The notes under the pieces: model-generated
What the model was told of the DNA's origin: nothing
Databases searched by the model: none
The model's input: the letters and a program-made list of their open reading frames with translations, nothing else
Origin: Parvularculaceae bacterium
GTDB lineage: Bacteria > Pseudomonadota > Alphaproteobacteria > Caulobacterales > Parvularculaceae
Assembly (NCBI GenBank): GCA_020446945.1
Contig: JAGRDS010000001.1
Location: forward strand, 376,807-440,806
DNA length: 64,000 nt
Reading direction: 5' to 3'
Program-made: the position numbers and the translations under genes
In this document: one piece after another, positions 1 through 64,000 of the stretch
Layout: every line of letters begins with the position of its first letter
How positions within the stretch are numbered: position 1 is the stretch's first letter

Positions 1-336
1 CGCGCCCATTTGCGCAGCCACGAGCAGAATGAGGATGCGGTGTTCCGCATCGGGCCGTATGAATTTCGCCCTGCGGTGAAAATGCTGGTGAATGACGCCG
101 ATAAAAAAATCCGCCTTACGGAAAAGGAGGCCTCGATCCTCAAATTCCTTTATCGTGCGGGAGGCAAGCCGGTGACGCGCGATGTCCTGCTGGACGAGGT
201 CTGGGGCTACAATTCGGGAGTCACGACGCATACGCTCGAAACTCACGTTTATCGCCTGCGCCAGAAGATTGAGCCGGACCCGGGTTCTGCGACCCTCCTT
301 CTGACCGAAGCCGGCGGTTACCGGCTGGCGATATGA
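1..336 (+). CDS. Response regulator, OmpR/PhoB-type DNA-binding domain (5' truncated)
   Basis: Only the last 111 residues are in the window; the reading frame is open to base 1, so the receiver domain lies outside. The visible part is a winged-helix effector domain: the LTEKEASILKFLYRAGG segment, then VTRDVLLDEVWGY and the recognition-helix stretch THTLETHVYRLRQKIEPD, ending in a GGYRL wing. These are hallmarks of OmpR/PhoB-class two-component regulators that bind promoter DNA. Its stop overlaps the arsC start (ATGA), so the two are probably co-transcribed. The partner kinase and target genes cannot be read from this fragment. Confidence 0.9.
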   Translation, partial: RAHLRSHEQNEDAVFRIGPYEFRPAVKMLVNDADKKIRLTEKEASILKFLYRAGGKPVTRDVLLDEVWGYNSGVTTHTLETHVYRLRQKIEPDPGSATLLLTEAGGYRLAI

Positions 337-683
337 GCGTAACGATCTGGCATAATCCGCGCTGTTCGAAGTCGCGCGAAACGCTGGCGTTGATAGAGGC
401 GCGGGGTGTGACGCCGCAAATCATCCGCTATCTTGAAGAGCCGCCTTCGGCGCAGGCGATCCTTGCCGCCGCCAGGCAATTGGGGCTTTCTTCGGTCCGG
501 GAAATGATCCGTTCGAAGGAAACCGAGTACATTGCGCTCAATCTGGATAATCCGGACCTGTCCGAACGGGCGCTCGCCGACGCGCTGAACGCGGCGCCGG
601 CGCTGATTGAGCGGCCGATCGTTTTTTCCCGCGGCAAAGCGGCGATCGGTCGCCCGCCGGAAAACGTCTTGTCGATATTGTAA
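333..683 (+). CDS. arsC: Arsenate reductase (ArsC family, glutaredoxin-type)
   Basis: A 116-residue thioredoxin-fold protein. The N-terminal IWHNPRCSKSRETL carries the active-site Cys, and Arg residues in MIRSKE, ERPIV and GRPPE match the Arg set that binds the oxyanion in ArsC. Known family members reduce arsenate to arsenite with glutathione and glutaredoxin. The close relative YffB/Spx-like group has the same fold, so the substrate is not certain. No arsR, arsB or acr3 lies nearby, and the gene is translationally coupled (ATGA overlap) to the upstream response regulator, so arsenic resistance as its main role is an inference. Confidence 0.8.
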   Translation: MSVTIWHNPRCSKSRETLALIEARGVTPQIIRYLEEPPSAQAILAAARQLGLSSVREMIRSKETEYIALNLDNPDLSERALADALNAAPALIERPIVFSRGKAAIGRPPENVLSIL

Positions 684-705
684 GCGTCGCGAAGCGCGTG
701 CGGAT

Positions 706-1176
706 CTACTTCAAGATCGCTTTATAAGAGACGTCGCCCTCGCCATTCGGCGGCACGGGAGTTGTCAACGTCCAGCGAATATGTGTGATTTCGTCGCCCC
801 GCGCCGGACGGGTCGAGCCGTCTTCCTCGACAGTGAGGCGCCCGCGCGCGACATAAGTTTCGCCGTCATCGGCGGAGAACGCGACATTCGCGTCACCGCC
901 TGAAACCGACCCCTCGACATAGGCGACTTCTTTCGGAACCGGCATGACAAGGACGATGTCTGAGGCGGCTGCGTCTGAATCGTTGCGGTACTTGATCGAA
1001 TAGACGACCGTTTCGCCCGGCGTCACCTTGTCGGCGGGAAGTCGGCGCGCCGTTTCACGCCCGTCAGCCTCGCGGATGACGATTTCCTTTTCGACAATCT
1101 GCGTTGCAGTCATGGCGGCGAAAGAGGGCGTCGACAGCGCTGTAAACGAGATCGCAAGTAACCACAAAGTCTTCAT
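706..1176 (-). CDS. Exported single DUF11-like domain protein
   Basis: A 156-residue protein with a clear signal peptide (MKTLWLLAISFTALSTPSFA, cleavage near residue 20). The mature part has the DUF11 pattern: a PGETVVYSIKYRNDSDAAASDIVLVMPVPKEVAYVEGS stretch split here into its typical elements, namely an Ig-like strand, a conserved N and a VPKEV/LP turn. A strong ribosome-binding site (GGAGGT, 8 nt spacing) supports the start. DUF11 modules are beta-sandwiches found in surface proteins of unknown role. It is divergent from the three other DUF11 genes at 1.4-9.7 kb and probably works with them; that is inference. Confidence 0.75.
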   Translation of the reverse strand: MKTLWLLAISFTALSTPSFAAMTATQIVEKEIVIREADGRETARRLPADKVTPGETVVYSIKYRNDSDAAASDIVLVMPVPKEVAYVEGSVSGGDANVAFSADDGETYVARGRLTVEEDGSTRPARGDEITHIRWTLTTPVPPNGEGDVSYKAILK

Positions 1177-1424
1177 TACGGATACCTCCGGCGAAACATG
1201 CGGTGATTAGCGCGTTACGGTAAACGGCGCCTTAACGCCGGGGCGGCGCGGCGGCCGGGCGCGGCGTTTAATGATTTGATCAGAATGGTGAATTCGCAAT
1301 TAAGCACAACAAAACATGAATCCACTTATGGTTGATAAGTATAACTGTATGGAAACAATCAACTTTATCACTTTCTTTAGATGGGCGTGCGAATTTTCCC
1401 CGGCTAGTGCAAGGGGAAAAGCGA
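1177..1424. other. Divergent intergenic region between DUF11 genes
   Basis: This 248-bp spacer separates the leftward and rightward DUF11 genes and must hold both promoters. Its right half (about 1270-1390) is clearly AT-richer than its surroundings. It contains an imperfect inverted repeat with arms GTTGAT (near 1330) and ATCAAC (near 1360), which could be an operator. I cannot pick a convincing -35/-10 pair. The GC-rich left half holds a short CGGCG/CGCCG hairpin near 1228-1244. Confidence 0.35.
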
Positions 1425-2543
1425 ATGAGTGGTTTGTTAAGCGGCTTCAGGCTGCCGGTCGTCGGCGCGGCTGCAATGGTCGCGACGTTGGTTGCGAGCG
1501 GACCGGCATATGCGGCGGGTACAAACGCCGGCGCAACCGTATCAAATAGTTTTACGCTCGATTATCAGGTCGGCGGCGTTTCGCAGACGCAGATAGATAC
1601 ATCGGGTTCGCCGACAAACTTCACAGTCGACCGCAAGGTCGATCTGACTGTCGCAACGGCGGTGAACGCTTCGGTATCGCCGGGACAAACCGGCGCTGAG
1701 CTTGTTTACGGCGTCACCAATAACGGCAACGACAATATCGCCTATCGCCTTTCGATCAAGGATGTCGGAACCGATACCTTTGATATTGGTACGTATACGG
1801 CGCGATACTACACGGACGCTGGTGCGGACGGCATCTTTACGCCGGGCGTCGACGATGCGGGCGCGGGTACGGCCTATACGCTCGGCGCCGGCGTCACGGC
1901 GGACGTCGCCCCCGACGCGACGATCTGGGTGATCATTTCCGGCGACGTTCCGGGCGCCGCCTCAAACGGCCAGACGGACGATGTCATACTGATCGCCGAT
2001 TCCTATTATCCGACGGCCTCGCTCGACGCTGGTTATTCCGCAACGCCCGGTACGAATATCGCGCAAGCCGGATCCAATACGATGACGGGCGAAGCTGACA
2101 GCGTTCTCGCGGACGGCGTAGGCACAGCCGGCGCGCCTGAGGATGTGGCGAACGACGGCGCGCACTCCTCGACCGCGACCTACACGGTTTCAGCCGCGTC
2201 CCTAAGCGCTTCGAAGACGGTGGCGATCGTCGCCACGAACCCGACGGATTGCGCGACGGATGCGATTTCCGGCGGCTTTGCATCGCCGGGCGCTTGCGTC
2301 GAATACGTAATTTCGGCGTCCAACGCGGCGGGTGCGTCCGCCACAGCCACGAATATTGCGATCAGCGACGTATTGCCTGACGAGGTTCAGTTCGTCAGCG
2401 CGGCCCAATCGAGCTTTTCGGCCGCCGGAACGCTGACGACCCCGGGCGGGGGATGCACGACAGGATGCACGGTCGGACTGACTGGCGCATCGCTCGCACC
2501 CGGAGCGACAGGAACGGTCACGATCAGGGCGCTCGTACGCTAG
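1425..2543 (+). CDS. Exported DUF11 repeat protein
   Basis: Start taken at ATG 1425 because AAGGGG lies 8 nt upstream and a classic signal peptide follows (hydrophobic core then GPAYAAG); the frame is open further upstream without support. The 372-residue product begins, after the signal, with a module of pattern GATVSN..LDYQVGG..P.NFTVD that is shared with the start of the 1678-residue protein downstream. The C-terminal third (ASLSASKTVAI to TVTIRALVR) is a DUF11 domain with a CTTGC Cys pair. No membrane anchor or sorting signal is visible, so it is likely periplasmic or secreted. It is probably the first gene of a three-gene operon with 2651 and 7684. Function unknown. Confidence 0.8.
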   Translation: MSGLLSGFRLPVVGAAAMVATLVASGPAYAAGTNAGATVSNSFTLDYQVGGVSQTQIDTSGSPTNFTVDRKVDLTVATAVNASVSPGQTGAELVYGVTNNGNDNIAYRLSIKDVGTDTFDIGTYTARYYTDAGADGIFTPGVDDAGAGTAYTLGAGVTADVAPDATIWVIISGDVPGAASNGQTDDVILIADSYYPTASLDAGYSATPGTNIAQAGSNTMTGEADSVLADGVGTAGAPEDVANDGAHSSTATYTVSAASLSASKTVAIVATNPTDCATDAISGGFASPGACVEYVISASNAAGASATATNIAISDVLPDEVQFVSAAQSSFSAAGTLTTPGGGCTTGCTVGLTGASLAPGATGTVTIRALVR

Positions 2544-2566
2544 CCGCGCCAATGAACATAAGGGGC

Positions 2567-2605
2567 CGACGGGCCGCCGCATCGAAACCCGGTGCGGCGG
2601 CGTCG
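2567..2605 (+). other. Stable RNA hairpin between two DUF11 genes
   Basis: Arms GCCGCCGCA (2573-2581) and TGCGGCGGC (2593-2601) pair perfectly around an 11-nt loop. CGAC (2567-2570) and GTCG (2602-2605) extend the stem after a two-base bulge. There is no T-run after it, so it is not an ordinary intrinsic terminator. It may set the level of downstream expression or protect the upstream mRNA. Confidence 0.45.
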
Positions 2606-2650
2606 TCACACTAAGGGGCGGACTTTTGGGGCGGTAAGAGTACAGTTTAA

Positions 2651-5600
2651 GTGAGTTTCAGGGGCGTCATAAAGGGTGCTGCGCGCGTTTTCGCCGCGAT
2701 TTTGGCACTTGTCAGCACACAGAATTTCGCCGCCCACGCGGCCGTTCTGGGGGCGCAAGTCGACAATGTCGCGCGGGTCGATTACACAATCGGCGGCGCA
2801 AGCTTGTCCGTCGCGCCGCCCGCGGCCAGTTTTACAATCGAAGCCGCGCGAACGCCTTCGACGATCGAATTCCTGAGATATTCGCCGAGCGCCCCCGACG
2901 CCGTTCCGGTTATGCTGAACGGGTCGGATTACCGATCTGCGGCGGCCAGCCCTTTTCAGGCGATCGGGCCGCTTTTGTCCGCCGGCGGCTCGCAAATTGA
3001 CACGAGCGCTCCGGTTCCGTTGATCGCGGCGAACGCCTATTTCACCGGCGAACCAATTATCATTCGTGTTTCAGATGCGGGGCAGAATGGCGATCCGGCC
3101 GCGATTGAGAATCTGACCGCGACGATCCGAACGGCCGGCGGCGATATCGTCGAATTGCGGCTTTACGAGAGCGGTCCGAATACGGGCGTTTTTCTCGCCT
3201 GGATTCCCAGCGTTTCCGGGGCTGTGGTTCCGAACGACGCTGCGCTTACGATTTCGCATGGCGGCGTGCTGACAGCGCGTTACCAGGACCCATTCGACTC
3301 AACCGAAACCTCGACCGCCACGGCGGGCGTCGATCCGTTCGGCCGCGTTTTCGATGCGCTGACCGGCGCGCTCATCGACGGCGCCATCGTTTCGATTGTC
3401 GACGATGCGACCGGATCGCCGGCGCGCGTATTCGGAATTGACGGCGTTTCCGCCTATCCCTCGACAATCGTCACGGGCCAGACGGTCACCGATTCCGGCG
3501 GCATGGTCTATCCGCTCGGACCTGGCGAATACCGTTTTCCGATCATGTCGCCTGGATCGTATCGCCTCCTCGTAACCGCTCCCGCCGGATATGTCGCGCC
3601 GTCCGCTTTATCCGCCGGTTCATTCTCCGGCCTCGCAAATGCGCCGTTTACAGTGCTGCCTGGTTCCTACGGCCAAGCGTTCGCACTTGCCGGTTCGGGC
3701 GATGTCGAACTGGATATTCCGGTCGATCCGCAAACGGATCTTGTTCTCCGCAAGGAAGCGGAAACAAAGGAAGTCGCGATCGGCGACTTCGTTCGCTATA
3801 CTGTTTCGGTCGAAAATCGCGCCGGTGCGTCCGCCGCCGTACGCATCGCCGACGCATTGCCGCGCGGATTTCGATATCAGGCCGGTTCCGCGCGCCTCGA
3901 CGGCGCGCCTGCCGCCGATCCGTCGCTCGGTCCGGATGGCGGCTCGCTGACTTTCGACATCGGACTTGTGCAATCGTCGCAGACGACGACGCTTGAATAT
4001 ATTCTCGAGGTCGCGAGCGGCGCAAAAACCGGAACTGCGGTCAATCGCGCTCAGGCGGTCAGCGCCGCTGGGCTCGCAATCTCCAACTTCGCGGAAGCGG
4101 CTGTCGACGTGCACGACGATTTCCTCCGGTCAAACCTCACCATTGTCGGGCGCATTGTAGAAGGCGCCTGCAAGGACGGCGACGCAGCCGAGCGCGCGCC
4201 GAACGCTCTTGAGGGCGTGCGCCTCTATTTGGAGACCGGCGCAACCGTCGTCACCGACGAAAACGGTCTTTATCATTTCGAGGACGTGACGCCGCGCACC
4301 CATGTCGTGCAGGTCGATGAGGCGAGCCTGCCGCAAGGCTATGAGCTTGTTCAATGCAAGGGCAACACCCGCTTTGCCGGCTCGCCGCGCTCACAATTCG
4401 TCGATGCGCAGGGCGGCAAGATATGGCGCGCGAATTTCTATGTGCGCAATAACGGCGCGTCTGCGAGCAAGAAAGAGGACCTCCCGCCGAAGACCTTCAA
4501 CGCGGACAAGGAATATCTCGATTACGACAAAATCTGGCTTAATCAGCTATCGGATTATTCCGCCGCATTCGTTTATCCCGCTGACGGAGTGACGCCTTCG
4601 TCGCCGTCGGCGAATATCGGCGTCAAGCATCCGGCGGGCTATCGTGCGATCCTGCGCGTAAACGGCCGCGAAGCGCCGGAAGAAAATTTCGCCGGGCGCG
4701 ACGTATCGATAATGCGAACGGTTGCACTGTCGCGCTGGAAAGGCGTTGATCTGCAGGCGGGCGAAAACCGGATTGATGTCATTTTCAAGAACGAGACCGG
4801 CGCTGAAGTCGAACATATCTCGCGGTCAATCGACTACATAGATGACGTCGTTAATGCGCAGCTTGTCGAAGAGGAAACGCGCGCATTTGCGGACGGCGGT
4901 TCGCGCCCCGTCATCGCGATCAAGGTGACGGACGGCGCAGGGCGTCCCGTGCGCGCCGGTCATATTCTGGATGTGGAAGTCAGCCCACCCTATCGCGCCG
5001 CGACGCGCGAAGCGATCGAACGGCGCGCCCCGCTTGATGCGCCCCTGTCGGCGAATGCCGGCGTGCCTGTCGGTCAGGGCGGCGTCGCGCGCATAGAACT
5101 TGAGCCGACAGTTGAAACAGGTGTTGCGAGCGTGAAGATCCGTTTTGACGACGGATCGCAGAAAACTTTCACCACCTATGTAAAGCCGGCCACGCGCGAC
5201 TGGATCGTTGTCGGTCTTGCCGCGGGCCAGGGCGGGCTGCGCAAGGCGGATGGCGCGCTTGAAAGAGCGAGCGGCTCCGAGCTGATCGGGGACGGACGTA
5301 TCGCGGGTTTCGCCAAGGGAACGGTCAAGGGCGACTGGCTCGTCACGATCGCCGGCGACAGCAAAAGCAGGCGCGGTTCATCCGACGACGACTTGTTCGA
5401 TGTCATTGATCCCGATGATCGCTATCCCCTTTATGGCGATCGATCGATCCAGCGTTTTGAAGCGCAAAGCCGCTATCCGGTTTATCTCAAGGCCGAAAAG
5501 AACGCATTCAAGGCGCAGTTCGGCGATTTTCAAACGGGCATGACCCGTTCAGAGCTTGCGCGTTACGATCGCCGCCTGTCCGGCCTTCAGACAGTTTACG

Positions 5601-7687
5601 AAGGCGAACGCTTTTCGTTTTCCGGTTTTGCGGCGGAAACGAACCAGGCCTTCGTCAGAAATGAACTCGCCGCGGATGGCACGTCCGGCCCCTACCGACT
5701 TTCCGCCGCCCCTCTCGTGCGCAACTCGGAATCGATTGTCGTCGAAACGCGCGATCGCTTCCGTCCCGATGTAATCGTCACGTCAACGATGCTGGTGCGC
5801 TATGCCGACTATGATATCGACTTCGAAACAGGCGAGATTATATTCCGGCTTCCGGTGCCGGCGGCGGACGCGGCCTTCAACCCGAACGTCATCGTCGTCA
5901 ATTACGAAACAGCGGCCCCGGTCGAGCGCAATTTGACGGCTGGCGGGCGCGGCGCGGTGCGCTTCCTGAACGGTCGCGCAGAAATCGGCGCCAGCTTCAT
6001 CCACGAGGAAGCGCCGGGCGCGACGCGCGCGAACACAGACATCGCCGGCGCCGACTTCAAGATCGAATTCACCGATCGTGACCGGATGCGCCTTGAATAT
6101 GCGACGAGCCTTAAAGACGGCCCGGGCGTTGATGAACGCGCTGACGCAATTTTCGCGGAAGCCAGCCATACCGGCGACCGGTTGAACGCAAAGGCGTATT
6201 ATTCGCGCATTGAACCGGGATTCGGCGTCGGCCAGCAGACGTCGGCGTCGGCCGGCGTCATGCGCGTCGGCGCTGAAGCGAGCGCCAGGATCAACACATT
6301 TGAAAGTCCGGACGGTTCGGCGCGCGGCGCGCGCTATATCGATGCAAAGGCTTATCGCGAGGAAAATCTCGAATCGGGCGCCAGTCGCGATATCGCTGAA
6401 ATCGGCGTCCGCCAGGATTCGAATTTGACTTCCGGCGAACTGGGTTTGCGCGGGGTCCGCGAAAAACCGCAGACAGGCGCCGAGCGCGAAGGGCTTTTCG
6501 CAGTCGCCGCCGTCAAACAGCGGTTTGACGAAATCGGCTTGTCGCTGCGCGCCGCGCATGAGCGTCCGATCGCCGGCGATGACGGTTCGTCGCTTTTTCC
6601 GGCGCGCTACCAGCTCGGATTCGATCAGCGCCTGTTGGACGGCCTTACATTGAGCGGGACGCACGAAATACTCGACGGCGAGGCGATCTCTCAGTCGAAT
6701 ACGACGGTCGGTTTGACGGCCCAGCCGTGGACCGGCGGCAAGATCACACTCGCCGGCGACCGGCTGACGCAGGACGCGGCGGAGAACATCGGCGCGACGC
6801 TGGGCGTCGACCAGCAGGTGAAACTATCCGACAAATGGACCGGATCGTTCGGTTTGGCCCGTCGCGAAGACCTGAAGAATCAGGGCGCGGTCGATATCCC
6901 AGACAACATTACGCCGGACATTCCGCAGTCCCCGTTCGAGGAAACGGGCGGATCATTCACCTCATTATACGCGGGCGCGGGATATCGCGGAGAGGCGACG
7001 ACCGGCTCTGGCCGTATCGAAATGAAAAAGACCGAGGTCGGTCGGCGTTACATGGTGGCCGCCAGCGCGGCGCGCGAGCTTTCCGAGCAATTTTCGTTCG
7101 CAGGGGCCGGGCGTTTCCAGGTCGAGGAAAATGACCTTGCGTCCGATGAGCGCCGTTTCGATCTGCGGCTCGGCGCGTCCTGGCGCCCGAGGGATGACGG
7201 GTTAATCGTTTTTAACCGTTTTGACGTCAAACAACGGGAAATCGACCTCGAAAGCGAAAGCTGGAAAGCCGTGCATAATCTTACGCTCAATGCGGCGGCG
7301 GGCGACCGACTTCAGATCGCCCTCAACCACGGCCTGAAATACTCCGTCACGAGAACGGGCGGGGCGTCTTACAACGGCGTCACCGAACTGATCGGCGTCG
7401 AAGCGCGCTACGACATTAACGACCGGGTCGATATCGGCTTTCACGGTGAGGCGGTTTATTCATACAATGCGAAAACGCTCGATTATTCCTACGGACCTTC
7501 GATCGGCTACACACCGGCTGAAAACGTGTGGTTTTCATTCGGATGGAATTTCGACGGGTTTGTCGATGAGGACTTTGCGGCCGCCGAATTTTCGCGCGCC
7601 GGCCCCTATCTGAAACTTCGCATCAAGTTCGACCAGATGACCGCGCGCGGTCTCCTTGACGCGATCTCGCCCGAGCGCGCGCAATGA
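2651..7687 (+). CDS. Giant DUF11/SdrD-B domain protein with C-terminal outer-membrane barrel-like region
   Basis: 1678 residues, GTG start; no in-frame ATG occurs before the signal peptide, which ends near residue 31 (FAAHAAV). Order seen: an N-terminal module like that of the 1425 gene (about 32-65); beta-rich domains; a DUF11 domain (about 363-487, from DLVLRKEAETKEV); a Cna-B/SdrD-B-like fold (about 493-600, with VVTDENGLYHFEDV); more Ig-like segments; then from about residue 847 a long alternating, aromatic-rich region including YPLYGDRS, typical of the outer-membrane-associated half of large DUF11 proteins. The end is KLRIKFDQMTARGL. I infer an outer-membrane anchor or export and assembly platform for the smaller DUF11 proteins. 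Stop overlaps the next start (ATGA). Confidence 0.75.
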   Translation: MSFRGVIKGAARVFAAILALVSTQNFAAHAAVLGAQVDNVARVDYTIGGASLSVAPPAASFTIEAARTPSTIEFLRYSPSAPDAVPVMLNGSDYRSAAASPFQAIGPLLSAGGSQIDTSAPVPLIAANAYFTGEPIIIRVSDAGQNGDPAAIENLTATIRTAGGDIVELRLYESGPNTGVFLAWIPSVSGAVVPNDAALTISHGGVLTARYQDPFDSTETSTATAGVDPFGRVFDALTGALIDGAIVSIVDDATGSPARVFGIDGVSAYPSTIVTGQTVTDSGGMVYPLGPGEYRFPIMSPGSYRLLVTAPAGYVAPSALSAGSFSGLANAPFTVLPGSYGQAFALAGSGDVELDIPVDPQTDLVLRKEAETKEVAIGDFVRYTVSVENRAGASAAVRIADALPRGFRYQAGSARLDGAPAADPSLGPDGGSLTFDIGLVQSSQTTTLEYILEVASGAKTGTAVNRAQAVSAAGLAISNFAEAAVDVHDDFLRSNLTIVGRIVEGACKDGDAAERAPNALEGVRLYLETGATVVTDENGLYHFEDVTPRTHVVQVDEASLPQGYELVQCKGNTRFAGSPRSQFVDAQGGKIWRANFYVRNNGASASKKEDLPPKTFNADKEYLDYDKIWLNQLSDYSAAFVYPADGVTPSSPSANIGVKHPAGYRAILRVNGREAPEENFAGRDVSIMRTVALSRWKGVDLQAGENRIDVIFKNETGAEVEHISRSIDYIDDVVNAQLVEEETRAFADGGSRPVIAIKVTDGAGRPVRAGHILDVEVSPPYRAATREAIERRAPLDAPLSANAGVPVGQGGVARIELEPTVETGVASVKIRFDDGSQKTFTTYVKPATRDWIVVGLAAGQGGLRKADGALERASGSELIGDGRIAGFAKGTVKGDWLVTIAGDSKSRRGSSDDDLFDVIDPDDRYPLYGDRSIQRFEAQSRYPVYLKAEKNAFKAQFGDFQTGMTRSELARYDRRLSGLQTVYEGERFSFSGFAAETNQAFVRNELAADGTSGPYRLSAAPLVRNSESIVVETRDRFRPDVIVTSTMLVRYADYDIDFETGEIIFRLPVPAADAAFNPNVIVVNYETAAPVERNLTAGGRGAVRFLNGRAEIGASFIHEEAPGATRANTDIAGADFKIEFTDRDRMRLEYATSLKDGPGVDERADAIFAEASHTGDRLNAKAYYSRIEPGFGVGQQTSASAGVMRVGAEASARINTFESPDGSARGARYIDAKAYREENLESGASRDIAEIGVRQDSNLTSGELGLRGVREKPQTGAEREGLFAVAAVKQRFDEIGLSLRAAHERPIAGDDGSSLFPARYQLGFDQRLLDGLTLSGTHEILDGEAISQSNTTVGLTAQPWTGGKITLAGDRLTQDAAENIGATLGVDQQVKLSDKWTGSFGLARREDLKNQGAVDIPDNITPDIPQSPFEETGGSFTSLYAGAGYRGEATTGSGRIEMKKTEVGRRYMVAASAARELSEQFSFAGAGRFQVEENDLASDERRFDLRLGASWRPRDDGLIVFNRFDVKQREIDLESESWKAVHNLTLNAAAGDRLQIALNHGLKYSVTRTGGASYNGVTELIGVEARYDINDRVDIGFHGEAVYSYNAKTLDYSYGPSIGYTPAENVWFSFGWNFDGFVDEDFAAAEFSRAGPYLKLRIKFDQMTARGLLDAISPERAQ

Positions 7688-9690
7688 CGCGCGCATGGGC
7701 GAAATTCGCTTTCGCGGCGCTCGCGTTCGGTGCAACGTCTCTCGGCGCCGCGACGGCGCAAACAGGGCCTTATGAGACAACGACGACCGCGTCGATAGGC
7801 CCGTCCAGCCTTTGCGCCTCCCCGGTATCCAGAACGATTACCGTCGGCGAAAGTTTCACGATCACTGATCTCGACGTCGGGTTTCTGGCGACGCATTCGT
7901 GGCGGACCGATATTCAGCTCGATCTCAGGTCGCCGGCCGGGACGAGCGTGCGGCTTATAAATGGTCCCGCAAACCAGAACTATAACAATTACAACGTCGT
8001 TATGGACGACGAAGCTTCGACGCTCATCAACAACGGCTCCCACGCATCAAGCGACGGAACATCCGCCCCGCCATATGAAAATCGCGTGCGGCCGGACAAC
8101 GCGCTTTCCGCTTTCGACGGCCAGAACGCGCAGGGGGTTTGGACGCTGTCGATTTGCGACACCTATCCCGGCGCCGATAATGGACAGTTCGAGCGGGCAA
8201 ATCTCTACTTCAACGCGGCGGACCTTTCGCTGACGAAAACCGCCAGCAATTCATCGCCCGCCGTCGGCGCCAATTTCAACTATGCGCTGACAGTGACGAA
8301 CGCCGGCCCGACGCCGGCGAGCGGCGTGGTCGTTTCCGACCTGCTCCCCGGCGGCATTTCCTACGTTTCCGACAATGGTTCGGGCGCATATAACTCGGCG
8401 AGCGGCATTTGGACGATACCCGGTTCAATCGCGTCCGGATCATCGCGCACGCTCCAGATCACCGTACAGGCCGCGTCGAGCGGGACATATGTCAACACGG
8501 CGGAAATCGTCGCGGCGAATAATTCCGATTCCGATTCGACGCCGAATAATTCCGGGACGTCCCCAAGCGAGGACGATACCGACTTCGCGATTGTCACAGT
8601 AGGCGGAAGCGGCGGCGGCGGCGCGCCGGTGCTGACCTGCACGGGGCCATCCGCACGGCTCGACTGGGATTCGAACACTTGGTCGGCCGGCGGATTGAGC
8701 CGAAACTATACAATCTCGTCGACCCCGTTCAGCTTCGCCTTTTCGGGATCGACAAACCGCCTCATCAATTTCGGCGGATCGGCGACGCCGAGAACGGCGA
8801 ACGACCTTACGGGCGGTTTGTCGCCATCGCAGGATTCACTCCTCTACGTCGCAAATTTCGCCGACACGTCCGAATCCATAACGCTCGGCTTTACGGTCGG
8901 CGCGACGGGAACCGGCGTCGCCAAGATGCAATTTTCGATCTTCGACGTCGATATCTCGACCGGCGGAAATAACTCCGGTTTTGTGGATCGCCTCCAGGTG
9001 ACAGGTTCGTTGAACGGATCGCTCGTCGTTCCGGTTTTAACCGCCAGCGCCGCCAATACGGCGTCGGGGATCACTGCGACGGGAACATCGCCGGCGGCGT
9101 CAACCTCGTCCGACGGCACGATCGTCGTCACTTTTCTGTCGCCGGTCGATTCTGTGACAATTACTTACGGCAGCGGGCCGGGTGCGCCTGGAAATCCCGG
9201 CCAGCAGGGCATCGCGGTTCACGATATAGATTTTTGCAAAGCGGGAACGGCGACATTAATCGCGTCAAAGACGGTTGCGGTTTACGATCCTTCAGCGGCC
9301 GGGCTTTTTTCCATCCCCGGCAATGATATCGTCTATACGATTACATCAACGAATATCGGAACGGGACCGGCCGATTCCAATTCGATCTTCATCGTCGACA
9401 CGCTTCCCGCGGAAGTCGAGTTTTTTAACGGCGATATGGACGGCGCCGGCCCGGCGGCGGGCGCGGCGAATTTCACTCAAAGCGGCGCCGGACTTTCGTT
9501 CACGATCTCAAGCGATCTCAAATATTCGAACTCCGCCACCCGGCCCGCGAACCTGGCGGCGTGCAACTACACGCCGATCGCCGGGTACGATCCGGCGATA
9601 AGACATGTGTGTTTCCGTCCGCAGGGCGCGATGCAGGCGGGTAGCCCAAATCCGACATTCAGCATACAATTCCGGGCCCGGATCAAATAG
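7684..9690 (+). CDS. Exported P-domain plus DUF11 protein
   Basis: 668 residues with a signal peptide (AALAFGATSLGAATAQ). Residues about 30-165 look like a proprotein-convertase P-domain (ITDLDVGFLATHSWRTDIQ, GVWTLSICD), a module normally fused to subtilisin-like proteases, but no protease domain is present. Next come a DUF11 domain (about 167-270, LSLTKTASNSSPAVGANF), a central all-beta segment after a short Gly-rich linker (SGGGGAP), and a second DUF11-like domain near the C-terminus (ASKTVAVYDPSAAGLF). Translationally coupled to the 1678-residue gene, so a shared extracellular structure is likely. Its stop overlaps the tail of the convergent aminotransferase gene by 8 bp. Confidence 0.75.
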   Translation: MTRAWAKFAFAALAFGATSLGAATAQTGPYETTTTASIGPSSLCASPVSRTITVGESFTITDLDVGFLATHSWRTDIQLDLRSPAGTSVRLINGPANQNYNNYNVVMDDEASTLINNGSHASSDGTSAPPYENRVRPDNALSAFDGQNAQGVWTLSICDTYPGADNGQFERANLYFNAADLSLTKTASNSSPAVGANFNYALTVTNAGPTPASGVVVSDLLPGGISYVSDNGSGAYNSASGIWTIPGSIASGSSRTLQITVQAASSGTYVNTAEIVAANNSDSDSTPNNSGTSPSEDDTDFAIVTVGGSGGGGAPVLTCTGPSARLDWDSNTWSAGGLSRNYTISSTPFSFAFSGSTNRLINFGGSATPRTANDLTGGLSPSQDSLLYVANFADTSESITLGFTVGATGTGVAKMQFSIFDVDISTGGNNSGFVDRLQVTGSLNGSLVVPVLTASAANTASGITATGTSPAASTSSDGTIVVTFLSPVDSVTITYGSGPGAPGNPGQQGIAVHDIDFCKAGTATLIASKTVAVYDPSAAGLFSIPGNDIVYTITSTNIGTGPADSNSIFIVDTLPAEVEFFNGDMDGAGPAAGAANFTQSGAGLSFTISSDLKYSNSATRPANLAACNYTPIAGYDPAIRHVCFRPQGAMQAGSPNPTFSIQFRARIK

Positions 9691-11971
9691 GCGCGGCCGC
9701 AAGCGCCGCGTCAATCTCCTCCAGCAAGCGATCCGCGGCTGCGCGATCAAACGTCATCGGCGGGCGAATTTTCAAAACATTCTCCTCGGGCCCTTCCGTA
9801 CCAAGCAAAATGTGTCTGTCTCGCAGTCGGTTCTTTACAAAGCGCGCCGCGTCCGTTGCGGCGGCGCGGGTGTCGCGGTCGGTCACAAGATCGACGCCGA
9901 GGAAAAAACCGAACCCGCGGATGTCGCCGATCAGCGGCTGTCGCGCTTGCATCCTTTCTAATTCGTCGATCAGGTATTCGCCGACGATGCGCGCATTTTC
10001 CTGAAGGCCTTCGTCGTCAAGCGCGTCGAGTACGGCGAGGCCGGCGGCGCAGGACGCGCTTGATCCGCCGAAAGTTGAGAAAAATTCCGGCCCGTCAGCG
10101 AAAGCCGCGGCGATTTCTTCGGTCATTGCAACGGCCGCGAGCGGGAAACCGTTACCGATAGGTTTTCCGAGTACAAGGATATCGGGCGCAACGCCTTGTT
10201 GTTCAAAGCCGAAAAACCATCGGCCAAGCCGGCCGAGTCCTGTCTGCACGTCATCGGCGATCGCGACCCCGCCGGCCTCGCGGATCGCTTTATAAGCAGC
10301 CTCAAGGTAGCCGTCCGGCAGAACGATCTGTCCGCCGACGCTCGGCAAGGATTCCGATATGAAGCCGGCGGCGCCGCGTCCGCAATCGAGCGCCCTTTCG
10401 ATTGTCCGGCGCGCATCGTTTATATAGCCCGACGCCGCGTCGGCGCCGCGGCGCGAACCGCGGAAAACGTCCGGCTGCGGGGTTACGTGCACCCAGTCGG
10501 CCTTCCGGTCGCGGCTTTTCGGATGGCTGAATTTATATGGGCTGATATCCATCGCACCGGTCGTGTTGCCGTGATAGCAATGCTCCATCACGATCATGTC
10601 TCTGGCGCCGGTGAATGCGCGCGCGAGGCGCAAGGCTAGTTCATTCGCCTCGCTCGCCGAATTGAGAAATATAATTTTCGAGAGGTTGGGCGGCGTTTTC
10701 GCCAGCATGCGCTCGGCGTAGTCGACGTGAATATCCTGCAAATATCGGGTGTTTGTCGCTATCCTACCCATCTGCCCGGCGACAGCCTCAACAACGCGCG
10801 GATGGGCGTGTCCGACATGGGGCACGTTATTGTAAACGTCGAGATATTGAGCTCCGGCGTCATCGTAGACGAAATGACGCTCGCCGCGCACAAGGCGCAA
10901 CGGCGTTTCGTAGAACAGCGACTGGTTTGACGGCGAAATCCGCCGTCTTCGGATCAGGACGCTTTTTGCGGTTCGCGCCGCGGCGCCCCTCGCGCCGCGA
11001 AACGCATCGCCTATGTCATCGAGCCCCATTTCACCGATATAATCGAGCAAAGCCATGGCCGGGCGGGCGCTGATTTGCAGATACTTGTTGTCCGGGTTCT
11101 GCGCTTTTTGAATTGCGGCGTTGGTGATGGACACAGCAAGCCGGGTTTCGATCAGCGCAGGCAAAAGCGAAATCTCTCCTTGAGTTAAATGTGCGATTCC
11201 GTCATAGGCGCCCGCGAGCGCCGCGCCGCGCGCAAGAGCGTCGCCCGGTCCCATCATCGCGTAGGCGACGGCGATCGCGAGCTCGCAAATTCTCGGCGCT
11301 GCGATCATGTCGCCGAAATCGATAACGCCCGTCGCCGCTCCTGCGCGCCGGTCGACAAATATGTTCATCGGATTGGCGTCATTATAAATCGCCTGTTTTG
11401 GCAGGCGCGAAAGCTGCGGCGCAATTTCAGCTTCAAAACGCGCGGCGATTTTTCCTACGCGATTTCGAACCGCTTCATCCGTAAGCGAATGAAGCGAATT
11501 CGCGATCCAGCCTGCCTCCGTCAGATTCCATTTAAGAGGGCGCTTAAGCTCGGGGTGATCGAAATCGTCAAGCGCCCGGTCCATTCGGCCGAGCAATGCG
11601 CCGATCGACGCGGCGAGGCGCGGTGAAACGCAGGGAACGCTTTCAAGGACATCGCCGGGCATCCAGGTGATCAGCCACGCGATGCGCATCCCGTTTCCGG
11701 TGGTTTCGATGCGTGTTATCGCCTCGCCTTTCAGCGTTCTGACAATGGCGGGAACGTGCGCGCCGAACCCTCTTTCACGAAGGTGATCGAGCGCCCTCGT
11801 CTGCATTTCGATGAAAGAACGCTCGCATTCAGCGCGCATCACCTTGAGGACATAGCGCGTCCCGTCATCGCCTGTCGCGGCGAAATTGAGATCGTATTCG
11901 CCTGGAAGCGGCGATAATGCAGCGTCTAGCCCAAATTCCGATTTAAGCACCCGCCGCGCTTTTTCAATCAT
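9683..11971 (-). CDS. Phosphotransferase-class III aminotransferase fusion
   Basis: Start placed at 11971 (GGAG about 7 nt upstream); the frame runs open to 12139 but that extension is the antisense of a tRNA gene. 762 residues. Residues about 1-330 form an APH/homoserine-kinase-like fold, with catalytic loop YNDANPMN and metal motif VIDFGD. Residues about 340-762 form a class III PLP aminotransferase with [26 protein letters not shown] and the PLP Lys in [10 protein letters not shown]. Related fusions act on amino-alcohol or phosphoamine compounds, but the substrate here is unknown. Compared with the larger fusions of this family the middle peptidase-like domain is missing, and the usual HND of the kinase loop is YND. 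Confidence 0.8.
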
Positions 11972-12060
11972 ATGCAGGCTCCGTCGCGCCGCCCAAAGCG
12001 TATGTCGCTTAACATTATGCGCCTTTAGCGGCGATATCGGCCCGATTGTCGAAGGAAAAA

Positions 12061-12135
12061 TGGAGCGGGCGAGGCGATTCGAACGCCCGACCCCAACCTT
12101 GGCAAGGTTGTGCTCTACCCCTGAGCTACGCCCGC
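12061..12135 (-). tRNA. tRNA-Gly(GCC)
   Basis: Read on the minus strand the 75 nt fold into a full cloverleaf. Acceptor stem GCGGGCG pairs with CGCCCGC. A D-arm GCTC..GAGC and an anticodon arm with loop TTGCCAA (anticodon GCC) follow, then a T-arm with GTTCGAATC. The terminal CCA is encoded. It lies 90 bp upstream of the aminotransferase fusion in the same direction. Confidence 0.97.
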
Positions 12136-12259
12136 TCACTGGCGTGCCGCTGGGGGTGCCCCGGCGGCGGGGAACGCTATATGCACGAGGGACCGCCTAT
12201 TGGCAAGAAGGCCCGAACCGCAAGAGCGGGGCGAGCGCCGGGCGGCGAGAGAGCCATTA

Positions 12260-12781
12260 ATGACCAAGACCAGAGCCGACCTGTTCGCAGTTTTCGACGC
12301 CATCGGCGTCGCGCACCGGACTGTCGAGCATCCGCCGATTTTTACTGTGGACGAAGGGCGCGACTACAAGGCGTCGATGCCGGGCGGACATTCGAAAAAC
12401 CTGTTCCTGAAAGATAAAAAGGGGCGACTTTTCCTCCTCGTCGCCCATTGCGATACGAAGGTCGACATCGTCGCTTACGGGCGCGCGGCCGGCGCCAGGG
12501 GGCGCCTTTCTTTCGGGAATCCCGAATTGATGACGGCGACGCTTGGCGTCATCCCGGGGGCGGTGACGCCTTTTGCGCTCGTTAACGAGACCTCGAAAAC
12601 GATTGAACAGGTGGCGGTCGATGCGGCTTTGATGGATTGGGAGGCCGTCTGGTTCCATCCGCTCGAAAACACGGCTTCGACCGCGATCGCGCCCGGCGAT
12701 CTGCTCAAATTCATCCGAGCTTGCGGCATCGAACCGAAAATCGTCGATCTTGCGGCTCCCGACGGGCCGGCGGATGGGTGA
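12260..12781 (+). CDS. proX: Prolyl-tRNA deacylase (YbaK/ProX editing family)
   Basis: 173 residues from ATG 12260, preceded by GGCGAGAGAG; a longer open frame from 12200 lacks support. The whole protein is the YbaK/ProRS-INS editing fold: HRTVEHPPIFTVDEG at the N-terminus, the catalytic-site Lys in GGHSKNLFLKDKKGR, then a conserved GxxPGxVTPF (GVIPGAVTPFAL) and the terminal FHPLEN segment. Such free-standing proteins clear Ala from mischarged tRNA-Pro. In many alphaproteobacteria it sits before the ybbN-LON-Trm112 run, as here. Confidence 0.88.
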   Translation: MTKTRADLFAVFDAIGVAHRTVEHPPIFTVDEGRDYKASMPGGHSKNLFLKDKKGRLFLLVAHCDTKVDIVAYGRAAGARGRLSFGNPELMTATLGVIPGAVTPFALVNETSKTIEQVAVDAALMDWEAVWFHPLENTASTAIAPGDLLKFIRACGIEPKIVDLAAPDGPADG

Positions 12782-12850
12782 AATTTCGTCTGGGGCGTTG
12801 CCTTCCGCGCTGCGTGACCTCATTTAGAGGGCGCGAAAGGGCGGATACAT

Positions 12851-13780
12851 ATGGAAATCACGGTCGGCGGCCCAAAATCGGGAACGAGCGATCTCATCAA
12901 GGATGCGACGGTCGAGACCTTCGAGCATGACGTGCTGGACGCCTCGATGACGCGGCCGGTCATTGTCGACTTCTGGGCTGACTGGTGCGGGCCGTGCCGG
13001 CAACTGACCCCCGCGCTTGAAAAGGCGGTTGTCGCCGCCAAAGGCGCCGTGTCGATGGTCAAGATCGACATCGACAAGAACCAGATGCTGGCCTCGCAGA
13101 TGCGCATTCAATCGGTGCCGACCGTATTCGCCTTTTTTCAAGGGCGCCCGGTCGACGGTTTTCAGGGCGCCGTGCCCGACAGCCAGATCAAGGCGTTTGT
13201 CGATCGACTTTCGAGCGCGACGGGCGCAGGCGCTGACGCCGCGCCCGATTTCGCAGCCGCGCTTGAGACCGCCGAAGAAGCGCTGACATCAGGAGACGTC
13301 GCGGGCGCGGCGCAGATTTTCGCCGGCATCGCGCAAGCCTCGGAAGAGGCGGGAGAGGACATTTTCGTGCGCGCGCTCGCCGGGCTCGCCAAATGTCGCA
13401 TCGCGACCGGCGATAACGACGGCGCGCGCGAAGTCCTCGCGTTGGCGCCGGAGGCGAAAAAGAACGACGCCGCGCTCGCTTCGGTGCGCGCGCAGCTTGA
13501 GATTCTCGGAAAGGCGGCGGGCGATATCGAACTGCTTAAACGGCGGGCGGCGGGCGAGCCGGATAATTTTGAGTTGCGCATTGAACTGGCCGACGCTTTC
13601 GCCGCGCAGGGCGACATGACAGCGGCGGTCGATGAATTGCTTGCGGTTTTCGCGGCGGATCGCGACTGGAATGAACAGGTTGCGCGCAAGAAACTCCTTA
13701 CGATTTTCGAAGCGCTGGGACCGACGCACCCCGACACGGTGAACGGTCGCCGGCGCCTTTCCTCGCTCATGTTCTCATGA
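12851..13780 (+). CDS. Thioredoxin-domain TPR co-chaperone (YbbN/CnoX-like)
   Basis: 309 residues. An N-terminal thioredoxin fold (about 18-125) carries WADWCGPCR with C46 and C49 and the cis-Pro segment QSVPTVFAF. The C-terminal half (about 140-305) is made of Ala-rich TPR-like helices. This is the YbbN/CnoX architecture, linked to protection of oxidatively damaged proteins and transfer to chaperonins. Unlike E. coli YbbN, which lost the redox pair, both Cys are kept, so disulfide exchange is possible. The stop overlaps the start of the LON-domain gene (ATGA). Confidence 0.88.
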   Translation: MEITVGGPKSGTSDLIKDATVETFEHDVLDASMTRPVIVDFWADWCGPCRQLTPALEKAVVAAKGAVSMVKIDIDKNQMLASQMRIQSVPTVFAFFQGRPVDGFQGAVPDSQIKAFVDRLSSATGAGADAAPDFAAALETAEEALTSGDVAGAAQIFAGIAQASEEAGEDIFVRALAGLAKCRIATGDNDGAREVLALAPEAKKNDAALASVRAQLEILGKAAGDIELLKRRAAGEPDNFELRIELADAFAAQGDMTAAVDELLAVFAADRDWNEQVARKKLLTIFEALGPTHPDTVNGRRRLSSLMFS

Positions 13781-14448
13781 CCGAAGAATTCGGCGCACAT
13801 AGAAAAGTCCTCCGCGTTCATGGGCGCGAACAGCCTTCACCCATCCCGATATTTCCCCTTCCCGGCGCGATCGTGCTGCCGCACGGCCAATTGCCTCTCA
13901 ATATTTTCGAGCCGCGTTATCTCAGAATGATCGACGATGCGCTCGCCGGCGGGCGCACAATCGGTATGATCCAGCCGCGTGAGGAATCGCCCGGCGGCGC
14001 GCCGCTTTACGCAGTCGGCTGCGCCGGACGAATAACCTCATTTCTTGAAACCGGCGATGGACGATATCTCATTACGCTCACCGGCATGCTGCGGTTTCGA
14101 ATAGCCCGCGAATTGGAAACCGAGACGCCTTATCGTCAGGCTGAAGTCGATTATTCCGGATACGTCGCCGATGCCGACCTCGACGAAACGGCGCACATGG
14201 TCGATCGCGAACAGCTTTTCGATGCGATGCGCGACTATCTCGAAACGGAAAATCTGAGTACGGATTGGGATGAGGCGGCCGAAGCGCCGACTGACGCGCT
14301 CGTCAACTCGCTCGCCATGGGCTGTCCTTTTGCGCCTAACGAGAAACAGGCGCTGCTCGAAGCGCCGACTGTCGCCGATCGCGCAGAATGCCTTGTCACG
14401 CTTATGAGTATGGGCGGCGATATTTCGGACGGGCAGATTGTGCAGTAA
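13777..14448 (+). CDS. LON substrate-binding (N-terminal) domain protein
   Basis: 223 residues comprising only the N-terminal substrate-binding domain of Lon: [30 protein letters not shown] at the start (a hallmark), then GCAGRITSF and a helical C-terminal part. No AAA or protease domain follows, so it is not a protease by itself. Such proteins are usually encoded after the YbbN-type thioredoxin, as here, with a 4-bp overlap. A role in protein quality control is inferred from that pairing. Confidence 0.88.
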
Positions 14449-14471
14449 GCTGGCGGAGAAGGAATGCGGCC

Positions 14472-14690
14472 ATGACCGATGTTCAGACGCAAATAAAAGA
14501 TGTCGATCCAAAGCTCCTGGAAATTCTCGTATGCCCCGCGTCGAAGGATCGCCTTATCTACCGGCGCGAGGCCGGCGAGCTTGTCAGCCCGAAGGCGCGC
14601 CTGGCATATCCGGTCCGCGACGGCATTCCGATCATGCTGGTCGAAGAGGCCAGGGAGCTGAGCGACGAGGAAATCGCCGCAATCCGGTAG
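14472..14690 (+). CDS. Trm112-family small protein
   Basis: 72 residues from ATG 14472 with GGAGAAGGA upstream. It shows the Trm112/YcaR zinc-ribbon-like fold: [14 protein letters not shown], a basic middle [27 protein letters not shown] given here in its conserved parts ([16 protein letters not shown]). Trm112 in eukaryotes activates methyltransferases; the bacterial partner is not established. It closes the ybbN-LON-Trm112 operon. Confidence 0.85.
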
Positions 14691-14820
14691 GCTGTCGCAT
14701 GAAAGTGAGCCGCTGGTCGCGACCGCCTTATTTGGGACGCCGTCGCGCCGCCTTACCGCCCGGCGCCGCAATCAATCTCGGCTTGGATCGTTGGCGATCC
14801 GCCGCAGAAGAGGACATGGT

Positions 14821-15534
14821 ATGTTGAACGCTTTGGTATCGACGCTTGCTTTCGCGCTCGCCGCCGCGCCCCAGGCCGGTTCGGATCTGCAAACCGCGGA
14901 GGCCTCTTCTTCCGGGACGCAATCGGACAAGAGCGTACAGACGGCGGCGCCTGCTCCTGAAACATCGGCGAACAAACCGGTCGTTTTCGCAGACAAGACC
15001 GACGAAGCCGTCGCAGATGATGTTATCTCTTATCTTGAGGGGCTGACGACATTGTCCGGCGATTTCGTGCAAACGGCGCCGAACGGGTCTGTCGCTTCAG
15101 GCGACTTCTTTCTTCGCCGTCCCGGCCAGGTCCGATTTGATTATGACGATCCCTCCCCGATTACTATCGTCGCGACCGGCGGTCTCGTTTATGTCGAAAA
15201 CGCGGACCTTGAAACGACCGATTCCTATCCGCTTAAGAAGACGCCGCTCAGGTTCCTGCTGAACAAAAAAATCGATCTCGGCGACGCGGTCCTGAAATCC
15301 GTGGTGCGCGGCGCGGACGCGCTGGCGGTCACTTTCGCGTCAGAAGACGAGGAAGCAGAGGGTGAGATTACGCTCGTCCTGGCCGCGCCGAAGCTTTCAA
15401 TCGCGGAATGGGCGATCCGCGATCCCAATGGCGGATTGACGGTCGTTTCGTTGCAGGGCGTCGTAGCAGGACAAAAACTGGAAAACAGGATGTTCCGTGC
15501 GCCCGACGCTGGCGGCGCCTTCATTAATAATTAG
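14821..15534 (+). CDS. lolA: Outer-membrane lipoprotein carrier LolA-like protein
   Basis: 237 residues from ATG 14821 (GAGG upstream). A short signal sequence (LVSTLAFALAAAPQAG) is followed by a low-complexity Ser/Ala linker to about residue 58. The LolA fold follows: LEGLTTLSGDFVQTAPNG, SGDFFLRRPGQVRFDYD and a C-terminal FRAPD. LolA ferries lipoproteins through the periplasm from LolCDE to the outer membrane. In alphaproteobacteria lolA commonly lies between ftsK and xth; here ftsK is about 37 kb away and xth lies four features downstream. Confidence 0.88.
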   Translation: MLNALVSTLAFALAAAPQAGSDLQTAEASSSGTQSDKSVQTAAPAPETSANKPVVFADKTDEAVADDVISYLEGLTTLSGDFVQTAPNGSVASGDFFLRRPGQVRFDYDDPSPITIVATGGLVYVENADLETTDSYPLKKTPLRFLLNKKIDLGDAVLKSVVRGADALAVTFASEDEEAEGEITLVLAAPKLSIAEWAIRDPNGGLTVVSLQGVVAGQKLENRMFRAPDAGGAFINN

Positions 15535-15551
15535 AGAGCCCTTCCTCGACC

Positions 15552-15583
15552 GCTTGTAACCGAATCACAGGCAAGCTTTTTTT
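15552..15583 (+). terminator. Weak intrinsic terminator after lolA
   Basis: GCTTG (15552-15556) pairs with CAAGC (15572-15576) around a 15-nt loop and is followed directly by seven T residues (15577-15583). The stem is short, so efficiency is doubtful, but position and T-run fit the end of the lolA transcript. Confidence 0.45.
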
Positions 15584-15595
15584 CGCCCGGCCCTA

Positions 15596-15625
15596 TTGAA
15601 AAGTTCGCCGGTGAGGCGTTAAAGT
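15596..15625 (+). promoter_or_regulatory. Sigma-70-type promoter for the 15.6-kb RNA
   Basis: TTGAAA (15596-15601), an 18-nt spacer and TAAAGT (15620-15625). Transcription would begin near 15632, just before a block of paired RNA that ends in a strong terminator and contains no convincing open frame. Confidence 0.5.
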
Positions 15626-15631
15626 AACACT

Positions 15632-15774
15632 GCGTGGGCGACACTCGTGCGGACCGGCGTTGCCCCCCCGCTAGCAGGTCCGTTCGTTGCTACACGTCGC
15701 CGGAACATCCCCTCCCGGCGTAGGCGCAACAGCGCAGCTTGGCGCCCGGTCCCAAAAGGATCGGGCGCTTTTTT
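15632..15774 (+). ncRNA. Predicted structured small RNA (about 143 nt)
   Basis: Bounded by a promoter and an intrinsic terminator in a 293-bp gap. Visible pairing: an end-closing helix CTGCG (15630-15634) with CGCAG (15733-15737); a long arm with GGCGAC (15637-15642) to GTCGCC (15696-15701) and CGGACC (15650-15655) to GGTCCG (15677-15682); and a competing hairpin CGCCGG/CCGGCG (15698-15720). The SRP GGAA tetraloop motif is absent. It might be a divergent 6S RNA or another regulatory RNA, or a leader for the 15828 gene. The class is not recognised. Confidence 0.5.
15742..15774 (+). terminator. Strong intrinsic terminator
   Basis: GCGCCCGGTCC (15742-15752) pairs with GGATCGGGCGC (15758-15768) over 11 positions including one G-T pair, with a 5-nt loop, followed by six T residues. 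It ends the predicted small RNA and would insulate the downstream hypothetical gene. Confidence 0.8.
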
Positions 15775-15827
15775 CCGCCGAAATAGATTAAAAGGGCGCA
15801 TCAAAGGCGCTGATTGGAGGCCGGCGG

Positions 15828-16424
15828 ATGGACGAACGCGAGATTGAAGCTCTTGAACGCGAATTGCCGGCGCTTGCGCGGCTTCGGCGCTTTTCCGCCG
15901 CGCTTTCGCGCATTCCCTGGTTCGCCAATCTCGGCGAGCCGCTCACCCCCGGCGCGCGCGCGACGGCGCTCGCCTATTCGCAGGGGCTCGGGTTTCCGGA
16001 CGCGGAGCTCGCCATCCTGGTTGACTGGGACGATGCGGCCGCAGCGGCGGAAAATATCGACTGGAACAGCCCCGCCTGGGAAGCTGAAGAATTAATGCGC
16101 GCCGACCTTACGGGCGCGGCGCTGGAATTTCTTTCTGAAGACGCTTTGCAGATTGCGATGACGATGATCGCCGACCGCGTATCGGAGCCGGCGCGCGAAG
16201 CGATGGAGCAGGCGAGTTTCATCTGGGACGTTGAAGACGATGCGCAAAAGCAGCTTGCAGTCGGTGCAGCCGTTCAGGCGGCGCATCTTGCATCTCTCGT
16301 TCTCGTGGCCGCCGCCGATCCTGATTTCGACGCGGATGATCATCCGTTCACGGCTAAATTCCGATTGTTTGAATTCGGCCGCTGGCCGGTCGGCGTCATC
16401 GGTTCGTCCTTCAACATCTTCTAG
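15828..16424 (+). CDS. Hypothetical protein, acidic and helical
   Basis: 198 residues, start ATG 15828 with GGAGG about 10 nt upstream. No family recognised. The sequence is Ala- and acidic-rich and predicted helical, with a long segment from ALQIAMTMIADRVSEP to AAHLASLVLVAAADPD and a W-rich stretch near residue 80 (DWNSPAW). No signal peptide and no membrane span. It lies between the small RNA and a convergent exporter gene; its stop is 4 nt from that gene's stop. Confidence 0.6.
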   Translation: MDEREIEALERELPALARLRRFSAALSRIPWFANLGEPLTPGARATALAYSQGLGFPDAELAILVDWDDAAAAAENIDWNSPAWEAEELMRADLTGAALEFLSEDALQIAMTMIADRVSEPAREAMEQASFIWDVEDDAQKQLAVGAAVQAAHLASLVLVAAADPDFDADDHPFTAKFRLFEFGRWPVGVIGSSFNIF

Positions 16425-16428
16425 ATCG

Positions 16429-17193
16429 TCAGACCAGATCCAGAATTGAAGAAACCACCAGATAGCAGCCCAAAAAGGAAATAGCCGCCGTAAATCCGGT
16501 GCGAAACGTTTTTTCCGGCATGATGCGAAGAAGGCGCGTACCGGCGATGGCGCCAAAAAAACCGGCGATCAGCATCGCCGCTATTAAGGTCGCCCATTGC
16601 GCGTACGCAAATCCGATAATACCAAAGGCCGCCGCTTTGATGGCGTGCTGACCGGTCATTGCGGCTGCATGGGTCGCGACCGTTTTCAACCTGTCGAGTG
16701 CGGCGACGCGCAGCATCGATGCGGCGATCGGGCCTGTCGCGCCGACAAACATGGACAGAACGGCGCTCGCCGCGCCGGTGGCGAAATAAGTTTTGACGCC
16801 GGGCGCGAAACCCTTCGGCTTCGGCCCGAAGACAGTGAGCAAAACGAATACGCCGATCACTCCTTGCAGCAGCGCGCCGGGAATTTCGACAAATAACCGC
16901 GCGCCTATCGCGGAGCCGAGCGCCGAACCGGCGACAAACCAAAGGGCGATAGACCATGCGACATGCCTGAACTGAATGATCAGGCGGCTCGCATTCGACC
17001 CGAGTTGTGCGACGGCGTGAACCGGGATGGCCGCAGCCGGCGGCGCTGCGGCACCCAGTATTGCAAGGAGCGCAAGGCCGCCGCCAAGGCCGAACGCGGC
17101 GGTAAGGGCCGAGGTGAAAAAGCTCGACAATACAATAATCGCGGCTGTCGTCGCCGAAACTCCGTCAGGCAGCCATGATGCTTCAATCGCCAT
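16429..17193 (-). CDS. TauE/SafE-family membrane transporter
   Basis: 254 residues from ATG 17193; the frame also allows 17241 (270 residues). About eight hydrophobic spans are visible, beginning FTSALTAAFGLGGGLALLAILG, the first TauE/SafE signature with its GLGGG-type turn, and the repeat-like second half FVGATGPIAASMLRV and TRLLRIMPEKTFRTGF. Members are proposed to export sulfite, sulfoacetate or other organic sulfur anions. Substrate unknown here. Divergent from xth with 86 bp between. Confidence 0.82.
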   Translation of the reverse strand: MAIEASWLPDGVSATTAAIIVLSSFFTSALTAAFGLGGGLALLAILGAAAPPAAAIPVHAVAQLGSNASRLIIQFRHVAWSIALWFVAGSALGSAIGARLFVEIPGALLQGVIGVFVLLTVFGPKPKGFAPGVKTYFATGAASAVLSMFVGATGPIAASMLRVAALDRLKTVATHAAAMTGQHAIKAAAFGIIGFAYAQWATLIAAMLIAGFFGAIAGTRLLRIMPEKTFRTGFTAAISFLGCYLVVSSILDLV

Positions 17194-17279
17194 ATCGCGC
17201 TCGCCGAAAGGAGAAATGGTCGGTTGCGCGCGCCGCGTCAATCGCTATGGTCGCCGGCCCGCCTCAATCGAACCCGAAA

Positions 17280-18080
17280 ATGAAAATCGCAACCTGGAAT
17301 ATTAACTCCGTTCGCCTTCGCATCGGCCTCGTCCTTGAGTTTCTCAAAGAGGAGAAGCCGGACGTATTATGTCTGCAGGAAATCAAATGCGCCAACGATC
17401 AGTTCCCCGCCAAGGCGCTCAGGGCGGCCGGATATTCGCACATGGCTGTATCAGGCCAGCCGGGTTATCACGGCGTTGCGATCGTATCGAGACTTCCGTT
17501 GACGGAAGAAAAATCCGAGACCTATTGCGGAAAGGATGATTGCAGACACATCGCGGCGACCTTGCCCGACGGGACAAGGCTCCACAATTTCTATATTCCG
17601 GCGGGCGGGGATATTCCCGACACGGAAAAAAATGAGAAATTCGCGCACAAGCTTGAGTTTCTTGAAGGCCTGGCGAAAAGGTTCGACAGCCGCCCCCGCC
17701 GCAAGGAGATTCTCGTCGGCGATCTCAATGTCGCGCCATGCGAACATGACGTTTGGTCGCATAAGCAGCTCCTGAATGTCGTCTCGCATACGCCCGTCGA
17801 GGTCGGTCTGCTGAATGCAGCGATAAAGGCCGGCCGCTGGATCGATGTCGCGCGCAAGGTGATTCCGGAATCGGAAAAAATCTATACTTGGTGGTCCTAC
17901 CGCGCAAAGGACTGGCGCGCGTCAAATCGGGGTCGCCGGCTTGATCATATCTGGGTGACGCCGGCGCTTGAAAAAGCCGCGCTTTCGCGCGGTCGCAAGG
18001 CGTTTACAATCCGGGATGATTGTCGCGGCTGGGAGCGGCCGTCCGACCACGCGCCGGTGATTTTGGCGCTCGATCTTTGA
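17280..18080 (+). CDS. xth: Exodeoxyribonuclease III (AP endonuclease)
   Basis: 266 residues from ATG 17280, the start that gives the conserved N-terminus MKIATWNINSVRLR. Active-site elements of the exonuclease III/APE1 fold are present: N7, E34 in LCLQEIKC, the Asp/Asn pair in GDLNVAP, and the C-terminal SDHAPV. It cuts DNA at abasic sites and degrades 3' ends during base-excision repair. A longer open frame from 17175 overlaps the divergent exporter and is rejected. Confidence 0.95.
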   Translation: MKIATWNINSVRLRIGLVLEFLKEEKPDVLCLQEIKCANDQFPAKALRAAGYSHMAVSGQPGYHGVAIVSRLPLTEEKSETYCGKDDCRHIAATLPDGTRLHNFYIPAGGDIPDTEKNEKFAHKLEFLEGLAKRFDSRPRRKEILVGDLNVAPCEHDVWSHKQLLNVVSHTPVEVGLLNAAIKAGRWIDVARKVIPESEKIYTWWSYRAKDWRASNRGRRLDHIWVTPALEKAALSRGRKAFTIRDDCRGWERPSDHAPVILALDL

Positions 18081-18128
18081 CGGCTGATCCGGACGCGCAG
18101 TTTGCGCGGCGGAAAAGGGAGCATCGCA

Positions 18129-18617
18129 ATGCGCGGCTATTTCGGCGTCGGATCTGAACGAATCTCGAAACAGATGAATCTGGGCGCTGTAATGCGAACG
18201 GCGCACGCTTTCGGCGCAAGCTTTGTTTTTACGCTCGGATCCCGATTGAAAGCGCGTGAGGCCGCACTTTCCGATACGTCCAAAAGCGCCGGGCACGTGC
18301 CGCTCTATGAATGGGCCGGCGTCGACGAAATGGCGATGCCGAAGGGTTGCATCCTGGTCGGCGTCGAACTGGACGAGCGCGCCGTGGAATTGCCGAGATT
18401 TCCCCACCCTTTAAATGCGGCTTACCTGCTCGGCCCTGAAAAGGGCGATTTGTCAGATGCGGCGAAGGCGCGCTGCACGCATCTCGTGAAAATTCCGACG
18501 AAGTTTTGCGTCAATCTGTCGGTCGCTGCGGCGATCGTCATGTATGACCGGATGCTGGCGCTTGGCGGTCATGAACGCCGTCTCTCCGCCGCCGGCTTGC
18601 GCAGCCGTGCAAATTGA
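18129..18617 (+). CDS. SpoU/TrmH-family RNA 2'-O-methyltransferase
   Basis: 162 residues from ATG 18129 (AAAGGGA upstream). It is a minimal SPOUT knot protein. Motif 1 NLGAVMRTAHAFGA, motif 2 YLLGPEKGDLS and motif 3 IPTKFCVNLSVAAAIVMYDR match the SAM-binding trefoil. Motif 3 departs from the usual IPMxGxxxSLNVS at the Gly position (IPTKF). It most likely methylates a ribose in tRNA or rRNA; the target is unknown. No N-terminal RNA-binding domain is present. Confidence 0.85.
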   Translation: MRGYFGVGSERISKQMNLGAVMRTAHAFGASFVFTLGSRLKAREAALSDTSKSAGHVPLYEWAGVDEMAMPKGCILVGVELDERAVELPRFPHPLNAAYLLGPEKGDLSDAAKARCTHLVKIPTKFCVNLSVAAAIVMYDRMLALGGHERRLSAAGLRSRAN

Positions 18618-18643
18618 AAAAGGCCGCCCCGAAAGGCGGCCTT
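18617..18643 (-). terminator. Intrinsic terminator of the MarR-type gene
   Basis: AAGGCCGCC (18620-18628) and GGCGGCCTT (18635-18643) form a 9-bp stem with a 6-nt loop. Read on the minus strand the stem is followed by a T5 run, which fits termination of the leftward regulator gene. In the plus direction only two T follow, so it ends the SpoU gene less well. Confidence 0.7.
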
Positions 18644-18671
18644 GTAAAGGCGTAAAACCGAACGGCGGATA

Positions 18672-19208
18672 TCAGCGGCGGGCGCGGCGCGCTTTCTTTT
18701 TGCGGGCGGGGGCCTTCTTTTTCGCCGCCGTCTTTTTGCCCGCGCGCGGCTTTTTCGCCGGCGCTTCGCCGGCGGCCAGCTGGTCGAGCGCATCGGCGTA
18801 AGCCGACAGGGCTCTCATGAACCCGGCCTGCTGAGATTTCGGCAAGACGTTGAGGGCGGCGGTTTCGGCTTTCATAACGCTGGAGGTCGCCGAATTCAGG
18901 ACGCGGCGGCCCGCGGCGGTGATGCTGACCGCATTCGCGCGCGCATCCTCTTTCGTGCGTGAGCGTGACAACAGCCCCTTCTTAAGCATGCGCGCAATCA
19001 TGTCGGCGAGCGTCGAACGGTCGATGCCGGTCGCGTGCACCAGATCTGTCTGGCTGAGGCCGGCATTGTTGGCGACTACGTGCAAAACCTCGAACTGCCG
19101 CGGCGTCGGCCCCTTTGCGCCAACCGCGCCGGAATAAAGGTCGTGCGCGTATTGCTGGGCGCGGCGTAGAAGGTGGCCGGGCGATTTCCTGAGATTGTAG
19201 CTTGCCAT
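18672..19208 (-). CDS. MarR-family regulator with histone H1-like basic tail
   Basis: 178 residues. Residues about 1-140 are a MarR winged helix (PTPRQFEVLHVVANNAGLSQ, then DLVHATGIDRSTLADMIARMLKKGLL and the basic wing SRTKEDARANAVSIT given in its key parts). From about residue 147 the sequence becomes a Lys/Arg/Ala tail (APAKKPRAGKKTAAKKK to RRARR) without regular folding, like bacterial H1 homologues. The tail probably adds non-specific DNA binding. Ligand and targets unknown; a palindrome at 19362-19375 is a candidate operator shared with the NUDIX promoter region. Confidence 0.85.
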   Translation of the reverse strand: MASYNLRKSPGHLLRRAQQYAHDLYSGAVGAKGPTPRQFEVLHVVANNAGLSQTDLVHATGIDRSTLADMIARMLKKGLLSRSRTKEDARANAVSITAAGRRVLNSATSSVMKAETAALNVLPKSQQAGFMRALSAYADALDQLAAGEAPAKKPRAGKKTAAKKKAPARKKKARRARR

Positions 19209-19361
19209 TTAAAGTCTCTCCCTATTGATAATGGCGCACGGGCGCAAAAACTGTTCTGTGCGGCGATCGCAAAACGGCGCAGCGAGATCGAAAGATGACC
19301 GTAGACGCTGCGGCGCCACGTATATCGTCCGTAATCCCCGGTTTTTCAATCATGCATTTTT

Positions 19362-19375
19362 CAATTCTTGAATTG
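19362..19375. promoter_or_regulatory. Palindrome, candidate operator
   Basis: CAATTC TT GAATTG, a perfect 6-bp-arm inverted repeat in the divergent spacer between the MarR-type gene and the NUDIX gene. It sits just upstream of the NUDIX -35 box. Its size suits a winged-helix dimer, but no binding partner is proven. Confidence 0.4.
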
Positions 19376-19379
19376 CGCC

Positions 19380-19409
19380 TTGCGCTGATCATCGGCGGAC
19401 TGGAATAAT
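19380..19409 (+). promoter_or_regulatory. Probable promoter of the NUDIX gene
   Basis: TTGCGC (19380-19385), an 18-nt spacer and AATAAT (19404-19409) preceded by TGG, an extended -10 pattern. The start codon follows about 25 nt later with AAAGGAG in between. Confidence 0.45.
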
Positions 19410-19434
19410 CGAGGTGCGACAAAGGAGCGCTGGC

Positions 19435-19968
19435 ATGCCGCAAAATTTCAATCTTCAGCCGCAATTCGTCAAGGAAACGCCGGATGGAGACGATCATGAG
19501 CGGGATATTTGCAGCCATTGCGGTTTCATTGACTATCGCAACCCGAAAATCGTGGTCGGCTCGGTTCTCACATTTTCGAGATCAGTGCTGTTGTGCCGGC
19601 GCGCCATCGAACCGCGAAGCGGCTACTGGACGCTGCCGGCCGGTTATCTGGAGATTGGCGAAAGCGTCGAGGAAGGTGCGCGGAGGGAGGCCTGGGAGGA
19701 GGCGCGCGTGCGCCCGTCGCTTGAGCGCGTACTCGCCATATACAGCGTACCCCGGATCAGCCAGGTCCAGATCATGTTTCGCGGCCGGGTCGGCTCGGCC
19801 GAATGCTCGCCTGGTCCTGAAAGCCGCGAGGTCGATTTTTTTGATTGGAGCGACATTCCCTGGCCGGATTTGGCGTTTCCGACCGTCGGCTGGGCCCTCA
19901 GGCACTTTAAGGAGAGCGAAGGCGCTTCGGATTTCGCGCCCTATTCCAATCCGGTCGAGGGGCTTTGA
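19435..19968 (+). CDS. NUDIX hydrolase with N-terminal zinc ribbon
   Basis: 177 residues from ATG 19435 (AAAGGAG upstream). Residues about 20-35 carry CSHCGFIDYRNPK, the start of a zinc-ribbon-like motif. The Nudix box is intact across GYLEIGESVEEGARREAWEE. This arrangement resembles NADH pyrophosphatase-like and ADP-ribose-type NUDIX enzymes, but the substrate cannot be set. The last 28 bp overlap the convergent yciB gene. Confidence 0.85.
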   Translation: MPQNFNLQPQFVKETPDGDDHERDICSHCGFIDYRNPKIVVGSVLTFSRSVLLCRRAIEPRSGYWTLPAGYLEIGESVEEGARREAWEEARVRPSLERVLAIYSVPRISQVQIMFRGRVGSAECSPGPESREVDFFDWSDIPWPDLAFPTVGWALRHFKESEGASDFAPYSNPVEGL

Positions 19969-20630
19969 TCCCGGCTATCCGGGGCATCCTCTGCGTGTTT
20001 GGATATGAACGGCGCCTGGGCGAGCGCGAAAGCGATATTGACAGCCGTAAAGCCCCAGATCTTGAGATTGACCCAATGTTTTTCGCCCGCGCACGCGGCG
20101 GTCGCCGCCAGATCGCAATCGCGCGTCAAAAGGCGCCATGCGATTTCGTTGGCGATTGCAAGCAGGCAGAAGAATACAACGTAGCGTTTGGTCAACACGC
20201 GCCAGGCCGCATCAGGCAGATGCAGCGCGCCGTCGAACAGCGATCTGAGAAAATTTCTTTCCGTCGCCAGCCCGCCGGCGAGCGTCATAGAAAACATCGC
20301 ATAGACGATCGTCGGCTTCATATAAAAAAACGTCTTATTGTGCAGTATCAGCGTCAGCGAGCCGAGAACGCCGACCGCCACGCCGCTTATCAGCAGCATC
20401 GGCGCAATGCGGCGTTCGCGCCAAACGCTGTAAATGAAAGCGAGCGCATAGGCCGGAAGAAAAAGGGCGACGGAGACAAACAGTTCTCCGCCTTCCTCGA
20501 TCGAGCCGCCGAATGCCGGCGCAAGCCGGCGCCCGAAAAAATAAGCGACGAAAAAAATGAGAAGCGGGCCGAAATCGACAAGGAACTTCGCACGGCCGCT
20601 GAGACGGGTTCCGGATGTATTTTCCATCAT
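19941..20630 (-). CDS. yciB: Inner membrane protein YciB (septation protein A family)
   Basis: 229 residues with about five membrane spans. Family motifs are present: FLVDFGPLLIFFVAYFFG at the N-terminus, LHNKTFFYMKPTIVYAMFS in the middle, and the NEIAWR segment after a TKRYVVFF helix. The protein takes part in envelope integrity and septation in enterics. It follows ftsY by 9 bp, the usual alphaproteobacterial order mtaB-ftsY-yciB. The C-terminal soluble tail (ISKHAEDAPDSRDQ) overlaps the NUDIX gene. Confidence 0.9.
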   Translation of the reverse strand: MMENTSGTRLSGRAKFLVDFGPLLIFFVAYFFGRRLAPAFGGSIEEGGELFVSVALFLPAYALAFIYSVWRERRIAPMLLISGVAVGVLGSLTLILHNKTFFYMKPTIVYAMFSMTLAGGLATERNFLRSLFDGALHLPDAAWRVLTKRYVVFFCLLAIANEIAWRLLTRDCDLAATAACAGEKHWVNLKIWGFTAVNIAFALAQAPFISKHAEDAPDSRDQSPSTGLE

Positions 20631-20639
20631 GTAAACGCT

Positions 20640-21749
20640 CTAGCGGCGCTCGGCGACAGAAGAAAGACCAGCCAGCGCTCTTGCGAAAGCCTCAGCGTCG
20701 AAGGGCTGGAGATCGTCAGCGTTTTCTCCGACGCCGATAAAATGGATCGGCAATTCATGCTTGTCCGCGAGCGCGACAAGGACGCCGCCGCGCGCCGTGC
20801 CGTCAAGCTTGGTCATGACTAGACCGGTGACGCCCGCGATCTCGCGGAAGGCGTCGGCCTGAGAAATGGCGTTTTGTCCAACCGTCGCGTCGAGGACGAG
20901 AAGTGTTGAATGCGGCGCGTCCGGATCGAGTTTTTTTAGTACGCGAACGATCTTCGCAAGTTCGTCCATCAATTCGCGCCTGTTTTGCAGCCTCCCCGCC
21001 GTGTCGATCATGAGTATGTCGAAATTTTCGCTTCTGGCGCGTTCAAGCGCCTCAAAAGCCAGCCCTGCCGCATCAGCGCCGGTCTGCTTCGCGACGACGG
21101 CCGCGCCTGCGCGTTCGCCCCAGATTCTAAGTTGTTCGACCGCCGCAGCGCGGAAGGTGTCACCGGCCGCCAACATCACCTTGCGCCCATCGCGCGCGAA
21201 TTTTTCGGCAAGTTTGCCGATCGTCGTCGTCTTTCCTGCGCCATTGACCCCGACCATCAAAATGACGTGTGGGCGACGGGCCGGATCGACCGTAAAGGGC
21301 GCCTCCCGGTCTTTGAGGTTTTCGGCGACGACGCGGGCGAGGGCGGTGCGAATCTCCTCCTCGCTCGCCTCCTTGTTGAAGCGGTCGCGCGCCAGCGCGT
21401 CGCGGATGCGTGCGGATGCGGCGATGCCCAGATCGCCCGCGATGAGGACTTCCTCAAGCTCGTCCAGCGTCTCCTGATCGAGCTTTCGCCTGGCGACGAT
21501 TGATGAGAGCCCTTCCGTCAACCGCTCCGACGAACGCGAGAGCCCGTTCGCCAGGCGAGCGAAAAATCCTTGTTTTTCGGGCTTATCTTTATCATCCTCC
21601 GCCGCGGCCGCCGCCGATCCCTCCGTAGGCGCAGCATTTTGCGCACCGGGCCGGACGGGCGCCGGAGCCTCGCCGCCGGCGTCTGCATCGTCGCTGGAAG
21701 GGCGTTTCTTTCCGAACAGTCCGCCCAAAAATTTTTTACCTGTCGTCAT
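20640..21749 (-). CDS. ftsY: Signal recognition particle receptor FtsY
   Basis: 369 residues. An acidic, low-complexity N-terminal region (to about 60) is followed by the helical N domain and the GTPase G domain. The P-loop GVNGAGKTTT (about 168-175), DTAGRLQNR and TKLDGTARGG are all present. It docks SRP-bound ribosomes at the membrane for co-translational insertion. The N-terminus lacks a membrane span but has a basic amphipathic start (KKFLGGLFGKK). The gene lies between the H1-like gene and yciB. Confidence 0.97.
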   Translation of the reverse strand: MTTGKKFLGGLFGKKRPSSDDADAGGEAPAPVRPGAQNAAPTEGSAAAAAEDDKDKPEKQGFFARLANGLSRSSERLTEGLSSIVARRKLDQETLDELEEVLIAGDLGIAASARIRDALARDRFNKEASEEEIRTALARVVAENLKDREAPFTVDPARRPHVILMVGVNGAGKTTTIGKLAEKFARDGRKVMLAAGDTFRAAAVEQLRIWGERAGAAVVAKQTGADAAGLAFEALERARSENFDILMIDTAGRLQNRRELMDELAKIVRVLKKLDPDAPHSTLLVLDATVGQNAISQADAFREIAGVTGLVMTKLDGTARGGVLVALADKHELPIHFIGVGENADDLQPFDAEAFARALAGLSSVAERR

Positions 21750-21829
21750 TTTTCTCTTGCCAGAAAGCGCGGCGCACCAACTTGTTTCACGACGGCTGAA
21801 TAAAGTCAGCCTTTTTCATGGAGAAGAGC

Positions 21830-22039
21830 ATGGCCATGGCCAAAGCGAAAAAGGCCGCCAGACCGGCTGCCAAAAAGACGGCGAAGAAAGCAGCCCGGAA
21901 ACCGGCGAAGAAAGCGGCGAAAAAAACCGCCAAGAAAGTGGTGAAGAAAGCCGCAAAGAAAGCGGTGAAAAAAGCTGCGAAACCGGCGGCGAAGAAAGCC
22001 AAGCGCACCAAGCGCAAGGCGAAAGCCAAAGCGGCCTAG
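21830..22039 (+). CDS. Histone H1-like Lys/Ala-rich DNA-binding protein
   Basis: 69 residues from ATG 21830, chosen because GGAG sits 6 nt upstream; ATG 21818 would place that site inside the gene. Nearly the whole product is AAKK/KPAKK repeats, as in the C-terminal tail of eukaryotic H1 and bacterial H1 homologues (Hc1, BpH1), which compact DNA without a folded domain. It is opposite in direction to its neighbours ftsY and mtaB, interrupting a cluster that is usually contiguous. An intrinsic terminator follows at once. Confidence 0.85.
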   Translation: MAMAKAKKAARPAAKKTAKKAARKPAKKAAKKTAKKVVKKAAKKAVKKAAKPAAKKAKRTKRKAKAKAA

Positions 22040-22063
22040 ACGACAGATCTAAGGCCAAACCTT

Positions 22064-23419
22064 TCAAAGCCGCGCCTCGGGAGCGATTTCGGGGCGCGGC
22101 TTTTTTATTGCGCCGTCTTCGCCAACTACACGCGCCGTCAGCATAGTTCCCGACAAGCCGGTAATTTCGACGCGCGCAATGTCGCCAGGCCTGTTTTGCG
22201 ACGGGTCCGATTGGGCGAGCGCAAAATTGCCGAGCCGCGCGCGCTTGCCGCTTTCTATGACGGCGGCGTCCCTGACGCCGATCAGGCTCCGGAGAAATCG
22301 GCGCGTCGCGCTCTCACCCGCCTCTCGAAGGCGGCCGGCGCGCTCGGCGATGAGCGCGCGCTCGTGCTGGGGCATGCGCGCGGCCGGCGTTCCCTCGCGC
22401 GGAGAGAACGGAAAAGCGTGAATATAATTGATCCCGGCTTCTTCGATGAGGGCGAGCGTTTCTTCGAACATTGCGTCGGTTTCGGTCGGGAATCCGGCGA
22501 TCAGATCGGCGCCAAACGCGAATTCGGGCCGTCTTGCGCGAAGCGCCTCCGCCAGTCGGATCGCATCCTCGCGCATGTGGCGGCGCTTCATGCGCTTGAG
22601 GATCATGTTCGCGCCGGCCTGAAGCGAAAGGTGCATGTGGGGCGCAAATCGTTCATCGCCGACCGCCCGCTCGAAAAGTTCCGCATCAATCTCAGCGCAA
22701 TCGAGGGAAGAAAGCCGCAAACGAAACAGGTCTGGCGCCGCGTCGAGGATTGAAGCGACCAACCGGCCGAGACGCGGCGCACCTTCCAGATCGTCACCCC
22801 AGGACGTCATGTCTACGCCCGTGAGAACGATTTCCCGATGACCGCTATCGACGAGGCGGCGAACGCCCGCAACCGCCTCCGGAACTGAAACGGATCGCGA
22901 CCGCCCGCGCCCGAAGGGAATGATGCAGAACGTACAGCGATGATCGCAGCCGTTTTGAATCTGGAGAAACGCGCGCGCGCGATCTCCATAGCCGTCGATC
23001 ATGTGGGCGGCGTTCTCGCGTACGGACATAATATCATTGACTGAAACGCCGTCCGCGCCTTCGCCGAGCTTTCGCCATTCCGCGGGGTTAAGCTTTTCGG
23101 CGTTGCCGATAACGGCGTCGACTTCGCTCATCGCATTGAAGGCGTCCGGATCGATCTGCGCGGCGCAGCCCGTGACGATAATGCGCGCCTCGGGATTTGC
23201 GCGGCGCGCGCGCCTGACCCGCTGGCGCGTCTGGCGGACCGCCTCATTGGTGACGGCGCAGGAATTGACGATAACGGCATGTTTGAGCCCTGCGTCATCG
23301 GCCAGACGCCGCATCGCCTCGCTTTCGGCCAGGTTGAGCCGGCAGCCGAGCGAGACGACATCAACGCCGGGGCGGCGGGCCGCCGGGTCGCTCGTGAGAT
23401 ATTCGTCCCTTTTGGTCAT
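22064..23419 (-). CDS. mtaB: tRNA (t6A37) methylthiotransferase MtaB
   Basis: 451 residues. The N-terminal UPF0004 domain holds the second iron-sulfur cluster ligands C26, C54 and C85 (SLGC, NSC, TGC). The radical SAM core follows with C158, C162 and C165 in CDHRCTFC, and a C-terminal TRAM-like region (about 380-445, IGVRDAAVIESGKRARLG). It adds the 2-methylthio group to t6A37 of tRNAs reading ANN codons. The MtaB subgroup is preferred over MiaB and RimO because of the short N-terminus and the ftsY linkage. Confidence 0.93.
   Translation of the reverse strand: MTKRDEYLTSDPAARRPGVDVVSLGCRLNLAESEAMRRLADDAGLKHAVIVNSCAVTNEAVRQTRQRVRRARRANPEARIIVTGCAAQIDPDAFNAMSEVDAVIGNAEKLNPAEWRKLGEGADGVSVNDIMSVRENAAHMIDGYGDRARAFLQIQNGCDHRCTFCIIPFGRGRSRSVSVPEAVAGVRRLVDSGHREIVLTGVDMTSWGDDLEGAPRLGRLVASILDAAPDLFRLRLSSLDCAEIDAELFERAVGDERFAPHMHLSLQAGANMILKRMKRRHMREDAIRLAEALRARRPEFAFGADLIAGFPTETDAMFEETLALIEEAGINYIHAFPFSPREGTPAARMPQHERALIAERAGRLREAGESATRRFLRSLIGVRDAAVIESGKRARLGNFALAQSDPSQNRPGDIARVEITGLSGTMLTARVVGEDGAIKKPRPEIAPEARL
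22067..22107 (+). terminator. Intrinsic terminator of the H1-like gene, inside the end of mtaB
   Basis: AAGCCGCGCC (22067-22076) pairs with GGCGCGGCTT (22093-22102), followed by a T6 run. The whole hairpin lies within the last codons of the convergent mtaB gene, so one sequence serves as both coding DNA and terminator. Confidence 0.8.
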
Positions 23420-23476
23420 CGCTCCTTTTCATAGCGACGGCGGCCGGCTTGTCGAGGCGGGGGAGGGATTCGTCCC

Positions 23477-24568
23477 TCAACTTTCCATGGCGAGAAGGAT
23501 CGCAAAGCCGACAACGAGGAATAGCGCAAACGGGAAAAAGGCCCCCAGCATCGGTGGAACGACGCCAAGCTTCCCGACGGCGAGCATGAGGTTCTCCGCC
23601 ACGAAATAACCGAATCCAAGCGACGCGCCGACGGTCGCGCGGACTAGCTGATTGCCCTGGCGGCTGACGCCGAACCCGGCGATCGCGCCGAGCAACGGCA
23701 TAAGCAGCGTCGACATAGGCCGCGAGAAACGGCTCAGGAGCGAAGTCGTCGCGCTCCGCGGGTCGGCGCCGTCACGGCGCAATTGTCCGATCTGGCGTAC
23801 GATCGTCATGATGCTGGATCGGTCCGGATTCAAAGTCAGAGCGAATAACAGCTCGGGATTGAGCGCAGTGGACCAGACACGCGAGGACGTCGCCGCGGCA
23901 TCCGATGTCGCGCCGGCCGCCTCTTTCACGTCGAATAACCTCCAGCCCGTTTTATCATGAAACGCCGAAGCCGCCTCGGTGACCGAATGGACAAGCCCCT
24001 TATTATCAAGATTGTAGATCACGACATCGCGCAGGCGTACGCCGTCCGACATCCGCGCCGCGCTCGCCGCTGTTACGATTTCGCGGTCAAACGTCACGCG
24101 GATATTGGTTCGCGTCGACGAATTCTCTGTCAGTCCGACAGCAAAATCGTTCGCCTCCCAATAGGCGAGGCGCGAGGAGGCTTTGACGACGACGATTTCG
24201 TGAAAGGCGAAATGCGCGATCGCGACAACTGCGCACGCAAAGCCGATCGGCGCCAGAACGCGATGAACAGACATGCCCGCGGCGCGCATGATGACGATTT
24301 CGCTCGTCAAATTGAGCCCGGAAAGGGTGACGACGATGGCCAGAAGCGCGGCGAAGGGCGTGAACTGGCTGGCGATTTGCGGCGCGCGCAAGGAAACGTA
24401 TCTCAATATCGAGCCCGTCGTCGCGCCGTCGGCCGCCATGATCGCTTCGGAGCGATTCAACAGATCGAGCATTTGCAGAATTATGACGAAAAAGGCGAGG
24501 AGGCCCAGAAAACGTACGGCGAAAAGACGTCCGACATAGCGGATGAACACGCCGTTCAGGGATTTCAT
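23477..24568 (-). CDS. lptG: LPS export ABC permease LptG
   Basis: 363 residues, YjgP/YjgQ family: two N-terminal spans, a third near residue 100, a large periplasmic beta-jellyroll region (about 125-265) and three C-terminal spans (RPMSTLLMPLLGAIAGFGVS and following). It forms the LptB2FG complex that pulls lipopolysaccharide from the inner membrane onto LptC. Start overlaps the lptF stop (ATGA), so the pair is translationally coupled. Confidence 0.93.
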   Translation of the reverse strand: MKSLNGVFIRYVGRLFAVRFLGLLAFFVIILQMLDLLNRSEAIMAADGATTGSILRYVSLRAPQIASQFTPFAALLAIVVTLSGLNLTSEIVIMRAAGMSVHRVLAPIGFACAVVAIAHFAFHEIVVVKASSRLAYWEANDFAVGLTENSSTRTNIRVTFDREIVTAASAARMSDGVRLRDVVIYNLDNKGLVHSVTEAASAFHDKTGWRLFDVKEAAGATSDAAATSSRVWSTALNPELLFALTLNPDRSSIMTIVRQIGQLRRDGADPRSATTSLLSRFSRPMSTLLMPLLGAIAGFGVSRQGNQLVRATVGASLGFGYFVAENLMLAVGKLGVVPPMLGAFFPFALFLVVGFAILLAMES

Positions 24569-25770
24569 TGCGCCGCGCCCTTTCTGAGTGCCGCGCCGTC
24601 CCTTTGCGCGGCCATGGGCAGTCGCACCGTGTCATCTTCGCGGCTTTCCGCCGCTTTCGCCGTTTGCGCCTGATCGACCGATTCCCGGTAGATTGCGAAG
24701 CTCAGCAGGATGAATAGCGCAAACAATCCCCACATGGACAGGTAGGGCGACAATTTCCCGAGAGCCGCATTGACGAGGCCCCATTCCTCAAGGATCTCAT
24801 GATACGCGATCAAAATCGCAACGCCGATCACAGGCTTCAGATTTGACGCCTTTCGCCGGCCCGTGACGCCCATCGCAACCGCGAGGATCGGCAACGCCAG
24901 AAACGTCATCGGGTGTATGATCGTCCAGTGAAACTGCGCGAGATACGGACGATAGAGCGGTGACGAACGCGCGTCGGGACTGGAGAGAAGACGAACAATC
25001 TCGGTGAATGTAGCTTCATCCGCCTCAATACCGCGGGCGCGGAAGACGGCTATGGCGGGAAGGTCGATTTCCAGATCGAACGCATCGAAGTCGAGCGTTC
25101 GCAATCTCTCGCCGTTATTGTCGATGAAAATCTGCCGGCCGTTCGAAAGGCGAAGCAGAAGGCGCGAAATTTCCGGCGTCGTCGATATGCCGCCCGATTC
25201 AGCCGTTATGACGGTGCGGCGATTTCTGCCCTCGCGCATTTCAAGGAATATATCCTTGGCTTCCTTTGCGATCGCATCGACCTTGCCGAGGCGTATGGTC
25301 ACGTCGTCCGTGACGTCGACGAACTCGCCCTGCGGGATCTTGATGCCGAATGCGCCGCTCGTCACGTCAAAGCGAATCTTGTCGTATTCATACCGCGCGT
25401 ATGGCTTGATGTAGCCGACCAGGATGAAATCGAAAATCGCGAGTAGTATGAGCAGGGCGTATACGGGGCGCATCAGGCGTCCGAATGATGCGCCGCTCGA
25501 TTTCATGGCGTCGAGTTCGCTCGACATCGACAGGTTTCGAAAGGCGAGAAGTACGCCCAGGAACGCGCCGAGCGGCAGCGCCAGGCTCAGATAATGGGGG
25601 ACGAGATTTGCGAGCAGGCGCCAGACGACGTCCACCGGCCCTTGCTCGGCCAGAACGAAATCGAACAGGCGCAGCATATGCTCGATAAGAAGCAGCGCCG
25701 CCGCCGTGCAAAGGGCGAGGGTTAACGGGGTTGCGACCGATCGCAGGATGTAACGGTCGAGAAGACCCAT
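24565..25770 (-). CDS. lptF: LPS export ABC permease LptF
   Basis: 401 residues with the same topology as LptG: N-terminal LDRYILRSVATPLTLALC, a coupling segment LGVLLAFRNLSMSSELDAMKSSG (abridged motif: NLSMSSELDAM) and a periplasmic domain between spans 3 and 4. The C-terminal spans are followed by a longer soluble tail (from ESVDQAQTAKAAESRE). In many alphaproteobacteria lptD and surA follow lptG; here mtaB follows on the same strand instead. Confidence 0.93.
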   Translation of the reverse strand: MGLLDRYILRSVATPLTLALCTAAALLLIEHMLRLFDFVLAEQGPVDVVWRLLANLVPHYLSLALPLGAFLGVLLAFRNLSMSSELDAMKSSGASFGRLMRPVYALLILLAIFDFILVGYIKPYARYEYDKIRFDVTSGAFGIKIPQGEFVDVTDDVTIRLGKVDAIAKEAKDIFLEMREGRNRRTVITAESGGISTTPEISRLLLRLSNGRQIFIDNNGERLRTLDFDAFDLEIDLPAIAVFRARGIEADEATFTEIVRLLSSPDARSSPLYRPYLAQFHWTIIHPMTFLALPILAVAMGVTGRRKASNLKPVIGVAILIAYHEILEEWGLVNAALGKLSPYLSMWGLFALFILLSFAIYRESVDQAQTAKAAESREDDTVRLPMAAQRDGAALRKGAAQ

Positions 25771-25921
25771 CGGCGGCGTGCGCCCTTTCCGGGCTGAAAT
25801 ACGTATCGGAACGGTTTAGCGAGCCGTCTGTAGCGAATTCCGGGCCATCGAGAAAGCGTCCGCTGGTTTGCCCTATTGCGCCGCATGCGCCCGGCGAAGG
25901 GCCGGGCGGTGGCCTCCGGGA

Positions 25922-26902
25922 TCAGCCGCGCGTATCGCCTGCATCCGCCGAAATTGCGGCCTCATCGGGCTTATTCAGCGCGAGATGGGTCGTCGCAGCA
26001 AATAGCGCGAAATTGAATATCTGCGACAGGCCCGCCTCCGCGAGCAGCATGCCGGCGATTGCGGCTTCCGGGACGTTAACTGTTCCGGCGAGGTGGATCG
26101 CCGCAGTCAGGAAAACGATATCGAGATTGGGGACGAAGGGAACGCGGCTCAACACAAGTTGCAGGGCGACGAAAATAATCCAGGTCGAAAGCGCCGGTCC
26201 GGGCAGGGCGGACCGATAAAGCAGGACATGCAGGGCGAGAACGAAGACCGTTCTGACCGTGTTGATCGCGATCAGTTTCGACATTACGCCTTCGGGCAGG
26301 TCCATGATCTGGCGGCGAAAAACGATGACGGCGACAGCAAGGCTCGACGCCGAAGCGAAGGCGAGACCGAACAGGAACGCCGATCCGGGCAAGGCGTCGA
26401 GCTCGTCCATCAGGCGGCCGCTGAAGAACAGGGCGGTAACAAGAATCGCCGTCGCGATGTTTGAGACGAGCGCGGAAATGAGATTGTTGTCCTTGACGCC
26501 CGCGACGATTTCGCGATCAGACAAATCGAGATTGCGCCGCGCCCAAAGCGTGAAAAAGGCCTCACCAGAATAGCCCATCACGGCGAAATTATAGACGCGC
26601 TTGCGAAGGAAAGCGGAAAAGCGCCGCCATAATGGGCGTCGCCAGACAATCTCGTAGGTAGGGATTTCCGAAAGCGGAAGGGCGAGATAGCGCAGGACGA
26701 AAATGAGATAAAAAAGCGGCGACTCCGGAAGCTCACCAAGGACGTCGCTCCAGCCGACTTCGGAAAGCCTGATAATCAGGTAAACGACGACGCAGGCGAG
26801 CAGCGCGTATTGAAAAACCGCCGTCGCACGGCGCACGCCTGGGCGGCGGACGAACGCGCGCGCGATTTCGAGCCCGGCCTTTAGATTGTCCCGAAGCTGC
26901 AT
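25922..26902 (-). CDS. Multi-span membrane protein, LPG synthase/YbhN transmembrane-like
   Basis: 326 residues with about eight hydrophobic helices and a basic N-terminus. The layout and the FNFAVMGYSGEAFFTLWA-type segment (actual: YNFAVMGYSGEAFFTLWA) recall the transmembrane half of lysylphosphatidylglycerol synthases and UPF0104 proteins, which move or modify lipids. No cytosolic synthase domain is present. It lies 30 bp downstream of a GT4 glycosyltransferase on the same strand, so a link to envelope glycolipid handling is plausible but unproven. Confidence 0.6.
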   Translation of the reverse strand: MQLRDNLKAGLEIARAFVRRPGVRRATAVFQYALLACVVVYLIIRLSEVGWSDVLGELPESPLFYLIFVLRYLALPLSEIPTYEIVWRRPLWRRFSAFLRKRVYNFAVMGYSGEAFFTLWARRNLDLSDREIVAGVKDNNLISALVSNIATAILVTALFFSGRLMDELDALPGSAFLFGLAFASASSLAVAVIVFRRQIMDLPEGVMSKLIAINTVRTVFVLALHVLLYRSALPGPALSTWIIFVALQLVLSRVPFVPNLDIVFLTAAIHLAGTVNVPEAAIAGMLLAEAGLSQIFNFALFAATTHLALNKPDEAAISADAGDTRG

Positions 26903-26932
26903 GGCCTTTCGCCCCCCGGCGCTCGCGTGCGC

Positions 26933-28135
26933 TCAGCGGCTTGCAACGTCCCGATAGTCAGCAATCAGACGATCAAGTATCGCGTCCCAGTCAAATCCAT
27001 CGCTCTTGCGCCGCGCTCGTTCGGCCATCGCCGCCCTCGCCGCGCCATCGCGCGCGAGTACGCCGATTGCGCCGGCGAAGCCGTCGACATCCGCGGCGTC
27101 TGCTATGAGAAGTCCGGTTTCCCCGTCATCGACGAGCGAACAGCTGCCGGAAGCGGCGGCGCAAATCGCCGGCAGGCCGCTCGCCATCGCCTCAAGCGTC
27201 ACATTGCCGAAGGTTTCCGTTACGCTCGGATTGAAGAAAATATCGGCGCAGGCGTATGCGCGCGCCAGCGCCTCGCCCTCCAGAAAGCCGGTAAACACGC
27301 CGCCTTTCAGCTTGTTTTCAAAATGCCCGCGCTCCGGGCCTTCGCCGACGATCAGCGCCCTGATTTTCGGGTTTTCCATTCGCGCGCGCTTTACCGCCTC
27401 TGCGAAAATATCGATGCCTTTTTCAAGAACGATGCGCCCGACAAAGGCGACGAGAACGTCGTCGTCGCCGACGCCGGCTGCGCGCCGCCAGGCGAGATCG
27501 CGCCGGCCGGGATTGAAAACCGATTTGTCGACCCCGCGCGCCCATAACCGTACGTCGCGGCCAATTGCGTCGCGCGCCAGTTCATCGACCATTGATTGCG
27601 ACGGCGCGTATACGCGTTCGCAGCGATGGTAGAAGTAGCGCATGTAGGCGGTGATATGCCGCTCAAGCCACGCCATGCCGTAATAGCGCGGATAGGTGTC
27701 AAAGCGCGTATGGAACGAAGCGACGACGGGGATGGCGTGTTTTCGCGCATAATTCAGCGCCGAAAAGCCGAGCCAGTCTGGCGCTGCAACATGAATGATT
27801 GTCGGTTTGAACGCTTCGAGTCGTCGTCGCGCCGCGCTTCTAAGGCCGAGGCCGAGCCGATATTCGCTGCGCGATCCCGGCAGGGCGAGCGAAGGTACCG
27901 AAACCAGTTCGCCCGCGTAGTCCAGCGCCGACTTCCTCGATGTCGGGGCGAAGACGAGCGCCTTGTGGCCGCGCGCTTCCAGATGTGCGACAAGCTTGTT
28001 CAGCGCGCGCACCGGTCCGTCCATTACGTAATTATAATTGCCCGAAAATAGCGCGACCCTTAACGGGGTGCGCACATCGGCGTCTCGATCGGCGATTTCA
28101 GCGATATCAGCTTTCATGATCAAGTGCGCCGACAT
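26933..28135 (-). CDS. GT4-family glycosyltransferase
   Basis: 400 residues (or 394 if ATG 28117 is used; neither start has a clear ribosome-binding site). GT-B fold. The N-lobe has LFSGNYNYVMDGPVRALNKLV and HVAAPDWLGF; the C-lobe has FVGRIVLEKGIDIF, VGEGPERGHF and the nucleotide-sugar E-x7-E motif in SVTETFGNVTLEAMASGLP. Closest in style to GDP-mannose-dependent alpha-mannosyltransferases and SqdX-like lipid glycosyltransferases. Acceptor unknown. Confidence 0.85.
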   Translation of the reverse strand: MSAHLIMKADIAEIADRDADVRTPLRVALFSGNYNYVMDGPVRALNKLVAHLEARGHKALVFAPTSRKSALDYAGELVSVPSLALPGSRSEYRLGLGLRSAARRRLEAFKPTIIHVAAPDWLGFSALNYARKHAIPVVASFHTRFDTYPRYYGMAWLERHITAYMRYFYHRCERVYAPSQSMVDELARDAIGRDVRLWARGVDKSVFNPGRRDLAWRRAAGVGDDDVLVAFVGRIVLEKGIDIFAEAVKRARMENPKIRALIVGEGPERGHFENKLKGGVFTGFLEGEALARAYACADIFFNPSVTETFGNVTLEAMASGLPAICAAASGSCSLVDDGETGLLIADAADVDGFAGAIGVLARDGAARAAMAERARRKSDGFDWDAILDRLIADYRDVASR

Positions 28136-28171
28136 AACCTAAAAGCCGGGCCGGCGAAACAGGGGGCGCCC

Positions 28172-29116
28172 CTAGGCGGCGCCGAGCCGACCCTCGACCC
28201 AGTCCCAGAAAAGGGCGGAAATATCGGGACCGCCGAACCGCCGAACTTCCTGAACGCCCGTCGGCGATGTGACATTGATCTCGGTCAACCAGTCGCCGAT
28301 GACGTCGATGCCGACGAGAACAAGTCCGCGTTCCGAAAGGGCGGGGCCGATACGGTCGCAGATTTCCTGATCGCGTATGGTCATTTCAACCGGTTCGGCT
28401 CTGCCGCCGACATGCATGTTCGAGCGCGTTTCGCCTTTCGCCGGGATGCGGTTGATTGCGCCGACCGCTTCACCATCTAGCAGGATAATGCGCTTGTCGC
28501 CTTTACTTACCGCCGGAAGGTATTTCTGCGCGATCATCGGCTCGGCGAAGGCGTCGAGAAAGAGTTCAGTCAAGGCGTTGAAATTCGAATCATCCGATGA
28601 CAGACGAAATACGCCGGCGCCGCCGTTTCCGTAAAGAGGTTTTAAAATGATATCGCCCTGTTCTTCACGAAACTCGGATATGCGGGCGATGTCGCGCGTT
28701 ATAAGCGTGGGCGGCGTCAGATCGGGAAACTCAGCGACGAACAGCTTTTCCGGCGCGTCGCGGATGGAGCGGGGATCGTTGAGGACGAGCGTATCGGGCT
28801 TTAATCGCTCAAGCAGGTGCGCCGCCGTAATATAAGCCATGTCGAAAGGCGGATCCTGCCGAACCAGTACGATGTCGAACGTATGAAGGTCGATGATTTC
28901 CGGCGAAGTGAGCAATGCATGCGCGCCCTGTTCGCGTTTCAGCGCCGCCGCCTTTTCGGCGCGCGCTGTAATGCGGCCGTCGCGCATTGCGAGCGAAGAC
29001 GGACCATAGACCCAGATCTCGTAGCCGCGTCCATACGCTTCGAGCGCCAGATCGAAACTCGTGTCGGCATTGACATCGACATTGACGATCGGGTCCATCT
29101 GGATTGCGATTTTCAT
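28172..29116 (-). CDS. gshB: Glutathione synthetase
   Basis: 314 residues from ATG 29116 (AAGGAA 7 nt upstream), the start that yields the conserved [13 protein letters not shown]-grasp enzyme joining gamma-glutamylcysteine and glycine. Visible motifs are [16 protein letters not shown], the Gly-rich loop [14 protein letters not shown], and the C-terminal metal/substrate loop [12 protein letters not shown] hairpin at 29127-29156 reaches into the ribosome-binding site. No gshA is in the window. Confidence 0.95.
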
Positions 29117-29126
29117 GCGCTTGTTC

Positions 29127-29156
29127 CTTGCAGGCGGATGCCCGCCCGCCGGCAAG
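29127..29156 (-). promoter_or_regulatory. 5' leader hairpin touching the gshB ribosome-binding site
   Basis: On the plus strand CTTGC (29127-29131) and GCAAG (29152-29156), and GGCGG (29133-29137) and CCGCC (29146-29150), form a 10-bp stem with one mismatch and an 8-nt loop. Transcribed leftward, its 3' arm includes half of the AAGGAA site, so folding could lower gshB translation. Confidence 0.4.
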
Positions 29157-29230
29157 AGCGGTTAGGCCCGCGTCGGGCGCTGATCAAGACGAAACCGCAC
29201 GATCAACGCCTCGTGAAATGTGAGAATACC

Positions 29231-29764
29231 TTAAAGCGGCTTTACGAGCATATGGCTGACGACTTTTTCAACGCCGCCGATCGAACGGGCGATCTCAAGC
29301 GCCATGTTTAACTGGCGCTCGCTCGGCGCCACGCCGATAATATAGACAACGCCTTTGGAAACCGCAGTTTTGAAGCTTCCCGCCTTGACGTCGCCGTCGG
29401 CGATCAGCTTTGCGCGCAGCGTCGTATCGATCCGCGCGTCTTCAAACCCCTGCCCGAGCGAGGTGCCGTCGCCGACAAGAATTTCGTCGATTACCTGATC
29501 GACGCCGTTCGCCTTCCATGCGTTTTCGATCAGCTTGCGGCGCCCCTCCTCGGATTTCATCGTGCCGGTCAGCATCAGGCGGCCTTCGAAAATCGTTATG
29601 TCGATATCGCCGTAATCGTGCTGGCGATCAGCGAAAAGAACGCCTTTCAGGTCGGCATTGGCGCCGATATCGGAAAAGCTCTTGTCGAGATTGGGACTGG
29701 ATGCGCAGCCGGCGATCCCAAGAACGAGACCGGCGATGGCGACGGCGAGTGTCTTTTTCATCAA
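29231..29764 (-). CDS. BON-domain outer-membrane lipoprotein
   Basis: 177 residues with a lipoprotein signal: basic start, hydrophobic core and lipobox LGIAGC (acylated Cys about residue 20). Two BON domains follow (about 38-100 and 113-175), the second ending AVSKGVVYIIGVAPSERQLN. This is the YraP/DolP-like layout; BON domains bind anionic phospholipid and support envelope integrity. AGGAG precedes the start. The neighbouring genes yraN, rsmI and the LpoA-like gene match the order around yraP in enterics, which strengthens the call. Confidence 0.87.
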   Translation of the reverse strand: MMKKTLAVAIAGLVLGIAGCASSPNLDKSFSDIGANADLKGVLFADRQHDYGDIDITIFEGRLMLTGTMKSEEGRRKLIENAWKANGVDQVIDEILVGDGTSLGQGFEDARIDTTLRAKLIADGDVKAGSFKTAVSKGVVYIIGVAPSERQLNMALEIARSIGGVEKVVSHMLVKPL

Positions 29765-29828
29765 CGCGCTCCTTTCAGGACGTGAAAACCCCGCCCAAAC
29801 CGCTCATGCCGTGCGCCGGGCGCCGCCT

Positions 29829-30206
29829 TCAAGCCGCATCGGCGCGCCAGGCGTCCTTGACCAGTTTGATGCGAAACCTCGAAACGGCGGCGATATCATA
29901 TCTAAAAGCGAATTCGTCGAAATGAGGGCGCCTGGCCGCAAAGCTCCTTGCCGCACTTTCAAGCCGACGGCGGTTTTTCGGCGTTACGGCGGCGATCGCC
30001 GCGTTCTCATCATCGCGACGCTTCACTTCGATGAAGGCGATCAACTTCCCGCGCCGGGCGATCAGATCGATTTCGCCGCCGGGTGCGCGATATCTGGTTT
30101 CCAGGATCTGATAGCCCTGCAGCCGATACAGGATTCCAACGAGAAATTCCGCCGACCGGCCGCGCCGTTCCGCCTTGCGCCGCAAATGACCGGGGGCGCC
30201 GGTCAA
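29829..30206 (-). CDS. yraN: YraN/UPF0102 family protein
   Basis: 125 residues with a PD-(D/E)XK nuclease-like core: RRGRSAEFLVGILYRLQGY, then the acidic/Lys set GGEIDLIARRGKLIAFIEVK. The family is widespread beside rsmI and is suspected to process branched or damaged nucleic acids. Its start overlaps the rsmI stop by 4 bp. Confidence 0.87.
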   Translation of the reverse strand: MTGAPGHLRRKAERRGRSAEFLVGILYRLQGYQILETRYRAPGGEIDLIARRGKLIAFIEVKRRDDENAAIAAVTPKNRRRLESAARSFAARRPHFDEFAFRYDIAAVSRFRIKLVKDAWRADAA

Positions 30207-31036
30207 AATGACGCCTTCAGCGCCAGCGCGCGCTCGTAAGCCGCCCGTTTGGGAATATCGAACGCATCGGCGGCGGCGGCGGCCGCGTCCTTGACGCTCA
30301 ATGTTTCCAGCGCATTCGCGATAAATCGGTCAATTTCCGCGTCGCCGGCGCGCTCTTCCGCCGCCGCCGGTTCGACAAGCACGACGATCTCGCCCTTCGC
30401 GCCGGATTTATATATTTCAGCGAGCGCGGAAAGCGTCCCGTCGTCGAATGTTTCATGAATCTTGGTGATCTCGCGCGCGACGACGGCGCGCCTGTCGCCG
30501 AAAACCTCCCGCATTGCGCCCAGACTAGCGGCGAGCCGCGCCGGGCTTTCATAGAAAACCAATGTTGCGTCAATGCGCGCGAGCGACCTGAACAGGGTCA
30601 GGCGCGCTTCGGCTTTCGCCGGCGCAAAGCCTGCGAAATAAAATCGCTCGGAATAAAGGCCCGCCGCGCTAAGGGCTGCGATCGCCGCGTTCGGTCCTGG
30701 AAGCGGAAACACGCATATCCCGGCGGCGCGTGCGGCCTCGACGAGGCGAAAGCCCGGATCGGAAATTAGCGGCGTGCCGGCGTCCGAGACCAGGCATATC
30801 CGTGCGCCGCCTCGCAGCGCCTCGATAATGTCCGGCTGAACGCGCTCGGCGTTATGCTCGTTATAGGCGGCCCGCGGCGTTCTGACGGCGTAAGCGGCGC
30901 AAAGCTTCGCCGTCTGGCGCGTGTCCTCGCAATAGATGCGGTCGGCCTCCTTCAGCGCCTCGATAACGCGAAACGTCACGTCCTTGAGGTTGCCGATCGG
31001 CGTCGCCGCCACATAAAGGCCGGGTTCAAGCGCCAT
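30203..31036 (-). CDS. rsmI: 16S rRNA (cytidine-1402-2'-O)-methyltransferase RsmI
   Basis: 277 residues of the tetrapyrrole-methylase fold: LYVAATPIGNLKDVTFRVIE at the N-terminus, CLVSDAGTPLISDPGF, and FPLPGPNAAIAALSAAG, all RsmI signatures. It 2'-O-methylates C1402 in the ribosomal P-site. It is divergent from the LpoA-like gene with 140 bp between, and heads the rsmI-yraN pair. Confidence 0.95.
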   Translation of the reverse strand: MALEPGLYVAATPIGNLKDVTFRVIEALKEADRIYCEDTRQTAKLCAAYAVRTPRAAYNEHNAERVQPDIIEALRGGARICLVSDAGTPLISDPGFRLVEAARAAGICVFPLPGPNAAIAALSAAGLYSERFYFAGFAPAKAEARLTLFRSLARIDATLVFYESPARLAASLGAMREVFGDRRAVVAREITKIHETFDDGTLSALAEIYKSGAKGEIVVLVEPAAAEERAGDAEIDRFIANALETLSVKDAAAAAADAFDIPKRAAYERALALKASF

Positions 31037-31176
31037 AATTTCGGCCGATTAGCGAATTCTTCAGTTGCATGGCCCCTTGTTCCGGTGAAAGTCGGCCGGG
31101 GTCAATCGGTCTGGTTCGCCGTCGCGGCGCGCATTTAACCCGGAAAGAAATCGATCTAGTCTACGCCGAGAAACAA

Positions 31177-32535
31177 ATGGGGCTTGTCATCATGTCACTT
31201 CCGCGTTCGAAAGTCGGGGCCGGCGCCGTTCTAAGAGCGGTTTTCGCCGTATCGACGCTCGCCGTTGCGGCTTGTTCGTCCGGGCCGAGCCAGGGCCCTG
31301 TCATCGTAGACCGCGATCGACCCGCGCCGGACGCCTCGGCGCCGCCGCCAGGCGGGGAAGAGCGCGCGCACTATGACGAGCGCGGTTTCATCGAGCCGCT
31401 TCATATGCAGAAAGCCGAGCCGGTGCGTGTCGGCTTGCTGCTTCCGTTCAGCGGCGGAACGGCGGCGGTCCAGAAAGTCGCCTCATCCATGTTCGATGCT
31501 GCGCAACTCGCCGCGTTTGAGGCCGGCGACGATCGCTTTCTCATCATTCCAAAAGATACGCGCGGCACGACGGAAGGCGCGGCCGCGGCGGCGCGCTCCG
31601 CGCTCGCCGACGGCGCAGAAATTATTCTGGGCCCCCTGTTTTCAGAAACCGTCTCAGCCGCAGCCATCGTCACGCGCGCGGCGAATGTGCCGCTGATCGC
31701 TTTTTCATCCGACATCGCTTCGGCCGGCGACGGCGTTTACCTGCTCAGCTTCCCGCCTGAGATCGAGGTTGCGCGCGTGACTGAGTTCGCGATGGATCAG
31801 GGGATGCAGCGCTTCGGTCTGATCGCGCCGGCGAATGATTACGGCCAGCGCGTCTCGACGTCGTTCTCGCAGGAACTGGCGGTTCGCGGCGGCGTTCTCG
31901 TTCATGAAGAGCGCTACGAGCAGGATCCGGACAAGATGCTCGCGCCGGCCAAACGCCTTGCGGCCTATTCGCAGGAAATCATTCCGCCGGAACTGCGCCA
32001 TGGTTATGATCCGAACCGGCCGGGCGCGGCGGGGGCGTCCGGCGGCGACGCCTATGGTTTTCAGGCCGTTCTGATGCCCGAACAGGGAACCTTACTGCGC
32101 GCGCTCGCGCCGCTCCTTCCCTATTACAATGTCGATATCAATCAGGTGAAACTGCTCGGCGTTTCGGCATGGGACAATCCGCGCCTGACGCGCGAACCGG
32201 CGCTTCGCGGCGGCTGGTTCGCCGCGCCCGATCCCTCGATCACAGCCGCTTTCGAAGAACGTTTCGACGCCGCATTCGGCGAAAAGCCGCCCAAACTCGC
32301 CTCGCTCGCTTATGACGCGACGTTGCTCGCCGCGCGCCTCGGCCAAGGCCAGCGCCGGCGCGATCGCTTCGATGCGCGAATGATTGAAAATCGCGGCGGC
32401 TATTTCGGCGCCGACGGATTGTTCCGTTTTCGTGAAGACGGCACGATCGAGCGCGGCCTCGCTATTCTCGAGATTCAGCCGGGCGGCATTCAGCTTATCG
32501 ATCCGGCGCCGCGCACATTCACAAGCGGCAGCTAG
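31177..32535 (+). CDS. LpoA-like lipoprotein, penicillin-binding protein activator
   Basis: 452 residues if started at ATG 31177; ATG 31192 is an alternative. Lipobox LAVAAC with acylated Cys, then a Pro-rich linker and, from about residue 80, a type I periplasmic-binding fold (VRVGLLLPFSGGTAAVQK, ADGAEIILGPLFSETV, PLIAFSSD). This matches the C-terminal domain of LpoA, which stimulates PBP1A from the outer membrane. The N-terminal TPR half of enteric LpoA is missing, as is usual in alphaproteobacteria. Stop overlaps the convergent hemW stop. Confidence 0.85.
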   Translation: MGLVIMSLPRSKVGAGAVLRAVFAVSTLAVAACSSGPSQGPVIVDRDRPAPDASAPPPGGEERAHYDERGFIEPLHMQKAEPVRVGLLLPFSGGTAAVQKVASSMFDAAQLAAFEAGDDRFLIIPKDTRGTTEGAAAAARSALADGAEIILGPLFSETVSAAAIVTRAANVPLIAFSSDIASAGDGVYLLSFPPEIEVARVTEFAMDQGMQRFGLIAPANDYGQRVSTSFSQELAVRGGVLVHEERYEQDPDKMLAPAKRLAAYSQEIIPPELRHGYDPNRPGAAGASGGDAYGFQAVLMPEQGTLLRALAPLLPYYNVDINQVKLLGVSAWDNPRLTREPALRGGWFAAPDPSITAAFEERFDAAFGEKPPKLASLAYDATLLAARLGQGQRRRDRFDARMIENRGGYFGADGLFRFREDGTIERGLAILEIQPGGIQLIDPAPRTFTSGS

Positions 32536-33671
32536 GGCGCTAGCTCCAACAGAACGGCGTTCAATATCCGGCGCCCGTGCGTTGTTGAAAAAACTCGTTC
32601 GCCGTCTTGCGAGATCAGGCCGCGCTGCGCCAGCGTTTCGATCCGGCCTTGCAGCTGTCGCAGTTGCGTCTGCGACAGGCGAATTCCCTCAATCGTGCGC
32701 AGCCCCATGGCGAGGCGCTCCGTTAACGCTTCATCATCCGATAACGGATCAAACAATGCGGCGCCGCAGCCGGAGTTCTCCACAAGCTCCATATAATCGT
32801 TCGGGCGAAGCGCTGTCTCGCTTGCATGCCTGACATTTCCAATCGTCACGCGCCCATGCGCCCCCGGGCCCACGCCGACATAATCGCATTGACGCCAATA
32901 CAGGAAATTGTGGCGCGAGGCTTCGCCCGGCGCCGCGTGGTTTGAAATTTCATAGGCGGGAAGCCCGGCGGCGTTTGTCAGTTCCTGCGTCGCATCGAAC
33001 AAGTCGGCGGCGGTGTCCTCATCCGCCGGCGCCCAGCGATTTTTTGAAACCGCCCGGTCAAATGCCGTGCCGGGTTCGATCGTCAATTGATATAGCGAAA
33101 GATGGTTCAGCCCCGTCGCGATCGCTCGGTTCAATTCGCGTTCCCAGGCGGCGAGCGTCTGGCCGGGGCGGGCGTATATGAAATCGGCGTTTACGCGCGC
33201 AAAGACAGATTGCGCCGTCTCGATCGCGCGCATCGCCGTCGCCGCGTCATGGTCGCGACCGAGAAAGCCCAGCGCCTCGTCGTCGAAGGATTGAACGCCG
33301 AGAGAAATCCGATTGACGCCGGCAGCGGCGAAGGCGCGAAAGCGATCGATTTCGGCGTCGGTCGGATTGGCTTCCAACGTTATCTCAGCGCGGGGCGCAA
33401 AGCCCCAAAACGTCTCGCAGGCCTCGATCGCGGAGGCGATTACGGAAATCGGCGCAAGGCTCGGCGTGCCGCCGCCGAAATAGAGGCTCGAAAGGCGCCT
33501 TCCGCCTGTTTGCGCCGCCCAATATTGAAGGTCCGTTAAAATCGCGCGCGCGAACCGCTCCGTGTCTGCGCCGCGATCGCGATAGACATTGAAATCGCAA
33601 TAAGGGCAAATCCGCGCGCAAAACGGCCAGTGAATATAGACGCCGAATTCCATTTCGCGCGCGCTATTCAT
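32532..33671 (-). CDS. hemW: Heme chaperone HemW (radical SAM)
   Basis: 379 residues. Radical SAM Cys set C18, C22, C25 in CARICPYCDF, SAM loop YFGGGTPSL, and the HemW-specific HNFLYW motif (HNxxYW) that separates it from the oxygen-independent coproporphyrinogen oxidase HemN. The C-terminal winged-helix HemW domain is complete. The start at 33671 overlaps the rdgB stop (ATGA), as in many genomes where the two are coupled. Confidence 0.93.
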   Translation of the reverse strand: MNSAREMEFGVYIHWPFCARICPYCDFNVYRDRGADTERFARAILTDLQYWAAQTGGRRLSSLYFGGGTPSLAPISVIASAIEACETFWGFAPRAEITLEANPTDAEIDRFRAFAAAGVNRISLGVQSFDDEALGFLGRDHDAATAMRAIETAQSVFARVNADFIYARPGQTLAAWERELNRAIATGLNHLSLYQLTIEPGTAFDRAVSKNRWAPADEDTAADLFDATQELTNAAGLPAYEISNHAAPGEASRHNFLYWRQCDYVGVGPGAHGRVTIGNVRHASETALRPNDYMELVENSGCGAALFDPLSDDEALTERLAMGLRTIEGIRLSQTQLRQLQGRIETLAQRGLISQDGERVFSTTHGRRILNAVLLELAP

Positions 33672-34291
33672 TCCAGGCAGGCCCGGACCAGCTTGGCGAA
33701 GGCGTCCGCTCGGTGGGAGATGCCTTGTTTTGTTTCCGGATCGAGTTCGGCGAAGGTTTCGGAATATCCGTCAGGAACGAAAACCGGATCGAAACCAAAA
33801 CCCATGGCGCCGCGCGGCGGGAAGCTGAGAGAGCCTTCGACCGTACCTAGAAATGTTTCCACATGCCCGTCCGGCCAGGCGAGGCAGAGGCAGCAAACGA
33901 ACCGCGCCGTGCGGTCCGGCGAACCCGACGCCTCCAACTCGGCTCGAACCCGGTCCATCGCCAAATAGAAATCGCGTCCATCGGGGGTCTCGGCCCAGTC
34001 CGCCGTATGGACGCCCGGTCGTCCGTCGAGCGCGGCTACCTCCAATCCGGAATCGTCTGCGAGCGCTGCGACGCCGCAGGCGCGTGCGGCGGCGAGCGCC
34101 TTGATCTTTGCGTTCCCCATGAAGGTTTTTTCATCTTCGACAGGGACAGCGAGCCCCATTTCGCCGGCTGAGAGCGCTTCAATTCCGAAGTGGCGAACCA
34201 ATTCGTTGATTTCTTTGACTTTTCCAGAATTGTGGCTGGCGATAATGAGTTTGCCAGGGGTGAGTTTTCGATGGGTCAGATGTCGCTCCAT
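33668..34291 (-). CDS. rdgB: XTP/dITP pyrophosphatase RdgB (Ham1)
   Basis: 207 residues from ATG 34291; the frame continues open to 34387 but runs into the promoter of the divergent small-peptide gene. Motifs: LIIASHNSGKVKEI, catalytic ALADDSGLEVAALDGRPGV and the C-terminal SHRADAFAKL. It removes inosine and xanthosine triphosphates from the nucleotide pool. The usual upstream rph (RNase PH) is absent. Confidence 0.93.
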   Translation of the reverse strand: MERHLTHRKLTPGKLIIASHNSGKVKEINELVRHFGIEALSAGEMGLAVPVEDEKTFMGNAKIKALAAARACGVAALADDSGLEVAALDGRPGVHTADWAETPDGRDFYLAMDRVRAELEASGSPDRTARFVCCLCLAWPDGHVETFLGTVEGSLSFPPRGAMGFGFDPVFVPDGYSETFAELDPETKQGISHRADAFAKLVRACLE

Positions 34292-34334
34292 ATTGGTTTT
34301 CGAAAAAAAATTATCGTTTTTCGGCAAAAACCGC

Positions 34335-34362
34335 TTGCATCGTTTTTCGATAAGTGTATATT
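34335..34362 (+). promoter_or_regulatory. Sigma-70-type promoter of the small-peptide operon
   Basis: TTGCAT (34335-34340), a 16-nt spacer and TATATT (34357-34362), within an AT-rich patch. Transcription would start near 34369 and leave a leader of about 160 nt before the first start codon at 34528. Confidence 0.6.
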
Positions 34363-34445
34363 GATATTCAACAAGACGCTGATCCACGGCGCAACCGGCG
34401 GCAAGACCGGCGAAACAAGGAAAGACGACCAGTACAGCCAGAACG

Positions 34446-34479
34446 AAAAAAAGAGCGGCAGGGCAAGAGCCCGCCGCTC
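34446..34479 (-). terminator. Strong minus-strand intrinsic terminator without a minus-strand gene
   Basis: GAGCGGC (34453-34459) pairs with GCCGCTC (34473-34479), and GGGC (34461-34464) with GCCC (34469-34472), around a 4-nt loop with one bulged A. On the minus strand the stem is followed by seven T (A7 at 34446-34452). The nearest minus-strand gene to the right is irr, about 4.8 kb away, so it probably ends a short antisense RNA. Confidence 0.7.
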
Positions 34480-34545
34480 AGGAAAAACAGCCAAAACGCG
34501 TTCGCGCACCAACGAAAGGAAATTCAGATGTTACGCAATCACGCT
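34446..34545 (-). ncRNA. Predicted antisense RNA to the 43-residue peptide mRNA
   Basis: Inferred from a minus-strand promoter inside the peptide gene (34552-34580) and the terminator in its leader. The product, about 100 nt, would be fully complementary to the ribosome-binding site (34515-34520) and start codon (34528) of the sense mRNA and would carry a terminal stem-loop. This is how antitoxin RNAs of type I toxin-antitoxin loci are built. No expression data. Confidence 0.45.
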
Positions 34546-34659
34546 ACCTCGAACATCGGGTCTGTCGGCATTATTGTCAATGGTTTTGTGACAGTCGCAT
34601 CAGTAACGCTGATCGTCGCGGCCTATTTCACGGCCATCGGTCAGTTCGTCGCAGCTTGA
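34528..34659 (+). CDS. 43-residue single-span membrane peptide (possible type I toxin)
   Basis: ATG 34528 is preceded by AAAGGA with 7-nt spacing. The peptide has a polar N-terminus (LRNHATSNIGSV) and one hydrophobic helix of about 25 residues ending AAYFTAIGQFVAA. No database family is recognised. The C-terminal YFTAIG resembles YLTAIG in the 40-residue peptide at 42137. It has its own promoter and a long leader overlapped by a predicted antisense RNA. It heads a run with a 49-residue peptide, DUF2975 and XRE genes. Confidence 0.6.
   Translation: MLRNHATSNIGSVGIIVNGFVTVASVTLIVAAYFTAIGQFVAA
34552..34580 (-). promoter_or_regulatory. Antisense promoter inside the small-peptide gene
   Basis: Read leftward: consensus TTGACA (complement of 34575-34580), a 17-nt spacer, and GATGTT (complement of 34552-34557), which keeps the key A at position 2 and T at position 6 of the -10 box. 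Start expected near 34545. Confidence 0.45.
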
Positions 34660-34689
34660 TCACTCAGGTTGAGGAAAGGGGACGCTCCC

Positions 34690-34839
34690 ATGTCACGGGC
34701 GATTAACCTCATTATGGCGGCCGCGCTCGCAGCGGCCGCGCTCGCCGCCGCCGTCAGCCTCGCCCGCGTTTCGGGCTCGGTTGAAAAAGGCGAACAGCGC
34801 GTCTGCGCTGAGCGGCTGTGCGGCGTCGTGTTCTTTTAG
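34690..34839 (+). CDS. 49-residue exported or membrane-anchored peptide
   Basis: ATG 34690 with GGAAAGGGG upstream. An Ala-rich hydrophobic helix (INLIMAAALAAAALAAAVSLA) covers residues 5-25 and is followed by a polar tail with two Cys (RVCAERLCGVVFF) that could form a disulfide outside the cell. No family recognised. It lies 30 bp after the first peptide and 34 bp before the DUF2975 gene, all in one direction, so an operon is likely. Confidence 0.5.
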   Translation: MSRAINLIMAAALAAAALAAAVSLARVSGSVEKGEQRVCAERLCGVVFF

Positions 34840-34873
34840 GGCGCGGCGCGCACGCAACCGGACGGAGGCTGCA

Positions 34874-35395
34874 ATGATCAGGGCAACGGGGAAAGGATCG
34901 ATCTCGTCGATCCTCGCGGTGGGCCTTCATATCGTCAGGATTATCGCGTGGATTGGGTTCGCCGCTCTTTCCGCCGCCCTTGTCGCTCTGCCTCTCATAC
35001 CCCCTTTCGCAGAATGGGTCGCCCATCTCGACGGCGCCTCAATCGACGGCGAGATTGATATCGGCGCCGACGATTTCGTCGAGGTTCTGCGCCATTTCAT
35101 TTCTTTCGGCGTCGCGCTTTATGTCGTCGAGCGACTTCTGGAGCTTTTGAAGACGCTTCGCTTCGGCACGCCCTTCGTGAAAGAAAACGCCATCCGGTTC
35201 CGAAAGGTCGGCATCGCGCTTTTGTTCGGGGAGGTCTCGAAAATCGTCATCGGCATACTCGCCATGCTCACCGGCGCCGATGTCAATGCAGGCCTCGATT
35301 TTATGGTTTTCGTGTCGATCGCCGCAGTTTTCGTGCTGTCGGAAGTTTTTCATGAGGGCGCGCGCATGAAAGCGGAACAGGATCTCACGGTCTGA
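34874..35395 (+). CDS. DUF2975 membrane protein
   Basis: 173 residues from ATG 34874 (GGAGG upstream). Four hydrophobic helices in two pairs, with a soluble stretch after the first pair (HLDGASIDGEIDIGADDF). The FxxPFVxENAxRFRKVGIALL motif (here RFGTPFVKENAIRFRKVG) is typical of DUF2975. Such proteins are very often paired with a small XRE regulator, as here, with stop and start sharing one base (TGATG). Function unknown; a sensor or modulator role for the pair is a guess. Confidence 0.8.
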   Translation: MIRATGKGSISSILAVGLHIVRIIAWIGFAALSAALVALPLIPPFAEWVAHLDGASIDGEIDIGADDFVEVLRHFISFGVALYVVERLLELLKTLRFGTPFVKENAIRFRKVGIALLFGEVSKIVIGILAMLTGADVNAGLDFMVFVSIAAVFVLSEVFHEGARMKAEQDLTV

Positions 35396-35622
35396 TGTCG
35401 ATTTCCGTCAAACTGGACCGGGTGCTTCTGGACCGCGGCATGAGCCTGACGGAACTCTCCGAGCGCGTCGGCGTAACTATCGCCAACCTGTCCATCCTCA
35501 AGACCGGCAAAGCCAAGGCGATCCGCTTTTCGACCCTGGAGGCGATCTGCAAGGAGCTTGGCTGCCAGCCCGGCGACATCCTCTTTTTCGAAGATGACGG
35601 GCGGCCGGCCCGCGACGAATAA
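35395..35622 (+). CDS. Small XRE-family (YozG-like) regulator
   Basis: 75 residues, essentially one Cro/C1-type helix-turn-helix: [22 protein letters not shown] and [18 protein letters not shown], followed by an acidic tail. This is the YozG type of regulator that accompanies DUF2975 genes. It probably controls its own operon; no operator could be assigned. Confidence 0.87.
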
Positions 35623-35680
35623 AGTCCGATTGCGGCGCTTTATTGCCGCAACAGCGCCGGGCGACTATATCCCCGCTGAA

Positions 35681-36832
35681 ATGACGAATGTCGAGCATAA
35701 CAATAATCCGACAGCCGGCCGCGGCGCGCTGCTCGGCATGTCGCGCGCCGAGATTGCCGCCTCAATCGGCGCTGCGCTGAGGCTCGACGCGAAAAGGGCG
35801 CGCATGCGCGCCAATCAGCTCTGGCGCTGGATATATCATTACGGCGTTACAGATTTCGCGAAGATGACTGACATCGCGAAAGAGATGCGCGCCGATCTTG
35901 AAAGACTTTTCAGCGTCAAGCGTCCGCGCGTCGTCGAGCGGCAAGTCTCGGTTGACGGAACGCGCAAATATCTCGTCTCCCTTTCGCCGGGAGCGGAAGT
36001 CGAGTGCGTCTTTATTCCCGACGTCGGACGCGCCGGCGCTTTGTGCGTCTCGAGCCAGGTCGGTTGCACGCTGAATTGCACATTTTGCCATACCGGAACT
36101 CAAAAACTGGTCCGGAACCTGACCGCCGCGGAAATCGTCGGGCAGGTGATGGCGGTCAAGGACGATCTGGAGGAATGGCCCTCCGGCGGCGACGATCGCA
36201 AGCTGTCGAACATCGTTTTCATGGGCATGGGCGAGCCCTTGTACAATCTCGACAATGTCGCGCGAGCGATCGAGACGATATCCGACGGCGATGGAATATC
36301 GATTTCGAGGCGGCGCATCACCGTTTCAACATCGGGCGTCGCGCCGGATATCCGCCGCCTTGGCGAAATCACGAACTCAATGCTGGCGATCTCGCTTCAC
36401 GCGACAAACGATCCGTTGCGCGATGAGCTTGTGCCGATCAATAAAAAATATCCGATTACGGAGCTTCTCGCCGCCTGCAAAGCCTATCCCGGACTCGGCA
36501 ACACACGGCGCATTACATTTGAATATGTGATGTTGAAAGGCGTCAACGACACGGACGCCGAAGCGCGCGAGCTTGTGCGGCTACTCAAGGATATTCCGGC
36601 GAAGATCAATCTCATCCCGTTCAATCCGTGGCCCGGTGCGCCATATGAATGCTCGGCCTGGGACCGGATCGAATCCTTCGCCGAAATCGTCAATCGCGCC
36701 GGCTACGCCTCGCCGATCAGAACGCCGCGCGGGCGCGACATTTCCGCAGCCTGCGGACAACTGAAATCCGATAGCGTCAAGGAGCGCGCCAGCGCCAGAT
36801 TGAAGGCGCGCCTCGAAGCGACCCAGGGCTGA
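35681..36832 (+). CDS. rlmN: Dual-specificity 23S rRNA/tRNA methyltransferase RlmN
   Basis: 383 residues from ATG 35681. The frame is open from 35558, but the upstream part overlaps the XRE gene. Radical SAM Cys C129, C133, C136 in [11 protein letters not shown], the [14 protein letters not shown] segment and the C-terminal [14 protein letters not shown] with the catalytic Cys. It methylates A2503 of 23S rRNA and A37 of some tRNAs at C2. Stop and arfB start share one base (TGATG). Confidence 0.95.
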
Positions 36833-37257
36833 TGCGCGCCGGCCCGTTCCTCGTCGACGAAAAAGAGATAGAGGAGCGTTTCATTCGCGCCTCCGGGCCA
36901 GGCGGGCAGAACGTAAACAAGGTCGCAAGCGCAGTTCAGTTGCGATTCGACGCGATGAGATCGCGCGCCTTTCCGGATGGCGTTCGAAGTCGTCTGTTGA
37001 AACTCGCCGGCGCGCGGGCGACGAAAGACGGCGTAATTTTGATAGAAGCCTCGCGGTTTCGCGATCAGGCCCGCAACAGGGAGGACGCGCGCGCACGTCT
37101 CGCGGCGCTCATTGAAAGGGCGGCGTCGCCGCCGAAAAAGCGTATACGAACGCGAACACCGGTTTCGCAGAAACGAAAGCGCCTTGAAGAAAAGACACGT
37201 CGCGGCGAGGTGAAACGCCGGCGCGCGAGGCCCGCTGCGGACAGCGTTGACGGATAG
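36832..37257 (+). CDS. arfB: Alternative ribosome-rescue factor ArfB
   Basis: 141 residues. The class I release-factor catalytic domain with GPGGQNVNK (Gln26) near the N-terminus, followed by a Lys/Arg-rich C-terminal tail (KKRIRTRTPVSQKRKRLEEK in part) that enters the mRNA channel of stalled ribosomes. It hydrolyses peptidyl-tRNA on non-stop complexes. Coupled to rlmN by a one-base overlap. Confidence 0.93.
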   Translation: MRAGPFLVDEKEIEERFIRASGPGGQNVNKVASAVQLRFDAMRSRAFPDGVRSRLLKLAGARATKDGVILIEASRFRDQARNREDARARLAALIERAASPPKKRIRTRTPVSQKRKRLEEKTRRGEVKRRRARPAADSVDG

Positions 37258-37398
37258 TCCTCGCCAGGACGTCCAGCGGCGCCGGGGAAGCGAATTCGCG
37301 CGATACGTGCGGCGCTGCGGAATGATTGGAGCCTTTGACGGCGCGCCGCATTCGGCTATTGTCGGCGCAATTATCATATCGACCGACCGGGGAATTCA

Positions 37399-37956
37399 AT
37401 GATCAAGACGCTCGCCGCCGCCTTCGCCCTGTTTTTCGCCGTTTCGCCTGCACTCGCCGAAGCTCCGCTATCGGACGATCAGGTGACGCGCTTTATCGCT
37501 ACGCTCCGGCCCGTGGAGGAGATGGGAAAACGCCTTGAGGCTGAAGGCAAGATCGCTGAAACGTTCGGCGAAGAAAAGCCGACCCTTGGAAGTGAGTTCA
37601 AGCCCTATTCGAAAGGCGTCGCATCCCTGAAAAGGGACTATCCGGGCGAATACGCCGCGCTTGGCGGCGCGTTGAAGCCGCACGGGTTTTCCCAAGACGA
37701 GTGGGCGGCGACGGGCGATCGCGTCATGCGCGCCTATATTGCGGTCAAGCTCGAAAAGGAAAATCCCGACTATGAGAAGCAAATGGCGGCGATGGACCCG
37801 TCGATGCTTTCACAATTGCCGCCGCAGATGCGCGCCCAGATAGAAGGCGCTTTCGCCATGATCGAGACTGTCAAGTCGACGCCGGCCGCCGATAAGGCCG
37901 CGGTGAAACCGCACGTTGCTGCGATTGAAGCGGCGACGGATATCGCGGCGCATTAA
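37399..37956 (+). CDS. Hypothetical periplasmic protein
   Basis: 185 residues with a signal peptide (LAAAFALFFAVSPALAEA). The mature part is helical and acidic/basic mixed, with DDQVTRFIATLRPVEEMGKRLEAE-like pattern at its start and PQMRAQIEGAFAMIETVKS near the end. No family recognised. It stands alone between arfB and argG. Confidence 0.65.
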   Translation: MIKTLAAAFALFFAVSPALAEAPLSDDQVTRFIATLRPVEEMGKRLEAEGKIAETFGEEKPTLGSEFKPYSKGVASLKRDYPGEYAALGGALKPHGFSQDEWAATGDRVMRAYIAVKLEKENPDYEKQMAAMDPSMLSQLPPQMRAQIEGAFAMIETVKSTPAADKAAVKPHVAAIEAATDIAAH

Positions 37957-38029
37957 AAAAAAGCCTTAGCAAGGCGCACCCTTTCCGTTATAGGCGCGGT
38001 CGCAATCTCGCGCGCGAAAGGTAAGGGCG

Positions 38030-39247
38030 ATGGCTGGTCGCAAGGACGTAAAGAAAGTTGTTCTCGCCTATTCAGGCGGCCTTGACACGTCTGTCATACT
38101 GAAATGGCTTCAGGTCGAATATGGCTGCGAAGTCGTCACTTTCACCGCCGATCTCGGTCAGGGCGAGGAGCTGGAGCCGGTTCGCGGCAAAGCCGAACGC
38201 GCCGGCGTCAAGCAGATTTACATCGAGGATCTGCGCGAGGAATTCGTTCGCGATTTTGTCTTTCCGATGATGCGCGCCAACGCCCTTTATGAGGGGCAAT
38301 ACCAGCTCGGCACGTCGATTGCGCGTCCGCTCATTTCGAAACGGCTTGTAGATATCGCCAGGGAAACGGGCGCTGACGCCATCGCGCACGGCGCGACCGG
38401 AAAGGGCAATGACCAGGTTCGATTCGAACTCGCCGCATACGCGCTCAATCCCGAAATCAAGGTGATTGCGCCATGGCGCGAGTGGGATTTGAATTCGCGC
38501 ACCAAGCTGATTGCGTGGGCGCAGGCCCACCAGGTATCCATCCCCACGGACAAGCGCGGCGAGGCGCCGTTCTCTGTCGACGCAAATCTTTTGCACACGT
38601 CTTGTGAAGGAAAAGTGCTTGAAGACCCGGCCGAAGAAGCGCCGGACTATATATTTCAGCGCACGGTCGATCCGGAAGCCGCGCCTGACACGCCGGAAGT
38701 TATCGAGATCGGCTTCGAAAAGGGCGATGCGGTATCCTTGAACGGCGAGAATTTATCGCCCGCCGGAATGCTCGCCGCGCTCAACGAACTCGGGCGCAAA
38801 CATGGCTGCGGCCGGCTCGACTTTGTTGAAAACCGGTTTGTCGGCATGAAATCGCGCGGCGTATATGAAACGCCGGGCGGCGCGATCCTGCTCGTCGCCC
38901 ATCGCGGCATCGAGCAGATCACGCTCGATCGCGGCGCCGGCCATCTGAAAGATGAAATCATGCCGCGCTACGCCGAGCTGATTTATAATGGTTTCTGGTT
39001 CGCGCCCGAACGCGAAATGCTGCAGGCGCTGATCGACAAAAGCCAGGAGCATGTCGAGGGAATTGTGCGCGTGAAATTGTACAAAGGCTCAGCGACCGTT
39101 ATAGGACGCCGGTCGGACAAATCTCTCTATTCGATGGCGCATGTGACGTTCGAAGAGGACGCCGTTTACGATCAGCAGGACGCAGAAGGTTTTATCAAAC
39201 TGAACGCGTTGCGATTAAAGCTTCTCGCCCGGCGCAATATGCGCTGA
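38030..39247 (+). CDS. argG: Argininosuccinate synthase
   Basis: 405 residues, the full family length. ATP-pyrophosphatase loop [10 protein letters not shown] near the N-terminus, then [33 protein letters not shown] (in part) and the C-terminal [12 protein letters not shown]-type segment. It joins citrulline and aspartate in arginine synthesis. It stands alone, as usual in alphaproteobacteria, and faces irr with a 4-bp gap. Confidence 0.97.
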
Positions 39248-39251
39248 AGAT

Positions 39252-39647
39252 TCAATCCCGACCGACGCGGATAACGATATCGATCCTGCGCACTGAAGCG
39301 CCGCGCGGCAATTGCGGCCGCCCCGTGATTTTCAGGGCGTCGAGGGGAATATCTTCAAGGCGTCCTTCGTCCTCGTGATAGAGATGATAATGCGGCGCCA
39401 TATTGGTGTCGAACCAGGCCGCGCCGCCGTCCAGCGTCACCTTGCGGATCAGACCGACGCGGCAAAATTCGTTGAATGTGTTATACAGGCTAGCAAGCGA
39501 GGGGAGCATGCGGCGCTCGCGCAATATATCGAGCGCCTGCTGAACCGTAACGTGCTTATCGGTCCCGTCGAACAAATATTCCGCGAGCGCCAAACGAATG
39601 CGCGTCGGCTGAATGCCGGCGCGTTGCAATGTTTCTCTAACCGTCAA
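39252..39647 (-). CDS. irr: Irr-type iron response regulator (Fur family)
   Basis: 131 residues. Fur-like winged helix (GIQPTRIRLALAEYLF, LPSLASLYNTFNEFCRVGLI) and dimerisation part. The metal/heme region reads APHYHLYHEDEG, the Irr form of the Fur HHH motif with the middle His as Tyr, and there is no Cys zinc site. Irr represses or activates iron and heme genes under iron limitation in alphaproteobacteria and responds to heme. It shares a 203-bp divergent region, rich in repeats, with the 39851 gene. Confidence 0.85.
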   Translation of the reverse strand: MTVRETLQRAGIQPTRIRLALAEYLFDGTDKHVTVQQALDILRERRMLPSLASLYNTFNEFCRVGLIRKVTLDGGAAWFDTNMAPHYHLYHEDEGRLEDIPLDALKITGRPQLPRGASVRRIDIVIRVGRD

Positions 39648-39677
39648 TTTATAACTCCCCCTGAAATCGGCGCGACC

Positions 39678-39707
39678 TTACCGTCCTAAATTCCGATTGT
39701 CGAGAAT
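39678..39707 (+). promoter_or_regulatory. Weak promoter before the repeat-rich RNA next to irr
   Basis: TTACCG (39678-39683), an 18-nt spacer and GAGAAT (39702-39707). Three and four matches to consensus. It is offered mainly because it places the start just before the first hairpin. Confidence 0.3.
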
Positions 39708-39709
39708 GA

Positions 39710-39794
39710 CTCGCAAATGCTGCGAGCGCCGCACCCGCGAATTGGGGAGTGCGGCTCGCAGCAGCGACCTCATGGTTGAGGCGCATTTTTTCTT
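39710..39794 (+). ncRNA. Predicted short structured RNA or attenuator beside irr
   Basis: CTCGCA (39710-39715) can pair with TGCGAG (39721-39726). The latter instead belongs to a longer stem, 39721-39734 with 39749-39760 (13 bp with one bulged G), so the two hairpins exclude each other. An intrinsic terminator follows. The region could be a free RNA, a leader of the 39851 gene, or simply operator DNA for Irr; the last is possible because the CTCGCA/TGCGAG repeat is also a good dimer site. Confidence 0.4.
39764..39794 (+). terminator. Intrinsic terminator upstream of the 39851 gene
   Basis: GCG plus CCTCA (39764-39772, one bulged A) pairs with TGAGG plus CGC (39777-39784), with a 4-nt loop, followed by A and six T (39786-39791). 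Confidence 0.55.
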
Positions 39795-39850
39795 CGCCCG
39801 TCTTGGGCTATAGTCGAGCAGGTTGGGAAGACCTGGTACGGGGTAGTGTC

Positions 39851-40234
39851 ATGCGCAACATTGAAGCGGTTTTTGGCGGCGTTCTCGCGCTGGTGATATT
39901 GGCGGCCGCGATTTTCATGGTCGCCGGCGATCGTTGGGCGCCGACGACGCAAAAGCCCCCTGCGCAACGTCCGATCGTTGTCGCGCAGACAAACGGCGCA
40001 AATATCGCCGACGCCGGGCGCAGCGTATATTGCCAGTGCTTCGATCAGGCGCGCGAACTTGCGGGTTCGAATGTCGACGTCCTGTCGTCCCAATACCGAA
40101 CCGGCTTTGAATCCTGCAGGGCCGTCGCCGGCGCAAAGGGAGGGGAGGCCTGGACCGCCGGCTGGAACGCGAAATTGTCGGCGCGGCCTTTCCAGGCGAG
40201 TTGCGACGCCTGGCTCCGCAGCGAGGGCCTTTGA
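39851..40234 (+). CDS. Hypothetical membrane-anchored Cys-containing periplasmic protein
   Basis: 127 residues from ATG 39851; the longer frame from 39749 crosses the terminator and is not accepted. An N-terminal span (VFGGVLALVILAAAIFMVAG) anchors a small periplasmic domain with four Cys (YCQCFDQ, ESCRA, ASCDAW) that probably form two disulfides. No family recognised. Its stop is 8 bp from the convergent gpsA stop. Confidence 0.55.
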   Translation: MRNIEAVFGGVLALVILAAAIFMVAGDRWAPTTQKPPAQRPIVVAQTNGANIADAGRSVYCQCFDQARELAGSNVDVLSSQYRTGFESCRAVAGAKGGEAWTAGWNAKLSARPFQASCDAWLRSEGL

Positions 40235-40242
40235 CCTGATCC

Positions 40243-41256
40243 TTATTCGGCTTCGGTTTTTATCGGGCGCGCCATCAGCGCCGCGATAATTTCGTCGAGC
40301 GCGCGCCTGCCGGAAACGAGGTCCGCGACCGCGGCGCAAACCGGCATATCGACGCCGGCCTGTTTCGCCATCGCAACGAGAGCCGGCGCGGTCGCGACCC
40401 CTTCGGTTACAGCGCGCCGTTCGCTCAAAATTTCATCGATATTTCGCCCGCGTCCAAGCTCGAGCCCGAGCGACATATTGCGCGACTGGCTCGAAGTTGC
40501 GGTGAGAATTAGATCGCCGAGGCCGGACAGGCCAGCCATCGTTTCGGCTTTCGCGCCGCGCGCGACGCCTAGACGCTGGAATTCTGCAAAACCGCGCGCA
40601 ATCAATGCGGCGCGCGCGCTATCGCCAAGGCCGCGCCCTTCAACGGCGCCGGCGGCGATCGCCAGCACGTTCTTCACCGCGCCGCCCAGTTCGGCCCCGA
40701 CCAGATCGTCGGAAAGGTATGGCCGGAAATGCGCCGCACCCAGCGTCGCCGCCCATCGACCTCCGAGCCCCTGATCCGCGCAAGCGAGCGTCACTGCGGT
40801 CGGAAGGCCGATGGCGACGTCGCGAGCAAAGCTCGGGCCGGATAATACGGCGGGCCGCGCTCGCGGCCATACCTCGCTCAGAACCTCGGTCATCATCTTT
40901 CCGCTCGACCGCTCAATTCCTTTCGCACATAGGGCAAGCGGCGCGTTTGCAGGTGCGGCCGCTTTCAGATCGGTCAAAACGGCGCGGGCATGCTGGGCCG
41001 GCGCGACGAACAGATAAGCTTCTCTCCCAGCAGTCGCCGAAATATCCGCCGTCGCTTTCAGCGAGGCTGGCAGGCGTACGCCCGGAAGGTAGGGCCGATT
41101 CTCATGCTCATCATTGATGGACGCCGCCGTCTCCGGTTCGAGCGCCCAAATAAGCGCATCGACGCCGTTGGCGGCGACAAGTGTTGCGAGCGCGGCGCCC
41201 CAGGCTCCGCCGCCGATGATCGCCGCTGAACGGAATGGAAGCGCCTGACTGGTCAT
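40243..41256 (-). CDS. gpsA: NAD(P)-dependent glycerol-3-phosphate dehydrogenase
   Basis: 337 residues. Rossmann motif IIGGGAWGAALATLVAANG, catalytic Lys region ELGGAVKNVLAIAAG, and the substrate-binding GLGDLILTATSSQSRN. It makes sn-glycerol 3-phosphate for phospholipid synthesis. In related bacteria gpsA follows tsaD directly; here a tetR gene and a tiny membrane gene lie between them in the opposite direction. Confidence 0.95.
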   Translation of the reverse strand: MTSQALPFRSAAIIGGGAWGAALATLVAANGVDALIWALEPETAASINDEHENRPYLPGVRLPASLKATADISATAGREAYLFVAPAQHARAVLTDLKAAAPANAPLALCAKGIERSSGKMMTEVLSEVWPRARPAVLSGPSFARDVAIGLPTAVTLACADQGLGGRWAATLGAAHFRPYLSDDLVGAELGGAVKNVLAIAAGAVEGRGLGDSARAALIARGFAEFQRLGVARGAKAETMAGLSGLGDLILTATSSQSRNMSLGLELGRGRNIDEILSERRAVTEGVATAPALVAMAKQAGVDMPVCAAVADLVSGRRALDEIIAALMARPIKTEAE

Positions 41257-41272
41257 ATTTGGAAATGAGCGG

Positions 41273-41294
41273 TGAACGCTTTATAAAGCATTCA
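41273..41294. promoter_or_regulatory. 22-bp palindrome, candidate TetR operator O1
   Basis: Centre GCTTTATAAAGC is a perfect 12-bp palindrome. With the flanks TGAAC and ATTCA the symmetry extends over 22 bp with one mismatched pair. It lies in the 67-bp gap between gpsA and tetR, 30 bp before the tetR start, the usual place for autoregulation. A related site lies at 42014. Confidence 0.65.
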
Positions 41295-41323
41295 GTTCCC
41301 TAAAGCGGACAGAAATTGATCTT

Positions 41324-41950
41324 ATGACAGCAACCGTCGAAACGCAGCCCCCTCTGGACGAAACGGCGCGCGCAATACTGGACGCCGCCAGCCGCCGCTT
41401 TCTTCACTACGGCTACGGCAAGACGACCATGTCGGAGATCGCCGGCGACTGCAACATGTCGACCGGCAACCTCTATCGCTATTTTCCGTCCAAGCTCGAT
41501 ATCGCTGAGGCTTTCGTGCGCCGCCTGCGTGCGGAACAAACGCGCCTCCTGCGCGAGGCTGTCGGCAAGGCCGGCCTTTCCGTCCAGGAAAAGCTGCGGG
41601 CGTTTTTCAAGTTGAAGCTTACGCTGGTCTATGAGCGCTTTCACAAGCGTCCAAAGGCGTACGAGCTGTCTCAGGAAATCATGAACGAACGGCCGAGCTT
41701 CGCCGATGAATGGGAGCGAGCCGAATCCCGGGTGTTGTGCGAGGTGCTGAACGCCGCCGCCGCAACGGGCGATCTGGCGGTTTGCGACGCGCCTCGCACG
41801 GCGCGCATTCTTCAAGACATTTTTTATCGTTTCGCCAGCTCGTCAGTATATTACGAAGGCGAATTCGACCTGCTCGAGAGCGAGCTGGACGATGTTCTGG
41901 ACCTAATATGGGACGGATTTGAACACCGCAAATCGGCCTCGGCGCCCTAA
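41324..41950 (+). CDS. TetR-family regulator
   Basis: 208 residues. The N-terminal helix-turn-helix is standard (LDAASRRFLHYGYGKTTMSE, then DCNMSTGNLYRYFPSK). The C-terminal ligand/dimer domain is helical, with a basic patch (YERFHKRPKAYE) and an acidic end. It lies between gpsA and a 40-residue membrane peptide, both flanked by similar palindromes, so it probably represses itself and the peptide gene. Ligand unknown. Confidence 0.9.
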   Translation: MTATVETQPPLDETARAILDAASRRFLHYGYGKTTMSEIAGDCNMSTGNLYRYFPSKLDIAEAFVRRLRAEQTRLLREAVGKAGLSVQEKLRAFFKLKLTLVYERFHKRPKAYELSQEIMNERPSFADEWERAESRVLCEVLNAAAATGDLAVCDAPRTARILQDIFYRFASSSVYYEGEFDLLESELDDVLDLIWDGFEHRKSASAP

Positions 41951-42013
41951 CTTATTGAAAATTGTGATAATTTTTTTGGCATAATATGCTCACACCTAGT
42001 TGATGTTGAAGAA

Positions 42014-42035
42014 TGAATTTTTTTGAAATTATTCA
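42014..42035. promoter_or_regulatory. 22-bp imperfect palindrome, candidate TetR operator O2
   Basis: Ends TGAAT and ATTCA with the same 22-bp span as the site at 41273; 15 of 22 positions agree between the two, mostly in the half-site pattern TGAA..TTT. It abuts the -35 box of the small-peptide promoter, so a bound dimer should block RNA polymerase. Confidence 0.55.
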
Positions 42036-42064
42036 TTGACTCTTCGCGGGTGCAGCATTAGATA
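42036..42064 (+). promoter_or_regulatory. Promoter of the 40-residue peptide gene
   Basis: TTGACT (42036-42041), a 17-nt spacer and TAGATA (42059-42064). The start of transcription would be near 42071, about 65 nt before the start codon. Confidence 0.5.
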
Positions 42065-42136
42065 GCGGCCAAGGCTTCCGCGGGTCGGCAATTTCGTCGG
42101 CGCGCCAGACGAAGCTTCGATAAAAGAGAAACAGCC

Positions 42137-42259
42137 ATGAACACGACCAACTCGTCATCTTTCGGCGTCCGGTTCGCACTTGCAATCGCTCTGTCCGCGG
42201 CTATCGCCGGCGGATATCTGACTGCGATCGGATATCTGAACCCCGGCTTCATCGCCTGA
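42137..42259 (+). CDS. 40-residue single-span membrane peptide
   Basis: ATG 42137 after a purine-rich AAAGAGAAA. Composition: a polar Ser/Thr/Asn N-terminus (MNTTNSSSFGV), a hydrophobic helix (FALAIALSAAIAGGYL) and a short end TAIGYLNPGFIA. The YLTAIGYL stretch resembles YFTAIGQF in the peptide at 34528. It has its own promoter, an operator-like site and a strong terminator, so it is a true gene despite its size. Function unknown. Confidence 0.6.
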   Translation: MNTTNSSSFGVRFALAIALSAAIAGGYLTAIGYLNPGFIA

Positions 42260-42311
42260 TCGGCGCTTGGCCGGCGCGCCGCGGCGCCTAATCCGCGGTG
42301 AAAATTCGAAT

Positions 42312-42378
42312 TCGTCGCCCGTCCTGTAGAACGCCCCTTCGATCAGGACACCCCTCCCCCCAAAAAAAAGGGCGACGA
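42312..42378 (+). other. Nested hairpin in the 3' region of the 40-residue peptide gene
   Basis: TCGTCGCCC (42312-42320) pairs with GGGCGACGA (42370-42378), and directly inside GTCCTG (42321-42326) pairs with CAGGAC (42344-42349). The inner side carries a C-rich run and an A8 tract. It is an ordered 3' untranslated structure ahead of a separate terminator. Confidence 0.5.
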
Positions 42379-42384
42379 GGCAAG

Positions 42385-42430
42385 AACGCGGAAGCCACAC
42401 CCCTCCCGGCTTCCGCGTTTTTTCTTTTCG
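42385..42430 (+). terminator. Strong intrinsic terminator
   Basis: AACGCGGAAGCC (42385-42396) pairs over 12 bp with GGCTTCCGCGTT (42408-42419), loop 11 nt, followed by a T-rich run TTTTTTC TTTT. It ends the tetR/peptide transcript ahead of the convergent tsaD stop. Confidence 0.85.
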
Positions 42431-42452
42431 GGGCGATTCGCAGTGTGTCTTC

Positions 42453-43541
42453 TCAGGCCTTCGGCCCCTTCTTGCCGCCGCCAAGTTCCCGGCCGGGGAT
42501 CGGTTCGGCGAGCGGCCAGCGCGCGCGCGGCGCAAAGCCGAGCGTTTCCTCAACGGGCGAAACCAATCCCAAACGCAAGCGTTCGATCCCGGCCCATGCG
42601 ATCATCGCGCCATTGTCCGTGCAGTATTTCGCCGGCGGAATGACAAGCCGCCATTTCCTGGAATCCGCGAGCGCGGCTAGACGCCGGCGGATTTCCCCAT
42701 TGGCGGCCACCCCGCCGGCGACGACTAGCGTTCGCGGGCCGCCGCCTGAGAGGCTGGCCATAGCCCGCTCGGTCCGATCCGAGAGATGCGCGGCGAGTGC
42801 GGATTGAAAGGATGCGGCCAGATCGGCAATATCCGATCCGGACGGGTTGTCGATCGCTTCGGCGGCGAGGCGTAGCGCCGTTTTCAGTCCCGCGAGGGAG
42901 AAATCACAGCCTTCTCGGCGCGCCAGAGGTTTTGGAAAGTCAAACCGGCCCGCATCGCCCTTTTCCGCCGCCGCCTCGATCTGCGGTCCGCCAGGTTGGC
43001 GGAGACCCAATAGTTTCGCCGATTTGTCGAAAGCCTCACCGGCCGCATCGTCGATCGTCGTTCCGAGCCGGCGGTATGCCCCGACGCCGGATACCTCGAT
43101 CAACTGGGTATGGCCGCCGGACACGAGCAGCAGCAGATAGGGAAAGCCGACCTCCTCGCTCATGCGAACGGAAAGGGCGTGCCCTTCGAGATGGTTGACC
43201 GGAATGAGCCTTTTTCCATGCGCGATCGCTATCGCTTTCGCGCTGGTCAGGCCGACCATGACGCCGCCTATCAGTCCAGGGCCGGCCGTCGCTGCAATCG
43301 CATCGAGATCGGAGAAGGTACGGCCTGAGTTATCAAGCGCTTGCTCCACAATTCCGTCGATACGCTCGACATGCGCGCGCGCAGCGATTTCCGGGACGAC
43401 GCCGCCATAATCCGCATGCCGGTCATATTGGGCGCGCGTCACGTCGGACAGGATTTCGCGTTCGCCGCCGCAGACGCGTATGACTGCGGCGGCGGTGTCG
43501 TCGCAGCTCGATTCAAGGCCGAGAACCAGATACTCGCTCAT
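42453..43541 (-). CDS. tsaD: tRNA N6-adenosine threonylcarbamoyltransferase TsaD
   Basis: 362 residues from ATG 43541, giving the conserved LGLESSCDDTAAAVI N-terminus; the open frame to 43631 lacks support. ASKHA fold with metal ligands H117 and H121 in HLEGHALS, plus LLVSGGHTQLI and the late VVAGGVAANGEIR. It transfers the threonylcarbamoyl group onto A37 of ANN-decoding tRNAs, the substrate later used by MtaB (also in this window). Divergent from hemD; hemC, usually between them, is not here. Confidence 0.95.
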   Translation of the reverse strand: MSEYLVLGLESSCDDTAAAVIRVCGGEREILSDVTRAQYDRHADYGGVVPEIAARAHVERIDGIVEQALDNSGRTFSDLDAIAATAGPGLIGGVMVGLTSAKAIAIAHGKRLIPVNHLEGHALSVRMSEEVGFPYLLLLVSGGHTQLIEVSGVGAYRRLGTTIDDAAGEAFDKSAKLLGLRQPGGPQIEAAAEKGDAGRFDFPKPLARREGCDFSLAGLKTALRLAAEAIDNPSGSDIADLAASFQSALAAHLSDRTERAMASLSGGGPRTLVVAGGVAANGEIRRRLAALADSRKWRLVIPPAKYCTDNGAMIAWAGIERLRLGLVSPVEETLGFAPRARWPLAEPIPGRELGGGKKGPKA

Positions 43542-43643
43542 CGCACGAGGCCAGTAATAAGTAGAGCCGTCCGCGTAAAGGGCGCGGGGCGCGATCAAAC
43601 GTCCGCTTGCGGGAAGGCCGACAATCGCCACCTATAGCGTTGC

Positions 43644-44381
43644 ATGAAAATCATCGTCACACGACCCTCGCCGGATGGGCAGGCTTTTGCGCAATCAATC
43701 TGCGACGCGCAGGCGGAAGTCATACTTTCGCCTGTCATGGCCATACGCCCGCGCAACTTCAAACCTGACCTGTCGGGCATTGGGGCGCTTGCTTTCACCT
43801 CCGTTAACGGCGTACGCACCTTTGCCGCCATGTCTAGCGACCGGGATTTCCCTGTTTTTGCTGTCGGCGCGGCGACGGGCGCGCTCTGCGAAAAAGCCGG
43901 ATTCACTAAAATCGCGACTGCTCAGGGGGATATCGAAAGCCTGACAAGGCTCATTGCACAATCGAAACCGTCCACGCCGGTACTGCATCTTGCCGGCTCG
44001 GAACGGATTGGCGATCTGGTCATAAACTTGAAACCTTTCGGCGTTTCGGCGCGTCTCGCCGTCATCTATGACGCCGTCGAAATCGAGGATCTCGAACCGG
44101 CCGCCGCCGATGCGCTCGCGCAATCGTCGCAAAATTGCGCCGTTGTCTTCTTTTCGCCGCGCTCAGCGCGTCTATTTGCGCGCCAATCAGCGAAAGCCGG
44201 TCTCGCCGAACGGTTGTATGACGCTGTAGCGCTTGCGATGAGCACGCAAATCGCCGATGCGGCGCGCGAAGCCTGTTGGGGGCGCATCGAGATAGCCGAA
44301 GATCTCAGCGTCGAAGCGATGGCTGCGCTGGCGCGGCGCGAGGCGGCGGCGCGCAAAAGCCGCGAGGGCGGATCTCGTTAG
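43644..44381 (+). CDS. hemD: Uroporphyrinogen-III synthase
   Basis: 245 residues of the two-domain HemD fold. It has the loosely conserved marks of this divergent family: an N-terminal VTRPSPDGQAFAQSI, LAFTSVNGVRTFA, and CAVVFFSPRSARLFA in the second domain. It closes hydroxymethylbilane to uroporphyrinogen III in heme synthesis. The following mitofilin-like and hemY genes confirm the context. Confidence 0.87.
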   Translation: MKIIVTRPSPDGQAFAQSICDAQAEVILSPVMAIRPRNFKPDLSGIGALAFTSVNGVRTFAAMSSDRDFPVFAVGAATGALCEKAGFTKIATAQGDIESLTRLIAQSKPSTPVLHLAGSERIGDLVINLKPFGVSARLAVIYDAVEIEDLEPAAADALAQSSQNCAVVFFSPRSARLFARQSAKAGLAERLYDAVALAMSTQIADAAREACWGRIEIAEDLSVEAMAALARREAAARKSREGGSR

Positions 44382-44427
44382 GCAGCGGCGCGGGTTTTAC
44401 ACTGACGCAGGGGAACGAAAGGTAGAA

Positions 44428-45735
44428 ATGACCACGCGAGACGACAACGAAAAGGACGCCGAGGCGCCGATCGATGTTGAGGCGACGCCGGTCGAGGAAA
44501 CCTGTGCGCCGTCGGCGCCGTCTGAAGAAGATAGACCGGCGCGGCGCCTGTTGATGGCCGGCGGCGCAGCGGCGATCGCCGCGATCGTTCTCATCGGCGT
44601 CCTGCTTGTCAGGATAGAACTTGGCAAAGAACAGGCATCGCGCGAAAGCGCCGCATCGTCTTTCAATAACGAGGAGCCTGCGCGGCAATCGCTCGAAATT
44701 CCAGCGCAAGGCTCCGGCGCATCCGCTTCGAAATCGCCGTCGCAGGACAAGATATTCAATAATGCCGGCGCGTCGCTGAAAGAAGGCGCCGCGCAGGTGG
44801 ACGCCGCCGATCGGTCCGTACAAGGATCGATAAGCGAATTGCCGCCTCCTCCGCCGGCCGGCGGCTCCAATGGCGATCTTCAAAGCGCGGCGAAAGAGGC
44901 CGCGAAATCGCTGGCGAAGCCTCCTGCGGAAATCGATCTTTCAAAACCCGAGGCGGCGCTTGAATCACTTGAAGACGTCGCCGTCGCCAATTCGTCGACA
45001 TCGCGCGATCCCGGTCCTTACAGCTTCCCGTCTGGCGTTTCGCCGGATGTCTCGACCGGCGGCGATGACGGATCGTCTTTGTCGCTGGAAACGCAGGCGG
45101 CGATGGAAATCTCCCGTCTTGAAGGAAGCCTGGCCGAGCAACGCGAGCAATCGGCGCGTCAATCTTTAGAGATCGCGCGATTGCAGGATGAAATGGCGCG
45201 CCTGCAGAAAAAGGACGCGCCTGCATTGCGGCGAGCGCGAGCGATCGCCCTTTTTTCCGCATTAGAAGAAAAAGCGCGCGCAGGTGCGCCCTATCGCACA
45301 GAATATGACGCCTACGCCGCATCCGGCGCCGCGCTCGCCGCGCTCGCCGGCTACGCCGACGCCGGGCTGCCGACAGCGGCGGGGCTGCGGGGTGAATTCG
45401 CCGCGCCGATGCGCGAAGCGCTCAAAATCGCCTATCGCGCAGGAGCGAACGGTCCTTTTGGAAAGATCGGTGCAAATATTGCTGCGCTTGTTAAGTTGCG
45501 TCCCGCCGCCCCACGCAAGGGAGATGATGCCGTCGCAGTTCTTTCGCGCGCCGACGACGCGGTTCGGCGCGGAGCTGTTTCCGATGCGCTCGCCGAACTT
45601 GCCGCGCTTGACGGCGTAACGCGCGCACCGTTCTCCGGCTGGATAGATCGCGCGCGCGCCTTTGCCGACGCCGATAACGTACTCGCCGACGCGCGAGCGG
45701 CCTTGATTGCGGACAGTGAGCGGGAAAACCTGTGA
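44428..45735 (+). CDS. Mitofilin/Mic60-like inner membrane protein (COG4223)
   Basis: 435 residues. An acidic cytoplasmic N-terminus (about 1-40), one span (LLMAGGAAAIAAIVLIGVLL), a long low-complexity Ala/Ser/Pro region, a coiled coil (SRLEGSLAEQREQSARQSLE and on, about 230-265) and a C-terminal helical mitofilin-like domain starting GAPYRTEYDAYAAS. The alphaproteobacterial homologue of mitochondrial Mic60 lies in the heme operon between hemD and hemY, exactly as here, and can bend intracytoplasmic membranes. Stop overlaps hemY (GTGA). Confidence 0.82.
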   Translation: MTTRDDNEKDAEAPIDVEATPVEETCAPSAPSEEDRPARRLLMAGGAAAIAAIVLIGVLLVRIELGKEQASRESAASSFNNEEPARQSLEIPAQGSGASASKSPSQDKIFNNAGASLKEGAAQVDAADRSVQGSISELPPPPPAGGSNGDLQSAAKEAAKSLAKPPAEIDLSKPEAALESLEDVAVANSSTSRDPGPYSFPSGVSPDVSTGGDDGSSLSLETQAAMEISRLEGSLAEQREQSARQSLEIARLQDEMARLQKKDAPALRRARAIALFSALEEKARAGAPYRTEYDAYAASGAALAALAGYADAGLPTAAGLRGEFAAPMREALKIAYRAGANGPFGKIGANIAALVKLRPAAPRKGDDAVAVLSRADDAVRRGAVSDALAELAALDGVTRAPFSGWIDRARAFADADNVLADARAALIADSERENL

Positions 45736-47219
45736 TTCGCATCCTTATTTTTTTCGGATGGGTGATTTTTTTCGCCGGCGCACTGACAGTGTTTGCGACG
45801 GTCAGGAACGTTGTCGGACTTGAGGCTTTCGGGTGGCGCGCCGATATCCCCGCAGGCGCGGCGATCGTCGCCATGCTTGTCGCTGTCGCACTCGTCGCGC
45901 TTTCGATCTCCGTCGTAAAAGATATTGCGATGGCGCCGAAAGCCTCGCGCGCGAGACGCGAGATTGAAAAGCGCGAGAAAGGGCTGGCGGCGATCACGCG
46001 CGGGCTGGAGGCGATAGCGCTCGGCGACGGCCCGGCGGCGAAACGTGAAGCGGCGATCGCGATCCGGAACCTCAAAGACGCGCCGGTTGCAAAACTTATA
46101 GCCGCGCAGGCGGCGCATCTTTCGGGCGACGACATGGCGGCGGGCGAGGCGCTCGCCGGCCTTCTGGAAGCGCCGGAGACGGAGTTTCTCGCACTGCGCG
46201 GGCTTTATGCGCGCGCGCTTCGAACCGGAGATAGAGGGGCGGCGGAAGGGTTCGCTGCGCGGGCGAGCGCGCTTCGGCCGAAGGCGCGCTGGGCTTTTGA
46301 TGCGCTCGTCGCCTTGCGACTGGAGCGCGCCGATTACGCCGGCGCGCGCGAGGCGATACTTACGGGTGAAAGAGTGAAAACCATCGAACGCGCGATCGCC
46401 GATCGCGGCCTCGCTGCGGCATTTGCTGCAAGCGCTTATACGAGCGAAATGGACGGCGACGCAGATCGCGCGCTCATAGACGCGCAAGCGGCGCTTAAGC
46501 GTGCGCCCGGCCTTGCGCCGGCGGCGGTCATCGTCGCGCGATTGTTGGCGTCGGCGGACAGGAAGAAGGCGGCGCGCCGGTTGTACGAGGCCTTCGCCGC
46601 AGAACCGGCCGGTTCGCTTGTCGAGTCGGTCGAAGACTTGTTCGCGCAAGAAACGAATGACGTGCGCGCCGAGGCGCTCGGCCGGCTGGCGGCGAAGAAT
46701 TCCGATGCGCCCGAAGCCGCATTTGCGCGCGCGCGCGCAGCGCTTTTGCGCGGCGACGCCGGCGCCGCGCGCGACGAGCTTGGCCCGCTTGTTTCCGCCC
46801 GCGCCTCGCCGCGCTATTTGCACGCGATGGCGCTCGCCCAGGAGGCGCTCAATGGCCCGGCGGCGGCGCGCGCCTGGCTTGATCTCGCCGCTTCAGCACC
46901 GCGAGAGGCGATGCTCGGCGCTCAAGATTTCAAACGCATCACGCGCGAGGGATGGAGCCGCCTCGTTCTCGAATATATGGAAACGGGCCGACTATTGCCG
47001 GCCCCGATCGATGCTCCGCCGTCGGGGATCGGCGCGGCGGACCTGGCCCGACTTACATCGCCTGAAGTTCCGGCGGCGGCAACGCAGCCGACGCCGCCCC
47101 CTGCGACGGAAACCGAAGCGCGAGCTGCGAGTGAGATTGAGAATTCAGTTTCCGGGGAAAATCCCGGTACGGATGAAATGGTCGAGCGTGGCGCGGATGC
47201 TGCGCGCAGCGTCAGTTAG
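45732..47219 (+). CDS. hemY: HemY-like TPR membrane protein
   Basis: 495 residues, GTG start overlapping the previous stop by 4 bp. Two N-terminal spans (ILIFFGWVIFFAGALTVF and IPAGAAIVAMLVAVALVAL), then many Ala-rich TPR-like helices, the HemY N-domain plus TPR layout. It is an envelope protein of the heme operon with no known catalytic role; it is unrelated to the HemY/PgoX oxidase of Gram-positives. The C-terminal 60 residues are Pro/Ala/Glu-rich and disordered. Confidence 0.85.
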   Translation: MIRILIFFGWVIFFAGALTVFATVRNVVGLEAFGWRADIPAGAAIVAMLVAVALVALSISVVKDIAMAPKASRARREIEKREKGLAAITRGLEAIALGDGPAAKREAAIAIRNLKDAPVAKLIAAQAAHLSGDDMAAGEALAGLLEAPETEFLALRGLYARALRTGDRGAAEGFAARASALRPKARWAFDALVALRLERADYAGAREAILTGERVKTIERAIADRGLAAAFAASAYTSEMDGDADRALIDAQAALKRAPGLAPAAVIVARLLASADRKKAARRLYEAFAAEPAGSLVESVEDLFAQETNDVRAEALGRLAAKNSDAPEAAFARARAALLRGDAGAARDELGPLVSARASPRYLHAMALAQEALNGPAAARAWLDLAASAPREAMLGAQDFKRITREGWSRLVLEYMETGRLLPAPIDAPPSGIGAADLARLTSPEVPAAATQPTPPPATETEARAASEIENSVSGENPGTDEMVERGADAARSVS

Positions 47220-47228
47220 GAAATTTCA

Positions 47229-48041
47229 ATGGCCAATTTGAGAATGCTGGTCGCCGGGGCCGCCGGCAAAATGGGGCGCGCTGTGATCCGAGAGGCGCTT
47301 TCAACTCCCGGCGTTGCGATCGCAGGGGGTTTCGAGCGCGCCGGTCATGCGGCGATCGGTAAGGATCTTGGCCCGCTCGCGGGAATAGACAGTCTCGGCG
47401 TCGTTGTTGAAGAAACATCCGACGTTCTGATCCGCCGCGCAGATGCGCTCATAGATTTCACCGCTCCGGCAGCGAGCCTTGAAAACGCCCGCCTCGCCGC
47501 CGCCGCCGGCTTGCCCCACATAATCGGAACAACCGGGTTTTCCGCCGATGAAGGCGCAGAAATCGCTGCGCTCGCCGAGCGCGTTCCGATTGTCAAATCC
47601 GGAAATATGTCTCTCGGCGTCAATCTTCTCGCTGCGCTTGTACGCGAGGCTGCGGCGCGGCTCGGTCCCGAATACGACATCGAAATCGTCGAGGCGCACC
47701 ATCGCGCGAAAATCGATGCGCCGTCCGGCACGGCGCTGATGCTCGCGCGCGCCGCCGCGCAAGGGCGGGGCGAAAAGCTCGAAGGAAATGAGATCCGGAC
47801 GCGAGACGGCGCAGTAGGCGAACGCGAGACTGGCGCGATCGGCTTCGCCGTTATTCGCGGCGGCGGTATTGTCGGCGATCATGACGTGATGTTTGCGGGA
47901 CGTGAGGAAGTTTTGACATTGACGCACCGTGCGATCGATCGCGGATTGTTCGCCAAGGGTGCGGTTGCGGCGGCGAAATGGGCTGTCGGCAAACCGCCAG
48001 GCCTTTATTCGATGAATGACGTGCTTGGATTTTCGAACTGA
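47229..48041 (+). CDS. dapB: 4-hydroxy-tetrahydrodipicolinate reductase
   Basis: 270 residues. Rossmann start LVAGAAGKMGRAVIREAL, DFTAPAASLENARLA, and the substrate motif EAHHRAKIDAPSGTALMLA with the catalytic His pair and Lys. It reduces the DapA product in lysine and peptidoglycan synthesis. It follows hemY by 9 bp, which may be a local read-through arrangement. Confidence 0.96.
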   Translation: MANLRMLVAGAAGKMGRAVIREALSTPGVAIAGGFERAGHAAIGKDLGPLAGIDSLGVVVEETSDVLIRRADALIDFTAPAASLENARLAAAAGLPHIIGTTGFSADEGAEIAALAERVPIVKSGNMSLGVNLLAALVREAAARLGPEYDIEIVEAHHRAKIDAPSGTALMLARAAAQGRGEKLEGNEIRTRDGAVGERETGAIGFAVIRGGGIVGDHDVMFAGREEVLTLTHRAIDRGLFAKGAVAAAKWAVGKPPGLYSMNDVLGFSN

Positions 48042-48121
48042 AATTCAGCGCTTGTTTACCACATTCTCCGCCCAAACTTTAACTTTCCCCTGCAAGTCTT
48101 GACGCACGCAATTGGGAAGAA

Positions 48122-48682
48122 ATGCGCATGCGTTCGGAATTGCTGGCTGCGGCGGCCTGCATCGGCGTGACGGTCGGGACGGTCAAACATTTCGACAGTC
48201 ACGGACAAGCGCCGGCGCGCGAAGCGGCGGAAGCGGCGATTGAACAAAATTCCGTGATCGCGGCGGCGACAGCGAATGCGCAGGGATCAAAATCTAACGG
48301 CGCCTATTACGGACGCGAAGTTCGTTTGGCCGCCGGACCCAACCACCAATATTTCGTCACTGCGGCGATCAACAGCCGGCCGGCGTCATTCCTTGTCGAT
48401 ACGGGCGCAAGCTTTGTCGCTTTGCGCGATTCGGACGCGCGCAAGGCGAATATCTACGTTTCCTGGTCCGATTATAAACACGCCGTCAGAACGGCGAACG
48501 GCGAAACAAAAGCGGCGCTGATCGATATCGACAGAATTGAGATCGATGGAATTCGCGTTGAAAACGTCAAGGCGTTCATTCTTCCCGATGAACAGCTTGG
48601 CGTGAACCTTCTTGGAATGAGTTTTCTTTCAAAGCTCGAAAGCGTCGAACAGCGCGGCGGGGAGCTTGTTCTCAAGGGCTAG
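48122..48682 (+). CDS. Retropepsin-like aspartic protease (TIGR02281-type, clan AA)
   Basis: 186 residues (or 184 from ATG 48128). An N-terminal hydrophobic segment with an anchor or signal character is followed by a linker. A single retroviral-protease-like domain starts near residue 75: FLVDTGASFVALR contains the catalytic Asp93, and LGVNLLGMSFLSKLES is the family's C-terminal signature. Such proteins act as dimers in the periplasm; substrate unknown. The stop overlaps the convergent ubiH-type gene by 4 bp. Confidence 0.87.
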   Translation: MRMRSELLAAAACIGVTVGTVKHFDSHGQAPAREAAEAAIEQNSVIAAATANAQGSKSNGAYYGREVRLAAGPNHQYFVTAAINSRPASFLVDTGASFVALRDSDARKANIYVSWSDYKHAVRTANGETKAALIDIDRIEIDGIRVENVKAFILPDEQLGVNLLGMSFLSKLESVEQRGGELVLKG

Positions 48683-49926
48683 CGCATCGGCGCCATCAGT
48701 GACGGCAGCCGGCCGAGATCGGCGCCCGCCTCTTTCATGAAAAGACGCCGCAACGGCGCAACGGCGTTGACGGCGCCCATTCCGATACCCCGCACAAGGC
48801 GCAAAGGCCCGTAATCATTCGAAAAGAGTTTCACGAGCGCGTCGCCGCCAAGCGCAAGGGCGGCGGAATCGAACCGGCGCCAGCGCTGGTAATTCCCAAG
48901 CGTCGCCTGCGCGCCGATGTCGAGACCGAGGCTGCGCGCTTCGCTGAGCGTGTCGGCGAGCGCGGCGATGTCTTTGACCCCGAGATTGTAACCTTGCCCG
49001 GCGATCGGGTGGATCGCATGCGCGGCGTCGCCAATCAGCGCAAGGCGCGGCGCGACATAGGTTTGCGCAAGATGGAACGCAAGCGGGTAGGACCATTTCG
49101 GCCCGTCCAGGCGCAGCTCGCCGAGATGATCGCCGACGCGCGCGCGAAGCGCGTCGATAAACGGCCTGTCGTCAAGCGCGAGATAGGCGGGCGCGGCCGC
49201 GCGCGATTCGGTCCATACGATGTTCGAACGATTGCGCGCCATGGGCAAAATTGCGAATGGCCCGGAGGGTAGGAAAAATTCCTGCGCGAGCCCGTCATGC
49301 GGGCGCTCATGCGTGATTGTCGCAACTATTCCTGTCTGACGATAGGCCCACCGATTAACTTTTATTCCGGCTTCGGCGCGCAATGGCGAAAACCGTCCGT
49401 CTGCCGCGATTACCAGCGTTCCCGACAAGGCGCGGCCGTCACCAAGCGTCACGCGCGCATTGGACGCGCTGAAAGCAGTCGCAACGCGCCTCGCCGGAGC
49501 AAACAGTGAAACGTTCGGCGCGCGCCGTAACGCTTCGAAAAGCGCAATACGCAAATGCCTGTTTTCGACGATGAACCCGAGCGGCTCGCCATTCTCCAAT
49601 TCGCTTGCGTCGAAATGAAGATGGAAAGGCGATGTGGTTCCCGGGCGGAGCGACGAGCGCGCGCGCCCGTCGGTAACAAGGATATCGCGGATAGGCTCTG
49701 CTTCATTCTCGGCCGCCTCCCATGCGCCGAGACGCTTGAACACGCGCGCGGCGGCGTAAGCGACCGCTGTCGTGCGGCCATCGAATTCAGCCGCTTGCAT
49801 CCTGGCGGGATCTTCCGCGTCGATGAGTGCGACCGAAAACTCTTCGGAGCCGAGCGCGAGCGCGGCGAGGCCGCCGGCGAGGCCGCCGCCGACAATGATG
49901 ATGTCGAATGTCGTATTTGACGTCAT
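48679..49926 (-). CDS. UbiH/UbiF/Coq6-family FAD monooxygenase
   Basis: 415 residues. FAD-binding GGGLAGGLAALALG at the N-terminus, VIAADGRFSPLRAEAG in the middle and the family mark GDAAHAIHPIAGQGYNLGVKD. It hydroxylates the ring in ubiquinone synthesis; which position cannot be told from sequence. Its neighbours amt and ftsK match the common alphaproteobacterial order ubiH-amt-ftsK. Confidence 0.9.
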   Translation of the reverse strand: MTSNTTFDIIIVGGGLAGGLAALALGSEEFSVALIDAEDPARMQAAEFDGRTTAVAYAAARVFKRLGAWEAAENEAEPIRDILVTDGRARSSLRPGTTSPFHLHFDASELENGEPLGFIVENRHLRIALFEALRRAPNVSLFAPARRVATAFSASNARVTLGDGRALSGTLVIAADGRFSPLRAEAGIKVNRWAYRQTGIVATITHERPHDGLAQEFFLPSGPFAILPMARNRSNIVWTESRAAAPAYLALDDRPFIDALRARVGDHLGELRLDGPKWSYPLAFHLAQTYVAPRLALIGDAAHAIHPIAGQGYNLGVKDIAALADTLSEARSLGLDIGAQATLGNYQRWRRFDSAALALGGDALVKLFSNDYGPLRLVRGIGMGAVNAVAPLRRLFMKEAGADLGRLPSLMAPMR

Positions 49927-50084
49927 GGCGCCATTCTCGGCGGCCGGGCCCGCCGCGTCCAGAGGTTGCGGCGCGCTGCGGCGATCCGTCCCCGCCGCCT
50001 CAAACGCTCTCTTTCGCGTGCGCCGAAACAGCGTAAGGGATTAATCGCCGGACATTCGCGACCGGCCGCAAGGGGTCGCCTCCT

Positions 50085-51377
50085 ATGAAGAGAATAATTG
50101 CGCCGATCATTTTCATCCTCACGTTCGCGCCCGGCCTTGCTGCGGCACAAGAAATCGCGCCGCCAAGCGAAACCTCGCTCGTGGTCTTCAATACGCTGCT
50201 GCTATTCTTTTGCGGCATGGTCGTCATGTTTATGGCGGCAGGGTTTTGTATGCTCGAAGTCGGCCTCGTCCGGTCGAAAAACGCGGCTTCCATCTGTCTC
50301 AAAAACGTCGCCGCCTACGCCGTGGCCTCGATGATGGTCTGGCTTGTCGGGTATCACCTGATCTACGGCATCGAACCCGGCGGATTCCTGGGGCCTTTCG
50401 CGCTCTGGTCGCCAAGCGATATGGACCCGGTAGACAAGGGCGTCGCTTCGGGCGCCGACTTTTTCTTTCAACTCGTATTCGTTGCGACGGCCGCGTCGAT
50501 CGTTTCGGGCGCGCTGGCCGAGCGGGTCAAGCTGAGCGCCTTTATCCTGTTTACGGCGGCGCTCACCGGCCTCATCTACCCAATCGTCGCGTCATGGGAC
50601 TGGGGAAAGGGATACCTTGAAGCGGCCTGGCGATTTTCGGATTTCGCCGGCGCGACGATCGTACATTCGACAGGCGGCTGGGCGGCGCTCGCCGGCGCGC
50701 TAATAATTGGTCCGCGGCGCGGAAAATACAGCGGCAGGCGCGTAACGCCGATGCCGGGCTCCAACATTCCCCTTTCGACGCTCGGCGCATTTATTCTCTG
50801 GTTCGGCTGGTTTGGATTCAACGCCGGATCGCAACTCGCGGTCGGTTCAGTCGGCGATGCGATCGCCGTTTCAATCATCGTCGTCAATACGAATATGGCC
50901 GCCGCCGGCGGCGTCATAGCGGCGTCCGTAATGACGTCGCTCATCTACAAAAGAGTAGATCTCACCATAATCCTCAACGGCGCCATAGGCGGTCTCGTTT
51001 CGATTACCGCCGAACCGGCGGCGGCGGAAATCTGGCAATCGGTCCTGATCGGCGCAATGGGCGGCGTCATCGTGACCGTCGGCGTTCCAATGCTCGATCG
51101 CCTGAAGATCGACGACGTCGTCGGCGCGATTCCGGCGCATCTTTTTTGCGGCGTCTGGGGAACGCTGATCGCGGCGTGGACAAATCCGGCCGTGTCGCTT
51201 GGCGGCCAGATCGTCGGCGTGGCGATGGTCGGGCTTTTCGCCTTTGGAATGAGCGCGCTCATCTGGATCCTGCTGCGCTATTCGATCGGCGCGCGCGTCG
51301 GCCCCGAACAGGAACTGCTCGGCCTAGACCGCGCCGAGCTTGGGCTAGAGGCCTATCCTGAATTCGCGGCGCGCTGA
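50085..51377 (+). CDS. amt: Ammonium transporter (Amt/Rh family)
   Basis: 430 residues with a cleavable-looking signal (FILTFAPGLAAAQ) and eleven hydrophobic spans. The Amt signatures are present: the pore His in ATIVHSTGGWAALAGA and the second His in IPAHLFCGVWGTL, plus the FxFxxGFCMLEVGLVRSKN first-span motif. No glnK lies beside it, unlike most amtB loci, and no sigma-54 site was found upstream, so nitrogen control of this copy is unclear. Confidence 0.92.
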   Translation: MKRIIAPIIFILTFAPGLAAAQEIAPPSETSLVVFNTLLLFFCGMVVMFMAAGFCMLEVGLVRSKNAASICLKNVAAYAVASMMVWLVGYHLIYGIEPGGFLGPFALWSPSDMDPVDKGVASGADFFFQLVFVATAASIVSGALAERVKLSAFILFTAALTGLIYPIVASWDWGKGYLEAAWRFSDFAGATIVHSTGGWAALAGALIIGPRRGKYSGRRVTPMPGSNIPLSTLGAFILWFGWFGFNAGSQLAVGSVGDAIAVSIIVVNTNMAAAGGVIAASVMTSLIYKRVDLTIILNGAIGGLVSITAEPAAAEIWQSVLIGAMGGVIVTVGVPMLDRLKIDDVVGAIPAHLFCGVWGTLIAAWTNPAVSLGGQIVGVAMVGLFAFGMSALIWILLRYSIGARVGPEQELLGLDRAELGLEAYPEFAAR

Positions 51378-51581
51378 CGGTGGATGCGATAACGCAGACA
51401 AAAGGGATGAACCGGTTATTCAAATTTCGTCGGTGGAGCGAAATAACGGATTTTGATTCCCGCGCCGCGCCCGGCCGCCAGCCGTTAACGGTTATTAACC
51501 CTTTCCGGAAACGTGCATGGCATGATCGCTTTCAGCGCGTTCCTCGCGCCGCGACCGATAAATTCAGCTGCTGACGAGACG

Positions 51582-53975
51582 ATGATGAGGACTTCGCGAC
51601 GCCGCCGCAAACCGAATTTCGCCGAGCGCTTCGCAGCCTGGCGGAGAGAGGCGCTTGCGCGCTCCGGCGGCGCGGCGATGATGGCGATCGGCGCCTGGCT
51701 GACCTTTGCGCTGGCGACCTATTCGATCAGCGACCCATCGCTTTCGAATGCGACCGCGCGTGCGGCGGGAAACTGGATGGGCCCTTTAGGGGCGATCGTC
51801 GCCGATTTTCTCCTTCAGGCGATCGGCGGGGCGAGCCTCCTGGCAGTTCCGCCGCTGATCATCTGGGGCGCGGTCGCGATAGCTCGCGGCGCAGAAAATC
51901 TTCCAGAAGAAAAAACGCCGCTTGATGTTGCGATCCGGCTGGTCGTCGGCCCGATATCTTTCGCGATGATCGCCGGCGCACTTTCGATTGCGCCGACGCC
52001 GGCCGGATGGCCTTACGTGGTCGGCCTTGGCGGCCTTGTCGGGGATGCCGCCGGCGCGGCCGCGACAAGTCTCGCGGATCTGGCGAGACTGCCGGCGTCC
52101 GGCATTATCGCCTGCACGGTTCTGTTTGGTATCGGCGCGTTGTTTTACCTTTTCGCCTGCGGCCTGACGCTCGCGCGCCTTGAGGCGGCTTTCGCCGAAA
52201 TAGAAGCTCTCGCAAGCCGGATCGGCGCTTTGGTTGCGCACCGTCTCGATGCGATCTCGCGCGAGGACGCGGCGGACGACGACGCTGGCGATCTCGACGC
52301 CGATTACGAAGATTACGACGCCAACGAAGATGAAGATGAATTCGAGCCAGCGCTTGTCGCGGCGCCGAGAAAACGCAACATCATCCGCAAGACCGAAACG
52401 AAAAGACCGGGCAAGCGCGAAGCGCGCGAGGCGCAACCCGAACTGCCCGTTTTTAGGCCCGGTTCTTACGAATTGCCGGCGCTCGGATTGCTCGGGCGGC
52501 CTGAGGTGCGAAAGGCGCGCGTCGTATCTGATGAACAGCTCGAACAAAATGCGCGCATGCTCGAAAATGTTCTCGCCGATTTCGGAGTCAAGGGCGAGAT
52601 TATCGCCGTGCGGCCGGGGCCGGTCGTCACGCTCTATGAACTGGAGCCGGCGGCCGGCGTAAAATCTTCGCGCGTCATCGGTCTGGCCGACGATATCGCG
52701 CGCTCGATGAGCGCGGTCGCCGCGCGCGTCGCCGTAGTGCCGGGGCGCAATGTTATCGGCATAGAACTTCCGAATATCGACCGCGAGACAGTCTACATTC
52801 GTGAACTCCTCGGCGCTGCGGAGTTTGAAAACAGCCGCGGCGATCTGACTCTCGCGCTCGGCAAATCAATCGGCGGCGAGCCGGTTTACGCAGATCTCGC
52901 GCGTATGCCGCACCTGCTCATCGCCGGTACGACCGGATCGGGGAAATCGGTCGGGATCAACACGATGATCCTGTCGCTGCTCTACCGTCTGTCGCCGGAT
53001 GACTGCAAATTGATCATGATCGATCCGAAGATGCTGGAATTATCCGTTTACGAAGGAATTCCGCATCTGCTCGCGCCTGTCGTAACCGATCCGAAGAAAG
53101 CCGTTGTCGCGCTCAAATGGACGGTGCGCGAAATGGAAGAGCGGTATCGGCGAATGTCGAAGGTCGGCGTACGAAATATAGAGGGATTCAATCAGCGTAT
53201 TGAGGAGGCTGAAGAAAGCGGCGAAACGCTGACGCGCCGCGTTCACACGGGTTACGACGAGGAATCGGGCGAGCCGATTTACGAAACCGAGGAACTCGAA
53301 TACGAGGAAATGCCGTTTATCGTCGTCGTCATCGACGAGGTCGCCGATCTAATGATGGTCGCCGGCAAGGATATTGAGGGCATGGTGCAGCGGCTGGCGC
53401 AAATGGCGCGCGCCGCCGGCATCCATCTGATCATGGCGACGCAGCGTCCGTCTGTCGATGTCATAACGGGCACGATCAAGGCGAATTTCCCGACCCGAAT
53501 CTCGTTTCAGGTAACGTCGAAAATCGACAGCCGCACTATCCTTGGCGAACAGGGCGCCGAACAATTGCTCGGCATGGGCGACATGCTGCATATGGCTGGC
53601 GGCGGACGCATTCGCCGCGTTCACGGCGCTTTCGTCTCCGACGACGAAGTCGAGAAAGTCGTCGAATTTCTTAAGAAGCAAGGCTCACCCTCCTATGTTC
53701 AGGAGGTCACCGAACTTCGCGAGGACGACGATATCGGCGCGCTCGCCGGGCTCGATATCGGCGGCAACACCTCGTCGGGCGACGCGCTTTACGACAAGGC
53801 GGTTGCGATCGTCATGCGCGATCGCAAGGCCTCGACCTCCTATATCCAGCGGCGTCTGCAGATCGGTTACAACCGCGCGGCGACGCTTATCGAGCGGATG
53901 GAGGAGGAAGGCGTCGTCAGTGCAGCCAACCACGCCGGTAAGCGCGATATCCTCGTCGGCGAAGACGCGGCGTAG
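51582..53975 (+). CDS. ftsK: DNA translocase FtsK
   Basis: 797 residues from ATG 51582 (the next codon is also ATG). Four N-terminal spans (to about 210), a short acidic/basic linker ([20 protein letters not shown] region), the alpha-beta motor with Walker [13 protein letters not shown] near residue 448 and Walker [14 protein letters not shown]. The gamma winged helix ([20 protein letters not shown]) that reads KOPS polarity is at the C-terminus. It pumps chromosome ends through the septum and activates XerCD at dif. In relatives lolA follows; here it does not. Confidence 0.96.
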
Positions 53976-54112
53976 AAATACCCGCTTCGCGCCGCGTCGA
54001 GCATGCACACGCGCCGAAACGCCGAAATTTCGATCAGAGTCCCGTCCGGTCAAGCGCCTGTCGGTGATTGGCGCTATCACGTGAAGTCTCAGGATTTTAT
54101 CTGGTCTTCCAC

Positions 54113-54955
54113 ATGAACCCGCTACGCATTGCGCTTTGGTATGTCGAAAGAAGGTTGGGCGAGACGATCTCACTCGATGAGGTCGCCGCAGCGTCCGGCA
54201 TTTCGCGACGCCATCTCGCTCGCGCCTTCGCGCTGCATGCCGGCTTGCCGGTCATCGCTTATGCCCGTGCGCGACGTTTATCTGAGGCGGCGAAAGCTTT
54301 GCAGAGCGAGGATTGCTCGGTTCTCACCGTCGCACTCGCATTCGGCTACGGCTCGCATGAAGCGTTCACCCGCGCCTTTACCGATCATTTCCGCATCAGT
54401 CCGAGCAAGGCGCGCAACGATGAAATCTTCAAGCAACTGAAACTTCAGGAGGCGATCAGCATGTCCGCAGAACCAGCCGAATTTCTTGCGTCCCCGGAAA
54501 TCGTCAAGGGGGAACGCCGCCGCATCGTCGGATTGAAAGAACATTATCGCTGCGGGCGTTATGGCGGCATTCCTGAACAGTGGAGCCGGCTCGCCGCGCA
54601 CCCCGTTGCGAATTCCATAGCGCGCGGCGATGGCGTCAGCTACGGCGTGTGTTTCAACTTCACCCAGAACGGCGACATGGATTATCTTTGCGGCTTCGAA
54701 GCCGATAGCTCCGCCGCGCCGGGCGCGGACCTTTCAGCGGTCGACCTTGAACCTGGCGAATATGCGGTCTTCGCGCATCGAGGCCATGTTTCCTCGATTG
54801 GAGAAACCTGGCGGGCGATCTACGCCCATGGGCTCGCCGCCCTCAGCCGCAAACCCAAAATGGCGCCGCAATATGAACGGATGGACCACTGCTTTAATCC
54901 GGTGACCGGCTCTGGAGTTATCGAAATCTGGATACCTTTATCCCCTGAGGACTGA
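54113..54955 (+). CDS. AraC-family regulator with GyrI-like effector domain
   Basis: 280 residues from ATG 54113. The N-terminal double helix-turn-helix (ISLDEVAAASGISRRHLARAF, and VALAFGYGSHEAFTRAF with the conserved PSK after it) is followed by a GyrI/BacEff-type domain (about 140-280, ending VIEIWIPL). The layout is that of Rob/SoxS-like and multidrug-sensing regulators. The ligand is unknown and no transporter is adjacent. Confidence 0.88.
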   Translation: MNPLRIALWYVERRLGETISLDEVAAASGISRRHLARAFALHAGLPVIAYARARRLSEAAKALQSEDCSVLTVALAFGYGSHEAFTRAFTDHFRISPSKARNDEIFKQLKLQEAISMSAEPAEFLASPEIVKGERRRIVGLKEHYRCGRYGGIPEQWSRLAAHPVANSIARGDGVSYGVCFNFTQNGDMDYLCGFEADSSAAPGADLSAVDLEPGEYAVFAHRGHVSSIGETWRAIYAHGLAALSRKPKMAPQYERMDHCFNPVTGSGVIEIWIPLSPED

Positions 54956-55066
54956 CGCCGGGGACGCGGCCTGAAACTCGCACCTTCCCAATAAATAGCC
55001 GCGCGGACCGCTTCGCCGTGCCGCGGCGGCGTTCTATAATGGGACAGGGTATTGAGGCGTAATCCG

Positions 55067-56278
55067 GTGAATATCGATTTTGCGCGCGAGGAGGAAAAGC
55101 GGCCGCTAGAAAGCGTTGTCGTCAATGCGCCTTTTTCAGTCGCGGCGTCATTCCTCGATCCGCGCGATGCGGCGACGATTGAGGACGACTGGCGCGACCT
55201 CGCCGCAAACGCCGCCGAGCCCAACCCGTTCTTCGCGCCGGCGCTCCTCATTCCCGCGTTAGCGGCATTCGCCGACGAAACGGTGCGCATCGCGCTTGTG
55301 CGCGATGAACGCGCGCGCCTGATTGCGCTTGCGCCGTTCGCGCCGGCGCGGGGCTATTCGAAGCTGCCTGTTCGATATCTCGCGACATGGATGCACGATC
55401 ATTGCTTTTTTGCAGCGCCCTTGATCCGACGCGGACGGGAGAAAGACGCCCTGAAAGCGCTTTTTGACCTCGTTGAGGGCGAGGGGGTGTTTTTGCGCCT
55501 GCGCCATCTCGATGCGGACGGCGTTTTGTTGGCGGAAGCGCGCGTTGCGGCGCGTTCGAATTCCCGCCGCGCTTCGATCTCGGCGCGTTTTGAACGGGCG
55601 CTTCTTGTCGGCGGGTTCGAAGCTGATGTTTGCCTGAAAGCCGCTTTCAAGATCAAGAAGCGCAAGGAACTGCGCAGGCTGCGCGCCCGGCTTGAAGACC
55701 TTGGCGCGCTGCGTCTTGAAACGCTGGCGCCTGACGGTGATGCAACTTTGTGGGCGAATGAGTTTTTATTGATCGAATCTGCGGGCTGGAAAGGCGGGGC
55801 GCAAACTGCGCTCGCATCCAGCGTGGAAGGGCGGCGCTTCTTCGTCGATGCGATTTGCCGGGCGCATCGCGATCAGATTCTCGATTTTCACCGCCTGACC
55901 CTTAACGGGCGCGTAGTCGCGGCGATCGTCAACTTTATAGAAGGCGGCGCCGGTTATTCCTTTAAAATCGCCTATGACGAGGATTTCGCAAAATATTCGC
56001 CTGGCGTTCTTCTGGAGATCGACATGCTACGCGCGCTCGAAGGGCGCGCGGGACTGTCGTTTATGGATTCCTGCGCCGCAGCAGATCATCCGATGATCAA
56101 TTCACTTTGGCGCGAACGTCGCGCGATCGCCGCGATCAATGTGAGCGGCAAACGCCGCCGCATGCGCGTGCTATTCCGCATCCTGATGTTCCTGGAACGC
56201 GCCGGCGAACGCTTTCGAGATCTGACAGCGCGAAAGCATCGTGTGAAGCGTGTGAGCGAAGATGCCGGCGATATTTGA
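55067..56278 (+). CDS. BioF2-like GNAT acetyltransferase (CelD/FemAB-like)
   Basis: 403 residues from GTG 55067 (GAGG upstream); TTG 55052 is possible. It has two GNAT-fold halves in the manner of CelD/FemAB proteins. The C-terminal half has SGDxFxKxKxLRRLxxRLED-type pattern (here FKIKKRKELRRLRARLEDLG), then GWKGGAQTALAS and HRLTLNGRVVAAIVNFI. Such proteins transfer acyl groups to polysaccharide or peptide acceptors; the substrate is unknown. The last 17 bp overlap the cupin gene, so they are co-translated. Confidence 0.75.
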   Translation: MNIDFAREEEKRPLESVVVNAPFSVAASFLDPRDAATIEDDWRDLAANAAEPNPFFAPALLIPALAAFADETVRIALVRDERARLIALAPFAPARGYSKLPVRYLATWMHDHCFFAAPLIRRGREKDALKALFDLVEGEGVFLRLRHLDADGVLLAEARVAARSNSRRASISARFERALLVGGFEADVCLKAAFKIKKRKELRRLRARLEDLGALRLETLAPDGDATLWANEFLLIESAGWKGGAQTALASSVEGRRFFVDAICRAHRDQILDFHRLTLNGRVVAAIVNFIEGGAGYSFKIAYDEDFAKYSPGVLLEIDMLRALEGRAGLSFMDSCAAADHPMINSLWRERRAIAAINVSGKRRRMRVLFRILMFLERAGERFRDLTARKHRVKRVSEDAGDI

Positions 56279-57104
56279 CAATCTGCAAGCAGTTATGGCG
56301 AGCGCCTACCCGGCGCGGGCGTTCCTATTGAAACACCGCCTGCGCGACCATCCTCTATTCACGCTTTCCGCGCTAGCCGATCTCGCCCGTCGCCTTCCTG
56401 CCGGCGCGATCGAATATAATGCGGGCGATATCCTGGTCGATCAGCCGCCCGATAAAACGCCTCAAACCGGCCTTTCGATCGATGATACGCTCAAGCGGAT
56501 AGAAGAGAAAAACTCATGGATGGCGTTTCGCCATGTCGAACAGGATGACGCTTATCGCGCAGCGCTTGAGGAATGTCTCGCCGAAATCGCACCCTGCGCC
56601 GCGAAGACGACCGGCGCCATGCACAAGAAACAGGGGTTCATTTTCGTTTCCTCTGCAAACGCCGTAACGCCGTTGCACTTCGATCCGGAACACAACATTC
56701 TCATTCACCTTCAGGGGCGAAAACGGATCATGCTATATCAGAGCGCCGATATCGTCCCCGACGAATATCATGAACGATTTCACGCCGGCGCGGCGCACAG
56801 GAACCTTTGCGGCGACACGTTGGCGGACGCGCAGGCCGAAGCGTATGATCTGGAACCGGGCGACGCCGTCTATGTGCCGGTAAAGACGCCGCACTGGGTG
56901 AGAACAGGCGATGAGCCGTGCATTTCGTTTTCGATCACCTGGCGCAGCCGCGCCTCCGACGCTGAGGCGCGGTTAAGAATTGCAAATCACTATGTTCGGA
57001 AGTTCGGCGGCGCGCCGCCGCCTCCGGGCGATCAGCCGGCGCGCGATGCTGCGGCTGTTTTCGCGCAGCGAGTCGCCGCGCGCCTGACGAACCCCTTCGG
57101 TTGA
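56262..57104 (+). CDS. Cupin/JmjC-like protein
   Basis: 280 residues. A helical N-terminal part (to about 120) and a cupin barrel with the probable Fe(II) ligands in TPLHFDPEHNILIHLQGRK (H and D) and TPHWVRTGDEPCISF (third His). This resembles JmjC-type 2-oxoglutarate oxygenases. It overlaps the GNAT gene, and the pair may act on the same substrate. No downstream partner on the same strand except amn after 72 bp. Confidence 0.78.
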   Translation: MPAIFDNLQAVMASAYPARAFLLKHRLRDHPLFTLSALADLARRLPAGAIEYNAGDILVDQPPDKTPQTGLSIDDTLKRIEEKNSWMAFRHVEQDDAYRAALEECLAEIAPCAAKTTGAMHKKQGFIFVSSANAVTPLHFDPEHNILIHLQGRKRIMLYQSADIVPDEYHERFHAGAAHRNLCGDTLADAQAEAYDLEPGDAVYVPVKTPHWVRTGDEPCISFSITWRSRASDAEARLRIANHYVRKFGGAPPPPGDQPARDAAAVFAQRVAARLTNPFG

Positions 57105-57176
57105 GGATGCGGCTTTGTCGCGCGCCCGGAATGGCGCTATTCTTTCCGATCAAGAACAACAAGTAATGGGAAACGA

Positions 57177-58643
57177 ATGAACCGCGCCCCGCCGACAGCC
57201 GCTCCCGCCGACGATCTGAAATACTGCGCCGAACCGAAGGCGGCGGTGGAGAGGTTGATTGCGCTTTACGATGAAGCGATCTTCGCGGTCGAAAAGAGGT
57301 TCTCAGATTACGTCGCAGGCAAGCTTGCCGTCGGCGCCTATGATGCTCCGACCTATCCCTATCTTTGCGCGGAGGTTCCGGCTGAACGTTCGATCCAGAC
57401 CGGTTCGCTGGCGCTCGGTCAGATCGCCGCGACAAGCTTGCACGGTGCGGAAATTACAGCGCCCCGGCTGTTCGCCGACTATCTTCGCGATCAGCTTTCG
57501 CGGATTACGCAGAGCTTCGAAGCGAAAATATTCGTCGGCCGTTCGCGCAGACCAATCCCGTTGACTTTCGCGATGGAGCAGGCTGCGGCGCAGCTGACGC
57601 CCCGGCAGCGTGAGGAATTGCAGCATTATTTTTATATGCCGAACCTGATCACGACGAATGACGTGATCGTTGACGGCGGCATGATTTTGGAGCGCGGCGG
57701 CGCGTTGCCCCTGTCGCTTTATACGGCCGAGCGCACCGATTATTCACTGCACCGCATCCAGCACTATACGGCGACACGGCCTGAACATTTTCAGAATTTC
57801 ATCCTGTTCACGAATTATCAGCGCTATGTGGACGAATTCGTCGAGCGCGGCCGGGCGCTGGTGAAGTCGGGCGAAATCGATGCGCTGATCGAGCCGGGCG
57901 ACTGCATTACACTGAAAGGGGCAGGCCCTTCAAAGCCGCCCTTGTCAAAGCAGCCGCAAATGCCCGCTTATCACTACCGGAAAAGCGGCCGCGCGGGCGT
58001 TACGCTCGTCAATATCGGCGTCGGCCCATCGAATGCGAAAACGATAACAGACCATCTCGCCGTTCTGCGTCCGCATGTATGGCTGATGATCGGCCATTGC
58101 GGCGGCCTGCGCCGCACGCAGCGCCTTGGCGATTACGTTCTCGCGCACGCCTATTTGCGCGAGGACAGCGTTCTCGATGACGTGCTGCCGCCGTCGATTC
58201 CGTTGCCGACAATCGCTGAGGTGCAATTGGCGATGACCAAGGCGGTCGCCGATGTCGCCGATATTCCCGAAGGGCGCCTGAAAGAGCATTTGCGCACCGG
58301 CACGGTCGTCACGACGGGGGATCGAAACTGGGAACTGAATTTTGAAAAGATCGCCGTGCGGCTCAACCAGTCGCGCGCCATCGCCATCGACATGGAATCG
58401 GCGACCATCGCGGCGAACGGATTTCGTTACCGCGTTCCTTACGGCACGCTTTTATGCGTGTCGGATCGGCCGCTTCATGGCGAGATCAAGCTTCCCGGCA
58501 TGGCCGACGCCTTCTATCAGGCGCGCGTCTCGCAGCATCTCGAAATCGGGCTGAAAGCCATCGATCTCCTGCGCGCGGAAGCGGACGCGGGAACTTTGCA
58601 TTCGCGAAAATTACGCAGCTTCGACGAGCCGTTCTTGCGGTGA
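57177..58643 (+). CDS. amn: AMP nucleosidase
   Basis: 488 residues with the long N-terminal AMN domain (to about 180) and a nucleoside-phosphorylase fold behind it: VTLVNIGVGPSNAKTITDHLAV, GHCGGLRRTQRLGDYVLAHAY (in part), and the substrate-binding AIDMESATIAANGF. It splits AMP into adenine and ribose 5-phosphate. The gene faces the HNH endonuclease gene tail to tail with 17 bp between. Confidence 0.94.
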   Translation: MNRAPPTAAPADDLKYCAEPKAAVERLIALYDEAIFAVEKRFSDYVAGKLAVGAYDAPTYPYLCAEVPAERSIQTGSLALGQIAATSLHGAEITAPRLFADYLRDQLSRITQSFEAKIFVGRSRRPIPLTFAMEQAAAQLTPRQREELQHYFYMPNLITTNDVIVDGGMILERGGALPLSLYTAERTDYSLHRIQHYTATRPEHFQNFILFTNYQRYVDEFVERGRALVKSGEIDALIEPGDCITLKGAGPSKPPLSKQPQMPAYHYRKSGRAGVTLVNIGVGPSNAKTITDHLAVLRPHVWLMIGHCGGLRRTQRLGDYVLAHAYLREDSVLDDVLPPSIPLPTIAEVQLAMTKAVADVADIPEGRLKEHLRTGTVVTTGDRNWELNFEKIAVRLNQSRAIAIDMESATIAANGFRYRVPYGTLLCVSDRPLHGEIKLPGMADAFYQARVSQHLEIGLKAIDLLRAEADAGTLHSRKLRSFDEPFLR

Positions 58644-58660
58644 TAGCGCGATGGCTTACG

Positions 58661-59938
58661 CTACCCGGTGATCTTCATTAAATCGAATTTTTGAGCAATA
58701 TATTCAAAATCACTCGAATGCATTTCAAACTCATCGAGCGATACGAACTCGTAGTTCAGATCAAACAATAGTGTACGCGCTAAATACGAAAGTTTCGATT
58801 TGAGCGCGTCGTCGTTAGCTTGAAAGTGCGACATTAACTTATCAAAACTTGGGCAATCTTTCGCGCTTGGGCATCGGATTTCCTTTGAGACTGGGTTTTC
58901 CATCTTTGTGCGCTCATACCTACTGTACAGTTCAATCAATTCGGCGCCAATATCAACAACCACACTTTTTATCACCTCTTCCGAAATCATACAAAATGCT
59001 TCCGACAAATAATGCAGGGCGGGTACAATACATATCAACTCATGGAAATAATCTGAAACGAAAACATCAAGATCGCGGGTCGTAGCTTGTGCCAGATTTT
59101 TGTCGTCTTGACTCTCGGATTTCTTCCAATTTTCAATTTGCGCTGTCCAGCCCTCAATTAAGGATTTCCATTGAGACCAATTTGATAACTCTTTTGTTTT
59201 GGTGATAACTTCGTTTTCTAAATCGGCCAGCACTGCTTCTTCCGAATATGAATTCTCTTGGAGGGCTCTTACGTAGGCGCGCAAAAGAATCATTGCCTGT
59301 CGCATATTAAAATAAGAGAATCTGTTTCGACCTATGCCGACGATATAGGAAAGTTTTTTGTCAATTGGCGACTTTTTTGAGTTGACTATAATCCCACCAA
59401 TTTTTCCGAAGAAATTTTCTACGCTTTCCTTATTTAAAGACCCGCTTTGCTCGTATCTTAGGTAAGTCTTGGCGGAAATATCAACAGCATCTAGTAATTC
59501 CCCAACATCGAACCGGTTAGCGAGGGTTGACAGTTTCTGCCTGCCATTCTCATTTACGCTAAACTTTGGAATTTTATTTTCTATATATCCGACAATCATA
59601 TCTAGAGTTGTAGCATCCAAATCCTCTAGGCCCCTGCGCCATTCTAGCATTAGCTCGAGTTGCTCGCGCCGTTCTTGAAGGCGAGAAAGTTGCTGCTGCT
59701 GCTTAGTGAGAATATTATCATCAGATAACTCAATATTTGATTTCCCGCCGTTGCATGCTTCGCAACTAGTGATCAAATTTAATATGTCGTTTGTTCCGTC
59801 TTTCGAAACTGGTTTGATGTGATCAACATGAAGAACGACATTTGGGGCACTCTTGCCACAATATTGGCACGTAAACTTGTCTCGCTTAAAAACCTCGAAT
59901 CGCAGTTTTTTGCTGAGCGATGATCGTTCCATTGGCAT
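58661..59938 (-). CDS. HNH endonuclease with unknown C-terminal region, AT-rich
   Basis: 425 residues (start 59938, or ATG 59932). Residues 10-70 are an HNH/McrA-like nuclease domain: zinc-type CQYCGK (C24, C27), HVDHIKPVSKDG with H37, D39 and H40, and SCEACNGGKSN (C59, C62). The remaining 350 residues are helical, Ser/Glu-rich and unrecognised, with a Q-rich coiled-coil stretch (TKQQQQLSRLQERRE). Base composition is about 40% GC in samples I counted, against about 62% around it, so recent horizontal transfer is likely. Possibly a defence or mobile-element nuclease. Confidence 0.8.
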   Translation of the reverse strand: MPMERSSLSKKLRFEVFKRDKFTCQYCGKSAPNVVLHVDHIKPVSKDGTNDILNLITSCEACNGGKSNIELSDDNILTKQQQQLSRLQERREQLELMLEWRRGLEDLDATTLDMIVGYIENKIPKFSVNENGRQKLSTLANRFDVGELLDAVDISAKTYLRYEQSGSLNKESVENFFGKIGGIIVNSKKSPIDKKLSYIVGIGRNRFSYFNMRQAMILLRAYVRALQENSYSEEAVLADLENEVITKTKELSNWSQWKSLIEGWTAQIENWKKSESQDDKNLAQATTRDLDVFVSDYFHELICIVPALHYLSEAFCMISEEVIKSVVVDIGAELIELYSRYERTKMENPVSKEIRCPSAKDCPSFDKLMSHFQANDDALKSKLSYLARTLLFDLNYEFVSLDEFEMHSSDFEYIAQKFDLMKITG

Positions 59939-59961
59939 CGTCCGCTGCCTACTTCACTACA

Positions 59962-59989
59962 AGTATCTGATTGAATTTTGCTTATACAA
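59962..59989 (-). promoter_or_regulatory. Promoter of the HNH gene
   Basis: Read leftward: TTGTAT (complement of 59984-59989), a 16-nt spacer and GATACT (complement of 59962-59967), 24 nt before the start codon. Confidence 0.5.
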
Positions 59990-60021
59990 GAGGCCCATCC
60001 GCGCAGATCATCTTCCCAGAT

Positions 60022-61179
60022 CTACAACCCCCGCTCATAAATCCGATAGGTCTTGTAAATCTCGCCGCCCATGTCGGTCAGCATGTTGAGCATGTCGGGA
60101 TTGGTTTCAAGAATCCATGAAAGCTCGGATGAGGTGACTCCATTGTCCATGTTCGCGGAGTTCACCATATCGATGATCTTGTACGCGAAAGCGGCGCCGA
60201 TCGGCTTTCCGTGAAGCTTTTTTCTGACGCCCATCAGAGGCATACGCGCCTGCGAAAGCTTTTTGACTTTCAATCGCCACAGGAGTTTCGCCCAGTTAAA
60301 CGGCAGCAACTTGCCGTCGAAATCTCTGATCGCCTCCATGACATTGGGCAGAACAAGGCCGAAGGCGACGGGCTCTCCGTCATATTCGCAGAATATGATG
60401 TTGTATTTCTCGATGATGGGGCGCAGTTCTTTCGCCATATGGGCGATCTGTTCCTCCGTCATTGGAACGAAGCCCCAATTATCGCTCCACGCATCCCTAT
60501 AGATATCGACCAGCGTCGCGATTTCTTCATTGAACCGCCTGAAATCTATATTTCGAATGTTGACTTTCGGCGATGAAAGCGCGCGGGTAATGAATTTCAT
60601 CCGCTTTTCCGGAATGAATTGCCGGCGCGGAATATAATTAAGCGCGTACATATCCATGGCTTTTGAATAGCCCGCGGCCTCGACATGGCGCCTATACCAG
60701 TCGCGCCCATGCGGCATCATTACATAAGGCGGCGTGTCGAAACCGTCGATCAAAAGCCCGCACTCTTCATTGACGCTGAACGAGAACGGACCCGCCGCTT
60801 TGGTCATGCCGCGCGCGCGCATCCAGTCCTCGGCGGCGCTTAACAGTGCGGTGAAAACTTCTGCGTCGTCGATCGCGTCGAGAAAGCCGAAATGGCCGGT
60901 ATTCTCTTTATAATGTGCGACAAAGAGCGGATTGACGAAGGCGCTGACGCGCCCCGCGACTTCGCCGTTCTTCCTTGCGATGAAAAGTTGAACGTCTGCG
61001 TTTTTCAGCGCCGGATTGGCGTCTGGGTTCAAACGCGCGTCGACCTCGAATTCAAGCGGCGCGATGTATTTCGGATCGTCCCTGTAGGGAAGCTTTCCCG
61101 CTTCGATAAATGCCTTGCGTCCTGTAGCGCCGGAAACCGGTTCTATGACGATAGATGAAGAATTCGCGTCGTCGGCCAT
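60022..61179 (-). CDS. GNAT-like acyltransferase, probable bacterial ceramide synthase
   Basis: 385 residues of the large YghO/GNAT-type family: IEPVSGATGRKAFIEAGKLPYRDDPKYI at the start (in part), an FVNPLFVAHYKENTGHFGF segment, KAAGPFSFSVNEECGLLIDGFDTPP (GPFSFSVNEE) and the final TDMGGEIYKTYRIYER. In Caulobacter a GNAT-like protein (bCerS) N-acylates 3-oxosphinganine, and its gene lies in the same chromosomal sphingolipid region as the spt, acp and cerR genes. The same set lies here, which is the reason for the call; sequence alone would say only GNAT-like acyltransferase. Confidence 0.7.
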   Translation of the reverse strand: MADDANSSSIVIEPVSGATGRKAFIEAGKLPYRDDPKYIAPLEFEVDARLNPDANPALKNADVQLFIARKNGEVAGRVSAFVNPLFVAHYKENTGHFGFLDAIDDAEVFTALLSAAEDWMRARGMTKAAGPFSFSVNEECGLLIDGFDTPPYVMMPHGRDWYRRHVEAAGYSKAMDMYALNYIPRRQFIPEKRMKFITRALSSPKVNIRNIDFRRFNEEIATLVDIYRDAWSDNWGFVPMTEEQIAHMAKELRPIIEKYNIIFCEYDGEPVAFGLVLPNVMEAIRDFDGKLLPFNWAKLLWRLKVKKLSQARMPLMGVRKKLHGKPIGAAFAYKIIDMVNSANMDNGVTSSELSWILETNPDMLNMLTDMGGEIYKTYRIYERGL

Positions 61180-61222
61180 GGGCGGGCCCTTTCCAGTCGC
61201 CCGGCGAGGTCGCGCGCGAGCT

Positions 61223-61726
61223 TTAGTTCTTCAGTCTGATTTCCACCGACGCGCCCGCCTCCGCAACCTCAAAAAGCGCTTCTTCGATCGGCGGCGGCGC
61301 CAGGCGCATTTTCGGATTGTTCGAAACGCCATAAGGCTCAGCGGGAAGACCGAAAGCGTTCTTATCGAATTTCCTGTTTGCATTGACGTCGTGATAGGCC
61401 GCCGCGGCCCATCGGCCCGGTCCGGGGGCGTTTATGCAGATTTGCGTCAGCGGCGCGTGCGCTGCATAGCGGACGCGAAAAAGCCGCCCTTTCTTGTTCA
61501 GGAACCCGTCCGGATCGTTACGGAATAATTCGACCGTCATCAATCCGGCGTCCCGTTTGACGTTGGAGATGGTGAGGCGAACTTCAAAGGGTTCACCCTT
61601 GCAGCTGACATGCTTGAATGGCGCGGCGGCCGAACTGTCGGCGGCGAACGCCGTTGCGCTCAAGCCTGTTCCGAAAATTCCCGCCGCCAAGATCGCCTGA
61701 CGCAACATGAGGCAATTATCCTTCAT
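61223..61726 (-). CDS. Exported DUF2141 protein
   Basis: 167 residues from ATG 61726, where a signal peptide begins (LMLRQAILAAGIFGTGLSA TAFAA in part) and GGGAAG precedes. The mature part is a DUF2141 beta-sandwich: FEVRLTISNVKRDAGLMTVEL, WAAAAYHDVNANRKFDKNAFGLPAEPYG (in part: AAYHDVNANRKFD) and a C-terminal SVEIRLKN. Role unknown. It lies 17 bp inside the sphingolipid gene row, between spt and the acyltransferase, all leftward. Confidence 0.8.
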   Translation of the reverse strand: MKDNCLMLRQAILAAGIFGTGLSATAFAADSSAAAPFKHVSCKGEPFEVRLTISNVKRDAGLMTVELFRNDPDGFLNKKGRLFRVRYAAHAPLTQICINAPGPGRWAAAAYHDVNANRKFDKNAFGLPAEPYGVSNNPKMRLAPPPIEEALFEVAEAGASVEIRLKN

Positions 61727-61815
61727 CGGCTTCCCGCCCTTCCATTTGCGAAAGGCCTGCCAAAAAGGCGTCCCAAATCGGGCCTTAATGTGTCCCACGC
61801 TCGTATGAGCCGTAT

Positions 61816-63027
61816 TTATGACCCGCTTGTGACTTTGGCGGACGGAAAAGCCTCCGCCAGCGCGCCATAGGCGGCGACGAGGCGGTCGATATCGTCTTCG
61901 GTATGCGCTGAGGATACGGCGAGGCGAAGAAGCGATTCCTTGCCGGGCGTGCCGGGCGGGATCGCCATGTTAACGTAAACGCCTTTTTCAATCAGGAAAT
62001 TCCAGGCCGCAAAAGCGTCTTCGCGCGTCGGCAGAAGAACGGAAATTACCGGGGCCGGTTTTGCAGCCAGCTTAAGCCCATATTGCGTCAGCGCCGCATG
62101 CAGACGGTTCGCATTCGCCCACAGCCGGGCCGCGATTTCGCGATGCTCCCGAATTTTTTTCAGCGCCGCGCCGGCCGAAGCGATCGTCGCCGGCGACGGC
62201 GAGGCGGTGAACTGATAAGGGCGCGATGAAAAACGCAGATATTCCGCCTCCGGATGGTTGGAGGCGACAAAGCCGCCGATAGACGCGAGCGCTTTTGAGA
62301 AGGTGCCGGTGTAAAAATCAATCTCTCCCAATGCGCCTTCGGCCTCGCATACACCCTTGCCGGTCTCGCCGTATACGCCGAAAGAATGCGCTTCATCGAC
62401 AAGCAGATGTGCGCCATGCCCGTGCGCGACCTCTGCGAATTCTTTCACCGGAGCGATGTCGCCATACATCGAATACATACCCTCGATGCAGACGAGTTTG
62501 CCCTTGAATTTCGGGTCAAGCCTGCCGAGGCGTTTGTCGAGACTTTCCGGATCGTTATGCCGGAAGCGGATTGTTTCAGCGCCTGCGAGCGCGCATCCGT
62601 CGTAAATGCAGGCGTGACAATCCGCATCGACGAGAACCGCATCCTCGGCCGGGTTGATAAGGCCGGCGATGGCGCCGAGATTGGCGGTGTAACCGGTCGA
62701 AAATACGACGCAATGCTTCAGACCCAGGTAATCGGCGAGATCTTTCTCAAGCTGCTTGTGACCGGAAAATGTTCCGTTGGCGAAGCGTGATCCGGTCGTG
62801 CCCGTTCCCTCCTTGTCGAGCGCTTCTTTCGCCGCCTTGATCGCCGTCTGTTCAAATGTTTGCCCGAGATAGTTGTGTGTGCCGGCGAGCACCGTTTCGC
62901 GCCCTTTTATTTTTGCGCGCGTCGGGCCGAGCACTTCCTCCATCACGACCGCAAACGGATTTTTTCCGATCGCGGACAGCGAATTGTAGAGCGCTGCGTT
63001 TTTTTCGAATTTGTCGAAGAGGCTCAT
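61816..63027 (-). CDS. spt: Serine palmitoyltransferase-type alpha-oxoamine synthase
   Basis: 403 residues. PLP-dependent alpha-oxoamine synthase: substrate loop GTGTTGSRFANGT, PLP contacts H138 and D211 (VDEAHSFGVYG) and the PLP Lys K245 in GTFSKALASIGGF. Family members are KBL, BioF, HemA and SPT. The adjacent acyl carrier protein and reductase-like genes favour SPT, which condenses serine with an acyl thioester to 3-oxosphinganine. The following ACP gene gives the acyl donor in the known alphaproteobacterial pathway. Confidence 0.85.
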   Translation of the reverse strand: MSLFDKFEKNAALYNSLSAIGKNPFAVVMEEVLGPTRAKIKGRETVLAGTHNYLGQTFEQTAIKAAKEALDKEGTGTTGSRFANGTFSGHKQLEKDLADYLGLKHCVVFSTGYTANLGAIAGLINPAEDAVLVDADCHACIYDGCALAGAETIRFRHNDPESLDKRLGRLDPKFKGKLVCIEGMYSMYGDIAPVKEFAEVAHGHGAHLLVDEAHSFGVYGETGKGVCEAEGALGEIDFYTGTFSKALASIGGFVASNHPEAEYLRFSSRPYQFTASPSPATIASAGAALKKIREHREIAARLWANANRLHAALTQYGLKLAAKPAPVISVLLPTREDAFAAWNFLIEKGVYVNMAIPPGTPGKESLLRLAVSSAHTEDDIDRLVAAYGALAEAFPSAKVTSGS

Positions 63028-63031
63028 ACAG

Positions 63032-63343
63032 TCAGCCCTGCTGTCCCTTGATGGCGTGAATGGCGTCGACCAGCTGACCGATCGTTTTAGTTTCGGAGAT
63101 CGTGTTCACCGGAATCGAAATATCGTAATAATCTTCTATATCCATCACGATATCGAGAACCGACACACTGTCGATTTCAAGGTCGGCGACAAGATCGACG
63201 TCGCGCGTCAGCTTGGCGCCCTTGTGGTTGAGCGGCTCAAGCAGCGCGCAAATGCGCCGGTAAACGAGATCGTCGTCCGCTTGAATGCCAGAATCTTCCA
63301 TGCCCGCCATTCCCATGCTCCGAGCTGTCGCCTCGACCTGCAA
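63032..63343 (-). CDS. Acyl carrier protein of the sphingolipid locus
   Basis: 103 residues; later ATGs at 63316 or 63301 would give a more usual ACP length. The phosphopantetheine site is Ser59 in DLEIDSVSVLDIVMDIED, and the helix III end is DISIPVNTIS. A dedicated ACP next to spt is part of the alphaproteobacterial ceramide pathway. It is 4 bp upstream of spt. Confidence 0.87.
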   Translation of the reverse strand: MQVEATARSMGMAGMEDSGIQADDDLVYRRICALLEPLNHKGAKLTRDVDLVADLEIDSVSVLDIVMDIEDYYDISIPVNTISETKTIGQLVDAIHAIKGQQG

Positions 63344-63344
63344 T

Positions 63345-64000
63345 CTAGATCAGACCCTGTTCTTGATACCAACGGACGGTTTTTGCAAACCCTTCCTTCA
63401 ACCCGGTGGCCGCGCGCCAGCCGGTTGAGCCGCCGAAAAGATTATCGCGCGCGACCCAGTCCGGGTGAAACAACTCGTTTACCTGTCCCTGCCTGATCGA
63501 CGGCGTCCGGCCGAAAATCGTATCCGCCGCGCGCATGCCTTCGTGGATGAGCGCGATCGCCGGTTTCGGAATGCGGATCGCCATCGCGTCATTGCCGTAA
63601 ATCGACGAAAGCACTTTGCCGATTTCGCTCCATGAACGCCCCGCCGGCGCATCGTCCTCGACTTCATAGACGTTTCCCGCCTCGCCCTTCGTCATCGCCC
63701 ATATGAATGCGGAGGCCGCATCTTCAACGAAAAGCAGTGAGGCGCGCGCCGGCGATTCAGTTGCGGGCTCAAATGCGAAGCCGGATTTCAGCATCTTGAA
63801 ATAGGGAAGCGTGACGAGATCGCCGGGTCCGTAAATCGCTGGCAGGCGAAGCGTGATCCATCGCCCGTCCGGCGCGGCGCGCGCAATCGCGCCTTCGCTT
63901 TCGAGTTTCGAGCGCGCATAGGGCGAGGTTTCAGGCGCGCGCGCCGACAGGGACGAGGCGTGGAGGAAGCGCGCGCCGGCTTTCGCCGCCGCCGTGGCTG
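63345..64000 (-). CDS. NAD-dependent epimerase/reductase-like protein (5' truncated), probable ceramide reductase
   Basis: The frame is open to the window edge, so the N-terminal Rossmann motif lies outside; about 218 C-terminal residues are seen. Extended SDR features: HASSLS, then the catalytic Tyr-Lys pair in SPYARSKLESEG and LRLPAIYGPGDLVTL. Next to spt and an ACP gene, the match is CerR, which reduces the 3-oxo ceramide. The stop is 1 bp from the ACP start region. Confidence 0.75.
   Translation of the reverse strand, partial: ATAAAKAGARFLHASSLSARAPETSPYARSKLESEGAIARAAPDGRWITLRLPAIYGPGDLVTLPYFKMLKSGFAFEPATESPARASLLFVEDAASAFIWAMTKGEAGNVYEVEDDAPAGRSWSEIGKVLSSIYGNDAMAIRIPKPAIALIHEGMRAADTIFGRTPSIRQGQVNELFHPDWVARDNLFGGSTGWRAATGLKEGFAKTVRWYQEQGLI

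What the first reader, a model, noticed from the sequence alone, without database searches (positions are those of the whole stretch)
34335..34659. Candidate type I toxin-antitoxin: membrane peptide with an overlapping antisense RNA
A 43-residue single-span peptide gene has a good sense promoter (TTGCAT-16-TATATT) and a leader of about 160 nt. Inside the gene, facing left, is TTGACA-17-GATGTT. In the leader, on the minus strand, is an 11-bp hairpin with T7, yet no minus-strand gene lies within about 4.8 kb to feed it. The three parts together give an antisense RNA of about 100 nt that covers the ribosome-binding site and start codon. Hydrophobic peptides under such control are typical of type I toxins. 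The peptide belongs to no family I know.
Basis: partly seen in the sequence, partly recalled or inferred. Interest (0 to 1): 0.78.

Follow-up and report, generated by a model that had tools for sequence, protein, structure and literature searches.

The report
Antisense RNA-gated membrane peptide operon
A family of environmental bacteria (Parvularculaceae) carries, at one fixed place on its chromosome, a tiny membrane-peptide gene with a built-in promoter and terminator on the opposite strand, and selection on the DNA has kept that antisense RNA unit in all 47 versions found, so it looks like a real RNA switch resembling the controls on known toxin peptides, although whether the peptide is toxic has not been tested.

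Summary
A 43-aa single-helix peptide gene (34528-34659) has an antisense unit: TTGACA-17-GATGTT inside the gene facing left, and a 10-11 bp hairpin plus T7 in its leader, giving a ~100-nt RNA over the ribosome-binding site and start codon. Comparative data go beyond chance. The peptide occurs in Parvularculaceae (45 of 62 genomes at the profile search, two more recovered). All 47 distinct loci keep the antisense TTGACA at the same codons. The two third-codon positions inside that hexamer show zero changes on a 40-taxon tree, against ~11 elsewhere in the gene. 46 of 47 keep a strong minus-strand terminator. A relative lacking the peptide lacks the unit; two tandem paralogs without the unit lose the otherwise invariant Val codon. 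Best reading: a cis-antisense RNA that blocks translation of a membrane peptide, with SymR/SymE-like topology, under a second, transcriptional control. Transcription, repression and toxicity are inferred, not shown; type I toxin-antitoxin membership remains open (~50%).

The parts
34335..34362 (+). Sense promoter TTGCAT-16-TATATT of the peptide operon
   Evidence: Read directly; a pattern of its core matches 40 contigs in GTDB species genomes. Those titled to family or genus are Parvularculaceae; six are titled only Alphaproteobacteria, and four of these match contigs of family genomes by length
34310..34353 (.). Operator-like repeats (ATTATCGTTTTTCG 34310-34323; ATCGTTTTTCGATAA 34339-34353), probable binding site of the operon's own XRE regulator
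   Evidence: Near-identical in almost all related loci. The exact 16-mer occurs only here in the genome; the 1-2-mismatch hits mostly lie inside coding sequences. Assignment to the XRE protein is inference
34514..34520 (+). Ribosome-binding site GAAAGGA of the peptide
   Evidence: Read directly; covered by the antisense RNA
34528..34659 (+). ORF1: 43-aa peptide predicted as one helix (residues 3-42), family found only in Parvularculaceae
   Evidence: Homologs in 45/62 family genomes; coding signature in base changes; AlphaFold2 mean pLDDT 86.6, single helix; no significant match in Pfam, NCBIfam, PHROGs, PADLOC or PDB
34552..34580 (-). Antisense promoter inside ORF1: -35 TTGACA (34580-34575), 17-nt spacer, -10 GATGTT (34557-34552)
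   Evidence: TTGACAA in 47/47 loci; zero parsimony steps at both wobble positions inside the hexamer and at the first base of the codon giving -10 position 6
34446..34545 (-). Inferred antisense RNA, ~100 nt, complementary to codons 1-6, start codon, RBS and 3' leader
   Evidence: Promoter and terminator geometry; predicted lengths 92-117 nt in relatives; 5' stem-loop carrying the anti-SD stretch plus terminator in the fold. Transcript not observed
34446..34479 (-). Intrinsic terminator of the antisense RNA (hairpin 34479-34453, T7)
   Evidence: 46/47 loci strong, one (L106) degraded; many loci have a U-G pair that would be an A-C mismatch on the other strand
34690..34839 (+). ORF2: 49-aa peptide, hydrophobic N-terminus and C-terminal CxxxxCxxxFF
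   Evidence: Orthologs in the Amphiplicatus-like and Marinicaulis groups, two invariant Cys; stop/start overlap with ORF1 in most of them; not found in Aquisalinus-type loci
34874..35395 (+). DUF2975 membrane protein
   Evidence: Pfam PF11188 E=2.4e-11; same position in relatives
35395..35622 (+). XRE/HTH_26 regulator, start overlaps the DUF2975 stop (TGATG)
   Evidence: Pfam PF13443 E=7.6e-22; 79-97% identical at this site across the family
33668..34291 (-). rdgB/HAM1 nucleotide pyrophosphatase, divergent neighbour, with its own candidate -10 (GATAAT, 34315-34310)
   Evidence: adjacent in essentially all loci; candidate -10 found as GATAAT in 26 loci and as close variants in others

Best explanation
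The locus is a cis-antisense-RNA-controlled small membrane peptide heading an autoregulated operon. A promoter inside ORF1 makes a ~100-nt RNA from the opposite strand that ends at an intrinsic terminator in the ORF1 leader. It pairs with the RBS and start codon and blocks translation of ORF1. In most genomes with ORF2, its translation is also affected because the stop and start codons overlap. The operon promoter sits in an operator probably bound by the XRE regulator encoded last in the same operon, with the DUF2975 membrane protein as its likely partner or sensor. When that repression is lifted, operon mRNA outruns the antisense RNA and the peptide is inserted in the inner membrane. Shown by sequence and evolution: the peptide gene is real, and the antisense promoter and terminator are maintained by selection and occur together with the peptide. 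Inferred: transcription, translational block, XRE autoregulation. Guessed (about 50%): the peptide inhibits growth when overproduced, so that the pair is functionally a type I toxin-antitoxin module.
For: 47/47 distinct loci keep TTGACAA at the same codons. On a 40-taxon tree the wobble bases of codons 17 and 18 of the alignment (the two third positions inside the -35) have 0 steps. The XRE gene averages 9.7 per wobble site, and the other ORF1 wobble sites average about 11.5 (minimum 2); the first base of codon 17 changed 13 times. The codon-10 base that gives -10 position 6 has 0 steps although the residue varies N/S/K/T/R. Terminator strong in 46/47, at a predicted RNA length of 92-117 nt. 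TTGACA plus strict terminator occurs once in the window and never in 60 shuffles. G011 has operator repeats, an ORF2-like peptide, DUF2975 and XRE but no ORF1, no antisense -35 and no terminator; Aquisalinus-type loci keep ORF1 plus antisense but not ORF2, so ORF1 and the antisense unit travel together. In G026 two tandem ORF1 paralogs without the unit have Leu instead of the invariant Val and TTCAGA instead of TTGACA. Fixed synteny with DUF2975-XRE. Single predicted helix. SymR precedent: promoter embedded in the symE ORF, RNA complementary to the mRNA 5' end, second repression by LexA (PMC1891008). A poorly conserved sigma-70 -10 is documented for the alphaproteobacterium S. meliloti (PMC3616915).
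Against: No transcript data. The antisense -10 is weak (3/6 in the window) and the promoter scan did not list it. One locus (L106) has a degraded terminator. The 5' stem of the antisense RNA was not recovered by RNAalifold and is only modestly stable. Binding of XRE to the operator is inferred from proximity. Paralogs without an antisense unit in one operon argue against an extremely potent toxin, as does the absence of the C-terminal cationic residues common in membrane type I toxins (PMC8309996). Fixed vertical inheritance and intact genes fit an ordinary cellular function as well as a toxin.
Confidence: 0.76

Rival explanations
1. Non-toxic small membrane protein: the peptide is a normal subunit or regulator, for example a partner of the DUF2975 protein, and the antisense RNA only sets its level or timing. 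No toxin-antitoxin logic.
For: Apparently vertically inherited, intact in every locus examined, fixed operon with DUF2975 and XRE; tandem paralogs without their own antisense unit; no plasmid match and no viral-contig match to the promoter pattern.
Against: Size, hydrophobicity and antisense cover of RBS plus start codon are typical of type I toxins (PMC8309996); two layers of repression suggest the product is costly when made.
Confidence: 0.4
2. The minus-strand RNA is the leader of rdgB, and the hairpin is an attenuator or insulating terminator in front of rdgB, not an antisense regulator.
For: rdgB lies about 155 nt beyond the terminator on the same strand, and is the neighbour in essentially all loci.
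Against: A candidate -10 of rdgB's own (GATAAT, 34315-34310) lies nearer its start in many loci; G011 keeps rdgB at this site without the minus-strand promoter or hairpin; the hairpin is a strong terminator in 46/47.
Confidence: 0.07
3. The minus-strand RNA is mainly a trans-acting sRNA whose CU-rich anti-SD loop regulates other mRNAs; overlap with ORF1 is secondary.
For: The 5' region carries a conserved UCUCCUUUUCUU stretch in Marinicaulis; the leader complement next to the start codon is nearly identical across six Amphiplicatus-like loci (L001-L006).
Against: The conserved stretch is simply the complement of the ORF1 RBS; the RNA is absent where ORF1 is absent in the one case examined; no trans targets were sought.
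Confidence: 0.1
4. No antisense RNA: TTGACA is imposed by the conserved peptide motif Val-Asn and the hairpin acts in the sense leader.
For: Val and Asn are invariant in the peptide.
Against: Wobble bases under no peptide constraint are invariant; paralogs tolerate Leu at the Val site; the T-run follows the hairpin only on the minus strand, and U-G pairs fit only that strand.
Confidence: 0.03

Closest known systems
symE/SymR (Escherichia coli)
   Same: Antisense promoter embedded in the target ORF; short RNA complementary to the 5' end of the mRNA; target also repressed at transcription (LexA) (PMC1891008).
   Different: SymE is a cytosolic toxin related to MazE; here the product is a single-helix membrane peptide in an operon with its own XRE regulator and DUF2975. 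No sequence relation was found.
Membrane type I toxin-antitoxin pairs (TisB/IstR, Ibs/Sib, Hok/Sok, DinQ/AgrB, TimP/TimR)
   Same: Under 60 aa, hydrophobic, one predicted transmembrane helix, RNA control of translation (PMC8309996; details of the individual pairs partly from general knowledge).
   Different: No Pfam or NCBIfam family match; no cationic C-terminus; operon with an HTH regulator; toxicity untested.
yonT-yoyJ/SR6 (Bacillus subtilis SP-beta prophage)
   Same: About 100-nt antisense RNA and two small peptides in one polycistronic mRNA, with the antisense RNA over the RBS of one of them (PMC5848175).
   Different: Prophage-borne, antisense between the two genes; here chromosomal, fixed, and antisense at the 5' end of the first peptide.
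DUF2975 plus small XRE (HTH_26) gene pairs
   Same: The last two genes of this operon are such a pair.
   Different: I know of no published function for the pair; the literature search on DUF2975 gave only two incidental papers. The antisense-controlled peptide upstream was found only in Parvularculaceae.

Membership tests
Type I toxin-antitoxin system | Small (<60 aa) hydrophobic peptide with a transmembrane helix | tested here: met
   43 aa, GRAVY 1.22, best 19-residue window 2.23; one predicted helix 3-42
Type I toxin-antitoxin system | RNA gene with its own promoter and terminator, complementary to the toxin mRNA | tested here: met
   At sequence and evolutionary level only: 47/47 -35, 46/47 terminator, wobble constraint; transcript not observed
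Type I toxin-antitoxin system | Antisense RNA blocks translation or destabilises the toxin mRNA | tested here: inconclusive
   Geometry fits (start at about codon 6, end in leader, RBS and start codon covered); repression not measured
Type I toxin-antitoxin system | Overexpressed peptide is toxic | not testable with these tools
   Needs an expression experiment; paralogs without antisense unit in G026 weigh mildly against potency
Type I toxin-antitoxin system | RNA neutralises toxicity by preventing synthesis | not testable with these tools
   Needs a co-expression experiment
Known type I toxin families (Hok, Ldr, Ibs, TisB, Fst, TxpA and others) | Sequence homology to the family | tested here: not met
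   No significant match in Pfam, NCBIfam, PHROGs, PADLOC or PDB; no dedicated type I toxin database was available
symE/SymR | Antisense promoter inside the ORF, RNA over the 5' end of the mRNA | tested here: met
symE/SymR | SymE-type (MazE-related) product | tested here: not met
   Product is a 43-aa membrane peptide with no Pfam match
symE/SymR | LexA-controlled promoter | not tested
   No LexA-box search was made; the conserved repeats are ATCGTTTTTCGATAA

The most novel reading that the evidence does not exclude
A new, lineage-fixed class of type I-like module in which a toxic membrane peptide and usually a second, translationally coupled Cys-containing peptide are gated twice: by an antisense RNA whose promoter is written into the peptide's own codons, and by an XRE repressor and DUF2975 membrane partner encoded in the same operon, so that a membrane-stress signal would release the peptide.
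Probability: 0.3. Interest if true: 0.72.

Novelty: new member of a known kind. Interest (0 to 1): 0.55.

Why it matters
Type I systems are under-detected because peptide and RNA are both short and unannotated, and a 2025 paper still lists them only from Proteobacteria, Firmicutes and Tenericutes, with discovery biased to relatives of known loci (PMC12390103). Here an antisense RNA predicted from one raw sequence is supported by selection on synonymous bases across a bacterial family, without any RNA data. It gives a clean, testable case (silent changes remove the promoter) and ties an antisense-gated membrane peptide to the DUF2975/XRE gene pair, for which I know of no published function.

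Tried and rejected
Rfam on 30-40 kb of the window: nothing. Generic promoter scan: no promoter listed. The operator as a wider regulon: the near-matches in the genome are mostly inside coding sequences, so rejected. RNAalifold consensus gave only the terminator stem, with one pair showing double changes, so the 5' stem of the RNA is not claimed as proven. The strand comparison of hairpin energy was weak (antisense stronger in 28/47), so it is not used. The rdgB-leader reading was considered and ranked low.

Full report
What is there. The peptide gene is 34528-34659 (+), 43 aa, with RBS GAAAGGA at 34514-34520, a leader of about 160 nt and promoter TTGCAT-16-TATATT (34335-34362). On the minus strand, TTGACA (34580-34575) and GATGTT (34557-34552) are 17 nt apart inside the gene, and the hairpin 34479-34453 plus T7 ends the inferred RNA near 34446. 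On the left, rdgB (33668-34291) runs away from the unit.

More than chance. In the window, TTGACA followed 85-150 nt later by a strict terminator occurs once, here, and not in 60 shuffled windows. The generic scan found no promoter because the -10 is weak. A poorly conserved sigma-70 -10 is documented in the alphaproteobacterium S. meliloti (PMC3616915).

Distribution. The first search found the peptide in 15 of 61 related genomes, and a profile found it in 45 of 62 of the family. Only one weak hit in the order sample and one spurious hit in the class sample lay outside the family. A promoter pattern scanned over GTDB species genomes hit 40 contigs, once each. Those titled to family or genus are Parvularculaceae, including Marinicaulis, Amphiplicatus and Aquisalinus; six are titled only Alphaproteobacteria, and four of these match contigs of family genomes by length. 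Two further loci (L106, L107) were recovered by reading the rdgB-DUF2975 gap, giving 47 distinct loci. There is no plasmid match to the peptide and no viral-contig match to the promoter pattern.

Selection on the antisense promoter. All 47 loci carry TTGACAA at the same codons, 43-49 nt after the start codon. On a 40-taxon tree built from rdgB and XRE, the third bases of codons 17 and 18 (numbering of the alignment; residues 16 and 17 of the window peptide), the only two wobble positions inside the hexamer, have zero parsimony steps. XRE wobble sites average 9.7, and the other ORF1 wobble sites about 11.5 with a minimum of 2. Codon 17 is always NTT while its first base changed 13 times (Ile, Phe, Val, Leu). 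The base giving -10 position 6 (first base of codon 10) also has zero steps although the residue is Asn, Ser, Lys, Thr or Arg. The zeros fall exactly on the promoter. The remaining ORF1 codons show a normal coding pattern, with fewest changes at second positions.

The terminator. The antisense hairpin plus T-run is strong in 46 of 47 loci; L106 is degraded. The RNA predicted from start to T-run is 92-117 nt. Many loci have a U-G pair in the stem that would be A-C on the sense strand, and the T-run follows the hairpin only on the minus strand. The RNA folds into a 5' stem-loop carrying the anti-SD stretch, a linker and the terminator, but the 5' stem lacks consensus support.

Natural experiments. 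G011 keeps rdgB, operator-like repeats, an ORF2-like peptide, DUF2975 and XRE but has no ORF1, and its short leader has neither the antisense -35 nor the terminator. Aquisalinus-type and g5 genomes keep ORF1 plus the antisense unit but have no recognisable ORF2. G026 has three tandem ORF1 copies. Only the first has the antisense promoter and terminator; copies 2 and 3 carry Leu where Val is otherwise invariant, and TTCAGA instead of TTGACA. So the Val codon is constrained at least partly by the promoter, and ORF1 plus antisense unit is the core.

Surroundings. ORF1 is followed by ORF2 (34690-34839; hydrophobic N-terminus, C-terminal CxxxxCxxxFF), which overlaps the ORF1 stop in most Marinicaulis-type loci. 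Then come a DUF2975 protein and an HTH_26/XRE regulator with overlapping stop and start codons. The XRE protein is 79-97% identical across the family at this site, and the order rdgB / ORF1 / DUF2975 / XRE is fixed. The promoter lies in repeats of ATCGTTTTTCGATAA conserved in almost all loci and not reused as a regulon in this genome. That the XRE protein binds them is inference.

Mechanism. The antisense RNA covers codons 1-6, start codon, RBS and 3' leader, so blocking translation initiation is the most likely action. Transcriptional induction through the operon's own regulator would let mRNA exceed the antisense RNA. The topology matches symE/SymR, where the RNA's promoter lies inside the ORF and LexA gives a second control (PMC1891008). 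The peptide matches membrane type I toxins in size, hydrophobicity and single helix (PMC8309996) but not in a cationic C-terminus, and belongs to no family in the libraries searched.

What is shown and what is not. Shown: anatomy, coding conservation, and selection on the antisense promoter and terminator. Inferred: transcription, translational repression, XRE control. Open: toxicity. I put the antisense unit at about 0.9, its repression of ORF1 at about 0.8, and a true type I toxin-antitoxin function at about 0.5.

Noticed in passing
window 34690-34839: ORF2 is a second small peptide with an Ala-rich hydrophobic N-terminus and a C-terminal C-x4-C-x3-F-F motif; two invariant cysteines in 15 aligned relatives. 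It looks like an exported or membrane-anchored peptide.
   Followed up: partly
L113 3001-3694 (G026): Three tandem ORF1 copies separated by a repeated GGGCGGCATC...GATGCCGCCC inverted repeat; only the first has the antisense unit.
   Followed up: partly
window 34310-34315: Candidate -10 (GATAAT, minus strand) for rdgB, overlapping the operator repeats, so the same regulator might affect rdgB-hemW.
   Followed up: partly
G006, G009, G022, G062, G069, G075, G076 (DUF2975 search): Two DUF2975 genes close together at this locus in several genomes.
   Followed up: no
genus g3 genomes (family search): None of the ten g3 genomes has a DUF2975 match or the peptide, suggesting loss of the whole operon or its gain in the other groups.
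   Followed up: no

Follow-up and report, generated by a model that had tools for sequence, protein, structure and literature searches.

The window, which is the whole 64,000-nucleotide stretch of Parvularculaceae DNA analyzed here, carries a small unit of two genes between gpsA and tsaD (Table 1). The first gene, tetR, is followed on the same strand by a gene for a 40-amino-acid peptide with a single transmembrane (TM) segment. Each of the two genes is preceded by a 22-bp palindromic site (predicted operators 1 and 2), and a structured RNA lies 3' of the peptide gene. Elsewhere in the window, at 39252 to 39647 on the minus strand, there is an open reading frame (ORF) that appears Fur family-like and resembles Irr, as judged by eye from its translation.

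Table 1. Features of the tetR-peptide locus, in window coordinates
Feature	Position	Strand	Remarks
gpsA	40243..41256	-	PF07479 (9e-47), PF01210 (3.9e-42); diverges from tetR
Candidate tetR promoter, TTGGAA-N17-TATAAA	41259..41287	+	Recognized by eye; -10 within operator 1
Predicted operator 1, TGAACGCTTTATAAAGCATTCA	41273..41294		Before tetR; 10/11 symmetric positions
tetR, 208 aa	41324..41950	+	PF00440 (1.9e-13), PF17935 (8e-09)
Predicted operator 2, TGAATTTTTTTGAAATTATTCA	42014..42035		Abuts the peptide -35; 8/11 symmetric positions
Peptide promoter	42036..42063	+	TTGACT (42036-42041), TTAGAT (42058-42063); fits the 71-promoter alignment
40-aa single-TM peptide gene	42137..42259	+	
Structured 3' RNA	42300..42423	+	Terminator end at 42423
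Stems of the 3' RNA			Outer, 42313-42320 with 42370-42377; inner hairpin, 42321-42326 with 42344-42349
C-rich motifs of the 3' RNA	42351-42361 and 42400-42407		
tsaD	42453..43541	-	PF00814 (1.2e-91); converges on the peptide gene

A preliminary description of this DNA had reported a near-perfect palindrome before tetR and a weaker, matching one abutting the -35 box of the peptide gene, and both were confirmed. They share the shape TGAA-N14-TTCA and carry the same base at 15 of 22 positions. The pattern TGAAY-N12-RTTCA was found eight times in the 2.98-Mb genome of the window, including twice at the tetR/peptide locus, and this pair had the highest symmetry (10 and 8 positions, versus at most 7 for the others). 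In G008 and G001, which are sister genomes, the peptide site is equaled or exceeded in symmetry by one unrelated site rich in GC. A search of 61 genomes with TGAA-N14-TTCATTGAC gave 23 occurrences in 20 genomes, versus none with the reversed-pattern control; the tetR locus accounts for 18 of them, a detached peptide gene for 1, and other places for 4. A site before tetR, with at least 7 of the 8 outer bases, was present in 76 of 81 orthologous loci; orthologues do not in general lack both palindromes, and many equally good sites at random positions did not appear. Other good sites were very few in the 61 genomes and in that of the window, in keeping with the earlier view of a self-contained unit.

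In 80 loci, the sequence extends for 600 bases or more downstream of tetR, and in 71 of them this region holds a site followed by TTG and a small hydrophobic TM ORF; the reverse strand as control gave 0, and shuffles gave 0.1. The named loci, being the best 80 of 441 matches, lean to close relatives. A class-wide draw, made of the best 30 of 48 TetR matches (E <= 1e-30) in 385 class genomes, showed the same arrangement in 25 of 30 loci. In a count of 72 in 81 loci, L097 is included on the strength of a spurious site. The site that L097 more likely uses, at +70, has no TTG after it, and this locus was left out of the promoter logo. The sequence of L087 stops 377 bases past tetR. Chance palindromes were ruled out by the reversed-pattern, genome-wide, and reverse-strand/shuffle controls. 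A wider regulon was also rejected, with one extra site in 1 of the 61 genomes: at L048 (G022:C6:21231-21257, minus strand), the operator-like TGAATATTGAAGCCTATATTCA and TTGACG precede a leader that looks FMN riboswitch-like by eye. In L103, a distant TetR relative, an operator-like site stands before an ORF resembling an MMPL/RND exporter, again by eye.

The geometry of the promoters was then compared among loci. Alignment of 71 peptide promoters places TTG immediately after the site, part of this strictness being built in because the detection rule required TTG there, and a CTANAT-like -10 at positions 45 to 50 from the site start. The promoter is often near consensus, and the existence of a promoter proper to the peptide gene, as proposed earlier, is borne out by this alignment. 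The exact tetR sites of relatives (51 distinct ones) have a -35-like TTGATY within the operator and TANNNT at positions 34 to 39. A sigma-70 scan of the window reported neither the peptide promoter nor the tetR promoter. Since the predicted operators overlap both promoters, repression by occlusion at both is suggested. Two further stretches are conserved across the 71 loci, namely, TCAG at positions 34 to 37 (about 42047 to 42050 in the window) and TRAA-like bases at -6 to -1 of the site (about 42007 to 42013).

We next considered whether the short ORF is a real gene. The 92 peptides collected are 30 to 50 amino acids long (median, 39), and each has one hydrophobic stretch, toward whose C-terminal end there is often an acidic or amide residue; the last residue is mostly hydrophobic, and the C terminus has few charged residues. 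No column is invariant in the peptide sequences, and a single conserved motif was likewise dropped. Differences between related peptide genes numbered 63, 39, and 169 at codon positions 1, 2, and 3, respectively (15 disjoint pairs), and the median dN/dS was 0.17 over 84 overlapping pairs; for the window peptide against that of L054, dN/dS was 0.060/0.847. Together, the codon-position bias and the low median ratio indicate that the peptide gene is translated and under purifying selection, in support of the peptide gene named in the preliminary description. The window peptide had no match in Pfam or NCBIfam, and searches with six other peptides gave no relative in these databases (one Pfam E value of 0.023 was under the family cut-off). 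A PDB search with a peptide profile (alignment A3, 29 peptides) returned no solved relative and no AcrZ, KdpF, or CydX chain, only one chance antibody match (E = 0.3), short profiles being insensitive. In L098, L100, and L107, a second small TM ORF lies in tandem behind the first (MFGNGLSNFLDRF... in L100).

The regulator has a clear TetR_N domain (PF00440, 50.4 bits versus a cut-off of 24), and invariant helix-turn-helix residues. In its AlphaFold model (pLDDT, 89.6), the nearest fold is QacR (Z = 19.1, rmsd of 2.3 over 183 residues), followed by FadR types (SaFadR, Z = 17.7) and, at a short distance, by EthR2 and FrrA. Proteins of the TetR family are generally released from DNA by a ligand. 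Because these folds lie close together, we offer only "hydrophobic" as a description of the ligand, at best a fair guess from the modeled fold. The naming of a specific ligand was dropped, many TetR folds being nearly equally close.

The preliminary description had noted a strong terminator behind the peptide gene. A hairpin with a T run indeed folds well in the window (z = -3.5), but in Parvularculaceae it is the end of a larger covarying RNA with CCUCC motifs. The 3' region of this family comprises an outer stem, an inner hairpin of the GTCC/GGAC type (seen by eye), and the terminator. RNAalifold gave 19 pairs, 12 of them with changes on both sides, for an alignment built by sequence and used for the structure as well; 94.3% of the alignment cells pair, versus 38 to 54% when slid, and none of 500 shuffles reached the observed covariation. 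The covarying outer stem rules out a terminator-only reading in Parvularculaceae. An RNA model matched 13 of 37 genomes, and within the family it matched 11 of 11 genomes with a TetR orthologue and 0 of 12 without one, the presence side being partly by construction because several loci were in the model. CCTCC occurs 44 times in 26 loci (13.8 expected), mostly unpaired in the folds, and 31 times in 46 loci of other families (19.5 expected). In Henriciella loci, there is a plain terminator, the CCUCC motifs are absent, and the peptide coding is present. Of the alignments used, A1 held 24 of 26 loci (L019 and L022 were omitted for internal stops); A2, with starts trimmed by hand, held 23 of the 26 Parvularculaceae loci, omitting L061 and L073 (no terminator end by rule) and L067 (a longer 3' region). 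A4, with trimmed ends, was reduced from a first list of 42 to 36 rows (L064, L081, L088, L097, L126, and L133 dropped).

Among known RNAs, ar14 (RF02344) gave a match in the window with an E value of 0.003 and 27.4 bits, versus a gathering cut-off of 58.8, and another in L083 with an E value of 0.13. None of the 37 genomes had an ar14 match above the cut-off, and membership was rejected on score. NfeR1 is the founding ar14 RNA, and its CCUCCUCCC motifs, present in each of three hairpins, are reported to silence mRNAs (PMC10746234). Both ar14 and the present RNA have a terminator and hairpins that expose C-rich motifs of an anti-Shine-Dalgarno-like kind, whereas the RNA studied here has motifs of the CCCCUCCC type without CCUCCUCCC and is the tail of an mRNA. 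A second comparison is offered by the CIN1 locus, where ccaF1 (DUF1127) and the CcsR "cuckoo" RNAs share one transcript, as reported in PMC10253847. There too, a small protein gene is followed by an sRNA-type RNA on the same transcript; that locus has a DUF1127 RNA-binding protein and RpoH promoters, whereas here a TM peptide without any Pfam match, DUF1127 included, lies beside TetR.

The distribution of the unit was examined to understand its origin. Among the best 80 of 441 matches, the closest named relatives of TetR are from Parvularculaceae (Marinicaulis, Amphiplicatus, and Parvularcula metagenome-assembled genomes), and more distant ones include Henriciella, Hyphomonas, Hirschia, Ponticaulis, Aquidulcibacter, Terricaulis, Phycosocius, and Rhizomicrobium. 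TetR is present in 15 of 37 genomes of the window's family. Fourteen genomes of the family that lack TetR have gpsA and tsaD as neighbors on one contig; at one extreme the two genes overlap by 7 bp, and at the other they lie 277 bp apart. Across Alphaproteobacteria, the order gpsA(-) tetR(+) peptide(+) tsaD(-) is seen repeatedly: gpsA or tsaD adjoins tetR in 105 of 110 loci of the class, and both do so in 57, a count limited for tsaD by locus length. In a TetR tree of 30 class-draw loci and 11 earlier loci, 11 family labels required 10 changes, the minimum possible, and 8 of the 11 families form one side of a branch. The earlier suggestion that the unit was placed into a normally contiguous gpsA-tsaD junction is thus not supported. 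Given these flanking genes and a tree that follows the families, the unit was probably not inserted there, and its loss from other genomes accounts better for the pattern. A unit present in the ancestor and later lost is a simpler history than insertion time after time, and contiguous gpsA-tsaD more likely reflects loss.

Several loci depart from the common layout. In G005, tetR lies beside gpsA and the peptide gene beside tsaD, about 14 kb apart; the detached peptide gene retains its site and its RNA, which is a copy outside the RNA model, and the search for exact-ended sites gave none before tetR at this locus (L010). By our rule, the peptide was absent from L103, L108, L117, L122, L125, L126, L130, and L132, from L087, which ends early, and, in the class draw, from L165, L168 to L170, and L173; in L173 a site is present 703 bases on. 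In six of these loci (L108, L122, L126, L130, L132, and L165), tetR keeps its own site. The same six have a LolA-like ORF, recognized by eye, after tetR. For the eight exceptions with enough sequence, the genomes were searched for a peptide elsewhere; sites were present in 5 of the 8 genomes, none of them convincing in the site listing.

We consider it probable that the locus is a ligand-released, self-regulating TetR switch for one membrane microprotein, with an sRNA-like mRNA tail in Parvularculaceae. A TetR dimer would occupy operator 1, over the tetR promoter, and operator 2, touching the peptide -35, and the promoter at operator 2 would have as its sole product a short mRNA for a single-pass membrane peptide of about 40 residues. 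A hydrophobic ligand would free TetR and open both promoters, and a burst of peptide would enter the inner membrane. QacR and the FadR-type repressors are similar in fold, helix-turn-helix, and palindromic sites overlapping promoters. Their known targets are efflux pumps or fatty-acid genes, whereas the sole neighboring target predicted here is the peptide. AcrZ and KdpF are small peptides that bind and adjust membrane proteins, and the present peptide would most likely act likewise; AcrZ, KdpF, and CydX resemble the window peptide in length and in their single TM helix, and none of their chains was matched by the peptide profile in PDB, a search of low sensitivity for so short a profile. In Parvularculaceae, the exposed CCUCC of the mRNA tail may in addition pair with the Shine-Dalgarno sequences of other mRNAs.

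Other readings of the same features were weighed. TetR might activate the peptide promoter from just upstream of the -35 and repress only itself, and in the loci that satisfy the detection rule the site does stop right where the -35 begins, like that of a class II activator. We regard this as improbable: this strictness comes in part from the TTG demanded by detection, the -35 is TTGACA, which should need no activator, in 28 of 71 promoters, and activators are a minority in the TetR family. The peptide could instead act on the membrane itself, its induction lowering the proton motive force and slowing the cell, with TetR in the place of LexA. TisB is a repressor-controlled single-TM peptide of this kind, and DinQ is reported to be another and provides a precedent; a product with a single short TM helix, a repressor-like site placed tightly at its promoter, and a promoter often close to consensus would suit such a role. 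Toxins usually show a scattered distribution, whereas this locus is kept vertically, and the peptide has few C-terminal charges, so a role of this kind seems unlikely. DinQ and TisB also differ from the present unit in being under SOS control with antisense RNAs.

It is also conceivable that the transcript is chiefly a TetR-controlled anti-Shine-Dalgarno sRNA and the peptide secondary. The covarying structure with exposed CCUCC motifs, the two subthreshold ar14 matches, and the reported silencing of mRNAs by NfeR1 through CCUCCUCCC (PMC10746234) favor such a role, but peptide coding is conserved and also occurs in families without the motifs, such as Henriciella, and the ar14 cut-off was not passed in any of the 37 genomes; we hold it to be quite unlikely. 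The TetR switch for a membrane microprotein can be extended, tentatively, to an ancient alphaproteobacterial switch at gpsA-tsaD in which TetR would sense a membrane-active compound and the sole output, the TM microprotein, would tune a membrane complex, the Parvularculaceae mRNA having a dual function with an anti-Shine-Dalgarno tail that silences other mRNAs; in this full form, the proposal is possible rather than probable.

No description of a TetR-peptide unit was found in searches of open-licence papers, and the novelty suggested in the preliminary description stands to that extent. Small membrane proteins usually come to light with neither a function nor a signal attached to them. In the present case, a conserved operator pair links one microprotein family to a regulator of its own in many families of Alphaproteobacteria, and since the pair ties the peptide to its regulator, it would offer a direct way to induce the peptide and to find its ligand and partner. 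In Parvularculaceae, the unit is also an example of a microprotein mRNA bearing an sRNA-like tail. From its sequence, the unit has the look of a chemical switch that many alphaproteobacteria have retained, with a single tiny membrane protein as the only output that can be seen.
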